Shown here in pieces: positions 1 to 64,000 of a stretch of DNA of 64,000 nucleotides. The DNA is from an uncultured Lachnospiraceae bacterium. GTDB taxonomy: Bacteria > Bacillota > Clostridia > Lachnospirales > Lachnospiraceae. The position numbers and the translations under genes are program-made. Below the pieces are notes generated by a model, which saw only the letters and a list, made by a program, of their open reading frames with translations, did no database searches and had not been told where the DNA came from. Position 1 is the first letter of the stretch; each line of letters starts with the position of its first letter. The stretch is taken from NCBI GenBank assembly GCA_947626985.1, contig CANQUG010000002.1, forward strand, positions 1 to 64,000. Reading direction: 5' to 3'.

Positions 1-26
1 TTTCTCTACTTCTCTATCTCTTTCCC

Positions 27-2162
27 TCAACTCTCCACCGCCACAGCCACCTGCCGCATCAGCTCCTCATACCTTTCATTCCTCAGCCCCATCTCCATCG
101 TCTCCGGCCGGTAAGTAGGCACAATCCTCTTCACCAGTTCCACGATCTCCTCCGAATTCCCGTAACTGGCCTCTGCCAGCTCCTCCAGCTGTCCCAGAAA
201 CTCTTCCACATCAAAGGGAATCGGCCTCCCGATATGAATCAGATCATTCCTGGTCTTTTTCAGTCCCTCTTCCGCCATCAGCTTCTCTTCATACAGCTTT
301 TCTCCCGGCCGCAGGCCGGTATATACGATCGGAATATCCACATCCGGCTTATATCCCGACAGCTTGATGAGATTTCTTGCCAACGTGTCGATCTTCACCG
401 GCGCGCCCATATCCAGCACAAAAATCTCTCCCCCTCTGGCGTAGGTTCCCGCCTGCAGCACCAGGCTGACGGCCTCAGGAATAGTCATAAAGTATCGGAT
501 AATATCGGGATGAGTCACCGTCACCGGGCCTCCCCGAGCGATCTGCTTCTTAAACAGCGGGATTACAGAACCGTTGCTTCCCAAAACATTTCCGAATCGT
601 ACCGCCACAAACTCCGTCCTCGTATTTTGCGATCTTTTTCCCTCTGCCCCCGCGTCTTTGCACCGCTCCTTCAGCTCCGGATGATTCTTCCCGTTTTCAT
701 CATCCTCATAAAAATGTCCGCTGAGATTCGGCAGAATCTCCTCTCTGTGCTCGCTGCTGATCTTGTCCATGGACTGGATCACCATCTCGCACAGTCTCTT
801 GCTGGCGCCCATAATATTCGTGGGATTTACCGCCTTATCCGTGCTGATCAGCACGAACCTCCGGCATCCGTTCCTCAGAGCCGCCAGAGCGGTTTTGTAC
901 GTGCCCATAACGTTATTCTTTATCGCCTCGCAAGGACTGTCCTCCATCAGCGGAACATGCTTATGGGCTGCCGCATGGTACACGATCTCGGGATGATATT
1001 TCTCGAAAACACTGTTGATCCGCCGGCTGTCCCGCACGGAACCGATCAGCACAGTCAGATGAAGTTCCGGATAGCCGGAGCGCAGTTCCTGTTCAATATC
1101 ATAAGCATTGTTCTCATATACATCGAAAATAATCAGCTGTCTGGGATCATGTGCCGCAATCTGCCTGCACAGCTCGCTTCCGATAGATCCGCCCCCACCT
1201 GTCACCAGTATGGTCTTTCCGCTGATATGATCAAAAATTTCCTCCAGATTCACCCTGATGGGCTCTCTTCCAAGAAGGTCCTCCACAGCCACCTCCTTCA
1301 TCTGTCCCACGGATACCTCGCCGTTCACCAGCTGATACACGCCCGGGAGGATCTTCATTTCACATCCCGTTTCCTTACAGATGTTCAGGATATCTCTCTT
1401 TGTCTCCGCATCGGAGCGGGGTATCGCCAGAAAGATCTGGTCCACTTTGTACTTCTCTGCGTTCACCAGAATATCCTCCCGGCCTCCCACAATGGGAACT
1501 CCCTCTATGGACCTTCCCCATTTATTAGGATTGTCGTCGATAATGCAGCAGACCCTGGCTCTGGTTTCTCTGGCGCGGTTCAGCTCCCGGAGGATCATCT
1601 GGCCTGCGGCTCCCGCGCCGATCAGCATCACCCGCGGCTGCATTTTGTCCCCGCTCTTTTCTCTCCTGGACCTCTCCATAAGGATCAGTCTGTAGGAAAA
1701 CCGGATCCCCAGAACCATTAAATACTGAATCCCGGTTCCTATAAAATAATAGGATATCGGCATTCTGCGAAACATCGCTGTAATAACAGCAATATGTATC
1801 AGTGAAGTAAAACCGGAAGCAATGCTGATCCGGATCAGTTCATTGTAACTGGCAAATCTCCAGACGCTGTTGTACATATGGAAGCATTTGAAGATCACCA
1901 GGCAGATAAGCGTATAAGCCGGTATAAATCTCAGCCAGGTGGATAAATACTCTCCGGGTATTCTGGAGTACATACAGTCAAACCGAAGCCACAGCGCCAG
2001 TCCATAGGAACCGTTCACAGCGACAATATCGTAAACTGCCATAAACAGGGCAATGACCTGCCAGTGTTCCAGCCATCTTCTCTGATTTCTGTATGGAATT
2101 GTATTTTCCCGGCTCTGCTCAGTACTCTGAGACGATTCTTTGCATTTTTCGCCGTCTGACAT
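27..2162 (-). CDS. Polysaccharide biosynthesis protein, CapD/PglF-like nucleoside-diphosphate-sugar epimerase/dehydratase
   Basis: 711-aa ORF; N-terminal TM helices; Rossmann motif ILVTGGGGSIGSELCRQI; STDKAVNPTNIMGASKR typical of the CapD family. Confidence 0.93.
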   Translation of the reverse strand: MSDGEKCKESSQSTEQSRENTIPYRNQRRWLEHWQVIALFMAVYDIVAVNGSYGLALWLRFDCMYSRIPGEYLSTWLRFIPAYTLICLVIFKCFHMYNSVWRFASYNELIRISIASGFTSLIHIAVITAMFRRMPISYYFIGTGIQYLMVLGIRFSYRLILMERSRREKSGDKMQPRVMLIGAGAAGQMILRELNRARETRARVCCIIDDNPNKWGRSIEGVPIVGGREDILVNAEKYKVDQIFLAIPRSDAETKRDILNICKETGCEMKILPGVYQLVNGEVSVGQMKEVAVEDLLGREPIRVNLEEIFDHISGKTILVTGGGGSIGSELCRQIAAHDPRQLIIFDVYENNAYDIEQELRSGYPELHLTVLIGSVRDSRRINSVFEKYHPEIVYHAAAHKHVPLMEDSPCEAIKNNVMGTYKTALAALRNGCRRFVLISTDKAVNPTNIMGASKRLCEMVIQSMDKISSEHREEILPNLSGHFYEDDENGKNHPELKERCKDAGAEGKRSQNTRTEFVAVRFGNVLGSNGSVIPLFKKQIARGGPVTVTHPDIIRYFMTIPEAVSLVLQAGTYARGGEIFVLDMGAPVKIDTLARNLIKLSGYKPDVDIPIVYTGLRPGEKLYEEKLMAEEGLKKTRNDLIHIGRPIPFDVEEFLGQLEELAEASYGNSEEIVELVKRIVPTYRPETMEMGLRNERYEELMRQVAVAVES

Positions 2163-2307
2163 CTTTCATCGTTCCTTCGTTATAGTGATCTTTTATCCAG
2201 CTGGTCGTCCGTCCTGTGCACTCCATTCTGTTCGCTCCATTCCGTGCGCTCCGTCCTTCGTACCCCGTCCATCGTGCTCCATTTCATGCGCTCCGGATTT
2301 CCACCCT

Positions 2308-2814
2308 TCAGCTCTTTCCCACGATCTCCAGCCCCACCTGCATCTCCACAATTCTTCCAAACATTTCTACTTCCAGATATGCCTTCCTCTTATGCCTGTC
2401 GATTCTTTTTATGCACTTCTCCATCCCCGCCAATGGTCCATCCGTAATCCGGATATCCCCCGCTTCAATAACTCCTTCTGACATCTCCACCTTCTGATCC
2501 TCCCCGCCGATTTTCTGAAGCCACCTCTCCTCCTCTCGGGTAAGAGGCAGGACTTCTTCACCGGTTCCTATCAGCTTCGTCAGTCCGATGACATACCTCA
2601 GACATTCATAAAGCTGCTCTATTTTATTTGTAATCATAAAAACATACCCAGGAAAAAGAACCTTTTCCTGAGTATGCCATTTTCCTTCATATTTCTTTTT
2701 TTCTTCGTAGCGGGGAATAAAGCAGCGCTCCAGTATTTCCCCGCTGATGATGTTCCTGCACTGACAGCAGATGCTTTCCTCCGTGCCGGTGCGGACCTGC
2801 ATGACATACCACAT
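2308..2814 (-). CDS. loaP: NusG-family antiterminator, LoaP-like
   Basis: 168 aa; begins MWYVMQVRTGTEE; NGN motif FPGYVFM and C-terminal KOW-like segment; sits inside an exopolysaccharide locus. Confidence 0.8.
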   Translation of the reverse strand: MWYVMQVRTGTEESICCQCRNIISGEILERCFIPRYEEKKKYEGKWHTQEKVLFPGYVFMITNKIEQLYECLRYVIGLTKLIGTGEEVLPLTREEERWLQKIGGEDQKVEMSEGVIEAGDIRITDGPLAGMEKCIKRIDRHKRKAYLEVEMFGRIVEMQVGLEIVGKS

Positions 2815-2988
2815 GGAAAGCTCCTCCTGCTTTTTTTATTTTTCCGGTCAAAACACCGGGATTTGGGTATGCTTCGCCATTTCGCCATGTTTCATGCGAA
2901 CTCAGGTTTCAGAATATGACCATCCATATCCTTAAACGCGGCAAAGCGACGATTTAAGTGCACAGAATTATTATATTTATTACTTATC

Positions 2989-3042
2989 ACATATTATATT
3001 TTAACACTTGGAACTCCTTCCAAATGTTAAAATATAATATGT
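2989..3042 (-). other. Long near-perfect inverted repeat (23-bp arms, 8-nt loop) between sugar transferase and loaP
   Basis: acatattatattttaacacttgg / ccaaatgttaaaatataatatgt, one G-T/mismatch; minus-strand loop reads AAGGAGTT. Confidence 0.85.
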
Positions 3043-3112
3043 AACTGAAACACGTAATCCAAATATGTAACTTCAATATATAACTGGCTAAATGCTGCCT
3101 GATAAACTGTAT

Positions 3113-4567
3113 TTATACCGCTCCGTCATTGTGAACCACAGCCATCACAGTCTTAAAAAGAATCTTGATATCCAGCCCGATATTCCAGTTCTCTATGTAC
3201 TGTGTATCCAGCCTCACCACTTCCTCAAAATCCGTGATGTCGCTTCTGCCGCTTACCTGCCACATACCGGTGATTCCCGGCTTAATGGCCATTCTGGCCC
3301 GGTGATGAAGGTCGTATTTTTCCCACTCGTCCAGAGTAGGCGGTCTGGTTCCCACCAGGCTCATATCGCCCTTCAGAACATTCCAGAACTGAGGGAACTC
3401 ATCTATGGACGTCCGGCGGATAAAATGACCGATTCCCTTGGGACGGCCCCTGCGGTCCAGCTTCCCGCTGCCGATGATTCTGGGATCGTAGTCCAGCTTG
3501 AACATAAAGCCGTCTTTGATCTTATTCTGCTCCAGCAGCTCCTTTTTCCGCTCTTCCGCATCCATATACATGCTTCGGAATTTATAGATCTTGAACTTCC
3601 TGCCGTTTTTCCCCACTCTCGTCTGGGAGAAGAAAATGGGCCCCGGGGAATTCACATAAATGACAGGTGCCACGAAAATAAACAGGATCACTGTCATCAT
3701 GCATCCCACCAGTCCCCCCACGATATCCATCAGCCGCTTATATAAAAGCTGCTTGGGGGAGGCCATGTTCATGCTGGTGGTGAGGACGCTGTAGGCTCCC
3801 AGCCGTTCCACATGCTGCTTGCCGCCGCTGATGCTCTCGATCTTGGTGAGGGTGAGGTGTACGGTGACTCCCATAACCACAAAGGCGTCAATGAGACCTT
3901 TCGGATAATCCATATAGTTGGGTATATGGAGAAAAACCTCGTCCACCCATTCGCGGCAGACATAATCCTTCACCGAATTTTCGTCAGCGACAACCGGCAC
4001 CCCATTAATATACTGCCCGGTCAGATCTTTGTCAAGAAGAACCATACCGGTAATGGCAAAATTTTCGTAGGGATTCGCCCGGATATTGGCCAGAACTTTT
4101 TCCGCCGCATCGGACGTTGTGATCACTACCAGCGACCTTTTTCCCGCATTATTCCTGCCTTTTCTCACCAGATATCCTTTCCAGATCTGGCGGGAAGCAT
4201 AGGCCAAAATGAAATAGTACAAAGCCGTCAGCAGAAAAGTCATGCGCGAATAGGTGGATGCCTGCTGGGTAATAAACAGATGAAACATAGCCAGCAGCAT
4301 TACTGCGCAGACATGCTGTATGGTCCTGGTAAACTCCAGATATGCCCCCCGCTTCAGAATATCCCGGAAGGACTGTCCGAAAAACGCTACCGCCACCTGG
4401 CAGAACACCAGGATGATCGCTTCATTCCGGTACAGTTCGTCATAATACGGATTTTTACGTCCCAGCCACATCATGCACGCCGCTGCAAAGGCAATCTGCA
4501 GGCAGATCAGATCCATAAATATAAAATCCCAGTGCTTCAACCATCCCTGCGCTGATTTCTTATACAT
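3113..4567 (-). CDS. Exopolysaccharide polyprenyl glycosylphosphotransferase (bacterial sugar transferase)
   Basis: 484 aa; N-terminal TM helices; C-terminal KRLMDIVGG...KIYKFRSMYMDAE...RRTSIDEFPQFWNVLKGDMSLVGTRPP. Confidence 0.95.
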   Translation of the reverse strand: MYKKSAQGWLKHWDFIFMDLICLQIAFAAACMMWLGRKNPYYDELYRNEAIILVFCQVAVAFFGQSFRDILKRGAYLEFTRTIQHVCAVMLLAMFHLFITQQASTYSRMTFLLTALYYFILAYASRQIWKGYLVRKGRNNAGKRSLVVITTSDAAEKVLANIRANPYENFAITGMVLLDKDLTGQYINGVPVVADENSVKDYVCREWVDEVFLHIPNYMDYPKGLIDAFVVMGVTVHLTLTKIESISGGKQHVERLGAYSVLTTSMNMASPKQLLYKRLMDIVGGLVGCMMTVILFIFVAPVIYVNSPGPIFFSQTRVGKNGRKFKIYKFRSMYMDAEERKKELLEQNKIKDGFMFKLDYDPRIIGSGKLDRRGRPKGIGHFIRRTSIDEFPQFWNVLKGDMSLVGTRPPTLDEWEKYDLHHRARMAIKPGITGMWQVSGRSDITDFEEVVRLDTQYIENWNIGLDIKILFKTVMAVVHNDGAV

Positions 4568-4750
4568 ATCTATCTTCTCCAGACGTTACTGTAGTTTCTT
4601 ATCGCGATACAACTTAAAATTGTACCTTATACATGATAATATTTCTTCCTGTTTTAGTCAATGGAAAGTGTTCACATTTTTGGAACGAAAAGAGTCTAAA
4701 ATTGACAGTTTAGATTTCCTGAGGGACTTTTCATGTCAAAAACAGACGGA

Positions 4751-5275
4751 TTATTTCCTCTTCTCCTCCAGGAATTCCCGGAAGCGCTCCGCATCTCCCA
4801 TCTCGAAATCGACCTTCTTCACCCAGTAGGAGAGGTCCTTCGCCTTGATAAAGAAGGCGTCATCCAGAACCCGGAACTCCTGAATATCCATGTAGGCGAC
4901 GGTGCTGAAGGAGTTTCCCCAGCCGTATTTAAAGGTCTGGTCGTAGAAATAGATGTTGGCCTTCAGTTCTCCTCCGGGAGCGTCCTTCAGGATCTTATGA
5001 GCCTGAAAATATGGGGCGGTGATCATGAGACAGATGGTAAATACCATGGCGGCCATCAGGATCAGGTCAAGGGCTCCGCTGGGGAGAATGGAAAGGGGAG
5101 ACACCGGCTGCCCTCCCACAACCGCGCTCAGCACTCCCAGCAGAAGATACATGACGAGCACCACAACTAGGACGATGATCGTTCTCTTCCGGTTTTTTCG
5201 GGTGGCCAGCTTCTGCATCCGGACAATATCCTTTTTGGAATAGACGGAATGTACTTTAAAATGAATGGTCTTCAT
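4751..5275 (-). CDS. Membrane protein with YcxB-like C-terminal region
   Basis: Start at MKTIHFKVHS; two TM segments; C-terminal ...YWVKKVDFEMGDAERFREFLEEK resembling YcxB-like proteins. Confidence 0.6.
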   Translation of the reverse strand: MKTIHFKVHSVYSKKDIVRMQKLATRKNRKRTIIVLVVVLVMYLLLGVLSAVVGGQPVSPLSILPSGALDLILMAAMVFTICLMITAPYFQAHKILKDAPGGELKANIYFYDQTFKYGWGNSFSTVAYMDIQEFRVLDDAFFIKAKDLSYWVKKVDFEMGDAERFREFLEEKRK

Positions 5276-5338
5276 AAGTGCTCCTTCATAATTATACTCG
5301 TGTTTTACAATTATACTAAATATAGTGGACTTGTGCAA

Positions 5339-5430
5339 GTTCTAAATTCGGACGGTGTGCAATCTGTTCTGTTCGGTTCTAAATTTCAGGCGGCGTGCAG
5401 TCTGTTCTAAATTCAGACAATGTGCAGTCC
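5339..5430. repeat. Three degenerate direct repeats, TTCTAAATTCrGACGGTGTGCAGTCTG-like
   Basis: Copies begin near 5340, 5377 and 5405. Confidence 0.7.
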
Positions 5431-5479
5431 GCCGGCGCAGCCCCGGGCAAACCAAAGTCCTCCTGACACAGTCGGCCCG

Positions 5480-5580
5480 CACATGAAAAAACAGCACAGC
5501 CAGCCCATACATAAAAAGCGCAGCTAACACGTGCATGAAAAACAGCGCAGCAAACACATACATGAAAAAAACGGCGCACC
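5480..5580. repeat. About four degenerate ~25-bp tandem repeats (ACATGAAAAACAGCGCAGCAAACAC-like)
   Basis: Copies near 5480, 5507, 5530 and 5556. Confidence 0.7.
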
Positions 5581-5643
5581 CCCGTAACATCCGGAGATTG
5601 CGCCATTTCATCCCTACCTGATACCTCTCTGGTTTCCGCCGAA

Positions 5644-7113
5644 TCAAATAATAATGCAGACCAGCCCGCCCTTGCTGTCGTTGACGATCTTCTGCATGGT
5701 GTCCTGAAGCTTTACCTGGCTTTCCTCGCTGATGGCCGTGATCTTCGTGCGGATTCCGTCCTGAACGAGCTGTTCTATGGATTTGCCGAAGATGTTGGTC
5801 TCCCACACGCTCTCTCCTCTCTGACTGCTCTCGGAGATGTACCGGATCAGGTCTCTGGCCTGCTCCTCCGTGCCCACGATAGGGGCGATCTCCGTCTCGA
5901 TATTGGCTTTGATCATGTGGATGGACGGACTCTTTGACCGGATTTTTACCCCGTACTTGCTGCCCTGTTTGATCACGGTGGGCTCCTCCATACGGATTTC
6001 GTCCAGCTCCGGAACCACCACGCCGTATCCGCTGCCCCGCACGGAGGCCAGAGCGTCCTGAACCTTCACATACTCCTGTTTGACGGCGGCAAGCTCCTTC
6101 ATGGTGTGGATCAGATCGTACTCGCTGGTCATGGAGATTCCGCTCATCTCGCTGAGCATCTGATAATAGTATTCGTCGTTGAGATGGACCCGGACGCGAA
6201 CCGTGCCGTCGGAAAGGCTCACGCCCTCCAGGAGGGTTTCCTGGACATAGGGACCCGAAAGCCGGACAGACTCCTTCGTGATATCCCGGATATGGGACAG
6301 ACGTTTCATGGAATCCCGGATCTGACCGATAATCTGTCCCTTCACCTCCCCGTCGGAGGGCAGCATCTCCACCCACTTGGGGATAAAAAACCGGATCTCG
6401 CTCACAGGAAATTCGTAGAGGATATGTTCCAGGATACGGTTCACGTCCTCCCTGCGCAGCTGTTCACAGTTGGCGGAAATGGCTGTAACGTGATATTTTT
6501 CCGCAATGGAGTTTACCAGCTTCTGGGTTTCCTCCTTATAGGGCGCCTGGGAATTCACCAAGACCAGGAAGGGTTTGCCCTGCTTCTTCAGCTCCAGTAT
6601 GGTCTTCTCCTCCGCCTCGGGGAAGCTTTCTCTGGGAATTTCCCCGAAGCTTCCGTCGCTGGTGATCACCAGACCGATGGTGGAATGCTCCTCGATGACC
6701 TTCCTGGTGCCCAGCTGGGCGGCCTCGTGGAAGGGGATAGCCCTGTCAAACCAGGGAGTCTTCACCATGCGCTCCTTTCCGTCCTCCACATGTCCCGCGG
6801 CGCCCTTCACCAGATATCCTACGCAGTCGATCAGCCGTACGTTTACCTTCTGTTCGCCGCCGAGGAGTACGGGAACGGCCTCCCTGGGGATAAATTTGGG
6901 CTCCGCCGTGGTGATGAGCCTGCCGGAGCCGCTTAAGGGAAGCTGATCCCGCACCTCCGCCTGCTTTTCCTCCGCCATTCCCGGCAGGGCCACCAGCTCC
7001 ATAAAATGACGGATAAAGGTGGATTTGCCTGTGCGCACGGGCCCTACCACCCCTATGTAGATGTCTCCTCCCGTCCGCGCCTGAATATCCCGGTATACCT
7101 GAAAATTTTCCAT
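5644..7113 (-). CDS. spoIVA: Stage IV sporulation protein A
   Basis: 489 aa; MENFQVYRDIQARTGGDIYIGVVGPVRTGKSTFIRHFMELVALP is characteristic of SpoIVA. Confidence 0.98.
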   Translation of the reverse strand: MENFQVYRDIQARTGGDIYIGVVGPVRTGKSTFIRHFMELVALPGMAEEKQAEVRDQLPLSGSGRLITTAEPKFIPREAVPVLLGGEQKVNVRLIDCVGYLVKGAAGHVEDGKERMVKTPWFDRAIPFHEAAQLGTRKVIEEHSTIGLVITSDGSFGEIPRESFPEAEEKTILELKKQGKPFLVLVNSQAPYKEETQKLVNSIAEKYHVTAISANCEQLRREDVNRILEHILYEFPVSEIRFFIPKWVEMLPSDGEVKGQIIGQIRDSMKRLSHIRDITKESVRLSGPYVQETLLEGVSLSDGTVRVRVHLNDEYYYQMLSEMSGISMTSEYDLIHTMKELAAVKQEYVKVQDALASVRGSGYGVVVPELDEIRMEEPTVIKQGSKYGVKIRSKSPSIHMIKANIETEIAPIVGTEEQARDLIRYISESSQRGESVWETNIFGKSIEQLVQDGIRTKITAISEESQVKLQDTMQKIVNDSKGGLVCIII

Positions 7114-7158
7114 AAAAAGCCCCCTTGCACATATTCCAACAATACCGTGTATTGTTAT

Positions 7159-7188
7159 ATGTATATGCCCGGAGGATTTTCTATATGC
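7159..7188 (-). promoter_or_regulatory. Putative sigma-E-like promoter of spoIVA
   Basis: Minus strand GCATATA - 14 bp - CATATACAT just upstream of spoIVA; similar to the sigma-E consensus. Confidence 0.5.
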
Positions 7189-7337
7189 TGTCTTTTTTCA
7201 CCCGGGTCAACGGTGCCGATATGGACTGCCGCACGTGATTTTCAACATAACAACTTTTTTTACCCCGGAAACCCGAAGGTATCTGCCCGCTGCAGAGGAA
7301 TTTTCAATGCACCGTCTTTTTCACCTCCGCCGGACCG

Positions 7338-7375
7338 CAAAAAAATCCCCCTGTGTACATCTCTGCACACAGGGG
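7338..7375 (-). terminator. Intrinsic terminator downstream of the hyd operon
   Basis: Stem CCCCCTGTGT/ACACAGGGGG followed on the minus strand by a T7 run. Confidence 0.9.
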
Positions 7376-7479
7376 GAACCTGTTATCCTGTTATCCTGTT
7401 ATTCTCTTATTCTGTCATTCTGCCGACGATGAACCTCCTAACAGAAGCATCCGCACAGACGAACCCTTCTATCCTCTCA

Positions 7480-9162
7480 TCAATAGAACTCGTTGTGAAG
7501 AAGCTCATGTACCTGCTCATGACTCAGCCGTGCATACAGCTCATCCATCAGCGGGTTGGCGTCGCTCTTCTTGATGGCGGATTTCTCATCTGCCTCGAAG
7601 ATGCCCTCGGTTCTCTTCACCTTGTCGCGGGTCTTGACGGGCTGGCCGCCGCCCATTACACAGCCGCCGGGACATGCCATAACCTCGATGAGGTGATAAT
7701 TGGCCTCTCCGTTTTTCACCCGCTCCATAACGGTTCTGGCGTTGGCCAGGCCGCTGGCTACGCAGATATTCACGTCCATGCCGTTATAGGGAACGGTAAA
7801 CTCCTTGATGCCTTCGTATCCGCGGACGCCGCTTTCCGCGATGGTCTGGATGGTCTCGGGCTTCTCATCGGGAGCGAGACGGCGAAGAACCGCCTCCGTC
7901 ACACCGCCGGTTACGCCGAAGATCACGCCGCCGCCGGAACCGATGCCGAAGGGGCTGTCCGCTTCCTCGGGCTCAAGCTCCGCCAGATTGATGCCGTACT
8001 CTTCGATCATGCGGATCAGCTCCGTGGTGGTGAGAACGTAATCGGTATCCTGCTCGCCCTTGGTCTTGCTGTTGGGTCGGAGAGCCTCCGCCTTCTTGGC
8101 GGTACAGGGCATGATGGAAACCATCACGGTCTTCTTGTCTCCTGCGTTGGCCGGATCACGGAAATACTCCTTCACTACCGCGGAGAGCATTCCCTGAGGC
8201 GAACGGCAGGTAGATACGTTGGGAACGAATTCCTGATACTGATCGGTGACAAATTTCACCCATGCCGGACAGCAGCTGGTCAGAAGGGGCAGTCTGCCGC
8301 CGTTGGCCACTCTGTCAAGGAACTCGGCGGACTCCTCCATGATGGTAAGGTCCGCGCTGTAAATGGTGTCGTATACTTCGTCAAAGCCAAGTCTGTGCAG
8401 AGCATTCACGATCTTGCCGATGGAATTTTTGCCATGGGGAAGGCCGAAGTGGTCGCCTACGGCTACACGAACGGCGGGAGCGATCTGGGCCACTACCCGC
8501 AGCTTATCGTCTCCCAGAACGTTCCATACGTCGGTTCTGTTGGAGCGGATGGTGATGGCGCCGGTGGGGCACATCACGCGGCACTGTCCGCAGTTTACAC
8601 AGTCGGTGGCGGCGATATCCTTATCAAATGCGGGAATGACGATGGCGTCGGTACCGCGGTGGGCAAATCCGAGAGCTCCCACGCTCTGGATCTCCTCGCA
8701 GACGCGCACGCAGTTTCCGCAGAGGATACATTTGTTGGGATCCCGAACGATGGACGGGGACGTCATATCGATGGGATGCTCTTCTTTATAATTCTGGAAA
8801 CGCACATCGCGGACGCCCATCTTGTGGGCCAGATCCTGAAGCTTGCACTCGCCGCTGTCGCGGCAGGTGGTACAGTCGCGGCAGTGAGCGGCCAGAAGAA
8901 GCTCCACGATCAGCTTCCGGTATTTGCGGAGCTTCGCGGTGTTGGTAAAGATTACCATCCCGTCCCTGGGTTCCTCGGAACAGGAAGCAAATAATTTGCC
9001 CTTATCATCCTGTACAGTACAAAGACGACATGCGCCGAAGGTGGATAATTCGGGCTGATAGCACAATGTCGGTATATTAATGCCTGCTTTTCGGATAATG
9101 GTCAGGACATTTTTTTCATCGGTGAACTCAACGGCTCTGCCGTCAATGGTCATAGTTCCCAT
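7480..9162 (-). CDS. hydA: NADH-dependent [FeFe] hydrogenase, catalytic subunit
   Basis: 560 aa; 2Fe-2S N-terminus, ferredoxin motifs (CILCGNCVRVC, CVNCGQCRVMCP), H-cluster motifs TSCCPAWV, MPCTAKK, ACPGGC. Confidence 0.96.
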   Translation of the reverse strand: MGTMTIDGRAVEFTDEKNVLTIIRKAGINIPTLCYQPELSTFGACRLCTVQDDKGKLFASCSEEPRDGMVIFTNTAKLRKYRKLIVELLLAAHCRDCTTCRDSGECKLQDLAHKMGVRDVRFQNYKEEHPIDMTSPSIVRDPNKCILCGNCVRVCEEIQSVGALGFAHRGTDAIVIPAFDKDIAATDCVNCGQCRVMCPTGAITIRSNRTDVWNVLGDDKLRVVAQIAPAVRVAVGDHFGLPHGKNSIGKIVNALHRLGFDEVYDTIYSADLTIMEESAEFLDRVANGGRLPLLTSCCPAWVKFVTDQYQEFVPNVSTCRSPQGMLSAVVKEYFRDPANAGDKKTVMVSIMPCTAKKAEALRPNSKTKGEQDTDYVLTTTELIRMIEEYGINLAELEPEEADSPFGIGSGGGVIFGVTGGVTEAVLRRLAPDEKPETIQTIAESGVRGYEGIKEFTVPYNGMDVNICVASGLANARTVMERVKNGEANYHLIEVMACPGGCVMGGGQPVKTRDKVKRTEGIFEADEKSAIKKSDANPLMDELYARLSHEQVHELLHNEFY

Positions 9163-9180
9163 ATAATTTATCCTCCCTCC

Positions 9181-11052
9181 TTAAAGTTCTACATAAACCG
9201 CATCGAAGTTGCAGTTGTCCTTGCAGGCGCCGCACTTGATGCAGAGATCGTTGTTGATGGTATATGGACTCTTAACCTTTCCGGTGATCGCGCCTGCCGG
9301 GCAGTTCTTCGCGCACTTGCCGCAGCCCTTGCAGAATTCCGGATTGATGTGGAACTTGCGGAGAGCGGTACAAACCTTGGAACGGCACTTCTTATCCCTG
9401 ATGTGCTCCTCGTACTCGTCGCGGAAGCGCTTCAGTGTGCTGATAACGGGAAGAGGCGCGCTCTTTCCAAGTCCGCACAGAGCCATGCTCCGAACCATGG
9501 TCGCCAGCTCCTGCAGCTCATCCAGATCGGACATCTCGCCCTTGCCTGCCACAATTCTCTCCAGGATCTCCAGCATACGCTTCGTGCCCTCACGGCAGGG
9601 AACGCACTTGCCGCAGCTCTCTCTCTGAGTGAAGCTCATGAAGAATCTGGCAACCTCCACCATACAGGTGTTCTCGTCCATAACTACCAGACCGCCGGAC
9701 CCCATGATGGCGTCAAACTTCTTAACGGAATCAAAGTCAAGGATCTGATCCAGGTGCTCCTCCACCAGACATCCGCCGGAGGGACCGCCGATCTGTACGC
9801 CCTTGAACGCGGCGCCGCTCTTTAAGCCGCCGCCGATATCATAGATAATGTGGCGGAGCGTGGTGCCCATGGGTACTTCGATCAGACCGGTATTCTCGAT
9901 GGATCCGGTAAGGGAGAAGGTCTTGGTTCCCGGGCTGCCCTCTGTTCCGATGGTGCGGAACCAGTCTGCGCCCTGAAGGATAATCTTGGGAACGTTGGCG
10001 TAGGTTTCTACATTATTCAGTACGGTGGGTTTCTCCCACAGACCTTTTTCTACTGTACGGGGCGGTTTTACACGGGGCATGCCGCGGTTTCCTTCGATGG
10101 AAGCCGTCAGAGCGGAGCCCTCGCCGCATACGAATGCGCCCGCGCCGCGGTTAATATGTAAATGGAAGTTTACGCCGGAACCCAGGATGTTGTCGCCCAG
10201 GAGGCCGTAGGCTTCCGCCTGCTCCATGGCCATGCGCAGTCTCTTTACGGACATGGGATACTCGGCACGCACATAGATATAACCGTTCTCGGCGCCTACC
10301 GCGTAGGCCGCCAGGGTCATGCCTTCGATCATCTTATAGGGATCGCCCTCCATTACGGAGCCGTCCATGAATGCGCCGGGGTCGCCCTCGTCGCCGTTGC
10401 ATACGACATAGCGCTCTTTTACCTTCTGGCGCGCCACCTGGCTCCATTTTCTTCCTGCGGGGAAGCCGGCGCCGCCGCGGCCGCGAAGGCCGGATTTCGT
10501 CACTTCGTCGATCACGTCCTGGGGGGTCATCTCAAAGAATGCTTTGGCCAGCGCCTGATAGCCGCCTACCGCGATATACTCGTCGATGGATTCGGCGTCG
10601 ATCTTGCCGCAGTTCTCCAGAACGATCCTGGTCTGCAGCTTCAGGAACGGGATGTCGTCCGGGTGCTGGCAGATCTCGTCATTATGTTTATAGAAGAGAC
10701 GCTCCACGGGCTCGCCCCGGAGAACGGTCTTCTCCACGATTTCCTTGCAGTCCTCGATCTGAACATGTACATACTGATAGTCATAGGGCTCGATGCGCAT
10801 CAGCGGTCCCAGCTCGCAAAGGCCCTGGCAGCCGGTCTTGATCACGCCCACGTGAGGAACGTCCTTCTGCATCTCGATCTTCACGCCCTCGATGTCCTTA
10901 CAGAGCTTCACCATCTCGTCGTAAATCTTCTGAGAACCGGAAGCGATACATCCTGTACCTGAACAGACAAGCACACGGCAGGTATAGGAATCAATGACCT
11001 TTTGCACCTCTGCCTGTTTGTTCAACAGGGCTTCTTTATTATTGATACTCAT
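9181..11052 (-). CDS. hydB: Bifurcating hydrogenase NuoF-like subunit
   Basis: 623 aa; GRGGAGFPAGRKW, CGEGSAL, SCGKCVPCREGTKRM, C-terminal 2x[4Fe-4S]. Confidence 0.95.
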   Translation of the reverse strand: MSINNKEALLNKQAEVQKVIDSYTCRVLVCSGTGCIASGSQKIYDEMVKLCKDIEGVKIEMQKDVPHVGVIKTGCQGLCELGPLMRIEPYDYQYVHVQIEDCKEIVEKTVLRGEPVERLFYKHNDEICQHPDDIPFLKLQTRIVLENCGKIDAESIDEYIAVGGYQALAKAFFEMTPQDVIDEVTKSGLRGRGGAGFPAGRKWSQVARQKVKERYVVCNGDEGDPGAFMDGSVMEGDPYKMIEGMTLAAYAVGAENGYIYVRAEYPMSVKRLRMAMEQAEAYGLLGDNILGSGVNFHLHINRGAGAFVCGEGSALTASIEGNRGMPRVKPPRTVEKGLWEKPTVLNNVETYANVPKIILQGADWFRTIGTEGSPGTKTFSLTGSIENTGLIEVPMGTTLRHIIYDIGGGLKSGAAFKGVQIGGPSGGCLVEEHLDQILDFDSVKKFDAIMGSGGLVVMDENTCMVEVARFFMSFTQRESCGKCVPCREGTKRMLEILERIVAGKGEMSDLDELQELATMVRSMALCGLGKSAPLPVISTLKRFRDEYEEHIRDKKCRSKVCTALRKFHINPEFCKGCGKCAKNCPAGAITGKVKSPYTINNDLCIKCGACKDNCNFDAVYVEL

Positions 11053-11528
11053 GCGCTCTCACCTCTCAATCCATCAAGCAGCTCTATGGCCTTTTCGGGT
11101 GTCATTTTGGGGTGTACCTCGTCGTTCACCGTACATGTGGGCGCCAGTCCGCACGCGCCCAGGCAGGAAACCGTCTCAATCGTGAAAAGCATGTCGTCGG
11201 TGGTGTGTTTCTTATGGCTCAGTCCCAGCTCCTTCAGCATGGCTTCCTTCACCGGCATGGATTTTCTTACGTGGCACGCCGTGCCGTCGCAGACTTTAAT
11301 GATATACTTGCCCTTGGGCTCAAACGAAAAGTTCTCATAGAAAGTCGCTACACTGTAGGCCTTCGCCTCTGTCACTCCGATCTGCGACGCTACGTAAGTG
11401 AGAAGCTCTCCCGGCAGATAACGGTACTCTGCCTGGATGTCCTGCATGATGGGGATCAGCGAGGCGGCTCTGCGCCCGTAATGCTCAATGACCTCATCCG
11501 CTTTTTTGTAATAAGACTGGTCTAACAT
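11049..11528 (-). CDS. hydC: Bifurcating hydrogenase NuoE-like subunit
   Basis: 159 aa; YLPGELLTYVA...SVATFYENF...VCDGTACHVR...CLGACGLAP. Confidence 0.95.
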   Translation of the reverse strand: MLDQSYYKKADEVIEHYGRRAASLIPIMQDIQAEYRYLPGELLTYVASQIGVTEAKAYSVATFYENFSFEPKGKYIIKVCDGTACHVRKSMPVKEAMLKELGLSHKKHTTDDMLFTIETVSCLGACGLAPTCTVNDEVHPKMTPEKAIELLDGLRGESA

Positions 11529-11596
11529 TCATTTCCCTCCTTAATTAGTTTTCCTCAAGTCCATTTTAGTAAATATACACATACACTTGTATTTTG

Positions 11597-11625
11597 ATTA
11601 TACATGATTCTGGTAAATTTCACAA
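11597..11625 (-). promoter_or_regulatory. Putative sigma-A promoter of hydCBA
   Basis: Minus strand TTGTGA - 17 bp - TATAAT, about 70 bp upstream of hydC. Confidence 0.65.
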
Positions 11626-11785
11626 GGGATAACTTTAAAATTTTCTGAATTATCCTCGAAAAATGGCTTAAAAATGCGGTTTTTCAGAACTTTGTATGCA
11701 AAAAAGTGCAATGCAGGAACTTTGACAATGCTGTTAAAAACAAAACACAGTACAAATTCAGACAGGGCCGGATTCGTTTTTCTGC

Positions 11786-11815
11786 TTGCCAAAATGCCCC
11801 CTTCTGGGGTATGAT
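11786..11815 (+). promoter_or_regulatory. Putative sigma-A promoter of parE-parC
   Basis: TTGCCA - 18 bp - TATGAT about 45 bp upstream of the parE ATG. Confidence 0.5.
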
Positions 11816-11861
11816 ATAGAACGAATGTTTGATATATCTGCAGAAAGGAAGCATATCCGTC

Positions 11862-13787
11862 ATGGCAAAAAAGGAAACCTACGACGCCGGCAGCATCTCG
11901 GTGCTGGAGGGACTGGAAGCGGTCCGCAAGCGGCCGGGAATGTATATCGGAAGCGTGTCCAGAAAGGGGCTGAACCACCTGATCTACGAGATCGTGGACA
12001 ACGCGGTGGACGAGCACCTTGCAGGGTTCTGCGACAGGATTCACGTCATCCTCAACAGGGACGGCTCCTGTACCGTGGACGACAACGGCCGCGGGATCCC
12101 CGTGGACATGCACGAAAAGGGAATGGCCGCGGAGCGTCTGGTATTCACCACTCTTCACGCAGGAGGAAAATTTGACAATACCGTGTATAAAACCAGCGGA
12201 GGGCTCCACGGGGTGGGTTCCTCGGTGGTCAACGCCCTGTCCGTCTGGCTGGACGTGAAGATCAGCCGCGACGGCTATGTTCACCATGACTATTACGAGA
12301 GAGGCGTTCCCGCCCTGGAGCTGGAGAACGGCCTTCTGCCCAGGATCAAAAAGACGAAGGCCACAGGCTCCTGCATCACCTTCCTCCCGGACCCGGAAAT
12401 TTTCGAAAAAACCGTGTTTTCCGCCGCGGAGGTGAAGAGCCGCCTTCATGAGACCGCCTATCTGAACCCCGCTCTCACCATCCTGTTTGAGGACAGACGA
12501 GGCGAGCACACCGAGACGGTCACCTACCAGGAACCCGAGGGAATCATCGGCTATATCCGGGATCTGAACCAGAACGCCCAGCCCGTCCACGACCCGGTTT
12601 ACCTGAAAGGAGAGACGGACGGCATCCGGGTGGAGGTGGCCTTCCAGTTCATCAACGAATTCCGTGAGAACGTTCTGGGCTTCTGCAACAACATCTACAA
12701 TGCCGAGGGCGGCACCCACCTGACAGGATTCAAGACCACATTTACCACCGTGATGAACAATTACGCCAGAGAGCTGGGCATTCTCAAGGAGAAGGATCCG
12801 AATTTTACAGGCGCGGACATCCGCAACGGCATGACCGCGGTGGTTTCCATCAAGCATCCGGAGCCCCGCTTCGAGGGCCAGACCAAGACCAAGCTGGACA
12901 ACCAGGACGCGGCGAAGGCCACCGGCAAGGTGGTGGGCGAGCAGCTGGTGCTCTATTTTGACCGGAACCTGGAGGCGCTGAAATCCGTTCTCGCCTGCGC
13001 GGAAAAGGCGGCGAAGATCCGTAAATCCGAGGAGCGGGCCAAAACCAACCTTCTCACGAAGCAGAAGTATTCCTTCGATTCCAACGGCAAGCTGGCCAAC
13101 TGCGAGAAGAAGGACCCCTCCCTCTGCGAGATCTTCATCGTGGAGGGCGATTCCGCCGGGGGCTCCGCCAAGACCGCCCGGGACCGGAATTACCAGGCCA
13201 TCCTTCCCATCCGGGGCAAAATCCTTAATGTGGAGAAGGCCAGCATTGACAAAATACTGGCGAACGCGGAGATCAAAACCATGATCAACGCCTTCGGCTG
13301 CGGATTTTCCGAGGGCTACGGCAACGACTTTGACATTACGAAGCTCCGGTACGACAAGATCGTGATCATGGCGGATGCGGACGTGGACGGAGCTCATATT
13401 TCCACCCTTCTTCTCACTCTGTTTTACCGGTTTATGCCGGAGCTCATCTACGAAGGCCACGTGTACATCGCCATGCCGCCCCTGTACAAGGTCATGCCCA
13501 AAAAGGGGGCGGAGGAATACCTCTACGACGACAAGGCTCTGGAAAAGTACCGCCGGACCCATAAGGCGGGGACCTTCACCCTCCAGAGATACAAGGGTCT
13601 GGGTGAAATGGATGCGGAACAGCTGTGGGAAACCACGCTGAACCCGAAGACGAGAATCATGAAGCGGGTAGAGATCGAGGACGCCAGACTGGCCTCCAGC
13701 CTCACGGAGGTTCTTATGGGAAGCGAAGTGTCGCCCCGGAAGGCCTTTATTTATGAGCATGCCCAGGACGCGGAACTGGACGTCTGA
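11862..13787 (+). CDS. parE: DNA topoisomerase IV/gyrase-type subunit B
   Basis: Start at ATG 11862 after AGAAAGGAAG; VLEGLEAVRKRPGMYIGS, VEGDSAGGSAKTARDR, RYKGLGEMDAEQLWETT. Confidence 0.92.
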   Translation: MAKKETYDAGSISVLEGLEAVRKRPGMYIGSVSRKGLNHLIYEIVDNAVDEHLAGFCDRIHVILNRDGSCTVDDNGRGIPVDMHEKGMAAERLVFTTLHAGGKFDNTVYKTSGGLHGVGSSVVNALSVWLDVKISRDGYVHHDYYERGVPALELENGLLPRIKKTKATGSCITFLPDPEIFEKTVFSAAEVKSRLHETAYLNPALTILFEDRRGEHTETVTYQEPEGIIGYIRDLNQNAQPVHDPVYLKGETDGIRVEVAFQFINEFRENVLGFCNNIYNAEGGTHLTGFKTTFTTVMNNYARELGILKEKDPNFTGADIRNGMTAVVSIKHPEPRFEGQTKTKLDNQDAAKATGKVVGEQLVLYFDRNLEALKSVLACAEKAAKIRKSEERAKTNLLTKQKYSFDSNGKLANCEKKDPSLCEIFIVEGDSAGGSAKTARDRNYQAILPIRGKILNVEKASIDKILANAEIKTMINAFGCGFSEGYGNDFDITKLRYDKIVIMADADVDGAHISTLLLTLFYRFMPELIYEGHVYIAMPPLYKVMPKKGAEEYLYDDKALEKYRRTHKAGTFTLQRYKGLGEMDAEQLWETTLNPKTRIMKRVEIEDARLASSLTEVLMGSEVSPRKAFIYEHAQDAELDV

Positions 13788-13811
13788 CGATTTCTCCTTC
13801 AGGAGGGAACC

Positions 13812-16058
13812 ATGAAAACAGAACAGGAAACGATCATTGCCGCCGATTATGCGGAAATCATGCAGAAATCCTATATCGATTACGCCATGAGCGTCATCAT
13901 TTCCCGTGCCCTCCCCGACGTGAGGGACGGACTGAAGCCGGTGCAGAGACGCACCCTCTACGACATGTACGAGCTGGGGATCCGCTACGACCGCCCCTAC
14001 AGAAAATGCGCCCGTATCGTGGGCGACACCATGGGCAAATACCATCCCCACGGGGACAGCTCCATCTACGAGGCTCTCGTGGTGATGGCCCAGGATTTTA
14101 AAAAGGGGAAAACCCTGGTGGACGGCCACGGAAATTTCGGCTCCATCGAGGGGGACGGTGCGGCTGCCATGAGATACACGGAGGCCCGCCTGGAAAAGCT
14201 AACCCAGGAAGTGTTCCTGGGGGACCTGGACAAGGACGTGGTGGACTTTACCCCCAACTTTGACGAGACGGAAAAAGAGCCGGTGGTTCTGCCGGTAAAA
14301 ATACCCAATCTCCTCATCAACGGAGCGGACGGCATCGCCGTGGGAATGGCTACCAGCATTCCTCCCCATAACCTGGGGGAGGTGGTGGACGCGGTCAAGG
14401 CCTACATGCGGGACAGCGAGATCAGCGTCAAAGGCCTGATGCGCTATATCAAGGGACCGGACTTCCCCACGGGAGGCATCGTGGTGAACAAGGACGAGCT
14501 CCGGAGCATCTACGAGACCGGTTCGGGCAAGATCCGCCTCCGGGGAAAGGTAGATGTGGAAAATCTGAAGGGCGGCAAAACCCAGCTGGTGATCACGGAG
14601 ATTCCCTACACCATGCTGGGAGCCAACATCGGGAAATTCCTCAACGACGTGGCCGCCCTGGTGGAAACGAAAAAGACCACGGACATCACGGACATTTCCA
14701 ATCAGTCCTCCAAGGAGGGCATCCGCATCGTCCTGGAGCTCCGCCGTGACACGGACGTGGAAAATCTTACCAATCTGCTGTACAAAAAGACCCGCCTGGA
14801 GGATACCTTCGGGGTGAATATGCTGGCGGTGGCGGACGGACGGCCGGAAATCCTCAGCCTGAAGCAGGTCATCGAGCACCATGTGGATTTTCTTTTTGAG
14901 ATCACTACTAGAAAATATCAGACCCTTCTGGCCAGAGAGCTGGAGAAGAAGGAGATTCAGGAGGGCCTGATCAAGGCCTGCGACGTCATCGATCTGATCA
15001 TCGAGATCCTCCGGGGGAGCAAAAGCCGGGAACAGGCGAAAAAATGCCTGGTGGAGGGCGTCACCGAGGGGATCCGGTTCCGGACGAAAACCAGCGAGCG
15101 CGCGGCGTCGAGGCTGCGGTTCACGGAACGTCAGGCCACGGCGATCCTGGAGATGCGCCTTTACAGGCTCATCGGCCTGGAAATTCAGGCGCTCCAGGAG
15201 GAATATCAGGAGACCATGGGGCATATCTCCCGCTATCAGGATATCCTGGACCATTATGAATCCATGTCTCAGGTGATCATAAAAGAACTGGACGAGATCA
15301 AAAAAGAATACGGAACGAAGCGCCGCACCGCCATCGAAAACGCGGAGGAAGCGGTTTATGAGGAAAAGAAGATGGAGGAGATGGAGGTCTGCTTCCTGAT
15401 GGACCGCTTCGGCTACATGAAGATCGTGGATATGACGGCCTACGAGAGAAACAGGGAGGCCGCTCATAATGAGAATAAATATGTCTTTACCTGTATGAAT
15501 ACGGATAAGATCTGCATCTTCACCGATATCGGAAAAATGCACACGGTCAGGGTCAGCGATATTCCGCTGGTGCGCTTCCGGGACAAAGGAACCCCCGCGG
15601 ATAATCTGAGCAATTACTCCAGCACCCAGGAGCAGATGCTGCTGGTGGCCCCCATGAGCGAAGTCAGCCGTTCCACACTTCTGTTTGTCACGGAGACCGC
15701 CATGTGCAAGCTGGTGGACGGCGGAGAATTTGACGCGTCCAAGCGCACCATCGCCTCCACCCGGATCGGCGAGGGGGATAAACTCATTTTCACCGGGATC
15801 GCCGGCGAGATGGAACAGGTAGTTCTGGAAAGCGGCGGCGGGTATTTCCTTCGGTTCCCTCTGAAGGAAATTCCTCTGAAAAAGAAAACCGCTCTGGGCG
15901 TAAGGGGCATGAAGCTGGCGGAGACGGACCGGCTGGTTCATGCGTATCTGCTGGGAGGAAACCGGGAGTACACCATTACCTGGCATGATAAGGAATTCTC
16001 CCTGAATAAAGTGAAGATGGCGGGGCGGGATACCAAGGGAACCCGGCCGAGAGGATGA
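13812..16058 (+). CDS. parC: DNA topoisomerase IV/gyrase-type subunit A
   Basis: 748 aa; [27 protein letters not shown], catalytic RYTEARLE; follows parE by ~25 bp. Confidence 0.92.
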
Positions 16059-16100
16059 GGCTGACGGCGTCAAGAATGCGTGGCGCTGACGGCTAAAGGC

Positions 16101-16321
16101 CGGTGACGCCGTCAACGTAAAGGCCTGAAAGTGCCGATGGCATAAAAACCCGGTAGCGCCGACGGCATAAAAGCCCGGTAACGCCGACGGCATAAAAGCC
16201 CGGTAGCGCCGTAAGCATAAAAGCCTGGAAGTGCCATAGCATAAAGGCCCGGTGACGCCGTCGACGTAAAGACCCGGTAATGACGCCGGCACAAAAACCG
16301 GATGAGGTTGACGTCGCAAAA
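16101..16321. repeat. ~25-bp tandem repeat array (about 9 degenerate copies, CCCGGTAGCGCCGACGGCATAAAAG)
   Basis: Successive 24/25-nt units: cccggtagcgccgacggcataaaag / cccggtaacgccgacggcataaaag / cccggtagcgccgtaagcataaaag / cctggaagtgccatagcataaagg / cccggtgacgccgtcgacgtaaaga ... Confidence 0.92.
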
Positions 16322-16398
16322 TTGTTGCAAAATCATTACGAATATGTTAATGTATAGGATAGGATTTTCGGTACATGTCAGATGAAAGGAGTTCTATT

Positions 16399-17169
16399 AT
16401 GTCAAAATACCGCAGCATATTCAGACGCATTCTTGTTTTTGCGCTTCTGACAGCAGTCCTCTCCGGCTGCTTCCCGATGAACGCCGCAGCCGCAGCCGCG
16501 AAAAGCAAATATGTAAGCAATAAATACGCCAGGGTATGGATGAACATCCTCGGCGCAGTGGAAACCGGCGGACAGGTCTATGGCCAGCGGAATTATTCCA
16601 GCTTTATCGGTCCCTACACCGGATCGCCCAACGAACACAGCTGCACCGCCGGCGCTTATCAGGAATACGGAGAAAATCTCCGTCAGCTTCTGCTGGCGAT
16701 CCAGAAACAGTACCCCGCCGTTTTTAAACGGCTGGATACGGCCAAAATCGCGAAGGATCTGAAACGGGTATGGTCCGAAAGCGCCCCCTATACCGCAAAG
16801 CCCGGAAGCGCCAAGGCGAAGGCCATCGTAAATATCATTTCCAGCGCCAAGGGAAAACGGGTACAGGACCAGAGAGCCGTAGAACTGCTGGATACCTATC
16901 TGGCCGGCATTAAAAAGCTGGGAGTAAAAAAACTGCGCTGCGGTCTCTTTATGGCGGAATGCTATCATCTGGGAGGCTACGCGGCAGTTCAGAGAGTGGT
17001 AAATCGGGCATCCAATAAAAACAGCCTCTCGTCTCTGCGTAAATCCCTGTACCTGGATCAGAAGGACTACAGCAACAGCTACCAGATCGGAGATACCATT
17101 TACCAGGGCAGACATGAACTCATCTATAAATGGCTGAAACAATACATACCTGCAAACGCTGTTTTTTAA
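16399..17169 (+). CDS. Secreted protein of uncertain function, lysozyme/transglycosylase-like N-terminal segment
   Basis: ATG 16399 after GAAAGGAG; signal peptide ...LLTAVLSGCFPMNAAAAA; VWMNILGAVETGGQVYGQRNYSSFIGPY...GAYQEYG. Confidence 0.6.
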   Translation: MSKYRSIFRRILVFALLTAVLSGCFPMNAAAAAAKSKYVSNKYARVWMNILGAVETGGQVYGQRNYSSFIGPYTGSPNEHSCTAGAYQEYGENLRQLLLAIQKQYPAVFKRLDTAKIAKDLKRVWSESAPYTAKPGSAKAKAIVNIISSAKGKRVQDQRAVELLDTYLAGIKKLGVKKLRCGLFMAECYHLGGYAAVQRVVNRASNKNSLSSLRKSLYLDQKDYSNSYQIGDTIYQGRHELIYKWLKQYIPANAVF

Positions 17170-17319
17170 ATTTACTTTTTCCTGACAGGGAAGCCGCTTC
17201 GCAGAACCGGGCGCTGAGAAGGGCGCTGAGAAAAGAATTTTCTGCTGACAGTCAAAAAATGACACGTAAAACGTCGAAAAAGAAGTCCTAAAATGGGGAA
17301 GGGAAGGGGGAATGGAAAA

Positions 17320-17769
17320 ATGAGATGTCCGTTCTGTAATCAGGAAAACACAAAAGTAGTGGATTCCAGACCTGTAGAAGATACGAATTCCATACGGAGA
17401 AGACGTATGTGCGAAAAATGCGGAAAACGTTTTACCACTTATGAAACGGTGGAGACCATTCCGCTGACCGTAATAAAAAAGGATCACACCCGGGAGCAGT
17501 ATGACCGGAATAAAATCCAGGACGGCGTGCTCCGCGCCTGCTATAAGAGACCCATACCTATAGAAAAGATCGAGGAAATGATCGATTCCATCGAGGGAGA
17601 GATTTTTCAGACGGAGGAGCGGGAGGTATCCAGCTCCAGGATCGGCGAGATTGTCATGACGCATCTGAAGGATGTGGACGCCGTAGCTTATGTAAGATTC
17701 GCCTCCGTATACCGGGAATTCAAGGATATCGGCACTTTTATGGAGGAAATCAAGAAATTTATGAATTAA
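17320..17769 (+). CDS. nrdR: Transcriptional repressor NrdR
   Basis: MRCPFCNQENTKVVDSRPVEDTNSIRRRRMCEKCGKRFTTYE plus ATP-cone. Confidence 0.98.
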   Translation: MRCPFCNQENTKVVDSRPVEDTNSIRRRRMCEKCGKRFTTYETVETIPLTVIKKDHTREQYDRNKIQDGVLRACYKRPIPIEKIEEMIDSIEGEIFQTEEREVSSSRIGEIVMTHLKDVDAVAYVRFASVYREFKDIGTFMEEIKKFMN

Positions 17770-17792
17770 AAATATATCGTTCAACTATCAAA

Positions 17793-17819
17793 CGGGGGTG
17801 CGGACTGACCGCACCCCCG
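17793..17819. terminator. Strong GC hairpin between convergent nrdR and gdhA
   Basis: CGGGGGTGCGG/CCGCACCCCCG, 5-nt loop; weak T tract. Confidence 0.7.
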
Positions 17820-17849
17820 AATATTATTTATCAGGATTTTTTATCAGAA

Positions 17850-19196
<1,347 letters not shown>

Positions 19197-19229
19197 TCAT
19201 CCAAATAAGTATCTATATATACCGTTGCT

Positions 19230-19258
19230 ATTATACACTACCGATTTAAAAATGAAAA
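19230..19258 (-). promoter_or_regulatory. Putative sigma-A promoter of gdhA
   Basis: Minus strand TTTTCA - 17 bp - TATAAT. Confidence 0.6.
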
Positions 19259-19300
19259 GACCGGGGAACAAATTTTTCCTGTAAATTTTTTCGCATATTT

Positions 19301-19396
19301 TCCGCAGTTCTCTGCACTTCTCTGCACTTCTCCGCACTTCTCCGCAGTTCTCTGTAGTTCTCTGTAGTTCTCTGTAGTTCTCCGCAGTTCTCCGCA
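19301..19396. repeat. 10-bp tandem repeat, ~9.6 copies (TCYGYASTTC)
   Basis: tccgcagttc tctgcacttc tctgcacttc tccgcacttc tccgcagttc tctgtagttc x3 tccgcagttc tccgca. Confidence 0.95.
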
Positions 19397-19442
19397 AAAA
19401 AGCCCCGCGTGAGCCTGCCGGCATCATGCGGGGACTTTTTTA
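19396..19442. terminator. Bidirectional intrinsic terminator
   Basis: A6 - CCCCGCGTGA...TCATGCGGGG - T7. Confidence 0.85.
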
Positions 19443-19447
19443 TTTTA

Positions 19448-21475
19448 TTATTTTACCTTGACTGCCTTCGCGGCACTGAGGGCGCCGTATACTTTAGTTC
19501 CATCCGGATTCTCGGAATATGCACGTACCTTGTAATAGTATGTCTTTCCGCTCTTCAGATTCTTAGTGTCAGTAAACTTCAGCGTCTTCGCATTGGTGAT
19601 GGTTCCAGCCGCGGTATACTTGCCGTTCTTGGATGTACTTCTGTATACGCGGTAGCCCTTCGCCTTGTCAACCTTCGGCCAGGATATCTGAACCTGAGCT
19701 TTCGCACTGGAAACTGTCGTCGGCTTTTTAGCCTTTGCAGGAGCTGTGGTAGCCTTGATGGTGGCACTGATCTTGCCGTTCACCGGGGTCTTGCCATCCT
19801 CCTTCAGAGCAAACGCACGAACTCTGAAAGCGTAGGTAACGCCGTTCTCCAGGCCGCTGGAAACGTCGTAGGAGGTAACATTTTCTCCTGCAATTCGGTT
19901 CAGAAGTTCATATTTCTTCGTGGACGAATTAAACTTGTAGATCATATAGCCATCTGCTCCGTCCACTTTGCTCCATCCGATATGCACAACCTTAGAGCTG
20001 TTCGTGGAGGAAGCCGTCACGGAAGGTTTCTCGGACTTATTATAGTCATAGAGCATAACGGTGATCTCATCGCCCAGATCTCTATATTCGCTCTTTGCTC
20101 CTTCCACCTTCGTAAATGTCCGAATCTTGAATGTATGTACGCCGCCGAAGCCCGTCATGGCCTTGGTAAAGGACGTCTTATCAGCTCCCTGAATGGTCTT
20201 GATTCTCTTGAACTCTCCGGTAGCTTCATTCTTTACATAGATCACATAACCATCCACATCCGGAACAGATTCCCAGGAAAGGGATACCTTCTTCGTTCCC
20301 AGAACCGGTTCTGCAGATATACCATCTTCAGAAGTTACAGGACCGGGTGTAATGGTGGGCGCCGTCGTCGGTTCCGGCGTCACCGTAGTAGTAGGCTCAG
20401 GAGTCTCCGTCGCTTCCGGTGTCACCGTAGCGGTAGGCTCAGGAGTCGTCGTCGGTTCCGGTGTCGCTGTCAGTTCCGGTGTGGCAGTCGGCGCTGCGGT
20501 GATCGTAGGTTCCGGCCATACCGGAATATCAGTCGGAGTCGGTTCCGGCGTTTCGCCCGGTGTCTCACTCGGTGTCGGTTCCGGTGTCTCGCTCGGCATC
20601 GGTTCTGCTGTCGGTGTAGGCGTCGCTGTTGCTGTCGGAGCCGGTGTAGGCGTTGCTGTCGGTTTTGCTGTCGGTCTCGGTGTTGCTGTTGCTGTCGGCG
20701 TCGCCGAACCCGGTGTAGGCGTCACAACAGGAGGCTCCGGATACTCACTGGGAGTGGGATTCGGATCAATCGACGGACTGGGAGCAGCGCTTGGCGTTGC
20801 TTCCGGAGTCACAGAAGGATCCGGAGTTTTTTCATCCTCAGGCTTCGTATCATCCTGTTCACCAGTATCTCCTCCCGGAATTACCGTTACGCCGGGCGTC
20901 GGCTGTTCTTCTACTTTTTCCTCTTTTCCCACATATACCGGCTGACAGGTAACGTGGGTATGCATCCGCTGCACGCCGACCGATTCCACATAATATACGA
21001 TCGGAAAATCAGAGAATTCGTCCTCCACCGCGTCTTCCGTCACCGCCATTCCTATCTCGGCATAGCAGTCCGCATCCGCACCGGGGTTCACGGTGATCGT
21101 TCCGATCACCGCACTGCCCTCGTCATCCATGAATTCCTGATTTTCTTTTCCGGAAAGAATAATGTCGATCAGGTAGCTGTTCTCCCCCTCTGCCTGGGTG
21201 ACAGCCGCATCCTGCACTACACTGGGGATACCGGTGCTAAATTTGAAGTCCGGCTTCTCCATCGTTCCGCTTATCCGTTCCACATACATCTGGAACCTCA
21301 TAGAGGTAATGTTTCCCGTCTTTCCTTCCGGAAGGGTCATCTTTACTGTCGCATCATAACTTCCTGTCGGTGCTGTAATCTCCACTACGCCGGTTTCCTT
21401 GGCCGATACGGTAAGCGGTGGAAGAACCGTGAGAAGAAGAGATGACGCCACTAAATAATTCATCCATTTTTTCAT
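19448..21475 (-). CDS. Secreted Fn3-repeat protein with cohesin-like N-terminal domain and Pro/Thr-rich linker
   Basis: 675 aa; signal peptide; beta-rich N-domain (VEITAPTGSYDATVKMTLPEG...VIGTITVNP); TPEPTxT linker; three Fn3-like repeats (VSLSWESVPDVDGYVIYVK, VHIGWSKVDGADGYMIYKF, VQISWPKVDKAKGYRVYRS). Confidence 0.75.
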   Translation of the reverse strand: MKKWMNYLVASSLLLTVLPPLTVSAKETGVVEITAPTGSYDATVKMTLPEGKTGNITSMRFQMYVERISGTMEKPDFKFSTGIPSVVQDAAVTQAEGENSYLIDIILSGKENQEFMDDEGSAVIGTITVNPGADADCYAEIGMAVTEDAVEDEFSDFPIVYYVESVGVQRMHTHVTCQPVYVGKEEKVEEQPTPGVTVIPGGDTGEQDDTKPEDEKTPDPSVTPEATPSAAPSPSIDPNPTPSEYPEPPVVTPTPGSATPTATATPRPTAKPTATPTPAPTATATPTPTAEPMPSETPEPTPSETPGETPEPTPTDIPVWPEPTITAAPTATPELTATPEPTTTPEPTATVTPEATETPEPTTTVTPEPTTAPTITPGPVTSEDGISAEPVLGTKKVSLSWESVPDVDGYVIYVKNEATGEFKRIKTIQGADKTSFTKAMTGFGGVHTFKIRTFTKVEGAKSEYRDLGDEITVMLYDYNKSEKPSVTASSTNSSKVVHIGWSKVDGADGYMIYKFNSSTKKYELLNRIAGENVTSYDVSSGLENGVTYAFRVRAFALKEDGKTPVNGKISATIKATTAPAKAKKPTTVSSAKAQVQISWPKVDKAKGYRVYRSTSKNGKYTAAGTITNAKTLKFTDTKNLKSGKTYYYKVRAYSENPDGTKVYGALSAAKAVKVK
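20340..20720. repeat. Degenerate low-complexity coding repeat (Pro/Thr/Glu linker)
   Basis: Repeated ggtgtcgctgtcggttccgg-like units encoding TPEPTATVTPEATETPEPT. Confidence 0.85.
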
Positions 21476-21491
21476 TTCTGCTTTCCCCCTT

Positions 21492-24400
21492 TCAGTCCGC
21501 CGCGCCTGGAATACTGCCGCCCGTCAGAGTAATGCTCGGCAGCACATCCGGCATGTCAAGGAATACCGTATCGCTTACCACACGTTCTCCCTTCATGGTA
21601 TGAGCATCGTCCACACGGTAGAGTTCTCCGCGAACCTTTCCGATCTGTCTGATCACACCCATATCCAGATTCTCAGGCGTCACATAGTAAACCCAACGGC
21701 CGTCCGCGGTTTCACCCAGATCGCCCTGAGCGGGAACTTCCGCCAGAATCACCTGTTCCGCATTCACATTGCCGTCCTTCTGTCCGATCACATCACCGTT
21801 TTCATCGAAAAGAACCACCACATTATAGGCAGGATTTCCTTTGTACTTGCCTACGAATACCAGAGAGTTCGCAGGAATCACGTGGCCATCGCCTTCCGCA
21901 TATTTGTAGTCATCTGTCAGAATTCCTACGGCAGGAATGGAAGACTCCTCAGCAGTAAAGAACTCCATATTATCTCCGGAGGGACCGCACACTTCGATTT
22001 CCTTAATAGAAATTTCTCCCTCGGGAACAGCGATTCCAATCAGCTGAGCGTCATAGGTGCCGATCCACTTGCCCTGATTCTCCGGATCTACCGGGTCGAA
22101 CCAGAGAGTCTCGTCACTGCCGCAGCTGCCGGATTTCACAACCTTCCAGTCATAGGATACCGTGCCGTCCTCAGCGGTAACCACATTTCCTACGGAAACG
22201 ATCACGGAGGAAAGAGGACTTCCCTTATACTTAATGGACGTCACTTCCTTTACGGTCTTCATATCGATCACGATGGAAGCCTCAGCGGAAGCTGTTCCTG
22301 TATATACCATGTCCGGATTACCGTCAATGATCCGGTCAATGGTATGCGGATATTTCTGAACCACGCCGCCGGCCTGCTGGAGATTGTATCCCATATCCGG
22401 ATCATCTTTATCCGGCTGGATGGGCACCAGATCTTCCTGGGATACCATATTCGAAGTCTCCACTGTCCAGTTTTCCTTATTCAGTGCGCCGCCGGTCTCA
22501 ATCTTCACAGATCCCGCGGATGCGCTGTTGGAATAATTCAGAGACTTGTCTACAGCCTTCACTTCGTAATACATCACTCTGTTATTCATAGTGGAAACTT
22601 TATCCACATAGGTCGTCGTCTCGCCGGTGCACTCTGTAAAGCCTACCACTTCCTTAGACAGAACACCGTCTGTATAAGTTCCGCGGATAATCTCATAACC
22701 CAGAATGTTGTCCACAGAAGCCGTTGTCTGAAGAGTCAGAGTCGCATACTGATTCTCTGCCGTCACGCTGGCCTTCACCACATCCTGACCCTTGATTCCC
22801 GTTCCGCCGTGCATTCCTCCGCGGGCATTTTCATTCACATAGTACAGAGCCTTCTCCGTGGGTTCTCCATACAGATTCGCATAAGCCCTCGTGTCTTCGT
22901 CGGGAACCATGCCCCAGCGCTCGAAGAACGGAAGAATATTGGCATTAGCCGCTGCACAGGACAGACGCATCAGATTCTGATCCACACCGTCGTTCTGAGA
23001 AAGAAGATTTACATCTTTTCCGTTTCTTACCACCGTAAGGGATTTCGGCGCTTTGTCCGGATTCCTGCTGTAGGTATCCACACGGGCAAAGAACAGGTTA
23101 TTGAACATGTCATCATACGTGGTAAAGATATTTCTGTCCGCATTACTGTCGAATGCCAAATGGAGCTGCCAGTAGAGAGCCAGCTGTACTGCACCGTTGG
23201 AGGAACGGCCGATCTCTCCCGAAGTTACTTTTTCATATACATCCGGCCACTTGAACCGGAGTCCGTTAGAAGCGCGGGTCAGCAGCTGTGCAAAGTAATT
23301 ATTGGTAATTTCCGCAATCGCATACTTGCCGTCGTTGATGTCATGTCCGATCTCATGAGCAATACCCCATCCGAAGCTGTCCCAGCTGCCGGCGCCGGAG
23401 GCAATGACAGTCTCAGGGAACTCGATTCCGATGTGGTTGCCGGAGGCATACATAAAGGCTCCCGCGAACATTCTCATGTAACGGATATTCAGATGACGGG
23501 CCGACAGCCTGTTGTTACTGCCGTACTTCGTATTGCCGTCCATGTTGGTCAGACCCTTATGCTGATAGAACAGAACCATCGTCTGCTCCATGGCGTCCAG
23601 AGCGGTTTCCAGAGCCGCAGCTTTATCCGCGTCGTCCTTCAGTCCTTCCAGAACCTGAGTCGCCGGAACGGAATACATCATGTGTTCCATCATCAGATCG
23701 GTGGCATTCAGGATACAGAGTCTTTCATTATAATCGTAATTCACACTGCTCTTATTCCTGTGGATCTCATCATGATTCTTCTGAATGGTTCCCACATAGG
23801 CTTCCAGCTCTGTAATATACTTGCTGATCGCATCCTTCTTCTCCTGTCCGGTCTTCTTATAGATATTCAGGACAGGAATCTTCACGCCGCCGCTGATGCG
23901 GACGCCATACTGATCCTCAGAGTTATTTCCGGTATATTCCACATAGACCTGTCCGCCCTTCTCATAAGTAGCGCTCACCCAGGAGGGTACGGTGATAACA
24001 TTCCTGCCTACTTTCAGAGATCTGGTAGAGCTAAGGGCATTGGATTCCGCATGATACTGAGTAAATACGATGTTCAGATCCGCATTGTCTCCTATTTTCT
24101 TGAAGTTATGACCAACGAATACGATAAGCTCCTCACCTGCATAAACAGATCTTCCCAGCGGCTGCCATGCGTTCAGACCGCCGTAGTTCAGCGTTCCGTC
24201 CTTGCGTGCGGTAATGCCAGTCTCCACCTTATAGGTTTCCGTAGTTCCCATGGCAAGAATATCTTCGGCGTTGGTCAGCTCAAGATCCAGATAATCATGC
24301 AGGGGATGCAGTTCTCCGCTCTCCTGGTCCGGTACGTTCAGCTCTGCTCTCAGCTGTTCGATCTGCTCCCTCGTCACTCCTTTCACAAGCTGGCTGTGCA

Positions 24401-27400
24401 TCTCATCCGCATAAAGTGCATAAATCTTACCCTCAATATCCGAATATTTATGGAAATGCATCTCGCCCACCTTCATCTCGATCCTGCTGTATCCAGTACC
24501 CAGGCACATCAGGATTCTCTGGGCTTTCACAGGCTGATGGAACTTGGCGATAAAGTAGGGATGATTGTTGTCATCGGTCCTGCGGATCAGGTCCGCCTTC
24601 ACTTCCTGTCTCTCATCGCCGTGCTCCTTATTCCAGTAATGAATTCTCACAAGCGAGGGCTCACCCTGAAGATTGGCATCCGTAAAGGTAAGATAGCTCA
24701 TCTCATATTCCTTATCCAAGGTCACAGTGATGCCTCTGGCGAAGTTATTGTCGAAATAGGAAATACCATCGTCCCACTCATCATGCTTCAGCCAGTAGGA
24801 GTCATAGTTATTGTCAACCACACCGTAAGCCCAGTGAGTATGCTGAACCTGGGTAGAAGTACCTTCATTGGCTTCATCGATCGGGCTGTTCTGCATGGAT
24901 GCTCCGCCGTGATTTCCATGAAGCGCCTGCAGAATATGCTCGGATACTTCTCCCTTCGCTGTACTCTTATTGATCAGCTGATACTCCGGAAGTCTGGGAA
25001 TCTCGCCGCTGGTGGTTGTCGCCTCCTGCGTTCCGGAAGGTACGCCCCATCCGAGAGAGTTCCATCCTATTACATAAATATAATAGGAGACTCCGTCTTT
25101 CAGTTTGGAAATTGTATAGCTGTTAGAGGTAAGCATGCCTCTGCTGACAAGCTGTTCGTTGACAGTTTCGCCCTTGTCGGTGCGCGTATCGGTATCCAGC
25201 ATCTGGAAACCTTCCACAACAGGCATAAAGCTGTCGTCTGCCGGCGGAGCCGTGCCCTCATCCTCGGGTGTCGCCTCTCTGTAGTACAGCATATACCCTT
25301 CCGCGTCATCCATCATCTTCCAGGTTACATTCACTGCCCGGTATGCGCCCTTGGCCGCCACATTATCCGGAGCCGCCGGCTTGCTCGTAGGCGCAGGAGT
25401 TACCGTGATCGCTTCCGACCATGGGCTGGTCCAGTCGCCGTTCACGGAACGAATCTTCACCGTGTACCCCTTGAAGTTCACAATAGGCTTGTCATTGATC
25501 ATGGTCACCAGATGAGGTGACTCCTGCACACGCACGATCTGAGTCTGTACACCATTCTCCTTCTTAACGGGACCGGAAATGAACAGATCGTAGCCTGTTA
25601 CATTACTCTCAGCTTTCCAGTGAATGGTAAACTCTTCATTATTGATACTTTTGCTGATGGCATCCATGTCGAACTTCGGTATGTTAAGCTCCGGCGCAGG
25701 AATTCTCTTATCCATGTCATTGACGAATTCCACCTTGGCAATGTCCGCCAGCTTTTGATTCTTCTTGGTTCCTGTGATGGTGATGCTTACTTTCTTTACA
25801 GCCACCTGCGTACCGAAATCCACTACCAGGGAACCGTCCGCATCCACTTTTACAGAGGGCTTCTGGTCCGCATAAACAGTGGTCTGAGGCAGGAGAACCG
25901 ACGCCATGAACGCAAATACCGGAGCACTGATCATGTCTTCCTCTGCTTCGGGCGCATCGAAAAGCTCTGCGGCATCATCCGGATTTTCGGTTTCTTCTCC
26001 CGTTTCTCCTGTGACGGGCTCCTCCCCGATTACCTCATTCTGAACGACTGAATCTGCAGGAACCGTTTCTTCCGAAAGATCTGCCTCTCCGGCAGACTCC
26101 TCCGCTGCTGAGTCTTCTGCGGGCGAACCGGTGAACAGATCCACAGAAGCAGGCCCTGTCAGCTGTTCTGCGGACCCCCCGGAACCTTCTGATTGGGTAT
26201 CGCCTATACTGATGCGCCCCACCGCGTCTTCTCCGGCGGAATTCACATATGTATACTCTATGTATCCGCTGGAAATATCGCTGGTGAGATTTCCAACCTC
26301 ATCAACAGCGACAGGCGTCTCAATAGTAATTCCTTCGATCTTCGGCACATCCTCAGGAGCCGCATTTTCCGCAGCAAGAGCAAAGCCGATCTCTACCGGA
26401 TTCGACTCGGAAATGACTTCGTCTTTCGCCGGCTGCAGCGTAAGGCTTTCCTCGCCTTTCAGGACGCCTTCCACAGTTCCGCCTGCAATATGGGTGGTTT
26501 CCGGAACGGTAACCATCTCCTTCGACGGTACGAAGGATTCCGCAATAGTGGAAATCTGGTTCTCATTAATGCTCTGCACCAGATACTGCAGATCGGAAAG
26601 GTCCACCTCCTCCGTGAAGTCCATACCATCCGGAGTGTTTACACCCATGGTAAGGTTTGCGGAAGCATCAAACTCGCCGGAACGAATCACATCCAGCATT
26701 TTAGTGATATCGTTGTTATTGATGGCCTTGTCCCCGTTCACATCTCCCAGACGGATCCATCCGGGATTCGCATTCGTTCCGGTGTTCATCCTGGCGGAAG
26801 CCACTTCGATCTTGTGAGTGGTATTTTGGGCTACCGTAATCTCCTGAGTATAATCGGCAAACTTTGCAGCAGAAATTGTAACCGTATAGTTTCCTGCCGG
26901 CAGATCGTCAAAATCCGCCACAGCGGTCGCCGTCTTGCCGGAAACCCGGAGTATCTTCGGTGTATGTCCGCTTCCAATAGACACAGTTACGTTAATCGCG
27001 TCACCATCCTGATCCACATACTCAAAGGGCAGCATGGAGATCACTTTTACCTCGATGGAACCCGTTCCCGTACTCTCGGAGAATAGTTCTCCCTCACCGG
27101 AAATCTCTGCTTCCTCGTCTCCGAACAGTTCTTCGTTCCCGGGCGCAGGCGTCTCCTCCGGCGGGATTTCCTCAGGAACGACTGCTTCCCCAGGCGTCTC
27201 CGTCGGTGGAATCTCCTCAGGTACAACCACTTCCTCCGGATTCTCCTGCGGTGTCACCTCAGGCGGGACCTCCCCGGGAACTTCCGGCGACGGGATTGTC
27301 TCTGCCGCGCCTGCGTCAGGCGCAGACACATCGCCGAAATCCGCTGCCTGATCCATCGGCCCGGCAGCTTCCCCATTCTCCTCCGGCACAGGCGCGTCGC

Positions 27401-27506
27401 TCTCTATTCCGGAAGAAAAGTCGGCTCCCCACACTGCTGCTCCGGCCCCGGTTACCGGCTGGAGAATCAAGCATCCTGTGAGCAAAATAGCCATTAGTCT
27501 TTTCAT
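21492..27506 (-). CDS. Large secreted M60-like (enhancin/mucinase-type) metallopeptidase with dockerin-like, Fn3-like and F5/8C-like modules
   Basis: 2004 aa; signal peptide; GWGIAHEIGHDINDGKYAIAEITNN (HExxH...E); dockerin-like LGDVNGDKAINNNDITKMLDVI ... VDLSDLQYLVQSI; Fn3-like NVTWKMMDDAEGYMLYYRE. Confidence 0.85.
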   Translation of the reverse strand: MKRLMAILLTGCLILQPVTGAGAAVWGADFSSGIESDAPVPEENGEAAGPMDQAADFGDVSAPDAGAAETIPSPEVPGEVPPEVTPQENPEEVVVPEEIPPTETPGEAVVPEEIPPEETPAPGNEELFGDEEAEISGEGELFSESTGTGSIEVKVISMLPFEYVDQDGDAINVTVSIGSGHTPKILRVSGKTATAVADFDDLPAGNYTVTISAAKFADYTQEITVAQNTTHKIEVASARMNTGTNANPGWIRLGDVNGDKAINNNDITKMLDVIRSGEFDASANLTMGVNTPDGMDFTEEVDLSDLQYLVQSINENQISTIAESFVPSKEMVTVPETTHIAGGTVEGVLKGEESLTLQPAKDEVISESNPVEIGFALAAENAAPEDVPKIEGITIETPVAVDEVGNLTSDISSGYIEYTYVNSAGEDAVGRISIGDTQSEGSGGSAEQLTGPASVDLFTGSPAEDSAAEESAGEADLSEETVPADSVVQNEVIGEEPVTGETGEETENPDDAAELFDAPEAEEDMISAPVFAFMASVLLPQTTVYADQKPSVKVDADGSLVVDFGTQVAVKKVSITITGTKKNQKLADIAKVEFVNDMDKRIPAPELNIPKFDMDAISKSINNEEFTIHWKAESNVTGYDLFISGPVKKENGVQTQIVRVQESPHLVTMINDKPIVNFKGYTVKIRSVNGDWTSPWSEAITVTPAPTSKPAAPDNVAAKGAYRAVNVTWKMMDDAEGYMLYYREATPEDEGTAPPADDSFMPVVEGFQMLDTDTRTDKGETVNEQLVSRGMLTSNSYTISKLKDGVSYYIYVIGWNSLGWGVPSGTQEATTTSGEIPRLPEYQLINKSTAKGEVSEHILQALHGNHGGASMQNSPIDEANEGTSTQVQHTHWAYGVVDNNYDSYWLKHDEWDDGISYFDNNFARGITVTLDKEYEMSYLTFTDANLQGEPSLVRIHYWNKEHGDERQEVKADLIRRTDDNNHPYFIAKFHQPVKAQRILMCLGTGYSRIEMKVGEMHFHKYSDIEGKIYALYADEMHSQLVKGVTREQIEQLRAELNVPDQESGELHPLHDYLDLELTNAEDILAMGTTETYKVETGITARKDGTLNYGGLNAWQPLGRSVYAGEELIVFVGHNFKKIGDNADLNIVFTQYHAESNALSSTRSLKVGRNVITVPSWVSATYEKGGQVYVEYTGNNSEDQYGVRISGGVKIPVLNIYKKTGQEKKDAISKYITELEAYVGTIQKNHDEIHRNKSSVNYDYNERLCILNATDLMMEHMMYSVPATQVLEGLKDDADKAAALETALDAMEQTMVLFYQHKGLTNMDGNTKYGSNNRLSARHLNIRYMRMFAGAFMYASGNHIGIEFPETVIASGAGSWDSFGWGIAHEIGHDINDGKYAIAEITNNYFAQLLTRASNGLRFKWPDVYEKVTSGEIGRSSNGAVQLALYWQLHLAFDSNADRNIFTTYDDMFNNLFFARVDTYSRNPDKAPKSLTVVRNGKDVNLLSQNDGVDQNLMRLSCAAANANILPFFERWGMVPDEDTRAYANLYGEPTEKALYYVNENARGGMHGGTGIKGQDVVKASVTAENQYATLTLQTTASVDNILGYEIIRGTYTDGVLSKEVVGFTECTGETTTYVDKVSTMNNRVMYYEVKAVDKSLNYSNSASAGSVKIETGGALNKENWTVETSNMVSQEDLVPIQPDKDDPDMGYNLQQAGGVVQKYPHTIDRIIDGNPDMVYTGTASAEASIVIDMKTVKEVTSIKYKGSPLSSVIVSVGNVVTAEDGTVSYDWKVVKSGSCGSDETLWFDPVDPENQGKWIGTYDAQLIGIAVPEGEISIKEIEVCGPSGDNMEFFTAEESSIPAVGILTDDYKYAEGDGHVIPANSLVFVGKYKGNPAYNVVVLFDENGDVIGQKDGNVNAEQVILAEVPAQGDLGETADGRWVYYVTPENLDMGVIRQIGKVRGELYRVDDAHTMKGERVVSDTVFLDMPDVLPSITLTGGSIPGAAD

Positions 27507-27942
27507 GCTTTTTTTCCTTTCTCCTTTATTTTTAATACCTGGTTAGTTCTTACAGCAGAAATCAAACAGTCCGCTTCTTCCGGAAAATTTGTGATATTTT
27601 CCGAAAACTCATGTCTGCTGCAAGAAACGGCAAGGCATTAAATGAATTGTCTGAAACAGCGGAATATGGCAAAAATACCGCTATTTTCTTGTTCAGTCTA
27701 TCATATGACGAGGATTTAGTCAACAACGCCCAAACCCTTCTCAGACATTTAAATTTTTATTAATTTTTTGTAACATTTCTGGTGGGAATCCATATAATGC
27801 AACAGGTCTTCTCTGTCTATTCTACAATTATGAACTCCCATGCCGGGACCCACAAACGCAGAAGGAGCCCTGAAACCATGGTCAGGGCTCCGATCACTCT
27901 TTCCTGCTGAACTCACTCTGAAAAACACAACCCCTCCTGAAG

Positions 27943-29520
27943 CTACAGCATAGGCGCGAGCAGCCGCATCACGCTCTGCACTCCCCGGACCACAATGTTC
28001 CTGTCCTGACAGAACCGCAGGTCCACGCACCGGCAGTATTCCAGTGTCTCCGCGAAATCCTGACGGATATCCCGGATCACCTCATTTTTGTACATCCACA
28101 CCCCGTCCTCGAAATGCAGATAAAGGCTCCGGTAGTCCAGGTTAATGGTTCCCACCACCGCAATTTCGTCGTCGCACACGAAGGATTTCGCATGGAGAAA
28201 GCCGGGCTGGTACTCGTAGATTTTCACGCCGGCCTCCAGCAGCTGCTCATAGTAGGACTGGGTGAGCAGGAACACCATTTTTTTATCCGGCATGCCGGGA
28301 GTCATGATCTTCACGTCCACCCCGCTTTTGGCCGCCAGACAGAGGGCCGTCATCATTTCATTATCAATGATCAGGTAGGGAGTACAGATATACAGATAAT
28401 GGCGGGCATGATGAATAATATTCAGATACACATTTTCTCCCAGAACTTCATGGTCCAGAGGAGAGTCCGAAAAGGGCTGAACGAACCCGCTTCCCGAAAA
28501 GGGCTCCGGGTGATATCTGTGGGGCAGATAATCCGAGAAGGGAATGGGATCTTTCTGATTGGTGATCACCGTCCACATGTGGAGAAACATGGCGGTCATG
28601 TTCCATACCGCTTCTCCCTTCAGCATAACCGCCGTATCCTTCCAGTGCCCGAAACGTTCCTTCTGATTAATATACTCATCCGCCAGATTGACGCCTCCGG
28701 TAAAGCCCGTGTGTCCGTCGATCACGCAGATTTTTCTGTGGTCCCGGTTATTCTGAACAATATTCAGGATGGGCCGGAAGGGATTGAACACCGCGCACTT
28801 GATGCCCTTGGAGCGAAGGGTTTCGTAATATTTGCCGGGCAGCGTGGTGAGACAGCCAAAGTCATCATAGATCAGCCGCACGTCCACGCCCTGGGCTGCC
28901 TTCCGCTCCAGAATATCCAGAATGGTCTGCCACATGACCCCGTCATTGATAATAAAATATTCTATATAAATATAGTGGGAAGCCTGCTCCATCTCCTTCA
29001 CCAGGACCGGAAACATATCGTCTCCCACCTGAAAGTATTCCGCGGAGGTATGTTCGAAAACCGGGAACCCGGAATAGCGGTAAATATAATTGGACTGATT
29101 AGCTGCGGAGAAATCGCTGTCCGCCAGCCGCTGACGCACATGGGGATCCTGAGTAAGATAGGCCGCGCTGTCTTTCTGGACAGCATCGTAGGCCTGCTGA
29201 ATCATTCCTGCGATACGGGAAGTGCCGAACAGAAGATACAGAGTAAGGCCAAAAATGGGGATGGCCATGATCAGCAGCGTCCAGCCCAGCTTGTAGGAAG
29301 GGTTGATCTTCCTGTTCACCAGGCGGAGAACCACTATGATGCTGAGTATATTGATCGCCAGGGAGATATACCAGGAATAGCCGGCCAGTCTCCAGACCAT
29401 GACAAACAGCCATACCAGCTGTATGATCAGGGCCATGGCCACGTAAAATATTCTGTTAAATAAAAGCTTCGCTGCTTTTTTAAAAAACAAAACGACTAAA
29501 TCTATCATAAAATCCGCCAT
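27943..29520 (-). CDS. cls: Cardiolipin synthase (phospholipase D family)
   Basis: 525 aa; two HKD motifs (DHRKICVIDGHTGFTGG; LHAKSFVCDDEIAVVGTINLDYRS). Confidence 0.96.
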   Translation of the reverse strand: MADFMIDLVVLFFKKAAKLLFNRIFYVAMALIIQLVWLFVMVWRLAGYSWYISLAINILSIIVVLRLVNRKINPSYKLGWTLLIMAIPIFGLTLYLLFGTSRIAGMIQQAYDAVQKDSAAYLTQDPHVRQRLADSDFSAANQSNYIYRYSGFPVFEHTSAEYFQVGDDMFPVLVKEMEQASHYIYIEYFIINDGVMWQTILDILERKAAQGVDVRLIYDDFGCLTTLPGKYYETLRSKGIKCAVFNPFRPILNIVQNNRDHRKICVIDGHTGFTGGVNLADEYINQKERFGHWKDTAVMLKGEAVWNMTAMFLHMWTVITNQKDPIPFSDYLPHRYHPEPFSGSGFVQPFSDSPLDHEVLGENVYLNIIHHARHYLYICTPYLIIDNEMMTALCLAAKSGVDVKIMTPGMPDKKMVFLLTQSYYEQLLEAGVKIYEYQPGFLHAKSFVCDDEIAVVGTINLDYRSLYLHFEDGVWMYKNEVIRDIRQDFAETLEYCRCVDLRFCQDRNIVVRGVQSVMRLLAPML

Positions 29521-29531
29521 CTCATGCCGCT

Positions 29532-29563
29532 AAAAAACCCTGATCGTTTCAATCAGGGTTTTT
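29532..29563 (-). terminator. Intrinsic terminator of rpsU
   Basis: AAAAACCCTGAT/ATCAGGGTTTTT hairpin just downstream of rpsU. Confidence 0.9.
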
Positions 29564-29572
29564 CGCGCACAA

Positions 29573-29749
29573 TTAATTATATTTACGTTTTCTTGCGGCT
29601 TCGGATTTCTTCTTACGACGAACGCTCGGCTTTTCGTAATGCTCTCTCTTACGAATCTCCTGCTGAATACCCGCCTTCGCGCAGCTTCTCTTGAATCTGC
29701 GGAGCGCGCTATCCAAAGTCTCGTTCTCTTTTACGATTACATTTGACAT
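29573..29749 (-). CDS. rpsU: 30S ribosomal protein S21
   Basis: 58 aa [58 protein letters not shown]. Confidence 0.98.
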
Positions 29750-29928
29750 AGACTCACACCCAACCTCCCTCCAGTTGTAGATTGTGCTAAAATACAACTG
29801 TACGGGTATTTTTCTTGCACGTGACTATTATATCATATTATGGAAATTCGTCAACAGCTTTTGGTTATTTTTACAAAAAAATTGACGCAATTTCTAATCC
29901 GCCGGTCCCGGCCTCCGGGTATTGCCGG

Positions 29929-32568
29929 TTATTTCAGCTGGCTCTCCAGAATGCCTGCGGCAGCGGCAATGGCTTCCGCGGCCTTCTCCGGCTTTTTGCC
30001 TCCCGCCTGGGCAATGTTGGGACGGCCGCCTCCGCCGCCTCCGGCGATGGCCGCCACAGCCTTGATCAGCTTGTCCGCATTGGCTCCCGCCTTCTGGGCG
30101 CCCTCTGTCGCCATGACCAGAAGATTTACCTTGCCTCCGTTCACTGCAGCCAGAACCACCACGCCTTCGCCCAGCCGGTCCTTCAGCTGATCGCCCAGAT
30201 CCAGCAGGCCGTTCATGTCCACGCCCTCTACTTTGGCGGCAAGGAGCTTCACGCCCTTCACCTCCACGACCTGATTCATCATGTCTCCCAGAGCGCCCTG
30301 GGCCAGCTTGCTCTTCAGGGAATCTCTCTCGCTCTGCACCGCTTTCAGCTCCGCCTGAAGATGGGCGATCCTGCTCACCAGCTCTCCGGGAGTGGTCTTC
30401 AGCGCTCTGCTGGCCTCCTGAAGGATCTCCTCCTGCTTCTTATAATATTCCAGAACGCCGCTGCCCGTAAGGGCCTCAATACGGCGGACGCCTGCCGCTA
30501 TGCCGGATTCCGACAAAATCTTAAAGGGTCCGATCACATCCGTGCTGGATACGTGAGTACCGCCGCAGAGCTCTTTGGAATAGTCTCCCATGGAAACCAC
30601 GCGGACCTTCTGATCGTACTTTTCTCCGAAAAGAGCCATGGCTCCCGTCTTTTTCGCTTCCTCCAGATCCATCACATCCGTGCGGACCTGCAGGCCGGCC
30701 TCGATCTGCTCCGTCACCTGCTTCTCCACCTGAGCGATCTCCTCCGGGGTCATGGCCTGGAAATGGGCAAAGTCAAAACGCAGACGATCCGGCGTCACCA
30801 GAGAGCCTTTCTGCTCCACGTGGGAGCCCAGAACGTTTTTCAGCGCTTTCTGAAGAAGATGGGTCGCGCTGTGGTTTTTCGCAGTGTTTTTCCGTCCCTC
30901 ACTGTCCACCGTAAGAGTGACCGTATCTCCCTGAGAGATCAGGCCGGATTCCATAACGCCCACGTGGCCGAATTTTCCGCCCCGGAGCTTGATGGTATCC
31001 TCCACCAGGAACCTTCCGTTGGCCGTTTCAATAACGCCTTTGTCACCTTCCTGGCCGCCCATGGTGGCGTAGAAGGGAGTCTTTTCCACAAAGATGGTGC
31101 CTCTCTGTCCTTCCATAAGAGAAGGTACAAGCTCCGTCTCCGAGGCAAGAACCGTCACAGGGGACTCGAAGGTCAAATGATCATATCCCACGAACTCTGT
31201 AGTAACCGCGGCGTCGATCTGGTCGTAAACCGTAGCGTCGGCGCCCATGTAGTTGGTGACCTCACGGGCCTCGCGGGCCTTGGTCCTCTGCTCCTCCATA
31301 GCTGCGGCAAAGCCTTCCTCATCGATTCCGTAGCCCTTCTCCTGCAGGATCTCTCTGGTAAGATCCAGGGGGAATCCATAGGTATCGTAAAGCTTGAAGG
31401 CGCTGGCGCCGGAGAGAACCTTCTCCCCTGCCGCTTTCATATCCTCCTCCATATCGGAGAGGATGCGCAGGCCCTGATCGATGGTTTTATTAAACTGGTT
31501 CTCCTCGTTGGTGAGAACCTTGAAGATAAATTCCTTCTTTTCCTCCAGCTCGGGATAGCCGTCTCTGGAGCCCTGGATCACCATGGCGCTCAGCTTCGCC
31601 AGGAAGGTGCCCTGAATGCCCAGAAGTCTTCCGTGGCGGGCGGCCCGGCGGATGAGGCGGCGGAGCACATAGCCCCTGCCCTCGTTGGTGGGCATGATGC
31701 CGTCGGAAATCATAAATGTTGCGGAACGGATATGGTCGGTAATCAGGCGGATGGATACATCGTCCTGATAAACCTTTCCGTATTCCTTGCCGGCCACCTC
31801 GCAGACCAGATTCCGGAGGGAGCAGATGGTATCCACGTCGAAGATGGAATCCACCTCCTGCACCACCACGGCCAGACGCTCCAGGCCCATGCCGGTATCG
31901 ATGTTCTTCTGGCTCAGCTCGGTGTAGTTGCCGTTTCCGTCGTTTTCAAACTGGGTAAATACGTCGTTCCACACCTCGATGTAGCGGTCGCAGTCGCAGC
32001 CCACCGTACATCCCGGTTTGCCGCAGCCGTACTTCTCGCCCCGGTCATAGTACACCTCCGAGCAGGGGCCGCAGGGGCCTGCGCCGTGCTCCCAGAAGTT
32101 GTCCTCTTTTCCGAAACGGAAAATCCGCTCCGCGGGAATGCCGATCTCCTTGTTCCAGATGTCGAAGGCCTCGTCGTCGTCAAGATAAACGGAGGGATAC
32201 AGCCGCTGGGGATCCAGTCCCACCACCTCGGTGAGGAACTCCCAGGTCCAGGTCAGCGCTTCCCTTTTAAAGTAATCTCCGAAGGAGAAATTTCCCAGCA
32301 TCTCAAAGAAGGTGCCGTGACGGGCGGTTTTGCCCACGTTTTCAATATCGCCGGTACGGATGCATTTCTGACAGGTGGCCACCCGTTTTCTGGGCGGGAT
32401 CTCCGCGCCTGTAAAGTATGGCTTGAGGGGCGCCATTCCCGCATTGATCAGAAGAAGACTTTTATCTCCCTGAGGTACCAGGGAAAAGCTTTTCATGATG
32501 AGATGTCCCTTGCTCTCCATAAAGTCCAGGAACATCTGGCGAAGTTCATTCACTCCATATTTTTTCAT
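29929..32568 (-). CDS. alaS: Alanine--tRNA ligase
   Basis: 879 aa from MKKYGVNELRQMFLDFMESKGHLI; HSATHLLQKAL; CGGTHV. Confidence 0.98.
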   Translation of the reverse strand: MKKYGVNELRQMFLDFMESKGHLIMKSFSLVPQGDKSLLLINAGMAPLKPYFTGAEIPPRKRVATCQKCIRTGDIENVGKTARHGTFFEMLGNFSFGDYFKREALTWTWEFLTEVVGLDPQRLYPSVYLDDDEAFDIWNKEIGIPAERIFRFGKEDNFWEHGAGPCGPCSEVYYDRGEKYGCGKPGCTVGCDCDRYIEVWNDVFTQFENDGNGNYTELSQKNIDTGMGLERLAVVVQEVDSIFDVDTICSLRNLVCEVAGKEYGKVYQDDVSIRLITDHIRSATFMISDGIMPTNEGRGYVLRRLIRRAARHGRLLGIQGTFLAKLSAMVIQGSRDGYPELEEKKEFIFKVLTNEENQFNKTIDQGLRILSDMEEDMKAAGEKVLSGASAFKLYDTYGFPLDLTREILQEKGYGIDEEGFAAAMEEQRTKAREAREVTNYMGADATVYDQIDAAVTTEFVGYDHLTFESPVTVLASETELVPSLMEGQRGTIFVEKTPFYATMGGQEGDKGVIETANGRFLVEDTIKLRGGKFGHVGVMESGLISQGDTVTLTVDSEGRKNTAKNHSATHLLQKALKNVLGSHVEQKGSLVTPDRLRFDFAHFQAMTPEEIAQVEKQVTEQIEAGLQVRTDVMDLEEAKKTGAMALFGEKYDQKVRVVSMGDYSKELCGGTHVSSTDVIGPFKILSESGIAAGVRRIEALTGSGVLEYYKKQEEILQEASRALKTTPGELVSRIAHLQAELKAVQSERDSLKSKLAQGALGDMMNQVVEVKGVKLLAAKVEGVDMNGLLDLGDQLKDRLGEGVVVLAAVNGGKVNLLVMATEGAQKAGANADKLIKAVAAIAGGGGGGRPNIAQAGGKKPEKAAEAIAAAAGILESQLK

Positions 32569-32603
32569 TACCCTTTCCTCCAATGCTTGTGCTGTAGATG
32601 GAC

Positions 32604-32672
32604 TGCCGCCCGGTCCCTGCGGGGCGCAGCCTGAGGATCCGCCGCGCATATCATTCGTGACTGCGGGCGGCA
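32604..32672 (-). other. Structured tyrS-alaS intergenic leader
   Basis: Arms TGCCGCCCG (32604-32612) / CGGGCGGCA (32664-32672), plus nested CTGCG...CGCAG. Confidence 0.6.
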
Positions 32673-32699
32673 CTAATGATGATAATACCACGTTCCCGG

Positions 32700-33926
32700 T
32701 TATTTTGCACTGATTTTATGATATTTTTTCTTTCCGCGGCGAACCACCCGGCTGTTTGCCAGAAGATCCTCCCTGGAAAGGGTGTATGCGAAATCCGTAA
32801 TTTTCTCTCCGTCCAGAGTCACGCCGCCCTGGGTGATGGCCCTGCGGCCTTCGGAGCGGGTGGGTACCAGGCCCGTCTTCACCAGCACGGTGATGAGGTC
32901 GATGGCGCCATCCGTAAACTCGTCCTCGCCAAACTCTGTGGAGGGCATGTTTTCGGTGTCCGCGCCTCCCGCAAAAAGCGCCCGCGCTCCTTCCTGAGCC
33001 TTCTTCGCCTCTTCCTCGCCGTGCACCAGCTTCGTCAGTTCATAAGCCAGGATTTCCTTGGCCTTATTCAGATCGCTGCCTTCCCATTTCGCCATCTCCT
33101 CAATCTCCTCCAGGGGAAGGAAAGTGAGAAGACGCATGCACTTGATCACGTCGGCGTCGTCCACGTTTCTCCAGTACTGGTAGAAATCGAAGGGGGAAGT
33201 CTTATCGGGATCCAGCCATACGGCTCCGGCCTGGGTCTTGCCCATCTTCTTTCCCTCGGAATTCAGAAGAAGGGTAATGGTCATGGCGTATGCGTCCTTG
33301 CCCAGCTTGCGGCGGATGAGCTCCGTTCCGCCCAGCATGTTGCTCCACTGGTCGTCGCCGCCGAACTGCATGTTGCAGCCGTATTTCTGGAACAGCATGT
33401 AGAAGTCGTAGCTCTGCATGATCATGTAGTTAAACTCCAGGAAGCTCAAGCCACGCTCCATCCTCTGCTTGTAGCACTCTGCCGTAAGCATACGGTTTAC
33501 GGAGAAATGGGGGCCGACCTCCCGAAGAAGCTCCACGTAGTTCAGGTTCATAAGCCAGTCCGCGTTGTTCACCATAAGGGCCTTTCCGTCGGAAAAATCG
33601 ATAAAACGCTCCATCTGCTTCTTGAAGCACTCGATATTGTGCTGGATTGTCTCCACGGTCATCATCTGACGCATATCCGTTCTGCCGGAGGGATCGCCGA
33701 TCATGCCGGTACCGCCGCCCAGCAGGGCGATAGGCCGGTTGCCCGCCATCTGGAGACGCTTCATCAGGCACAGGGCCATGAAATGTCCCACATGAAGGCT
33801 GTCCGCCGTGGGGTCAAAGCCGATATAGAAGGTGGCTTTTCCCTGATTGACAATCTCGCTGATCTCCTTCTCGTCTGTTACCTGGGCAATCAGACCTCTT
33901 GCCTTCAGTTCTTCCCAAAGTGTCAT
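32700..33926 (-). CDS. tyrS: Tyrosine--tRNA ligase
   Basis: 408 aa from [49 protein letters not shown]. Confidence 0.98.
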
Positions 33927-34049
33927 GTTTTTTTCCTCCATCCATATAATATACTTCCGGCTGCGCTTTTCCATAACCCTGTCGTTCACCCCCTGCCGCC
34001 AGACTTCAGATATCCCCGGCAGGTATGCTTCTTTACAGACGCTCAGCCT

Positions 34050-34440
34050 AAAAAAATGCCCGGTTCCTGTCCTTTTAGGACGAGAACCGGGTCCCGTGAT
34101 ACCACCTAAATTCACAGAAGACTCGCGCCTTCTGTCTCAGCAAGTGACGATATTCTCCCCAATCTTCCTTATGAAATATCGGACAGCACAGCATCACTCC
34201 GGCAGGATAACGGTCGCCGTTCCGTCGCAGCCTACTGTTCTTTCGGTGCGCAGCTCCGGGATGTATTCACTCAGGTTCCACAGGCGCCTCTCACCGGCCG
34301 GCAGCTCTCTGTCCGCTTTCCCTGAACTACTTCTTCCCTTCCAGGCCTTTTTCTTATAGATGATCCAGTGGCCGGAAGCCGCCTCTCCTCCCCGTGTCCG
34401 GACAGAAACGGCAGACTTCTCCATGAAGATCATAAAACAT
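34050..34440 (-). ncRNA. Tyrosyl T-box riboswitch leader of tyrS
   Basis: Minus strand T-box AGGTGGTATCACGGG (34093-34107) followed by terminator CCCGGTTCTCGTCCTAAAAGGACAGGAACCGGG-T7 (34050-34092); UAC in GUGAAUACAU at 34263-34265. Confidence 0.95.
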
Positions 34441-34446
34441 ATCGAC

Positions 34447-34475
34447 AGTATACAAATCGATTTTTTATTTGTCAA
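34447..34475 (-). promoter_or_regulatory. Sigma-A promoter of T-box-tyrS
   Basis: Minus strand TTGACA - 17 bp - TATACT. Confidence 0.85.
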
Positions 34476-34552
34476 GGAATTTTCATGTTATTTTAACAAC
34501 TCACCGCGACAAAGCGCCGGTTTTCCTTCAAACTCAGTTATAATTTTCTCTC

Positions 34553-35206
34553 TTAAATGATTGTATTTCTTACTTTCTGCTTTACTTCACTGATTAATCC
34601 ATGCAATGTAGTGCAGGGACACATATCAGACGGCCTCACCCTGCCATCTTTCAAATACATTTGGAGCCGATTCTCGGCGAGCTGAACAGCCTTTGATTCA
34701 TTTCCAAAGCGATTAAGCACAGCATAAATCTGCGGATGATCCTTATGATATTCCTGACCGGTTCGCTGTTCAAAAGTCTCTGCAAATTTCCTGCAGCATA
34801 CCACTGAGTCACTATAAGAATGCATTTTGCCAAAGTACGCGTCAAACCATATTTCGATACAAGGATTGGACCAACCGACGCTGACGCCCTCTTTCTGTGC
34901 CTTTGCAATGATTTCATCAAAGTTCGTAACTCTGTCCCGGTCAAATACAATCCAGGGCTGACCATATTGCGGTTCAAGAGACGCCTGTTCTTTGCAGGCC
35001 TTAACCAGTTCCTGCGTTTTCGCCCTGGAAACTCTGATGACAATACGTCCCTGCAGCTCTTCAGGAAGGGAATCCCGGAGACCGTACAGATAGTTTTCTT
35101 CGGTTTCCCTGGCGTCGGTCACGATAAAGTAACAGCCGAGATCCGGGACTCTCGTTCTAAAGACTTCTCTGGATTTTCGTTTTCCGGTTCTGTCTGATCT
35201 TGCCAT
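34553..35206 (-). CDS. rloB: RloB-like protein (putative Toprim-type nuclease partner)
   Basis: 217 aa; IVTDARETEENYLYGL and WIVFDRD acidic motifs; directly follows an AAA ATPase. Confidence 0.8.
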   Translation of the reverse strand: MARSDRTGKRKSREVFRTRVPDLGCYFIVTDARETEENYLYGLRDSLPEELQGRIVIRVSRAKTQELVKACKEQASLEPQYGQPWIVFDRDRVTNFDEIIAKAQKEGVSVGWSNPCIEIWFDAYFGKMHSYSDSVVCCRKFAETFEQRTGQEYHKDHPQIYAVLNRFGNESKAVQLAENRLQMYLKDGRVRPSDMCPCTTLHGLISEVKQKVRNTII

Positions 35207-35208
35207 AT

Positions 35209-36474
35209 TTACTCCTCCTTAAACATATCGAAATATTTAAGAGTAGGAATTGCCCCATATTTCCCCAGAAGATAGTTTTTCTCGTAACTTTCGTCCTTTC
35301 GTATTTTAGCGCCGTCGTCGTCAATAAAGTCCGCAAGGGAATAAAGTGCTGACACTCCGGATGAATCTTTCTCCGTGAACCATATCTCATCTCTGCGCAG
35401 AAGATTGTTGGATAACTGCCAGGAATCGTGCGTTGTAAAGACTAACTGCGCATGATTCGGGTTGGTCTCCGGATTCAGAAACATAATCAAAAATCCCCGA
35501 ACAAGCAGTGGATGCAGCCGTGCGCTTAACTCATCAACAAAGAGAACACTTCCCGTATTTAACGTATCCTGCAAAACCGGATAAAGCGCAAACATTTTCA
35601 ATGTACCGTCAGACTCATCCTGCAGAGGAATAGATACTGTTTCATCTGAACCTGCCACATGATGGACTGCATCTATTCTTACGCGCTCCGCATCTTCATC
35701 ATCACCTTTAATGACTTCAACATTAAAACCGATAATGGATGGATCAAAAGCGGCAAAATACTCTATCACTTTCTTTTGAACAGCTTTGTCGTCTGCAAAT
35801 CCTTCCGGAATCAATGATGAAAGGAATGCATTTTCAAATGGATTTCCGAAATTGGCAAAGTTAACATTATAAAACCAGTCTCTAATCATTTTGAGTCTGG
35901 AAATCCGCTGTTTGGCGCCGAGTGAAACAATGAGTGTCTCATCATAAAGAGATACTTTTATAATGTCCTGCATCTTTCCCGGCAAACCGGATAAATCAAG
36001 TTCATTTCCATTTCGGTAAAATATGGATTTGTATTCTCTTGCCGTTTTCGCTTTGGAATTAAGCCATTCTTCTGCCACTCCGTTTTGATTCAGCGTAAAG
36101 CCATAATTATATGACTTATAATTATTTTCCTCAGAAATTATAAAATAGACTTCAAAAGAAGACTCAGCATCTTTGCCTGCGGTATCAAATAGAAACGGAG
36201 TAAGTCTGGGTTTTCTCGTTTTTGATTTTTTATCGTCGATTTCTCCGCCATAGGCAAAAGACTCTATTACATAAGTGGTCATATAGCGAAACGCTTCGAT
36301 TACATTGGACTTCCCGCTTGCATTTGCGCCAAATATGGCAGCTGTTGGCAAAATCTTTTCTGCGCCTGCCTGAATGACCCGGCTGGAGTATTCCGTAATT
36401 TTGGTCGCAGAGAGATCAAGAATCGTATCATCCTTAAATGATTTGAAATTTTTAAATCTGAATTGAATGAGCAT
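35209..36474 (-). CDS. rloA: RloA-like AAA ATPase (AAA_15/21, SMC-like ABC fold)
   Basis: 421 aa; FRFKNFKSFKDDTILDLSA; Walker A GANASGKSN; Walker B GSVLFVDEL; H-loop VFTTHDSW. Confidence 0.85.
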   Translation of the reverse strand: MLIQFRFKNFKSFKDDTILDLSATKITEYSSRVIQAGAEKILPTAAIFGANASGKSNVIEAFRYMTTYVIESFAYGGEIDDKKSKTRKPRLTPFLFDTAGKDAESSFEVYFIISEENNYKSYNYGFTLNQNGVAEEWLNSKAKTAREYKSIFYRNGNELDLSGLPGKMQDIIKVSLYDETLIVSLGAKQRISRLKMIRDWFYNVNFANFGNPFENAFLSSLIPEGFADDKAVQKKVIEYFAAFDPSIIGFNVEVIKGDDEDAERVRIDAVHHVAGSDETVSIPLQDESDGTLKMFALYPVLQDTLNTGSVLFVDELSARLHPLLVRGFLIMFLNPETNPNHAQLVFTTHDSWQLSNNLLRRDEIWFTEKDSSGVSALYSLADFIDDDGAKIRKDESYEKNYLLGKYGAIPTLKYFDMFKEE

Positions 36475-36494
36475 AGTCTATCCCTCCTGCTCTT

Positions 36495-36522
36495 ATTATA
36501 TGCATTTTTTTCAAAAAATCAA
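36495..36522 (-). promoter_or_regulatory. Putative promoter of the rloAB-like operon
   Basis: Minus strand TTGATT - 16 bp - TATAAT. Confidence 0.6.
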
Positions 36523-36556
36523 CATCTATTTGAGAGAAAGTCTCAAATAGATGTTG
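36511..36556 (-). terminator. Intrinsic terminator of rnhA
   Basis: Perfect 16-bp arms CAACATCTATTTGAGA/TCTCAAATAGATGTTG, then ATTTTTT on the minus strand. Confidence 0.9.
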
Positions 36557-36569
36557 TTCACATATATAT

Positions 36570-37043
36570 TCAGATTCCCGGATCCTCTATCAGATCCTCC
36601 CCGTCCGCCGCGGAGGTCGCCAGATGATCGCATCTCTCATTCTCCTCATGCCCGTCGTGGCCCTTCACCCAGTGAAAGGTCACGCGATGGGGCTGCTTCG
36701 CCTTCAGGAGCCGTTTCCAGAGATCCACATTTTTCACGGGCTTATCCTTCCCTCGCATCCAGTTCTTTTTCAGCCAGGAATCGATCCAGTGGCTGTTAAA
36801 GGCATCCACCAGGTATTTGGAATCTGAATAGAGCTCCACCTCGCAGGGCCGGATCAGCGCTTCCAGTCCCACGATGGCCGCCATCAGCTCCATGCGGTTA
36901 TTGGTGGTTTTCACATACCCCTGGCTGTATTCCCGCACATGAAGCTTTCCCCGGCTGTCCGTGTAGTGAAGCACGGTCCCGTAACCGCCCGGACCGTTGG
37001 GATTCCCTCTGGCGGAACCGTCCGTATAAATCTTTACCAGCAT
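36570..37043 (-). CDS. rnhA: Ribonuclease HI
   Basis: 157 aa; KIYTDGSARGNPNGPGGYG, NNRMELMAAI, YSDSKYLVDAFN, HWVKGHDGHEENERCD. Confidence 0.97.
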   Translation of the reverse strand: MLVKIYTDGSARGNPNGPGGYGTVLHYTDSRGKLHVREYSQGYVKTTNNRMELMAAIVGLEALIRPCEVELYSDSKYLVDAFNSHWIDSWLKKNWMRGKDKPVKNVDLWKRLLKAKQPHRVTFHWVKGHDGHEENERCDHLATSAADGEDLIEDPGI

Positions 37044-38788
37044 CCTTCTTTTCCTTCCTGCGCAGTATCGCGCTCATTACCAAAACTGCTTTGCAGCTTC
37101 TCCCACACTCCCGTACTTTCAAACTCCGCCGCCGCCCGGGACGCTTCCTTCACCAGCTCCGGATCATACCCCAGAATACCCAGAAGCCGGATAGCGTTTC
37201 TGGAGGATGCCCTCCCCTTCTTCAGCAGGTAGGGAAACACCACCGTGTCATCCGTCACTTCCTCCTGAAAATGATAATTTTCATAAATATCCTCCAGAAT
37301 ATAGGACAATTCAATATCATGAGTAGCCGCCAGAGGCAGCACCCAGCTTCTGGAAAGCTCCTTCAGAATCCTGGAGGAGGCAGCGATCCGCTCGATGGTA
37401 TTGGTGCCCCTGAGCACTTCGTCGATCACGCACAGCAGGGGCTCCTCCTTCTCACATTCCTTCAGGATCCGTTTCAGAGAATTAATCTCCACGATAAAAT
37501 AACTCTCTCCCGACGCCAGATCGTCCCGGAGAGCCATGGAAGTCATCACCTTCAAAAAAGGCGCCCGGTACCGGGAACAGGTGCAGATTCCCAGCGTCTG
37601 GGCCAGAATACTGTTCAGCGCCATGTTTTTCAGAAAGGTGGATTTTCCCGAAGCATTGGATCCGGTAATCAGGATCCCTCCCGACGCCTCCACGGAATTG
37701 GCCACCGGCTCTCTGATCAGAGGATGATAAAGATCCTCCGCCAGCACGGCCGCCCGTCCCCCGTACCAGGGCAGAAATTCCGGCCTGCATTTCAGAGGAA
37801 GAAGTTCCCGGAAAGAGGCGATGGAAATAGCCGCGTCCAGCTCTCCCATATTATCCAGAAGGAGCATCATCTGCTCCGTCCTTTCCTTCACCGCCCGCAG
37901 ACTGGAGTTATAGGCGAGAATATCCACATGGAACAGCATCCTCACGTAATCCAGCAGCGCCTGGGCGGGATCTCCCATCCCGTCGTTTTTGCTGGTCAGG
38001 AGGAACATCCTCCTCCGGACTCCGGCAAAGGCCGCCTTGCCCTCCCGGATTCCCTCCATCTGCCTGCGCACCTGGGGCCAGTCCACCGTTTCCATCCGAT
38101 CCGCCGCTGAGAGAATCCGCATCAGGCTGGAAAAACAGCTCAGATACATCTCGATCGTCGTCCGCTCTTTCCCGTTCATATACTGAACACAGCTCACAAC
38201 GCAGCAGACCATGAAAAGCAGGCCTCCCTGAAGGGGATAAAACAGCATGGACACCAGTGCCAGGAGCAGTGCGCCGTCCATCACCAGATGTGGAACAACG
38301 GATACCGCCGGCGCATCCTCCAGGGCAAAGAGAACATCCGACAGAGAGCCGAATCTGTTCTTGCCCACCTGAGCCAGATACCACTGCATCTTCTCCCGCT
38401 CCTCCTCATGGGAGGCGAAAAAATCCACCAGTTCCTCCCGCTCCCGGAACTCCTCCCCGGAAAACACAGGAATGCGCATCATGGCGTACAGCACATCCTC
38501 CCCAGGAGAGGAAAGAGTCTGATTCACCATCATATATACCCTGTCCATGTCCAGATCGTTCCAGGTGATATCGTCTATGACGAAACGCCCTCCCTGCTTT
38601 CTCCGGAAATAATGGGAAATTTTTTCCATCTCCCCCGTCTCGTATTCCTTCTCCGGGACATTTCCGTAGGCCCGCCGGACCCTGCGCAGAAACATTTTTT
38701 TATTTTTACTCCGTTCCCGCAGAATTCCCAGGGCAAAACATCCCGCCACAAAAACTGCAGTCAGTACCACTGCAAGATAAGGATCCAT
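37034..38788 (-). CDS. MutS-family ATPase with N-terminal TM region
   Basis: Start MDPYLAVVLTAVFVAGCFALGIL; ILITGSNASGKSTFLKN, LCVIDEVLRGTNTIERI, ATHDIELSY. Confidence 0.88.
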   Translation of the reverse strand: MDPYLAVVLTAVFVAGCFALGILRERSKNKKMFLRRVRRAYGNVPEKEYETGEMEKISHYFRRKQGGRFVIDDITWNDLDMDRVYMMVNQTLSSPGEDVLYAMMRIPVFSGEEFREREELVDFFASHEEEREKMQWYLAQVGKNRFGSLSDVLFALEDAPAVSVVPHLVMDGALLLALVSMLFYPLQGGLLFMVCCVVSCVQYMNGKERTTIEMYLSCFSSLMRILSAADRMETVDWPQVRRQMEGIREGKAAFAGVRRRMFLLTSKNDGMGDPAQALLDYVRMLFHVDILAYNSSLRAVKERTEQMMLLLDNMGELDAAISIASFRELLPLKCRPEFLPWYGGRAAVLAEDLYHPLIREPVANSVEASGGILITGSNASGKSTFLKNMALNSILAQTLGICTCSRYRAPFLKVMTSMALRDDLASGESYFIVEINSLKRILKECEKEEPLLCVIDEVLRGTNTIERIAASSRILKELSRSWVLPLAATHDIELSYILEDIYENYHFQEEVTDDTVVFPYLLKKGRASSRNAIRLLGILGYDPELVKEASRAAAEFESTGVWEKLQSSFGNERDTAQEGKEGCW

Positions 38789-38934
38789 CCGATCTTCTCC
38801 TCCTTCAGATATTCTCCGCTGATCCCGTCCGGGAAACATCCCTGTTTCTCGCCGGCGCGCCCTCCGGGATTTCCTGTCTGCCACCCTGTCCGTTGTTTTC
38901 CACCATCATACTGCCTGCGCTCTTTCTTTACAAT

Positions 38935-39032
38935 AGTTTTTCTTTCCATGCTGCGAAAAAAGATGGTCCGGAAAGCGGAGCTGGCCAGACCAACGATGAC
39001 AGGTTTTTCTTTCCATTCGCGAAAAAAGAGGA
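38935..39032. repeat. Two direct repeats TTTTTCTTTCCAT(G)YKCGAAAAAAGA
   Basis: Copies near 38935-38965 and 39002-39032. Confidence 0.7.
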
Positions 39033-39097
39033 CCCCCTTCCGGAAGTCCTCCGATTTTCTTCAGTACACCAACGCAGCCAGACAGTACAGACAGTGC

Positions 39098-40492
39098 CTA
39101 TACGATCCAGTTGACAAAAAACATATGGTCCTTGTACAGAAAATGATCGACCCTGTCAAAATCCAGATTCATGGAATAGTATGCGCTCTCCATCATGAAA
39201 TACATAAAATTGAAATCTTTCCTGTCAAATCCCTTCAGCGTTCTGGGGGTTCCCTCCTTCACATATTTGTCAAAGATCTCAAGAGCCGCATCCGCCGCCT
39301 TATAGGCCAGCGCCCGGTTCTCATACTGTCCGTTCAGCCGCTTCAGCAAAGTACCGATGGTAACCACCGAATACTGGGCAAAGCTTCTCCCCTGATAGAT
39401 CACCATCCGCAGGGAGGATGGGAAATCTTTGCTGGGATCGATGGTTCTGTTCAGAACACAGAGGGCTACCGCCTCCATACCGATCAGCCCCTGGTCCCCT
39501 GCTTCGGCTTCGCAGAGAGCAGCCAGAAGGTCCCTGTCTGTGGTTTCCCCCGAAAGAATCCCCGGATGTTCCGCAAATTCCTTCATCATATAATAGTACT
39601 TTTTATTGACGCTGTCGTATACCTTTACGTTATCGCCGTCCATGGAATAGGTAAGAACGCTCTCCGAAGCCGCCCCGTTCCCGTCAAAGATATAGGTCAC
39701 GCCGCTGATATTGGCGGACTTATTCACATACATGACGCCGGCTCCGCCGAAATAATACTTCCTGTCGTCCAGGGTGAGCCAGCCCGTATGGGCCTTTCCG
39801 TCTTCCGGGCTGAAATAGTAGGTCTTTTTCCCGATGGTGAGAAAACCGTCCTGAAAACGGATGCCGGTGCTTTTATCAAAATAATACCGGTATCCGCCGA
39901 TCTTCCGGAGTCCGGTAAGCATCACCCCCGTACCCGTATGGAAATACCGGTACTTTTTCCCGGAGGATACCTGCCAGCCGGTGAGCATCCGTCCGCTGAC
40001 CTTGCTGAAGTACCGCTTCCGGCCCTTGCTGTCCGAAAGCCAGCCTTTGGCCATCACGCCGCTGCCTTTGGTAAAGTAATATTTATAACCGGAGGCATCC
40101 TTCATCCAGCCCCGGACCAGAAGACCGTCCGAAGGGCTGAAGTATCTGGTGTTCCCGGCTCCGTCCGTGAGGTATCCGGTCACCATGTAGCCCTGCCCGC
40201 TGGTAAAATACCGGATCTTCTGTCCGGACGCATCATACTGCCAGCCCTTCAGCTGTACGCCTGTCTTCATATCGAAATAGTACTTCTTTCCCTCCAGAGT
40301 CAGCCAGCCCTTCGCTTTCGTGCCGTCGCTCTGTATGTAATAGGTTTTCCCTTCGATGGTCCGGAAGCCCTCAGCAGCGGCCTCCGCCTTCCCGGCCATA
40401 AAAAACACCGCCGGACACAGGAGCAGGATCAGCAGCGCTGCGAACCGGATATTCTTCCCTTTTCTTCCTCTGTAATTCCTGTCTTCTCTCAT
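39098..40492 (-). CDS. Secreted cell-wall hydrolase: N-terminal cell-wall-binding repeats plus SleB-like domain
   Basis: MREDRNYRGRK...; repeats KGWLTLEGKKYYFDMKTG; C-terminal LAALCEAEAGDQGLIGMEAVALCVLNR. Confidence 0.88.
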   Translation of the reverse strand: MREDRNYRGRKGKNIRFAALLILLLCPAVFFMAGKAEAAAEGFRTIEGKTYYIQSDGTKAKGWLTLEGKKYYFDMKTGVQLKGWQYDASGQKIRYFTSGQGYMVTGYLTDGAGNTRYFSPSDGLLVRGWMKDASGYKYYFTKGSGVMAKGWLSDSKGRKRYFSKVSGRMLTGWQVSSGKKYRYFHTGTGVMLTGLRKIGGYRYYFDKSTGIRFQDGFLTIGKKTYYFSPEDGKAHTGWLTLDDRKYYFGGAGVMYVNKSANISGVTYIFDGNGAASESVLTYSMDGDNVKVYDSVNKKYYYMMKEFAEHPGILSGETTDRDLLAALCEAEAGDQGLIGMEAVALCVLNRTIDPSKDFPSSLRMVIYQGRSFAQYSVVTIGTLLKRLNGQYENRALAYKAADAALEIFDKYVKEGTPRTLKGFDRKDFNFMYFMMESAYYSMNLDFDRVDHFLYKDHMFFVNWIV

Positions 40493-40725
40493 ATCGATCT
40501 CTCCATCATGGAATGACGCCTGCGCCAAAAGGCTGCTTTTCCCGGCTGCGGAATTCTGCAGGCTCTGCAGAATTATGTCAAAAAATTTGCAGATATGTTT
40601 GTATTATTGCGTTTCGGAAAACACATTTTACAAATTTGTTACGTATTTGTTTTATTATATATGATTCCGTAACAGCTGTCAATAAAATCTTTGCTCCGCA
40701 CCTGTAACACCCCTTCCCCCCGGTG

Positions 40726-40734
40726 CATACTATG
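40726..40734 (+). promoter_or_regulatory. Possible mother-cell (sigma-K/E-like) -10 element upstream of the Cys-rich protein
   Basis: GCATACTATG resembles CATAnnnTA; 30 bp upstream of the ATG. Confidence 0.35.
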
Positions 40735-40765
40735 AACTGTAAACAAAATTTGGAGGATTTAAAGA

Positions 40766-41017
40766 ATGAGTGATTTAGCTGCTACAAACTGTGGATGTGG
40801 AAACGATGGATGCGGATGCGACAACAGCCCTGCCGCCGCCGGAGCGTTTGGAAACAGCTCCTGCAGCTGCATCCTCTGGATCATCATCCTTCTCAGCCTC
40901 TGCGGCAACAACAACGGCTGCGGCCTGGGCAGCAGCGGCGGATGCGGAGACAGCTGCTGGATTATCCTGATCCTTCTTCTTCTGTGCGGCGGCAGCGGCT
41001 GCGGATGCGGATACTGA
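40766..41017 (+). CDS. Small Cys/Gly-rich hydrophobic protein (chorion-like high-cysteine type)
   Basis: 83 aa; RBS TTGGAGG; two modules SCSCILWIIILLSLCGNNNGCG and DSCWIILILLLLCGGSGCGCGY. Confidence 0.75.
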   Translation: MSDLAATNCGCGNDGCGCDNSPAAAGAFGNSSCSCILWIIILLSLCGNNNGCGLGSSGGCGDSCWIILILLLLCGGSGCGCGY

Positions 41018-41076
41018 TGCACGGGGATACCGACGAAAAGAAGGGAGTCCTTTCCGGGGCTCCCCGGCCGAAAAAA

Positions 41077-41110
41077 GCGGCAGAGGTTATCTCCTCTGCC
41101 GCCTTTTTTT
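41077..41110. terminator. Bidirectional terminator
   Basis: A6-GCGGCAGAGG/CCTCTGCCGC-T8. Confidence 0.88.
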
Positions 41111-41242
41111 TCGCGCTCTCCATCCTTCCGGCTCCGCCGTCTCCCGGGGCGGCGCCGCCTGCCTTTTCTTTTCCAGGCAGTCCATATCCAGCTCATAAAA
41201 CGCGTTCCCATCTATGATCAGTTTCCGTCTGCTCTCGTCCAT
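41087..41242 (-). CDS. Conserved-looking 51-aa protein
   Basis: MDESRRKLIIDGNAFYELDMDCLEKKRQ...; RBS GGAAAGGAAAC upstream. Confidence 0.6.
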   Translation of the reverse strand: MDESRRKLIIDGNAFYELDMDCLEKKRQAAPPRETAEPEGWRARKKRRQRR

Positions 41243-41420
41243 ACCGATGTTTCCTTTCCGAAATTCCGCTGCTTTCTCCCTTTTACCGAAATAAAAGAGA
41301 TATATTATTATATGAACCGTCCGTCGAAAGGTCTCTCCTTCCCCCGGAAGGAGCCGCTGTGTCGGAACCGGATCCTGCGGCATATTTTAAGATCAGAAAA
41401 CATAGTATGTGAAAAAAAGG

Positions 41421-41783
41421 ATGGATCCTATGGACCAGGAAAAGATTACCCAGACAGCCCTCGACCAGATGGTGAGCAGCGACAGGAACCAGCTTCTGAA
41501 GGCGGCGGTTCCCTACCTTCCTCCCCGCGGCCGCCGGCTGCTGTCTCTCTACGCAAAACTCACGGAGCTTCTCAGCACCGTCTCCATGTTTTCACCGGAA
41601 ACGCAGGCCATGAGCACCTGCGAGGTCATCGTGGCCAGCCCGGCGGAAATGCTCCGGGACCTCAGGCAGTACTGCGGCGGAGAAAGCCGCAGACAGGTGG
41701 ATCAGCTGCTGAATATGATGGCTGCGGCGGAAATGATGAACCTCATGGGGGAGCCGCCGGAAAAGGAAGGTGAAAAAGAATGA
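41421..41783 (+). CDS. Hypothetical protein, Met-rich C-terminus
   Basis: MDPMDQEKITQTALDQMVSSDRNQLLKAAVPYLPP...; translationally coupled to the next ORF. Confidence 0.65.
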   Translation: MDPMDQEKITQTALDQMVSSDRNQLLKAAVPYLPPRGRRLLSLYAKLTELLSTVSMFSPETQAMSTCEVIVASPAEMLRDLRQYCGGESRRQVDQLLNMMAAAEMMNLMGEPPEKEGEKE

Positions 41784-42052
41784 ACGAAGACTGGAAAGAC
41801 AACCCCGCCCTTCGGGGGATGGACCAGAACAAGCTGGAGATGCTTCAGGCCCTGGCGCAGCAGGGCCAGGGCAAAAGCCCGGCGGAAATGCTGCCCTTCC
41901 TCATGAACGCGGCGGCTCAGGGCCGCAGCAGCGGCCTGCACTTCTCCCAGCCCGAGATCTCCGCGGTGCTGGAGGCGCTGAAAGCGGGGAAATCCCCCGA
42001 GGAAGCCGCGAAGCTGGACCGCATCGTCAGCCTGATGAAGATGATACGATAA
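41780..42052 (+). CDS. Hypothetical protein (90 aa)
   Basis: MNEDWKDNPALRGMDQNKLEMLQALAQQGQGKSPAEMLPFL...; ATGA overlap with the preceding ORF. Confidence 0.7.
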   Translation: MNEDWKDNPALRGMDQNKLEMLQALAQQGQGKSPAEMLPFLMNAAAQGRSSGLHFSQPEISAVLEALKAGKSPEEAAKLDRIVSLMKMIR

Positions 42053-42053
42053 T

Positions 42054-42126
42054 GATTCACCCGCCAAAAGTCCGCTTCTGCCGACCTTTTGACGGGTGAA
42101 TCGTCCTGCTGCCGTGAAACGGCAGA
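42054..42126. terminator. Two stem-loops between convergent genes
   Basis: GATTCACCCGCCAAAAG / CTTTTGACGGGTGAATC (16/17) and CTGCCGT-gaa-ACGGCAG. Confidence 0.75.
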
Positions 42127-43398
42127 CTATTTATCCTTTTTTGTGATGCCCTCCATCATACAGTCCCTGAGGAGAGCCAGCGCATGGGCCGCCGCCTGCT
42201 CCCGGATCCGGGCGCGGCTGCCTGAAAAATGAAATTCCTGGGCCACGATTTTGTCATTGTAGCTGCAGCCCATGAATACAGTGCCTACGGGACATTCCTT
42301 CGTCCCCCCGTCCGGGCCGGCCAGACCGGTGACGGAAAGGCTGATGTCCGACTTGGACACGAAGCGGCAACCTCTCGCCATCTCCCTGGCGCACTTCTCC
42401 GACACCGCTCCGCAAGTTTTCAGAGTGGACTTCTTCACACCCAGGAATTTCCTCTTCGCCCTGTTGCTGTAGGTGACGAAGCCGTGGGTGAACACCTCCG
42501 AAGCCCCGGGAACGTTCACGATCCTGGCGGCGACGGCGCCGCCGGTACAGGATTCCGCCAGGGACAGGGTAAGCTTCTGATCCCGCAGCATATCCACGAC
42601 GGCCTCCTCCAGGGTCTTTTTTTCATCCGTGGCAAAAATATTCTTGCCGAACCGCTCCTTCAGCTCCCGGACCACAGGCTTGATGAGCTTGCGGCATTCC
42701 TTTTCGCTTCCTCCTCTGGCGGTGATCCGCAGATGAACCTCTCCGGTTTTCGCGTAGGGAGCGATGGTGGGATTGGACTGGGCCCGGATGAGATCCCCGA
42801 TCTCCTCCGCCACCTGACTCTCTCCGATCCCGCAGATCTTCACCATCTGAGAGAGAATGATCTCCGGCTGCTTTTTGCGGAGCCAGGGAAAAACCTCGTC
42901 CTTAAACAGGGGGATCATCTCGCCGGGAGGCCCGGGGAGAAGCACTGCCGTCTTCCCCTTCTTCTCCAGGATCAGGCCGGGAGCCGTCCCATTGGGATTA
43001 TCCAAAACGAGAGCGCCTTTGGGAACCAGCGCCTGTTTGTAATTATTTTTAGTGATCCTCCGCTGGGCATTGTTGCCCTTGTACTGCTTCATGCGCTTCT
43101 CCAGAAGTTCCCTGGTATGGGGATCCTCCTCCAGGGGAAGCCCCAGAAGCTTCGCGGCCACCTCCTTGGTGATATCGTCCTCGGTGGGCCCGAGACCGCC
43201 TGTGAGGATCACCACATCCGAGCGCTCCAGGGCAGTCTCCAGAACGGCGGCAAGGCGTTCCTCGTTATCCCCCACCACTGTCTGATAATACAGGGACAGC
43301 CCCAGCAGGGCGCACTGCTCCGCCAGATACGCGCTGTTTGTGTTTACAATGTTTCCCAGTAAAATCTCCGTTCCCACGGAGATCAGTTCTGCAACCAT
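42127..43398 (-). CDS. cinA: CinA (competence/damage-inducible, nicotinamide-nucleotide amidase)
   Basis: 423 aa; MVAELISVGTEILLGNIVNTNSAYLAEQ; LAESCTGGAVAARIVNVPGAS. Confidence 0.97.
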   Translation of the reverse strand: MVAELISVGTEILLGNIVNTNSAYLAEQCALLGLSLYYQTVVGDNEERLAAVLETALERSDVVILTGGLGPTEDDITKEVAAKLLGLPLEEDPHTRELLEKRMKQYKGNNAQRRITKNNYKQALVPKGALVLDNPNGTAPGLILEKKGKTAVLLPGPPGEMIPLFKDEVFPWLRKKQPEIILSQMVKICGIGESQVAEEIGDLIRAQSNPTIAPYAKTGEVHLRITARGGSEKECRKLIKPVVRELKERFGKNIFATDEKKTLEEAVVDMLRDQKLTLSLAESCTGGAVAARIVNVPGASEVFTHGFVTYSNRAKRKFLGVKKSTLKTCGAVSEKCAREMARGCRFVSKSDISLSVTGLAGPDGGTKECPVGTVFMGCSYNDKIVAQEFHFSGSRARIREQAAAHALALLRDCMMEGITKKDK

Positions 43399-43430
43399 CT
43401 GTTCTCCTTTCCGGCATCCGTATGCGCGGT

Positions 43431-43970
43431 TTACTCCTGCATGGACAGTACCTTTTTATTCTGCATGATATAGGTCAAAAGGGAGACCACCGTCAGGGCC
43501 ACGGAAAGCCATACGAAAATCTGTTCCAGAATATCAAAAACGCCTCCGAAATCCAGGATCAGCAGAAGGATCATGATCATCTGGGACACCGTTTTGAATT
43601 TTCCCCAGTAATTGGCGGCGATCACCACCCCGTTCTCCGCCGCGATCAGGCGGAAGCCGCTGATAATGAATTCTCTGGCAATGATCACGATCACCACCCA
43701 GGCGGGAAGCCTGCCCAGTTCGATCATGCAGATCAGAGCGGTGCAGACCAGCAGCTTGTCCGCCAGAGGATCCATGAATTTTCCAAAATTGGTCACCAGG
43801 TGATGCTTCCTCGCCAGATACCCGTCCAGCCAGTCCGTAGCGCTGGCCCCGGCAAAAATGAGAAAGCAGATATAACGGTTGGCTCCGGCTCCCCAGCCGG
43901 TCAGCATGAAAACCGCCATAAAAGGCACCAGGATCATTCTTCCTACCGTAAGTTTATTCGGTGTATTCAT
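43431..43970 (-). CDS. pgsA: CDP-diacylglycerol--glycerol-3-phosphate 3-phosphatidyltransferase
   Basis: 179 aa; MNTPNKLTVGRMILVPF; DWLDGYLARKHHLVTNFGKFMDPLADK. Confidence 0.96.
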   Translation of the reverse strand: MNTPNKLTVGRMILVPFMAVFMLTGWGAGANRYICFLIFAGASATDWLDGYLARKHHLVTNFGKFMDPLADKLLVCTALICMIELGRLPAWVVIVIIAREFIISGFRLIAAENGVVIAANYWGKFKTVSQMIMILLLILDFGGVFDILEQIFVWLSVALTVVSLLTYIMQNKKVLSMQE

Positions 43971-45291
43971 CGCACAATTCCCCTATCAGATCATACTCCA
44001 GAGCGCCGGTCACCCGCACTCTGACAAAATCTCCCGTCATCAGCAGCTCGCCGGTCTGGACGAACAGATATCCGTCCACCCCGGGCGCGTCCCCGTAGGT
44101 CCGCCCCACATAGGCGTTTTCCCCGGACACCTTTCCCTCGATCAGCACCAGAAGCTCCTGTCCGGCGCGCTCCTCTCCCTTTTCCAGGGAGATCTCCTGC
44201 TGAAGCGTCATCAGCTCGTCCCTGCGCTCCTCCTTGATCTCCTGAGGGATCTGATCCTCCATGGCCTCCGCCGGCGTGCCCTCCTCCGGTGAATAAGTGA
44301 AGACCCCCAGACGGTCAAATTCCATTTCGTCCACAAACTCCAGGAGTTCCTGATGGTCCTCCTGGGTTTCCCCGGGAAATCCGGTGATCAGGGTCGTCCG
44401 GAGCACAATATCCGGAATCTCCCTGCGCAGCCGTTTCACTATCTCTTCCAGTTCCTTCTTCGTGGTTCTCCGTCCCATCCTTTTCAGGATCCGGTCGCTG
44501 GCATGCTGGATAGGCAGATCCAGATAATGGCAGATTTTCTTTTCCCGCTTCATCACCTGGATCAGATCGTCGTAGATTTCCTCCGGGTAGCAGTACAGCA
44601 GGCGGATCCACCGGATCCCCCGAATTCCGCACAGCTTCTCCAGAAGAACATGAAGCATCTTTTTTCCGTAAAGGTCCGTTCCGTAGACAGTGGTCTCCTG
44701 GGCCACCAGGATCAGCTCCTTCACGCCCTGCTCCGCCATATTCGCAGCCTGGGCGATGAGCCTGTCCATGTCCACGCTGCGGTAGCGTCCCCGGAGGCTG
44801 GGAATGATGCAGTAGGTGCAGTGCTTGTCGCAGCCCTCCGCGATTTTCAGATAACCGTAATGCCCTCCCGTGGTGAGCACTCTTCCGGCGCTTCCCCCCG
44901 GCAGATAGGAAAGGTCCTTATACTCCTGGAACCGTCTTCCGGCGTCCGCCTCCTGCACCGCCTTCGCGATCTCCTCGTAGGACATGGTCCCCAGAACGGC
45001 GTCCACCTCGGGAATCTCCTCCATGATCTCCTGCTGATACCTCTGGGCCATACAGCCGGTGACGATCAGGATCCGGATATCCCCCGCCTTCTTCATCTCC
45101 GCGAACTCCAGGATCGTATTCACGCTCTCCTCTTTGGCGTCATTGATAAAGCAGCAGGTATTGATCACCACCGCGTCCGCCTGCTTTTCATCCTCCGCGA
45201 TCTCATACCCCTGCGCCGTGAGCAGTCCCAGCATTTCCTCGGAATCCGCCAGATTTTTGTCACAGCCCAGAGAAACAAAAAATATGTTCAT
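43954..45291 (-). CDS. rimO: Ribosomal protein S12 methylthiotransferase
   Basis: 445 aa; MNIFFVSLGCDKNLADSEEMLG; CDKHCTYCIIPSLRGRYRS; TRAM domain. Confidence 0.96.
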   Translation of the reverse strand: MNIFFVSLGCDKNLADSEEMLGLLTAQGYEIAEDEKQADAVVINTCCFINDAKEESVNTILEFAEMKKAGDIRILIVTGCMAQRYQQEIMEEIPEVDAVLGTMSYEEIAKAVQEADAGRRFQEYKDLSYLPGGSAGRVLTTGGHYGYLKIAEGCDKHCTYCIIPSLRGRYRSVDMDRLIAQAANMAEQGVKELILVAQETTVYGTDLYGKKMLHVLLEKLCGIRGIRWIRLLYCYPEEIYDDLIQVMKREKKICHYLDLPIQHASDRILKRMGRRTTKKELEEIVKRLRREIPDIVLRTTLITGFPGETQEDHQELLEFVDEMEFDRLGVFTYSPEEGTPAEAMEDQIPQEIKEERRDELMTLQQEISLEKGEERAGQELLVLIEGKVSGENAYVGRTYGDAPGVDGYLFVQTGELLMTGDFVRVRVTGALEYDLIGELCDEYTE

Positions 45292-45322
45292 AATGTCAGA
45301 CTCTCCGCATTCTGTTTATGGG

Positions 45323-45346
45323 AAAAGGCTGCCGCCGCAGCCTTTT
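45323..45346 (-). terminator. Intrinsic terminator of the yicC-remA-gmk-rpoZ cluster
   Basis: AAAAGGCTGC-CGCC-GCAGCCTTTT. Confidence 0.8.
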
Positions 45347-45348
45347 TC

Positions 45349-45654
45349 CTATACTTCCTCGCTTATGGTAATCTCGGCGTTCTCCTCCCGAGAAGACTCC
45401 TGTTCTTTTTCCTCCTCATGAGTATCCGCCACGATCTTTACCTGACCCTTATAAAATTCCTCGATGGCCACGGAAAGGGGCTTTTTGCCGGCGGCTCCGG
45501 GCACCAGGGGCTCGCTTCCCGCGATGATCTGGCGGGCCCGCTTGCTGGTGGCCAGCACCAGGGAATAGCGGCTGTTGAGCATGATGGTGTTGTCGTCCTC
45601 CTCGCTGTTGGCGTTGATGGCCTGAATCAGTTCCGAATAAGATGGATGGATCAT
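45349..45654 (-). CDS. rpoZ: RNA polymerase omega subunit
   Basis: 101 aa; MIHPSYSELIQAINANSEEDDNTIMLNSRYSLVLATSKRARQIIAG. Confidence 0.93.
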   Translation of the reverse strand: MIHPSYSELIQAINANSEEDDNTIMLNSRYSLVLATSKRARQIIAGSEPLVPGAAGKKPLSVAIEEFYKGQVKIVADTHEEEKEQESSREENAEITISEEV

Positions 45655-45686
45655 ATGAATTTCTTCCTTTCTATCATTGTATCATT

Positions 45687-46328
45687 CTATAATGAATTTA
45701 CACGCCGGCTCAGAGCTCCGGCGTCCTCCATGAGGGCCTTCACCTGAGCGGTGTTCCTTACTGTTCTCGCGTGCTCGCTGCAGATAATGTGGTGAAGCTC
45801 CTCCACGCATTCCTCCAGATCGTCGTTGATCAGAAGGTAATCGTAGGCGTCCATGCCCTCCGCCTCCTCGCCGGCCCTGCGCAGTCTGGAAAGAATCTGC
45901 TCCGGCGTCTCGGTGCCTCTGCCCCGGATGCGCCTTTCCAGCTCCTCCATGGAGGGGGGCGCCACGAAGATGAGGAGCGTCTCCGGAATCCGTTTTTTGA
46001 TCTTCATGGCTCCCTGGATCTCGATCTCCAGAATCACATCCCTTCCCCGGGAAAGCATGCTTTCCACGTAGGCTCCGGGCGTTCCGTAATAATTGTCCAC
46101 GTACCGGGCATATTCCAGGAGGGCGTCCTCCGCGATGAGGCGTTCAAACTCCTCCCTGGTGCGGAAGAAATACTCCCTTCCCTCCTTCTCCCCTTCTCTG
46201 GGCGAACGGGTTGTAACAGAAACAGAAAGCGCGTACTGCTGATATTTCTCCAGAAGTCTTTTCATGACGGTTCCCTTGCCGGCTCCGGAAAATCCGGATA
46301 CCACTGTCAGAATCCCCTGCTTATTCAT
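45687..46328 (-). CDS. gmk: Guanylate kinase
   Basis: MNKQGILTVVSGFSGAGKGTVMKRLLEKY; SVTTRSPREGEKEGREYFF. Confidence 0.97.
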   Translation of the reverse strand: MNKQGILTVVSGFSGAGKGTVMKRLLEKYQQYALSVSVTTRSPREGEKEGREYFFRTREEFERLIAEDALLEYARYVDNYYGTPGAYVESMLSRGRDVILEIEIQGAMKIKKRIPETLLIFVAPPSMEELERRIRGRGTETPEQILSRLRRAGEEAEGMDAYDYLLINDDLEECVEELHHIICSEHARTVRNTAQVKALMEDAGALSRRVNSL

Positions 46329-46599
46329 GCCCTTCACCTTTGTCCTCCGATTCGATGATTTCTCCAAACCGCCTGGCGATCGTGTCCGGCTGCAGTGCGG
46401 ACAGAATGAGATAATCGTCCGAGGTCACGATCACCGCCTTGGTCTTTCTTCCCTGGGTGGCGTCCACAAGGGCGCGGGTTCCCTTGACCCCCTGCACCAT
46501 TCTCTTGATGGGCGCCCCGTCCGGACTTACCACTGCTACAATCTTCTGGGAATTTACCATATTCCCGAATCCAATATTGATCAGTCTGGCCACAAACAT
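46321..46599 (-). CDS. remA: Extracellular matrix/biofilm regulator RemA (DUF370)
   Basis: 92 aa; INIGFGNMVNSQKIVAVVSPDGAPIKR...GRKTKAVIVTSDDYLILSA. Confidence 0.95.
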   Translation of the reverse strand: MFVARLINIGFGNMVNSQKIVAVVSPDGAPIKRMVQGVKGTRALVDATQGRKTKAVIVTSDDYLILSALQPDTIARRFGEIIESEDKGEGHE

Positions 46600-46643
46600 T
46601 CCCCTTTTTCAGTTTTTCAGTATTTCAGAATTACAGAATTTCT

Positions 46644-47522
46644 TTATTCGATGTTCTGGATCTGTTCCCGGATCTTCTCGATCTCCGTTTTCAGGTCGAT
46701 GGCGATGTTGGAAACCTCCAGATCATTGGATTTGGAAAGGATGGTGTTGGCCTCCCGGTTCATCTCCTGGGCCATAAAGTCCATCTTCCTTCCCACTCCC
46801 TGGCTTTCCTCCAGGATTTTTTTCATTCCCTGAATATGGCTGCGCAGGCGCACAGTTTCTTCGTCGTTGCAGATTTTGTCGGAAAAGAGGACCACCTCCG
46901 CGGCGATCCGCCCTTCGTCGATCTGGGAATCCTCCAGGAGTTCCTTTACCTTCTGTTCCAGTTTTTCCCTGTAGGCGGCTATCACCTCGGGGGAGCGCTT
47001 CTCCACCCGGGCCACCTTCTCATCCAGGCCCTTCAGCTTTTCCAGAAGGTCCTCCTTCAGGTGTTCTCCCTCCCGGATCCGGGTCTCCACGAATTTTCCG
47101 CAGGCCTCCCGGAGGGGTTCCTCCAGGTATCCCCACAGTTTTTCTTCGTCCATGGACTGCTCTTCCATGGTGAGCACCTCGGGATATCGGGACAGGGTGG
47201 ATGCGCGCACGTCGAATTCCAGGCCGAATTCGTCGCTGATCTGTTTCAGGTAGGCGAGATATTCTCCGGCAAGCTCCCGGTTGTACTTTAATGCTCCCGT
47301 GTTCAGGGTGTAGTCCTCCCAGGTGATATAGACGTCCACCTTGCCCCGCTGCATGTAAGTCTTCAGGAGATTGCGTACGGCTCCCTCCAGGAAGCTTAAT
47401 TTCTTCGGCATCTTGATGCTCAGATCCAGATACCGGTGGTTGACGGATTTCAGTTCCACAGTGATTCTCCGCTCGCTGGTCACCATCTCGGCACGGCCGA
47501 AGCCTGTCATACTTTTTATCAT
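46644..47522 (-). CDS. yicC: YicC family endoribonuclease
   Basis: 292 aa; MIKSMTGFGRAEM...VNHRYLDLSIKMP; QGVGRKMDFMAQEMNREANTI. Confidence 0.96.
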   Translation of the reverse strand: MIKSMTGFGRAEMVTSERRITVELKSVNHRYLDLSIKMPKKLSFLEGAVRNLLKTYMQRGKVDVYITWEDYTLNTGALKYNRELAGEYLAYLKQISDEFGLEFDVRASTLSRYPEVLTMEEQSMDEEKLWGYLEEPLREACGKFVETRIREGEHLKEDLLEKLKGLDEKVARVEKRSPEVIAAYREKLEQKVKELLEDSQIDEGRIAAEVVLFSDKICNDEETVRLRSHIQGMKKILEESQGVGRKMDFMAQEMNREANTILSKSNDLEVSNIAIDLKTEIEKIREQIQNIE

Positions 47523-47569
47523 AATCGTCTCTTTCTGTGATTTGATTTGTTTTCATGGTACACAGACTC

Positions 47570-47598
47570 ATTATAGTCAATTCTAAAACCCTAGTCAA
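47570..47598 (-). promoter_or_regulatory. Sigma-A promoter of the yicC cluster
   Basis: Minus strand TTGACT - 17 bp - TATAAT. Confidence 0.75.
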
Positions 47599-47656
47599 AC
47601 TCTTTTTTTGCTGTTATAATTGGGGGGATTGGATGGGGGAGTTTCCGTGCAGGGAG

Positions 47657-47707
47657 GGAAATTTGGGCAGACGGAAAATTTTGGCGGACGGGAAATTTGG
47701 GCAAACG
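47657..47707. repeat. Three ~17-bp direct repeats GGAAATTTGGGCAGAC
   Basis: gggaaatttgggcagac / ggaaaattttggcggac / gggaaatttgggcaaac. Confidence 0.85.
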
Positions 47708-47710
47708 TAC

Positions 47711-47890
47711 GCCAGGGAGGCGGCCCTGTCTGTCATGCAGACGCCGCAACGCTCCGCCGAACTAACCGCTAACTCCGACTAAGACGCTCAGGAAGAGCCT
47801 TCGCGCCTAAGTCTCCATAAGCGGTGGATTTCGTCTCCGCTAAAACCGCGCCTGAACTGTCTGCCTGACAGACAGGGCCGCCTCCCCGGC
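47711..47890. repeat. ~180-bp element with 32-bp inverted terminal repeats (2 mismatches)
   Basis: gccagggaggcggccctgtctgtcatgcagac (47711-47742) vs gtctgcctgacagacagggccgcctccccggc (47859-47890). Confidence 0.88.
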
Positions 47891-47905
47891 TGTTTACTGC
47901 CCCCG

Positions 47906-48027
47906 GCAGAATGATACCTCAGGCTTTTCTGCGGCTCTCTGCCACTGAACGGCCGGATGTCCACCGATTTTCCCGCAGAATGCTGCCTCAGGCTTTTCTG
48001 CAGCTCTCCGCCACTGAACAGCCGGAT
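47906..48027. repeat. Direct repeat, 53-bp copies with 69-bp period (5 differences)
   Basis: GCAGAATGATACCTCAGGCTTTTCTGCGGCTCTCTGCCACTGAACGGCCGGAT (47906) vs copy at 47975. Confidence 0.92.
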
Positions 48028-48129
48028 ATTACTGCCCGGGAATCTTCAAAAATTTTATACTATGTTATTACAGATTGTGAATAAAGTTGGAAATAGAAAA
48101 AGCTGAAATATAAAATAAGGAGAATTGAT

Positions 48130-49881
48130 ATGGCATTTGACGGAATTACCATAAAAGCTGTCGTCGCGGAATGTAATGAGCGGCTCAATGGGGGGCGTTT
48201 TCATAAGATCGCTCAGCCGGAAAGTGATGAACTGCTTATTACCGCGAAGAGTCCTCAGGGTCAGTACCGCCTGCTGCTTTCAGCCAGCGCTTCCCTGCCC
48301 CTGATCTATTTTACGGATAAAAACAAGCCCAGTCCTCTTACTGCGCCCAATTTCTGCATGCTGCTGCGCAAGCATGTGGGCACGGCCCGCATTGCTTCTA
48401 TCCGCCAGCCGGGGCTGGAACGCGCGGTGGAGTTTGAGCTGGAGCATTTGAACGAGATGGGCGATCCCTGTAAAAAAATCCTCATTATTGAGCTCATGGG
48501 CAAACACAGCAATCTGATCTTCTGTGACGAAAATCGTATGATTCTGGACAGTATCAAGCATGTGTCCTCTCATATGAGCTCTGTGAGGGAGGTGCTGCCC
48601 GGGCGGCAGTATTTTCTTCCTCAGACTCAGGAGAAGCTGGATCCTCTCACGGTTACGGAGGAGGAGTTCCGGGAGGCGGTGTGCCGGAAGCCCTGCAATA
48701 TTTCCAAAGCGCTTTATTCTGCTCTCACCGGCCTGAGTCCGGTGATGGCGGAGGAAATCTGTTTCCGCGCCTCCATAGACGGGGGCGACGCGGCTCAGTC
48801 TCTGGACGCTCCTTCGGCCACTCATCTGTATCATACCTTCCGCAGGATCATGGATCAGGTAGAGGAGGGGGATTTTACGCCCAATATTATTTATCGGGAG
48901 GGGGTTCCCGTGGAGTACGGGGTTCTTCCCCTCACGCAGTATGGAAGCGAATATACGGCGGAACGGTTTGACAGCGTTTCCGCTATGCTGGAGGCTTACT
49001 ACGCCTCGAAAAATACCGTCACACGCATCCGTCAGAAATCCTCCGACCTGCGGAGGGTGGTTCAGACCGCTCTGGACCGAAACCGGAAGAAATTCCTGCT
49101 TCAGGAAAAGCAGATGAAGGATACCGAAAAGAAGGATAAATACCGGGTATACGGAGAGCTTATCAATACCTACGGCTATGGTCTGGAGGAGGGGTGCCGC
49201 TCCTTCCGGGCGCTTAACTATTATACCGGGGAGGAGATCGAGATTCCTCTGGATCCCGTTCTTACGCCGGGGGAAAACGCGAAAAAATATTTTGACCGCT
49301 ATGGAAAGCTGAAGCGGACGGAGGAGGCTCTCACCCAGCAGCTTGCGGAGACGGAAAGCGAGATCGCCCACCTGGAATCCATCTCCAACGCTCTGGATAT
49401 CGCTCTCTCGGAGAGCGATCTGTCCCAGATCCGGGACGAGCTGGTGCAGTACGGCTATATCAAAAAGCATGCCGGGGATAAAAAGGGACGGAAAATGCAG
49501 GCCAAATCCAGGCCCTTCCATTACATATCCAGCGACGGCTACGACATCTATGTGGGAAAAAATAATTATCAGAACGATGAGCTCACCTTCAAACTGGCCA
49601 CTGGCAATGACTGGTGGTTCCACGCCAAGAAAATGGCGGGCTCCCACGTGGTGGTGAAGACGAAGGACGGGGAAATTCCGGACCGGACCTTCGAGGAGGC
49701 CGGCAGACTGGCCGCCTACTATTCCAAAGGGCGCTCCGCTCCCAAGGTGGAGATCGACTATATCCAGAAAAAGCACGTAAAAAAACCCGGCGGAGCAAAA
49801 CCGGGCTTCGTGGTATACTATACCAATTTTTCTCTTATGGCTTCCCCGGAAATCGGAGATATCCGGGAAACGGAATCCTGA
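48130..49881 (+). CDS. rqcH: NFACT-family ribosome quality control factor RqcH (fibronectin-binding A)
   Basis: 583 aa; MAFDGITIKAVVAECNERLNGGRFHKIAQP; NDWWFHAKKMAGSHVVVK. Confidence 0.95.
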   Translation: MAFDGITIKAVVAECNERLNGGRFHKIAQPESDELLITAKSPQGQYRLLLSASASLPLIYFTDKNKPSPLTAPNFCMLLRKHVGTARIASIRQPGLERAVEFELEHLNEMGDPCKKILIIELMGKHSNLIFCDENRMILDSIKHVSSHMSSVREVLPGRQYFLPQTQEKLDPLTVTEEEFREAVCRKPCNISKALYSALTGLSPVMAEEICFRASIDGGDAAQSLDAPSATHLYHTFRRIMDQVEEGDFTPNIIYREGVPVEYGVLPLTQYGSEYTAERFDSVSAMLEAYYASKNTVTRIRQKSSDLRRVVQTALDRNRKKFLLQEKQMKDTEKKDKYRVYGELINTYGYGLEEGCRSFRALNYYTGEEIEIPLDPVLTPGENAKKYFDRYGKLKRTEEALTQQLAETESEIAHLESISNALDIALSESDLSQIRDELVQYGYIKKHAGDKKGRKMQAKSRPFHYISSDGYDIYVGKNNYQNDELTFKLATGNDWWFHAKKMAGSHVVVKTKDGEIPDRTFEEAGRLAAYYSKGRSAPKVEIDYIQKKHVKKPGGAKPGFVVYYTNFSLMASPEIGDIRETES

Positions 49882-49973
49882 TAATTGGAAAATGGGAACG
49901 CTTTCACGGCAGCAGCCTGAACATTCTCCAGTAATCGGCGGTTCACCGCAGCATTTCCCGTAGAACAAGAAAC

Positions 49974-50078
49974 GTCCGCAGATCCTTGTTTGTATACAGT
50001 GTCAAAAAAACCGATGCCCCTGGGTCTTAGGGTGCTTCCGCCCCTCTCCCACAGTATACAAAAAAACGCTCTGCGGAC
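49974..50078. repeat. Imperfect ~28-bp terminal inverted repeat element
   Basis: gtccgcag...tttgtatacagtg / cacagtatacaaa...ctgcggac. Confidence 0.7.
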
Positions 50079-50106
50079 CATTCCATGCTGTCCGTCATTC
50101 CATATA

Positions 50107-50140
50107 CCCGGGAAATCCTCTTCCTGAGAAGATTTCCCGG
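50107..50140. repeat. Hairpin, 10-bp stem
   Basis: CCGGGAAATC ... GATTTCCCGG. Confidence 0.8.
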
Positions 50141-50260
50141 ATGGTCTGTTCCGTTACAGTTCTGATATCTGAACTGCCCTCTGCCTCAATGGCAGAGGAT
50201 TTTCAGTTCTGCATTTCCGTAAGAAATCTCTTAACTCTTAAAGCTCGTCCCTTATGGCTC

Positions 50261-50424
50261 GTCCGAAAACCTGAACAGTCGTCGACGCCCGCAGGAGGCA
50301 AACGTCCTTGTGGCGTTTGAATTCTGTCCGAAAACCTGAACAGTCGTCAGCCCCCGCAGAAGGCAAACGTCCTTGTGGCGTCTGAGTGCTGTCCGAAAAC
50401 CTGATCAGTCGTCAGCGCCCTCCA
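50261..50424. repeat. 65-bp tandem repeat, ~2.5 copies, running into the 3' end of the EF-G paralogue
   Basis: gtccgaaaacctgaacagtcgtc at 50261, 50326 and 50391 (period exactly 65). Confidence 0.92.
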
Positions 50425-52495
50425 GGTTCGCGGCTCTGGCCTCGATCTCCTTGGCCTGAATGTCGCTGGGAGCCTGCTCATAGCGGGCAAACTCATAGGA
50501 GAAATCGCCGCTGCCGCCGGTCATGGAGCGCAGATCGGTGGAGTATCCGTAGATCTCCAGCATGGGAACGTCTGCCTCGATGATGGTATTGCCCTGATGA
50601 TCGGGATTCATGCCCAGCACGCGTCCGCGGCGCTTGTTCAGGTCGCCCATGGCGTCGCCGGTATATTTATCCGGAACGGTAACCTTCATGGAAACGATGG
50701 GCTCCAGAAGTACGGGGGACGCATCCATAAAGCCTTTCTTGAAGGCAAGGATGGTGGCCATCTTGAAGGCCATTTCCGAAGAGTCTACCGGGTGGAAGGA
50801 TCCGTCATAGAGGGTGGCCTTCACGCCTACTACGGGGTAAGCGGCCAGCGGGCCCTTCTGTACGCATTCCTGAAGACCTTTTTCCACTGCCGGGAAATAG
50901 TTCTTGGGAACGGCGCCGCCCACGACTACCTGCTCGAATACGTAGCTCTCGTCCAGATTTCCGGAGGGCTCGAAGCGCATCTTCACGTGACCGTACTGGC
51001 CGTGTCCGCCGGACTGCTTCTTATGCTTGCCTTCCACGTCGGAGTTCTTCCGGATGGTCTCACGGAAGGGTACTCTGGGTTTGGAAAGCTCTACGTCTAC
51101 TTTATAACGCTCTTTCAGTTTATTGATCACAATGTCCAGATGCTGGTCGCCCATGCCGTAGAGCAGGGTCTGACGGTTCGCGGAATCGTTCACCGTGCGG
51201 AGCGTCTGATCCTCGCTCATCATTCTTGCCAGAGCCTGGGAGATCTTATCCTCATCGCCCTTCTTCACTGCCTTATATCTCTTATAGGTATAAGGAACGG
51301 AGATACTGGCCTTCGGATACTGAATGGGCATGGCCTTGGTAGCAAGACTGTCGCCGGTCTGTACGCTGTTCAGCTTGGCAATGGCGCCGATGTCGCCTGC
51401 ATGAAGCTCGGCAACCTCGGAGGGTCTGGAGCCTTCCAGCACATACAGCTTGTTCAGACGTTCCTCTTCGCCCTTCTCCACATTGTACAGGGTGTCGTCG
51501 GACTTGATCACGCCGGAGCACACCTTGATGAGCGAATATTTTCCAAGGAAGGGATCCACGATGGTCTTCCACACATATGCGGATTTCGCCTTGGAAAAAT
51601 CATAATTCGCCTGGAAGATCTCGCTGGTCTTCTGCGCGATTCCGTTGCAGGGACGTTTGTCCGGGCTGGGGAAGTACTCGCAGATATCATCCAGGAGATT
51701 GGATACGCCCCGGAGATTTACCGGAGATCCCATACAAACGGGAACCACGCTGGCATCCTGTACGTTCACGGCCAGAGCTGCGGAAACCTCCTCCACGGAG
51801 AACTCGTCTCCCTCGAAGTAGCGGTCCATAAACTCCTCGCTGGTCTCTGCCACGGATTCCATCAGGATGTCATGATATTTCTCAAGATATTCATCCAGAT
51901 AAGCCGGGATATCGCAGGGCTCCTTCTTGCCCTTGTCGACGTACTTCCTGCCTGCCTGCTTCACCACGTTTACATAGCCCACGAATTTTCCGTCCTCACG
52001 GATGGGGAAATGGATGGGAGCGATCTTCTTGCCGTAGAGCTCTGTCAGCTCCTCCACTACCTTGCGGTAGCTGACATCGTCCAGATCCATATCCGTCACG
52101 AAGATCATGCGCGGAAGTTTATATTTCTCACACATATTCCATGCCTTCTGTGTGCCTACCTGAACACCAGCTTTACCGGAAACAACGATAATCGCCGCAT
52201 CAGCTGCACTAACAGCCTCTTCTACTTCACCTACGAAATCGAAATATCCGGGAGTGTCAAGGACATTCACTTTTACTTTATTCCACTGTACCGGAATTAA
52301 AGTAGTGGAAATGGAAAAGTGTCTCTTGATTTCTTCTTTGTCATAATCGCTGACCGTGTTTCCGTCTTCCACTCTGCCCAGACGGCTGGTCATGCCCGAC
52401 AGATATGCCATCGCCTCTGCCAGTGTCGTCTTGCCGGCGCCGCCGTGACCCAAAAGGACTACGTTTCTGATTCGGTCAGTTCTAAAAACGTCCAT
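50405..52495 (-). CDS. Elongation factor G-like translational GTPase (divergent paralogue)
   Basis: 696 aa; G1 GHGGAGKTTL, G3 DTPGYFDF, G domain IV QSGGHGQYGHVKMRFEP. Confidence 0.92.
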   Translation of the reverse strand: MDVFRTDRIRNVVLLGHGGAGKTTLAEAMAYLSGMTSRLGRVEDGNTVSDYDKEEIKRHFSISTTLIPVQWNKVKVNVLDTPGYFDFVGEVEEAVSAADAAIIVVSGKAGVQVGTQKAWNMCEKYKLPRMIFVTDMDLDDVSYRKVVEELTELYGKKIAPIHFPIREDGKFVGYVNVVKQAGRKYVDKGKKEPCDIPAYLDEYLEKYHDILMESVAETSEEFMDRYFEGDEFSVEEVSAALAVNVQDASVVPVCMGSPVNLRGVSNLLDDICEYFPSPDKRPCNGIAQKTSEIFQANYDFSKAKSAYVWKTIVDPFLGKYSLIKVCSGVIKSDDTLYNVEKGEEERLNKLYVLEGSRPSEVAELHAGDIGAIAKLNSVQTGDSLATKAMPIQYPKASISVPYTYKRYKAVKKGDEDKISQALARMMSEDQTLRTVNDSANRQTLLYGMGDQHLDIVINKLKERYKVDVELSKPRVPFRETIRKNSDVEGKHKKQSGGHGQYGHVKMRFEPSGNLDESYVFEQVVVGGAVPKNYFPAVEKGLQECVQKGPLAAYPVVGVKATLYDGSFHPVDSSEMAFKMATILAFKKGFMDASPVLLEPIVSMKVTVPDKYTGDAMGDLNKRRGRVLGMNPDHQGNTIIEADVPMLEIYGYSTDLRSMTGGSGDFSYEFARYEQAPSDIQAKEIEARAANLEGADD

Positions 52496-52636
52496 ATGTA
52501 ATACCTCCCTGTTTGTCTTGTATGTTGATATTTTACTAAAATTTCAAAGGGGTTTCAAGTATTTTATATAAACTTGCCAGTCTTTTTTCAAAAAAAAATT
52601 TTCCGGAACAGAATTATCATGGTTTTGCGGGAGAAA

Positions 52637-52665
52637 TTGACATTTTTCAAAGTATCTCTTACAAT
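52637..52665 (+). promoter_or_regulatory. Sigma-A promoter of tyrA-aroA
   Basis: TTGACA - 17 bp - TACAAT. Confidence 0.75.
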
Positions 52666-52742
52666 ATAGAAGGATTTTCGTCCCGGGCGCCCGAAGCGCC
52701 GGGATGTTTTACCCTATCATAAGCCGAAAGGACAGACTTTCC

Positions 52743-53834
52743 ATGAAAACTATCGCATTTATCGGACTCGGCCTCATCGGCGGTTCCATCGCCAGGGCCG
52801 TGCGCAAATATCATCCGGATTATCATATTCTGGCCTACGCCGCCCACAGGGAAACCCTGGCGGAGGCTCTGAGCGCCAACGTGATCGACGCCGTCTGCGA
52901 AGCCAGGGACGAACGCTACGGAAGCTGCGACTACATTTTTCTCTGCGCCCCCGTGGAATATAACCTCCGGTATCTGGAATATCTGAAGGACGTGATCAGC
53001 CCTCACTGCATCATCACCGACGTGGGCAGCGTGAAGAGCGTCATTCAGAAAAAGGTGGAGGAGCTTCACCTGGAATCCCGCTTCATCGGCGGACACCCCA
53101 TGGCCGGCTCGGAGAAATCCGGTTTTTCCAATTCCAGCGACCGGCTTATCGAGAACGCCTACTACCTCATCACTCCGGGAGGGGAGAATCCCATGGAGGA
53201 GCTGGCGGAATTTTCGGAGTTCATTTCCTCCCTGGGAGCCCTTCCCATGATCATGTCCCCACAGGAGCACGATTTTGCCGCCGCGGGAGTGAGCCATCTG
53301 CCTCACATCATCGCCTCCGCCCTGGTAAATCTGGTGAGGGAGCTGGACAACGAGGAGGAATTTATGAAGACCATCGCCGCGGGAGGCTTCCGGGACATCA
53401 CCAGGATCGCTTCCTCCTCACCGGTGATGTGGCAGCAGATCTGTCTGGAGAACGGCGGAAACATCTCCGCTGTTCTGGACGAATACATCCGGATGCTGGT
53501 TCAGATCCGGTGCTCTGTGGATAACCGGGAGGCGGATCAGCTTTATCAGATGTTCGCCGATTCCAGGGACTACCGCGACTCCATCGACGCCACCGTCAGC
53601 GGATCCATCCGCAAAGCCTACGTGATCTACATCGACATCGCGGACGAGGCGGGAGGCATCGCCACCATCGCCACCATCCTGGCCATGGACAACATCAATA
53701 TCAAGAACATCGGCATCATCCACAACCGTGAGTTTGAACAGGGCGTTCTGAAAATCGAATTCTACGAGGAGGACGCCCGGGCCCGCGGCATCGCTCTGTT
53801 AAGGAAGCGGAACTATACGGTCTATGAGCGCTGA
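52743..53834 (+). CDS. tyrA: Prephenate dehydrogenase with C-terminal ACT domain
   Basis: MKTIAFIGLGLIGGSIARAVRKY; GGHPMAGSEKSGF; VIYIDIADEAGGIATIATILA. Confidence 0.95.
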   Translation: MKTIAFIGLGLIGGSIARAVRKYHPDYHILAYAAHRETLAEALSANVIDAVCEARDERYGSCDYIFLCAPVEYNLRYLEYLKDVISPHCIITDVGSVKSVIQKKVEELHLESRFIGGHPMAGSEKSGFSNSSDRLIENAYYLITPGGENPMEELAEFSEFISSLGALPMIMSPQEHDFAAAGVSHLPHIIASALVNLVRELDNEEEFMKTIAAGGFRDITRIASSSPVMWQQICLENGGNISAVLDEYIRMLVQIRCSVDNREADQLYQMFADSRDYRDSIDATVSGSIRKAYVIYIDIADEAGGIATIATILAMDNINIKNIGIIHNREFEQGVLKIEFYEEDARARGIALLRKRNYTVYER

Positions 53835-53890
53835 TCGGCTCCGGGACCTTTCACTGTTACAAAAATAAAGCTGAAAAGCAGGTATTTGCC

Positions 53891-55168
53891 ATGATCATAA
53901 AAAAACAGACAGCGCTTCGGGGAGAGCTTTCCATCCCCGGGGACAAATCCATCTCCCACAGGGCGGTCATGTTCGGCTCCCTGGCCCGGGGAACCACCCG
54001 CATCTCCCGCTTTCTGGAGGGCGCGGACTGCCTTTCCACCATCTCCTGTTTTCAGAAGATGGGAATCTCCATCGAAAGAAGCGACCGGGAAATCCTGGTT
54101 CACGGAAAAGGCCTCCATGGCCTTGCCGCCCCGGCGGACTGCCTGGACGTGGGAAACAGCGGAACCACCACCCGGCTGATCTCCGGCATTCTGGCAGGAC
54201 AGAACTTTGTATCGGAATTAAACGGGGACGCCTCCATCCAGTCCAGACCCATGAAACGGATCATCACGCCCCTCACCGCCATGGGAGCGGATATCGTAAG
54301 CCTGAAGGGCAACGGCTGCGCCCCTCTGCGCATTGCCGGCAGACCTCTTCACGCCATTCATTATAATTCCCCGGTGGCCTCTGCCCAGGTGAAATCCTGC
54401 GTGCTCCTGGCAGGACTTTACGCGGACGGAATCACCAGCGTCACCGAGCCTGTTCTCTCCAGGAACCATACGGAGCTGATGCTGAATTATTTCGGCGCTC
54501 AGGTGGAATCTTCGGGCACTACCGCCTCCATCCATCCCGAACCTCTTCTGGAAGGGCGGGACATTCAGGTTCCGGGGGACATCTCCTCCGCAGCCTATTT
54601 CCTGGGAGCGGGCATCCTCACCCCCGGCAGTGAAATTCTGCTGAAAAACGTGGGGATCAATCCCACCAGGGACGGCATCCTCCGGGTTCTGAAGGACATG
54701 GGCGCGGATATCACTCTCATGAACGAAAAGCATGACGGAGAGCCGGTGGCAGATCTGCTGGTCCGCTCCGGAGCCCTTCACGGCACGGAGATCGGAGGGG
54801 AAATCATTCCCGCGCTGATCGATGAGCTCCCCATGCTGGCAGTGATCGCCGCTTTCGCGGAAGGAACCACCGTGATCCGGGACGCGGCGGAGCTTCGGGT
54901 AAAGGAATCCGACCGGATCGAAGTGATGGTGGAGAATTTAAAGAAAATGGGCGCGGATATCGAGGGTACCCCCGACGGCATGGTGATCCGGGGCGGCAGG
55001 CCCCTTCACGGAGCGGTGATCGATCCCCGTCTGGACCACAGAGCAGCCATGTCCTTCGCGGTGGCCGGAACCGTCTGCGACGGAGACCTGGATATCCGGG
55101 ACGCAGAATGCGTAACCATCTCCTATCCGGACTTCTATAAGGATCTGTATCGGCTGGGAAGCCGCTGA
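53891..55168 (+). CDS. aroA: 3-phosphoshikimate 1-carboxyvinyltransferase
   Basis: 425 aa; GDKSISHRAVMFGSLA; DVGNSGTTTRLISG; RVKESDRIEVM. Confidence 0.97.
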   Translation: MIIKKQTALRGELSIPGDKSISHRAVMFGSLARGTTRISRFLEGADCLSTISCFQKMGISIERSDREILVHGKGLHGLAAPADCLDVGNSGTTTRLISGILAGQNFVSELNGDASIQSRPMKRIITPLTAMGADIVSLKGNGCAPLRIAGRPLHAIHYNSPVASAQVKSCVLLAGLYADGITSVTEPVLSRNHTELMLNYFGAQVESSGTTASIHPEPLLEGRDIQVPGDISSAAYFLGAGILTPGSEILLKNVGINPTRDGILRVLKDMGADITLMNEKHDGEPVADLLVRSGALHGTEIGGEIIPALIDELPMLAVIAAFAEGTTVIRDAAELRVKESDRIEVMVENLKKMGADIEGTPDGMVIRGGRPLHGAVIDPRLDHRAAMSFAVAGTVCDGDLDIRDAECVTISYPDFYKDLYRLGSR

Positions 55169-55195
55169 GAATTTAAGGAATCCCGTCATAGTACA

Positions 55196-55483
55196 TTAAA
55201 CCGTACCCTGACGGGATTTTATTTCCACCTTCAGATATTCGTCCGCCTCCGCAGCGTCCTTCAGCACCTTTTCCATCCGTCTGAAATAATTCAGCATTCT
55301 CCCGTCCTCCACCCCGGAGAAATCCAGGATGATCTTCGTATCCTCGCAGAGCTCTGTCAGCACATCATAAAGAGCGTCCAGATTTTTGCCGTAATAAGAG
55401 GGCAGGTTCAGTTCCTTTGCCAGGAATTCATGAATCTCCCTCACATTCTCAAATTCGGAACCGGTCATAAAAACTTCCGTCAT
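55196..55483 (-). CDS. Barstar family ribonuclease inhibitor
   Basis: 95 aa; ELNLPSYYGKNLDALYDVLTE matches the barstar core [20 protein letters not shown]. Confidence 0.92.
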   Translation of the reverse strand: MTEVFMTGSEFENVREIHEFLAKELNLPSYYGKNLDALYDVLTELCEDTKIILDFSGVEDGRMLNYFRRMEKVLKDAAEADEYLKVEIKSRQGTV

Positions 55484-55648
55484 ATATTTCACCCCTTCTG
55501 TCAAAAACTGCTGCTTTTATTTGAATAAATTTCTATTTGCCGGAAAAACTACTGTACAATTCCAGTCCATTTTATGTATAATAGATACGGAACTTTATAC
55601 AAGTATATCATTGCCGCAGAAATTTGACCAGAGAGGAGAAAACTGATT

Positions 55649-56638
55649 ATGAAAATTCTGTTTTACGGCACCAAAAACTATGACGAGCGTTTCTTTTCCA
55701 GAATCCTTCCGGATTTTCCGGGAATCGAAATGAAATTTATCGAGGCTAATATTTATGAGGAAACGGCTTCCCTTGCCAGAGGCTATGAAGCGATCTGCGC
55801 TTTCGTAAACGCGGATTTGAGCGCCCCGGTGGTCAGAGCCCTCGGTCGCGAAGGGGTGAAGCTGATCCTCCTGCGCTGCGCCGGATACAATAATGTGGAC
55901 CTTGCCGCCGCCAGAGACTGCGGAATTTCCGTTCTCCGCGTGCCGGGCTATTCCCCGGAAGCCGTTGCGGAGCACGCCATGGCTCTGGTACTCACCGCCA
56001 ACCGCCATACCCACAAGGCTTATATCAAATGCCGGGAAAACAACTTTGCCCTCAACGGTCTCATGGGCATCAATCTCTACCGAAAGACGGCGGGGATCGT
56101 GGGCACCGGAAAAATCGGCCAGGCCATGGCCAGAATCTGCCGGGGATTCGGCATGAAGGTGATCGCCTACGACCTTTATCCCTGCAAAGACCTGGATTTC
56201 GTCACCTACGTATCCCTGGACGAGCTGCTCCGGGAGAGCGATCTGATCAGCCTGCACTGCCCCCTCACCGAGGAGACCCGGCACATGATCAATGAGGAAT
56301 CCATCGGAAAAATGAAGGACGGCGTGATTCTGGTCAACACCTCCAGAGGCGGCCTCATTAAGACGGAAGACCTTATCGCCGGTATCCGGGATCATAAATT
56401 CTTCGCCGTGGGACTGGACGTGTACGAGGAGGAGACGGATTTTGTATATGAAGATATGTCGGAACGTATCCTCCAAAGCTCCACCATCCAGAGACTGCTC
56501 TCCTTCCCCAACGTGACCATGACCTCCCATCAGGGCTTTTTCACGGAGGAAGCACTGTCCAATATCGCGGAAACCACTCTGGAAAACGCAGCGGATTTTA
56601 TGAACGGAAAACCGCTGAAAAATCAGGTGACCGCCTGA
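55649..56638 (+). CDS. D-2-hydroxyacid (D-lactate-type) dehydrogenase
   Basis: 329 aa; VPGYSPEAVAEHAMAL; GIVGTGKIGQAMARICRGFG; catalytic H in MTSHQGFFT. Confidence 0.94.
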   Translation: MKILFYGTKNYDERFFSRILPDFPGIEMKFIEANIYEETASLARGYEAICAFVNADLSAPVVRALGREGVKLILLRCAGYNNVDLAAARDCGISVLRVPGYSPEAVAEHAMALVLTANRHTHKAYIKCRENNFALNGLMGINLYRKTAGIVGTGKIGQAMARICRGFGMKVIAYDLYPCKDLDFVTYVSLDELLRESDLISLHCPLTEETRHMINEESIGKMKDGVILVNTSRGGLIKTEDLIAGIRDHKFFAVGLDVYEEETDFVYEDMSERILQSSTIQRLLSFPNVTMTSHQGFFTEEALSNIAETTLENAADFMNGKPLKNQVTA

Positions 56639-56645
56639 AATCATC

Positions 56646-56677
56646 CCCGTGATAAAATACACGGGATTAAGGTTTTT
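56646..56677 (+). terminator. Terminator of the D-hydroxyacid dehydrogenase gene
   Basis: CCCGTG...CACGGG then ATTAAGGTTTTT. Confidence 0.6.
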
Positions 56678-56699
56678 CGAAAATCCGAAAATTTAAGAC

Positions 56700-56727
56700 T
56701 TGCATTTTGGAGGAAGTGTGTTATACT
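56700..56727 (+). promoter_or_regulatory. Promoter of tRNA-Ala
   Basis: TTGCAT - 16 bp - TATACT immediately upstream of the tRNA. Confidence 0.65.
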
Positions 56728-56735
56728 AGAGTCAT

Positions 56736-56808
56736 GGGGCATTAGCGCAGCTGGGAGCGCGCCACACTGGCAGTGTGGAGGCCGTGGGTTCGAGTCCCAT
56801 ATGCTCCA
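56736..56808 (+). tRNA. tRNA-Ala (anticodon GGC)
   Basis: Cloverleaf GGGGCAT-TA-GCGCAGCTGGGAGCGC-...CCACA CTGGCAG TGTGG...GTGGG TTCGAGT CCCAT-ATGCTCCA; CCA not encoded. Confidence 0.95.
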
Positions 56809-56820
56809 TGACTCTGGAAG

Positions 56821-56857
56821 ATCCGAACACAGGCGGTTGTCAGTGTTCGGATTTTTT
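56821..56857 (+). terminator. Terminator of tRNA-Ala
   Basis: ATCCGAACAC...GTGTTCGGAT-T6. Confidence 0.88.
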
Positions 56858-56875
56858 ATGTTCTGCTCTTCATAA

Positions 56876-56978
56876 AGAGGGGCTGTTGGAAAATGCTGAC
56901 GGGACACACGATATGGAGAATTTCAAGGAGAATTCATCCATATCATATGCCGTCACGCAACTGTCCGACAGCCCCTCC
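56876..56978. mobile_element. Possible MITE-like remnant with ~16-bp imperfect terminal inverted repeats
   Basis: AGAGGGGCTGTTGGA ... TCCGACAGCCCCTCCT; no transposase ORF inside. Confidence 0.5.
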
Positions 56979-56993
56979 TGTTCTACAATACAG

Positions 56994-57040
56994 AAAAAAG
57001 CCGCCGGGAAGGGAAGCCTTTTCCTTCCCTTCCCGGCGGC
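56994..57040 (-). terminator. Terminator of the barnase gene, 17-bp perfect stem
   Basis: GCCGCCGGGAAGGGAAG-CCTTTTC-CTTCCCTTCCCGGCGGC, T6 on the minus strand. Confidence 0.93.
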
Positions 57041-57067
57041 GTCCTGAAAACGTCCGCCGCAGCTGTC

Positions 57068-57805
57068 TTAATACAGCTGCTCAAAGGTCTCATAGTGGTC
57101 TCCCGTATAAAAGATCAGCCCGTCATTGGAATAAATGATGCGCTTGTCATTCCGGTAACCGCCTTCGTAATCAATATCGCATTCTTTATAGGTACGCCCC
57201 TCTTCCTCCGGAAGCATTCCCTCATAATTTCCGAACCTGTCTCCCCCGATGCTCATGCCCGGGGCCACCTCATCCAGATTTCCCTCACTGCTCTTCCAGC
57301 CCAGCTTCTGCGCCTCGCTCTTGGTAATGTAATTGGAAGGAAGATCCCCGTAAGTGTGAATATACACCGCTACTTCCTCTTTGCTGGTATAGGAGCCGTC
57401 CGCCTCCACCCGGATGCCTCCTGAGGAGGTTCCTTCCTGGCCGGATTCCCCGTCCCCGTCCTCCAGTCCGGAATTTCCCGCTTCATCCAGCTCCTCCTCG
57501 TCCAGAGGAACCATCTCGTCGTCCTCCAGCGACGCATCCCCTGTGGGATTTTCCAGCAGTTCCAGCTCATCCTCATCCAGGGGAAACAGCTCATCCTCAA
57601 AGGCGGCCGCAATCTGTTCCTCAGTGAGGACTTCCTCCTCCATGTCCTCCAGAATCGCCGCCTCCGTGTCCGGCTCCGCCTCCTGCTTCTGCCCGGACGT
57701 TCCGCAGGCGGCAAAGGTTCCCGCGAACAGCAGAAGAACCGCCAGCAGGAATATTTTCACATAACCTTTCGATCCTCCCGGATTTTTTTTCTTATGGCTC
57801 ATCAT
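57068..57805 (-). CDS. Lipoprotein-anchored barnase-family ribonuclease with acidic linker
   Basis: 245 aa; lipobox ...AGTFAAC; C-terminal LPSNYITKSEAQKLGWKSSEGNLDEVAPGMSIGGDRFGNYEGMLPEEEGRTYKECDIDYEGGYRNDKRIIYSNDGLIFYTGDHYETF collinear with barnase. Confidence 0.95.
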   Translation of the reverse strand: MMSHKKKNPGGSKGYVKIFLLAVLLLFAGTFAACGTSGQKQEAEPDTEAAILEDMEEEVLTEEQIAAAFEDELFPLDEDELELLENPTGDASLEDDEMVPLDEEELDEAGNSGLEDGDGESGQEGTSSGGIRVEADGSYTSKEEVAVYIHTYGDLPSNYITKSEAQKLGWKSSEGNLDEVAPGMSIGGDRFGNYEGMLPEEEGRTYKECDIDYEGGYRNDKRIIYSNDGLIFYTGDHYETFEQLY

Positions 57806-57829
57806 ATCTCATCAGCTCCTTTTCTGTTT

Positions 57830-58699
57830 TCAGTGTCCGCCGCAAAAGGCTCCATAACGCTCCCGGAGGAGGGAAATCTCCCTCGTCCATCCCGCGTCAT
57901 CGTTGGGAGTTTCCAGAATAAAGGGCAGCCCCTGAAGAAGCGGATGACAGATCACCCCGGTCAAAGCCTCCAGGCCGATCCTCCCCTCTCCGATCTTCGC
58001 GTGGCGGTCCTTATGACTGCCCAATCCGTTCATGCTGTCATTCAGATGAACGGCTTTCAGCTTCTCCAGGCCGATCACCCGGCCGAACTCCTCCAGCACG
58101 CCGTCCAGATTCTCCGCGATATCATATCCTCCGTCCCACACATGGCAGGTATCCAGACATATTCCCACCTTATCTTGTCTCTTCACAAGATCCAGAATCC
58201 CTCTCAGCTCCTGAAAGGTTCCTCCCACCTCGGAGCCCTTGCCGGACATGGTCTCCAGAAGGACGGTGGTCGTCTGCTCCTCAGTGAGAACCTCGTTGAG
58301 GATTTCCCCGATTTTCATGATTCCCGCAGCACTGCCCTGCCCCACATGACTCCCCGGATGAAAATTATAATAGTTTCCCGGAATCAGTTCCATCCTCCGC
58401 AGATCATCCTCCATGATCTCCCTGGCAAACTCCCTGAGGGATTCTTTGGCCGCGCAGGCATTCAGCGTATAGGGCGCATGGGCCACGATTCTGCCGAAAT
58501 GGTGCTCATCGGCCAGCTTCCGGTATTCTTCCACATCCCGGGGATCGATTTCCTTGGCGCGTCCTCCTCTGGGATTTCTGGTGAAAAAAGCAAAGGTACT
58601 GCCCCCGTTGGCGATCATCTGTTTCGCCATGGCGGCGTACCCCTTCGAGGAGGTGGTGTGATTTCCTATGTACAGCGTCTGATCCTTATTATACAGCAT
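57830..58699 (-). CDS. nfo: Deoxyribonuclease IV (AP endonuclease)
   Basis: 289 aa from MLYNKDQTLYIGNHTTSSKGY; FHPGSHVGQG; ICLDTCHVWDGGYD; HLNDSMNGLGSHKDRHAKIGEG. Confidence 0.95.
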   Translation of the reverse strand: MLYNKDQTLYIGNHTTSSKGYAAMAKQMIANGGSTFAFFTRNPRGGRAKEIDPRDVEEYRKLADEHHFGRIVAHAPYTLNACAAKESLREFAREIMEDDLRRMELIPGNYYNFHPGSHVGQGSAAGIMKIGEILNEVLTEEQTTTVLLETMSGKGSEVGGTFQELRGILDLVKRQDKVGICLDTCHVWDGGYDIAENLDGVLEEFGRVIGLEKLKAVHLNDSMNGLGSHKDRHAKIGEGRIGLEALTGVICHPLLQGLPFILETPNDDAGWTREISLLRERYGAFCGGH

Positions 58700-58903
58700 A
58701 ATTCCGCCTTTCTTCTGTAATCGTCGTTTTCCGGATAAAAACATGCCGGACAGGATTTTTCCGTTCTTCTCCTGCCGCATACCCATTATAGCAAAAACGC
58801 CCCGGGCTGAAAAGAAATACCTGTTGACGGGAAAACGAAATTTTTTTATACTGACCTTACAACTCGAAATTCGTGAGAAACATAAGATAAGGAGCATTTT
58901 ATC

Positions 58904-60175
58904 ATGCCAGCTTCCTCCAACAGACCTTCTTCCCGCCGGAAACCAGGCGAATCCTCCCGCCGGAGGGCCTCCCGGGCATCCGCTCCCAGGCGCGCCCCGG
59001 AAGGGCGCTCCGCCGGTAAAAAACGAAACATCTATAAAAAATCCCGCTATTACCGTCAGAGACGTCAGCGAATCCTCATCGCCGCAGGCGCGGCGTTCCT
59101 GCTGCTCCTGCTCCTTCTGATCCTCTGCATCCGTTCCGGCATAGGCAGCCGGATTTCCGTGCAGGAGAACGCATCCTCCGGAAACGACAGCACCCGGAAC
59201 ACATCCGCAGACACCTCCGTCCCGCCGGAATCGGAACCGGTCACTCCCGTCCCGGCAGAGCCGGTCACCGTCACCGTAAGCGTGGTGGGAGACTGCACGC
59301 TGGGCACGGATGAAAACTTTGACTATGACTCCAGCCTGAACGCTTATTTCTATTCCTACGGAAAAGATTATTTTCTGGAAAATGTGAGGGAAATCTTCGC
59401 CACCGACGACCTGACCATCGCCAACATGGAGGGAACGCTCACGGAATCCTACGACCGCCAGGACAAGCAGTTCGCCTTTAAGGCGCCTCCGGAATTTGCG
59501 GGAATCCTTTCCGGAAGCTCCGTGGAGGCGGTTAATATGGCCAATAATCACAGCCACGATTACGGCGACCAGGGCTTTGCGGATACCCTGGCCGCCCTGG
59601 ATGAGGCGGGGGTCGTCCACTTCGGCTACGATGAGACCGCCGTCATGGATGTAAAAGGCATTCAGATCGGCCTGGTGGGCATTTATGAGCTGAACGATCA
59701 CCTGGAGCGGGAGGCCCAGCTGAAGGCCAACATCAAAAAAGTGAAGGAAGAGGGAGCGGATCTCGTCATCGTAATCTTCCACTGGGGAAATGAAAAGGAG
59801 GAGATCCCGGACTCCAACCAGACCACGCTGGGCCGGATGGCTATAGACGAGGGGGCAGACCTGGTGTGCGGCCATCACCCTCATGTTCTCCAGGGAATCG
59901 AAGAATATAAGGGCAGGACCATCGTCTACAGCCTGGGCAATTTCTGTTTCGGAGGAAATTCCGCGCCCAGCGACACGGACACCATGATCTTCCGGCAGAC
60001 CTTCACCGTCGGCCCGGAGGGAGTGGAGGAGGAGCCCCTCACCAGCATCATCCCCTGCTCCATCACCTCCGCTTCCGGCTATAACAACTACCAGCCCACT
60101 CCTGCGGAGGGAACGGAAAAAAGACGCATCCTCCAGAAAATCCAGGAGCGCAGTTCCTGGATCAGCGCCCCGTAA
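58904..60175 (+). CDS. CapA family (poly-gamma-glutamate capsule-type) protein
   Basis: 423 aa; TM anchor after a basic N-terminus; VVGDCTLGTDE; NMANNHSHDYGDQGFADTLAAL; GHHPHVLQGIEEYKGR. Confidence 0.92.
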   Translation: MPASSNRPSSRRKPGESSRRRASRASAPRRAPEGRSAGKKRNIYKKSRYYRQRRQRILIAAGAAFLLLLLLLILCIRSGIGSRISVQENASSGNDSTRNTSADTSVPPESEPVTPVPAEPVTVTVSVVGDCTLGTDENFDYDSSLNAYFYSYGKDYFLENVREIFATDDLTIANMEGTLTESYDRQDKQFAFKAPPEFAGILSGSSVEAVNMANNHSHDYGDQGFADTLAALDEAGVVHFGYDETAVMDVKGIQIGLVGIYELNDHLEREAQLKANIKKVKEEGADLVIVIFHWGNEKEEIPDSNQTTLGRMAIDEGADLVCGHHPHVLQGIEEYKGRTIVYSLGNFCFGGNSAPSDTDTMIFRQTFTVGPEGVEEEPLTSIIPCSITSASGYNNYQPTPAEGTEKRRILQKIQERSSWISAP

Positions 60176-60274
60176 AGGACGGGACCGGCCGCCATTTTCC
60201 GGTTGTTTTTTTTCAGCGATTATTGTATGATAAAGACGATAACTGTCAAAAAAGTACATAAAGGTGGAACAATC

Positions 60275-61621
60275 ATGCCAGGACGCAAAAAACATACCAA
60301 TCCCGGACTGATTTTTCTCTGTGCGGTGCTCTGCCTGGTTTCCGGACTCCTGTTCACACAATCCTCAGCCAATCCTCTTCCGGAGGAGATCCAGAGGATG
60401 CCTGACAGCATCGTGGCCAGAGAACCCGGAGATTCCGTTTTTACTTCCGACGGCAGTCTTACTCAGCCGCCGGAGGAGGACGTCTTCACGGAGCCCGAAA
60501 CAGAGACCGCGCCGTCTGAATCTGCGGAACCCACGGAAACTCCCGTTCCCGACGAGGCGGAGGAGGAAGAGGCCGCGCCGGAATTTGAAGTTTCCCCGGA
60601 GGCCTGGACAGGCGTGTGGACAGCCAGCGGAAGCAGCTGGATGTTCCTGGTGGACGGGACGCCCTTCACCGGATGGTTCACAGACACGGACGGGAAACGG
60701 TATTTCTTTAATAAAAAAGGAATTATGAAAACCGGATGGCTGGAGAGAGGCGGGAAGAAATATTACTTTGACCTGGACGGAATCATGCAGACAGGAAAAA
60801 CCGTCATCGACGGCCAGACCTGGGAATTTCTGAAGGACGGCTCCCTCAAGGGATACTCCGCCTCCCCAAAGAAGGCACAGAACGATACGTCTGCAGAGTC
60901 TGACAAAGACTCCGAAGACAGCTCCCCGGAGAAGTCCGCCGGCATCTCCGCTGCTCCGGAACAGGAAAACGCAGATGATTCTTCAGCTTCTTCAAAATCA
61001 GAAAAGAAAAAAAGCAAAGGCTATGTGGCCCTTACCTTCGACGACGGCCCCAGCTCCTTTACCGACCGGCTTCTGGACTGCCTGGAGGACAATAAAGCGA
61101 AGGCGACCTTTTTTATGGTGGGAAAGGAAATCGAAAGCTTTCCGGAAGCGCTGCAGCGCATGGAATCCCTGGGATGCGAGCTGGGCAACCACAGCTACTC
61201 CCATCAGGACCTGACCACTCTGGACAGCAGCGGGATCGGGGATGAACTGGGACGCACGGAAACTCTCATCACAGAACAGGCCGGTCACGGAGCCACGGTA
61301 ATCCGGCCCCCCTACGGCGCCATCAGCGACGCCGTAACCGCCAGCGTCTCCGTTCCCATGATCCTGTGGTCCATCGATACCAGGGACTGGGAATCCCAGG
61401 ACCCGGACCAGATCGTGGATATCGTAATGAATGAGGTGAAAGACGGTTCCGTAATCCTGATGCACGATATCTTCAGCACCAGCGTGGACGCCGCAGAAAT
61501 TCTCATTCCCAGACTGATCAGCGAAGGCTATGAGCTGGTAACCGTCCACGAACTGGCTCAGGCTCACGGCGTAGAACTGACGCCCGGCACAGCCTACGGC
61601 GATATCGACGGCCAGCCTTAA
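60275..61621 (+). CDS. Polysaccharide deacetylase with cell-wall-binding repeat
   Basis: MPGRKKHTNPG...; GWFTDTDGKRYFFNKKGIMKTGWLERGGKKYYFD; VALTFDDGPSSFTDRLLD; GNHSYSHQDL. Confidence 0.93.
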   Translation: MPGRKKHTNPGLIFLCAVLCLVSGLLFTQSSANPLPEEIQRMPDSIVAREPGDSVFTSDGSLTQPPEEDVFTEPETETAPSESAEPTETPVPDEAEEEEAAPEFEVSPEAWTGVWTASGSSWMFLVDGTPFTGWFTDTDGKRYFFNKKGIMKTGWLERGGKKYYFDLDGIMQTGKTVIDGQTWEFLKDGSLKGYSASPKKAQNDTSAESDKDSEDSSPEKSAGISAAPEQENADDSSASSKSEKKKSKGYVALTFDDGPSSFTDRLLDCLEDNKAKATFFMVGKEIESFPEALQRMESLGCELGNHSYSHQDLTTLDSSGIGDELGRTETLITEQAGHGATVIRPPYGAISDAVTASVSVPMILWSIDTRDWESQDPDQIVDIVMNEVKDGSVILMHDIFSTSVDAAEILIPRLISEGYELVTVHELAQAHGVELTPGTAYGDIDGQP

Positions 61622-61629
61622 TCACAGTC

Positions 61630-61693
61630 AAAAATACCCCTGAAAGAGCGGCGCTGTTTCAAAATCACGCTGCTCCTTGAGGGGCATTTTAAT
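61630..61693 (+). terminator. Probable terminator downstream of the deacetylase
   Basis: AAAATACCCCT...GAGGGGCATTTT with inner pairing. Confidence 0.55.
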
Positions 61694-61773
61694 CTTTCAG
61701 TGAGTCAAAGATGACGCTTAAGGACGTCCGAATCCATAAAATATTTTATTTTTCAGCAAGTCCTGTGTGCCTG

Positions 61774-62703
61774 TCACTCCTCTTCCAGAAGGTCTCCGCG
61801 GATGTACGCGGTTTTTCCCTCATAATCCACCTTCATCCACTCGCCCTCGGTTCCCACGACCTGAACCTCGGTCCCTTCCTCCAGGATCGCCAGAGACTCC
61901 GCGTCCGTGCTGGGCTGCGCGCGCACGTTGCATATCACTGCCACCTTCATGGCGGTGGCGGTTTCCGTCTCGCCGGTCCCCAGAGAAACGATCACTTCCT
62001 GTCCAAGTCCGTCCAGAAACTCCGCAAGCTCGGGATCGGAAGCCCGGGCTTCGTCATTGCGGTCCTGCACCTCCTTTACAAGGCCGGCCACTTCCTGATT
62101 CTTCTCCAGTTCCTTCGTATAATCGGAAATCCCGGTATCCTTCCAGGCCGATCCGTCCACCTTCCATTCTCCGCTGCTGTCCTTCACCACATAAAGCTGG
62201 GCCAGCGCCGGGGCCGGAGTCTCGATCCCGCTGCAGGTAAACTCATAGCAGGCAAACACCACCCGGGAGTCCTGGGTGAGGCCTTCCAGGGAGTAAACAT
62301 CCCCCAGTTCATACTTTTCAATAAAATCATTGGAATTCGTGATTCTGTTTTCATCCTCCGGAAGGAGATTCTCCACCAGGGATTTCAGCTGCGCCACATC
62401 ATTGGCGCCCAGGGCTTCATAATATTTCGTCAAAAGAGCTTTGATCTCCGGATCATTTTTTTCCAGAGACTGAGAGGCCTCCTCATTTTCTCCTTCATTG
62501 GAGCCGGATTCCGTCTCCGGTGCGGAAGTGACAGTTCCCTGGGAATCATTTTCAATCTTCTGGGAGCCGTCTTCCGAATCTCCCTTTCTCAGTTTCGTAC
62601 ATGCCCTTATGCCGAAGAACAGCACCAGAACAACGAGCAGGATCCCGCCGCCAAGCATGAAATAGCGGAGGTTATCTGATAACCATTCTCTAAAATCATC
62701 CAA
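61774..62703 (-). CDS. Membrane-anchored protein with C-terminal bacterial SH3 domain
   Basis: 309 aa; N-terminal TM; VICNVRAQPSTDAESLAILEEGTEVQVVGTEGEWMKVDYEGKTAYIRGDLL. Confidence 0.8.
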   Translation of the reverse strand: MDDFREWLSDNLRYFMLGGGILLVVLVLFFGIRACTKLRKGDSEDGSQKIENDSQGTVTSAPETESGSNEGENEEASQSLEKNDPEIKALLTKYYEALGANDVAQLKSLVENLLPEDENRITNSNDFIEKYELGDVYSLEGLTQDSRVVFACYEFTCSGIETPAPALAQLYVVKDSSGEWKVDGSAWKDTGISDYTKELEKNQEVAGLVKEVQDRNDEARASDPELAEFLDGLGQEVIVSLGTGETETATAMKVAVICNVRAQPSTDAESLAILEEGTEVQVVGTEGEWMKVDYEGKTAYIRGDLLEEE

Positions 62704-62805
62704 GTTCTTGCCCTCCTTACCATATAGATTTTTTCTGCCTCCACGCCGGGAAGCCGCTTATCAGAATATACAAATAACCGGAACGGATATACCCGTCCCG
62801 GTCAA

Positions 62806-62877
62806 CACACCTGAAGGGAATCGAACCCCCGCACATGGTACCGGAAACCACTGCTCTATCCACTGAGCTACAGGTGC
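62806..62877 (-). tRNA. tRNA-Arg (anticodon CCG)
   Basis: GCACCTGTAGCTCAGTGGATAGAGC-A-GTGGT TTCCGGT ACCAT-...GGGGGTTCGATTCCCTT-CAGGTGTG. Confidence 0.93.
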
Positions 62878-62954
62878 GCGCCTATGTTTCTCAAGCCTTT
62901 TCTACTATAGCACATTTTTTCAGTTTTGTAAACATTTTTCGGCACAGAAACAAT

Positions 62955-63482
62955 TCAGAATTTTTCATCCGTTTTTTCATCCGGGCAGCTCTCCCGGAGC
63001 ACTTCCCCGGCCAGTCCTCCCCAGCAGGGCAGGCATAAGGTTTCCGCCAGAGCGCATATTTTGTCCGCGACGCAGATGATCACGCTCTCCCTGTATCTGG
63101 GCGGGGAAAAATTCAGAGGAAACATATGGGTGAGGATCATATTGCGCTCAATCTCTCCCAGCAGAAAGTCCCTCTCGGCGTTCTCCAGAGCCCGCCTGGC
63201 ATGGATCAGGCCGTGAAAGCGGTGGCTCCTGTCCCGCTCATGCCAGTCATACAGAAAATAGTCGTGGAGCAGCGCACCCCGCACCAGCGCTCTCTCATTC
63301 ACGGAAATACCCAGCCGGTACGCCAGAACCAGACAGGCGCAGGCCACCGTCACGGAGTGCTCCAGCACGCTCACCCCGCCGTGCTGCATAAACTCCTGCT
63401 CCAGCTGCATATTGGGCGAGCGGAGGATATCTTCTCCGTGAAGCAGTATTTTCTTTTTGTAACATCTTCTCTTCTCACCCAT
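62955..63482 (-). CDS. HD domain-containing phosphohydrolase
   Basis: 175 aa; VLEHSVTVACACLVLA...RGALLHDYFLYDWH...VADKICALAE. Confidence 0.88.
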   Translation of the reverse strand: MGEKRRCYKKKILLHGEDILRSPNMQLEQEFMQHGGVSVLEHSVTVACACLVLAYRLGISVNERALVRGALLHDYFLYDWHERDRSHRFHGLIHARRALENAERDFLLGEIERNMILTHMFPLNFSPPRYRESVIICVADKICALAETLCLPCWGGLAGEVLRESCPDEKTDEKF

Positions 63483-63532
63483 GATACGCCTCCCCCTGTC
63501 CTTGTCTGTAACTTTCGCTTTTCATCCCTGTT

Positions 63533-64000
63533 CTACAGATTGCTCTGGCTGCGGTTGGCGCTCCGGCGGAAATAGTTTCCCAGACTGGTGACACAGATAA
63601 GCGTCACCACCAGAAATACGCCGGGAATCAGAATCAGCCACCAGGACCCGCTGAGCAGCGCCTTCTCCGACAGAGCCAGCATGCTTCCCCAGGAGATCAC
63701 TTCCAGAGGCAGTCCGATTCCCATAAAGCTTAAGGTAGACTCCGCCACGATGGCGCTCCGCACATTCATCACCACCATGAACATGATGGAGGAAATAAAA
63801 TTGGGAGTGAGATGCCGCCACAGAATATGGAAAAAACCTCCTCCCATGCACTTCGCCGCCACCACATACTCGCTGCCGCGGATCTGCCGCACCTCCGTCC
63901 TCACCACTTTCGCAATGCTGGTCCAGCCGGTCACGCCGATGACAAAGGAAATGCTCAGGACGCTGGCTTCGCCCAGAACGGCCTGGATCAGGATGACAAA
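63533..64000 (-). CDS. ABC transporter permease (DppC/OppC-like), truncated by the window end
   Basis: EYVVAAKCMGGGFFHILWRHLTPNFISSIMFMVVMNVRSAIVAESTLSFMGIGLP; frame open to the window edge. Confidence 0.9.
   Translation of the reverse strand, partial: FVILIQAVLGEASVLSISFVIGVTGWTSIAKVVRTEVRQIRGSEYVVAAKCMGGGFFHILWRHLTPNFISSIMFMVVMNVRSAIVAESTLSFMGIGLPLEVISWGSMLALSEKALLSGSWWLILIPGVFLVVTLICVTSLGNYFRRSANRSQSNL

Follow-up and report, generated by a model that had tools for sequence, protein, structure and literature searches.

Which kind of system, if any, do the two adjoining genes between rnhA and tyrS of this uncultured Lachnospiraceae bacterium form, how did they come to lie there, and what might control them? 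A sequence-only reading of the stretch of DNA analysed here (64,000 nucleotides, hereafter the window) had proposed a RloA/RloB-like ATPase-nuclease pair in a putative anti-phage island, and both open reading frames were found at the positions and in the interval it had given. The ATPase gene (35209..36474, minus strand, 421 aa) is the upstream member and is followed after 2 bp, as read from the ORF positions, by the RloB gene (34553..35206, minus strand, 217 aa), with transcription running from the rnhA side toward tyrS. The left-hand neighbour, rnhA (36570..37043, minus strand, by ORF reading), lies outside the module, and the right-hand neighbour is tyrS (about 32700-33926, minus strand).

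Assignment of the gene pair to AbiL

Profile searches placed the ATPase in Pfam AAA_21 (E=2.5e-32) and the downstream protein in Pfam RloB (PF13707, E=1.4e-29), each match passing the gathering cut-off; from the label AAA_15/21 that the ATPase had been given, the AAA_15 half fell away, as that match lay below its Pfam cut-off. The best PADLOC models were AbiLi for the ATPase (2.3e-89; 297.7 bits, versus 109.1 bits for AriA) and AbiLii for RloB (2e-16, the alignment covering model positions 24-90 of 170 only), and a pair from a lactococcal prophage, which bears the annotation 'abortive phage resistance protein', scored in PADLOC like the present pair. Motif inspection of the ATPase revealed a Walker A (GANASGKSN, 49-57), an ABC signature (ESDGT, 287-291), a Walker B (VLFVDE, with D314 and E315) and an H-loop (H349 D350), and across 44 ATPase homologues the Walker A, the signature (ESxGT), the Walker B and the H-loop were invariant or nearly so. 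With an AbiLi-type ABC ATPase whose Walker A, signature and Walker B are intact, an AbiLii/RloB-family gene immediately downstream on the same strand, and near-invariant Toprim-type acidic residues in its product (E36, D89 and D91), the pair is an intact AbiL-type module, a known kind of anti-phage system, and the closest named system is lactococcal AbiL (AbiLi/AbiLii).

AbiL is an abortive-infection system of Lactococcus lactis (Deng et al. 1999, as cited in PMC10440598) and has both protein families, the gene order and the operon architecture in common with the present pair, which differs in being chromosomal and in another lineage; against the lactococcal prophage copy, identity is 39% across the aligned 25% of the ATPase. 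The earlier description as a stand-alone defence-type pair held, but its wording that this may be a defence unit understates the case, since the system to which it belongs already has a name and has been studied by experiment. The name AbiL had been missed, as had a conserved inverted repeat in the promoter and a second pair of AbiL type, on a different contig of the same genome (L021, G000 contig C1:132758-134636), whose ATPase and RloB are 36% and 25% identical to those studied here.

Homologous loci show how consistently the two genes stay together. Among the 81 AbiLi-bearing loci examined (80 recruited from bacterial genomes through the ATPase and one viral contig through RloB), 73, spread over many phyla, had a RloB match that follows the ATPase in the same orientation, and in 66 of these its distance from the ATPase stop was -160 to +30 bp. 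The eight others comprised two in which the contig ends before the RloB position (L092 and L090), one with an internal deletion in RloB (L080), one with a disrupted RloB remnant (L128), three with no recognisable intact RloB (L100, L124 and L144), and L094; split or short RloB frames were also present in L082, L085, L104 and L109. In L080 and L128 the ATPase is intact beside the damaged RloB. Loss of RloB beside an intact ATPase is consistent with RloB being a costly toxin, but the frequencies of broken RloB and broken ATPase are not comparable, as the ATPase was the query that brought in nearly all loci. Broken RloB copies would also suit a reading of the pair as a decayed or silent passenger, or as a chance juxtaposition of unrelated genes, but here both genes are intact with all motifs, the promoter is intact and the pairing is kept across phyla, which leaves that reading highly improbable. 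At L094 (L094:420-4007), an AbiLi homologue (58%) without RloB has a CBASS SAVED-HNH effector and a cyclase directly after it, possibly an effector replacement or an island fusion.

Comparison with other systems narrowed the assignment. The rlo loci of type I restriction-modification (R-M) likewise join an AAA ATPase to a member of the RloB family (PF13707); unlike them, the present pair is not in an hsd operon, and no R-M gene was seen among the proteins scanned in the 64-kb window, in line with the sequence-only reading. One homologue (L075) has adjoining genes that look like hsdR/M/S by sequence reading only. The parallel that had been drawn with PARIS and OLD-type systems survives as analogy and not as class membership. 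PARIS (AriA/AriB) has an ABC ATPase and a separate Toprim effector, as here, and provides a template for mechanism; membership was rejected, as the best match of the ATPase is AbiLi and not AriA and the effector is not DUF4435, RloB having matched PF13707 only and the genome having yielded no DUF4435 (AriB-type) match. OLD and Gabija GajA also combine ABC ATPase and Toprim functions, but in fused form, whereas here the two are separate ORFs with no UvrD partner, and membership of OLD/Gabija was rejected on the separation of the ORFs. Septu was set aside as well, the partner being RloB and not an HNH protein (PtuB). A PADLOC scan of 24 neighbouring proteins gave a single match, of DrmC type.

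Horizontal arrival upstream of tyrS

The pair was horizontally acquired, as three observations attest. It is absent between rnhA and tyrS in 13/13 congeners with a readable interval, the empty interval measuring 97-780 bp; GC is 0.40 in the ATPase gene and 0.46 in the RloB gene versus 0.53 for the whole window, with GC3 at 0.38 and 0.47 versus 0.57-0.76 in recognised neighbouring genes; and the pair nearest to it, in an uncultured Acetatifactor (L072, ATPase 92% identical), adjoins an MFS transporter gene and not rnhA. The AT-richness relative to the flanks and the empty site in relatives, both raised in the sequence-only reading, were thus confirmed, and the outcome it had named as counting against it, a pair universal at this locus with host-like composition, does not hold, the site being empty and the composition foreign.

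DNA identity between L072 and the window starts about 10 bp past the rnhA stop, where the inverted repeat lies. The term 'island' proved generous, since only two genes and their promoter were inserted: horizontal arrival stands, the implied extent does not. Between the RloB gene and tyrS lie the tyrS promoter (TTGACA-17-TATACT, 34447..34475, minus strand, by promoter pattern), which is intact beyond the insertion, and the T-box leader of tyrS (34073..34352, minus strand, Rfam RF00230, 106 bits), outside the module; the tyrS promoter pattern is present in 12/13 empty-site congeners. Because the insertion lies upstream of this regulatory region, tyrS control need not be disturbed. On the other side, a MutS-family ATPase-like protein (37034-38884, minus strand) adjoins rnhA, and a MutS-like gene is found near rnhA in several congeners too, with another gene adjoining rnhA elsewhere.

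Homologous pairs are flanked by genes for Gabija, further AbiLi, T4SS coupling proteins and relaxases, and also occur near CBASS, in defence islands, on plasmids and in phage records; 179 plasmid records contained an ATPase match.

RloB as a putative Toprim nuclease and the proposed mechanism

The E...DxD motif that had been picked out in RloB recurred across the family, with E36 conserved in 57/58, D89 in 58/58 and D91 in 56/58 aligned sequences (57 of them homologues), and E118 was conserved in 58/58 as well; these four are the predicted metal-site residues. In the AF2 model of RloB (pLDDT 91.9) a strand spans 24-30, E36 opens the next helix, and a strand at 82-89 runs into D89-x-D91. Such an order of strands and helix, with E and then DxD, is the Toprim order. 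A bridging RloB homologue of 138 aa (L175, G050 contig C121), which adjoins a related AAA ATPase in another genome, matched RloB (3.6e-19) as well as OLD-like_TOPRIM (9.3e-7, above cut-off) in Pfam, and hhalign set the TE and DxD of RloB on OLD Toprim residues in a weak match (probability 68.7%). A RloB-Toprim relation has also been reported by HHpred (PMC10440598). No PDB entry matched the RloB model in Foldseek at E<=0.001, sequence and profile searches of the PDB returned chance matches only and no Toprim chain, and the Pfam families listed for RloB members include no Toprim model; relatives provided too few RNase M5 and DUF4435 matches to make a profile comparison useful. As the PDB and Pfam searches were null, the assignment draws on the motifs, the bridging homologue and the weak profile match, which together make RloB very probably, if not provenly, a Toprim nuclease, in keeping with the Toprim-like site suggested earlier.

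The AF2 model of the ATPase (pLDDT 87.6) matched Rad50, PtuA and OLD heads in Foldseek at E 1e-9 to 1e-12. This fold, together with the OLD-like Toprim relation of RloB, could also belong to an OLD/Gabija-like Rad50-nuclease complex that degrades phage DNA, not RNA, without killing the cell, but the two-gene architecture, like the family's toxin behaviour, resembles that of PARIS and AbiL, and we judge such a complex unlikely here.

We consider it likely that the pair is a horizontally acquired AbiL abortive-infection module in which the ATPase restrains the RloB nuclease. For this module we infer a course of events in which the Rad50/SMC-like ABC ATPase (AbiLi) would serve as both phage sensor and restraint, its homo-oligomer keeping the RloB (AbiLii) Toprim nuclease inactive until a phage factor brings about an ATP-dependent rearrangement that releases it. 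Restraint and release of this kind seem fairly probable by analogy with PARIS, in which the AriA hexamer keeps AriB sequestered up to the sensing of a phage trigger and AriB, a two-metal Toprim tRNase, loses its activity in E26A (PMC12409363); AbiLii itself has been described as a toxic effector (PMC10440598). Freed RloB would then cleave cellular nucleic acid through a metal site on E36, D89 and D91. Its likeliest target may be RNA or tRNA, by analogy with AriB of PARIS, and an RNA substrate is a guess that we put forward with more doubt than confidence. Cleavage would arrest translation, such that the infected cell would be lost before phage release.

A conserved inverted repeat in the AbiL promoter

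Upstream of the ATPase gene lies a perfect inverted repeat whose 16-bp arms enclose a 5-bp loop, CAACATCTATTTGAGA-ctttc-TCTCAAATAGATGTTG (36520..36556, minus strand), with the core TGAGA-N5-TCTCA (36531-36545). The predicted promoter of the pair, TTGATT-16-TATAAT (36495..36522, minus strand, by promoter pattern), overlaps the outer end of this repeat with its -35 box. At other loci with homologous pairs the repeat recurs in the same upstream position: the exact core was present in 16/88 AbiLi-homologue upstream regions versus 0/2165 control windows drawn from the same loci, and with <=1 mismatch in 35/88 versus 3% of controls. Although spacers of 2-10 bp were allowed in homologues and controls alike, the spacer was 5 in all 16 exact cases, and after removal of near-identical regions 42 loci had the core at <=2 mismatches. 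Recognised -35 boxes mostly lie exactly 8 bp past the core and are followed after 16-17 bp by a TATAAT-like box, a repeat/-35/-10 geometry shared by about 20 homologous loci. At arm positions 6-14 pairing is more frequent than between shuffled partners (z 2.5 to 4.3, from related sequences that are not independent and shuffles uncorrected for shared ancestry), and the equal geometry across different phyla is the stronger argument. Long perfect arms of differing sequence also occur, of 23 and 22 bp in two Spirosoma and of 28 bp in L099. Both AbiL pairs of this genome have the exact core, in the second pair 60 bp before the start codon, among nine exact cores genome-wide. The L094 promoter retains a perfect 16-bp inverted repeat. 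In another genome (G028 contig C2:754233-754259), which had no RloB match, the full core-plus-TTGA pattern lies about 1.4 kb from an OLD-like_TOPRIM match and may be there by chance.

The repeat is not a universal AbiL feature. Of the copies examined, those of enterobacterial plasmid and Klebsiella phage origin are without the core, and the lactococcal prophage copy, unlike the present promoter, lacks the exact core; the core therefore marks a clade of AbiL systems and not all of them. A terminator of rnhA is disfavoured, as the core is absent after rnhA in 13/13 empty-site congeners and recurs before AbiLi genes with other neighbours, and also by its position in an Enterococcus plasmid copy, where it lies 20 bp before the start codon and downstream of a -10-like box. 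That the repeat acts as an RNA element in the operon transcript is disfavoured by its position upstream of the -10.

Since the repeat travels with the genes between phyla, the protein that reads it is probably encoded by the module. Its conservation suggests module-encoded autoregulation, and the dyad, as an operator in the module's own promoter, probably holds expression low. That the AbiL complex, through either the ATPase or RloB, binds this hairpin-like dyad in its own -35 region is a serious candidate that we place somewhat below an even chance.

A conserved promoter dyad is also typical of autoregulated toxin-antitoxin operons, and together with the antitoxin-first order and close coupling of the genes it would fit a stand-alone toxin-antitoxin or genomic-stabilisation pair, in which RloB would be the toxin, the ATPase the antitoxin, and the genes kept by addiction and not for defence. 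Toxicity neutralisation is known for such a pair, the TOPRIM_OLD(D44):AAA(D29) system of C. algidicarnis, with a RloB-class toxin and an AAA antitoxin validated in laboratory neutralisation assays (PMC10440598). The family is, however, named for phage resistance, and its homologues lie on phages and near Gabija and CBASS, so that addiction by itself seems a rather improbable explanation; toxin-antitoxin and abortive-infection roles are not mutually exclusive.

With the pair read as an AbiL abortive-infection module, the conserved promoter dyad is the only new point about it; the literature searched, among whose results the 1999 AbiL paper was not included, yielded no AbiL promoter dyad and no core sequence. 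The present pair adds to the family a clean and intact AbiL on the chromosome, for which the empty site can be identified and whose genome has a second, divergent AbiL. If the AbiL complex does bind the dyad, a whole clade of AbiL systems would have a portable operator of their own encoding, with toxin-antitoxin-style autoregulation and possibly a coupling of phage sensing to derepression. As the dyad keeps a fixed geometry in distant bacteria and travels with the genes, its regulator is probably encoded by the module, which makes both the control of AbiL and DNA recognition by the ATPase testable.
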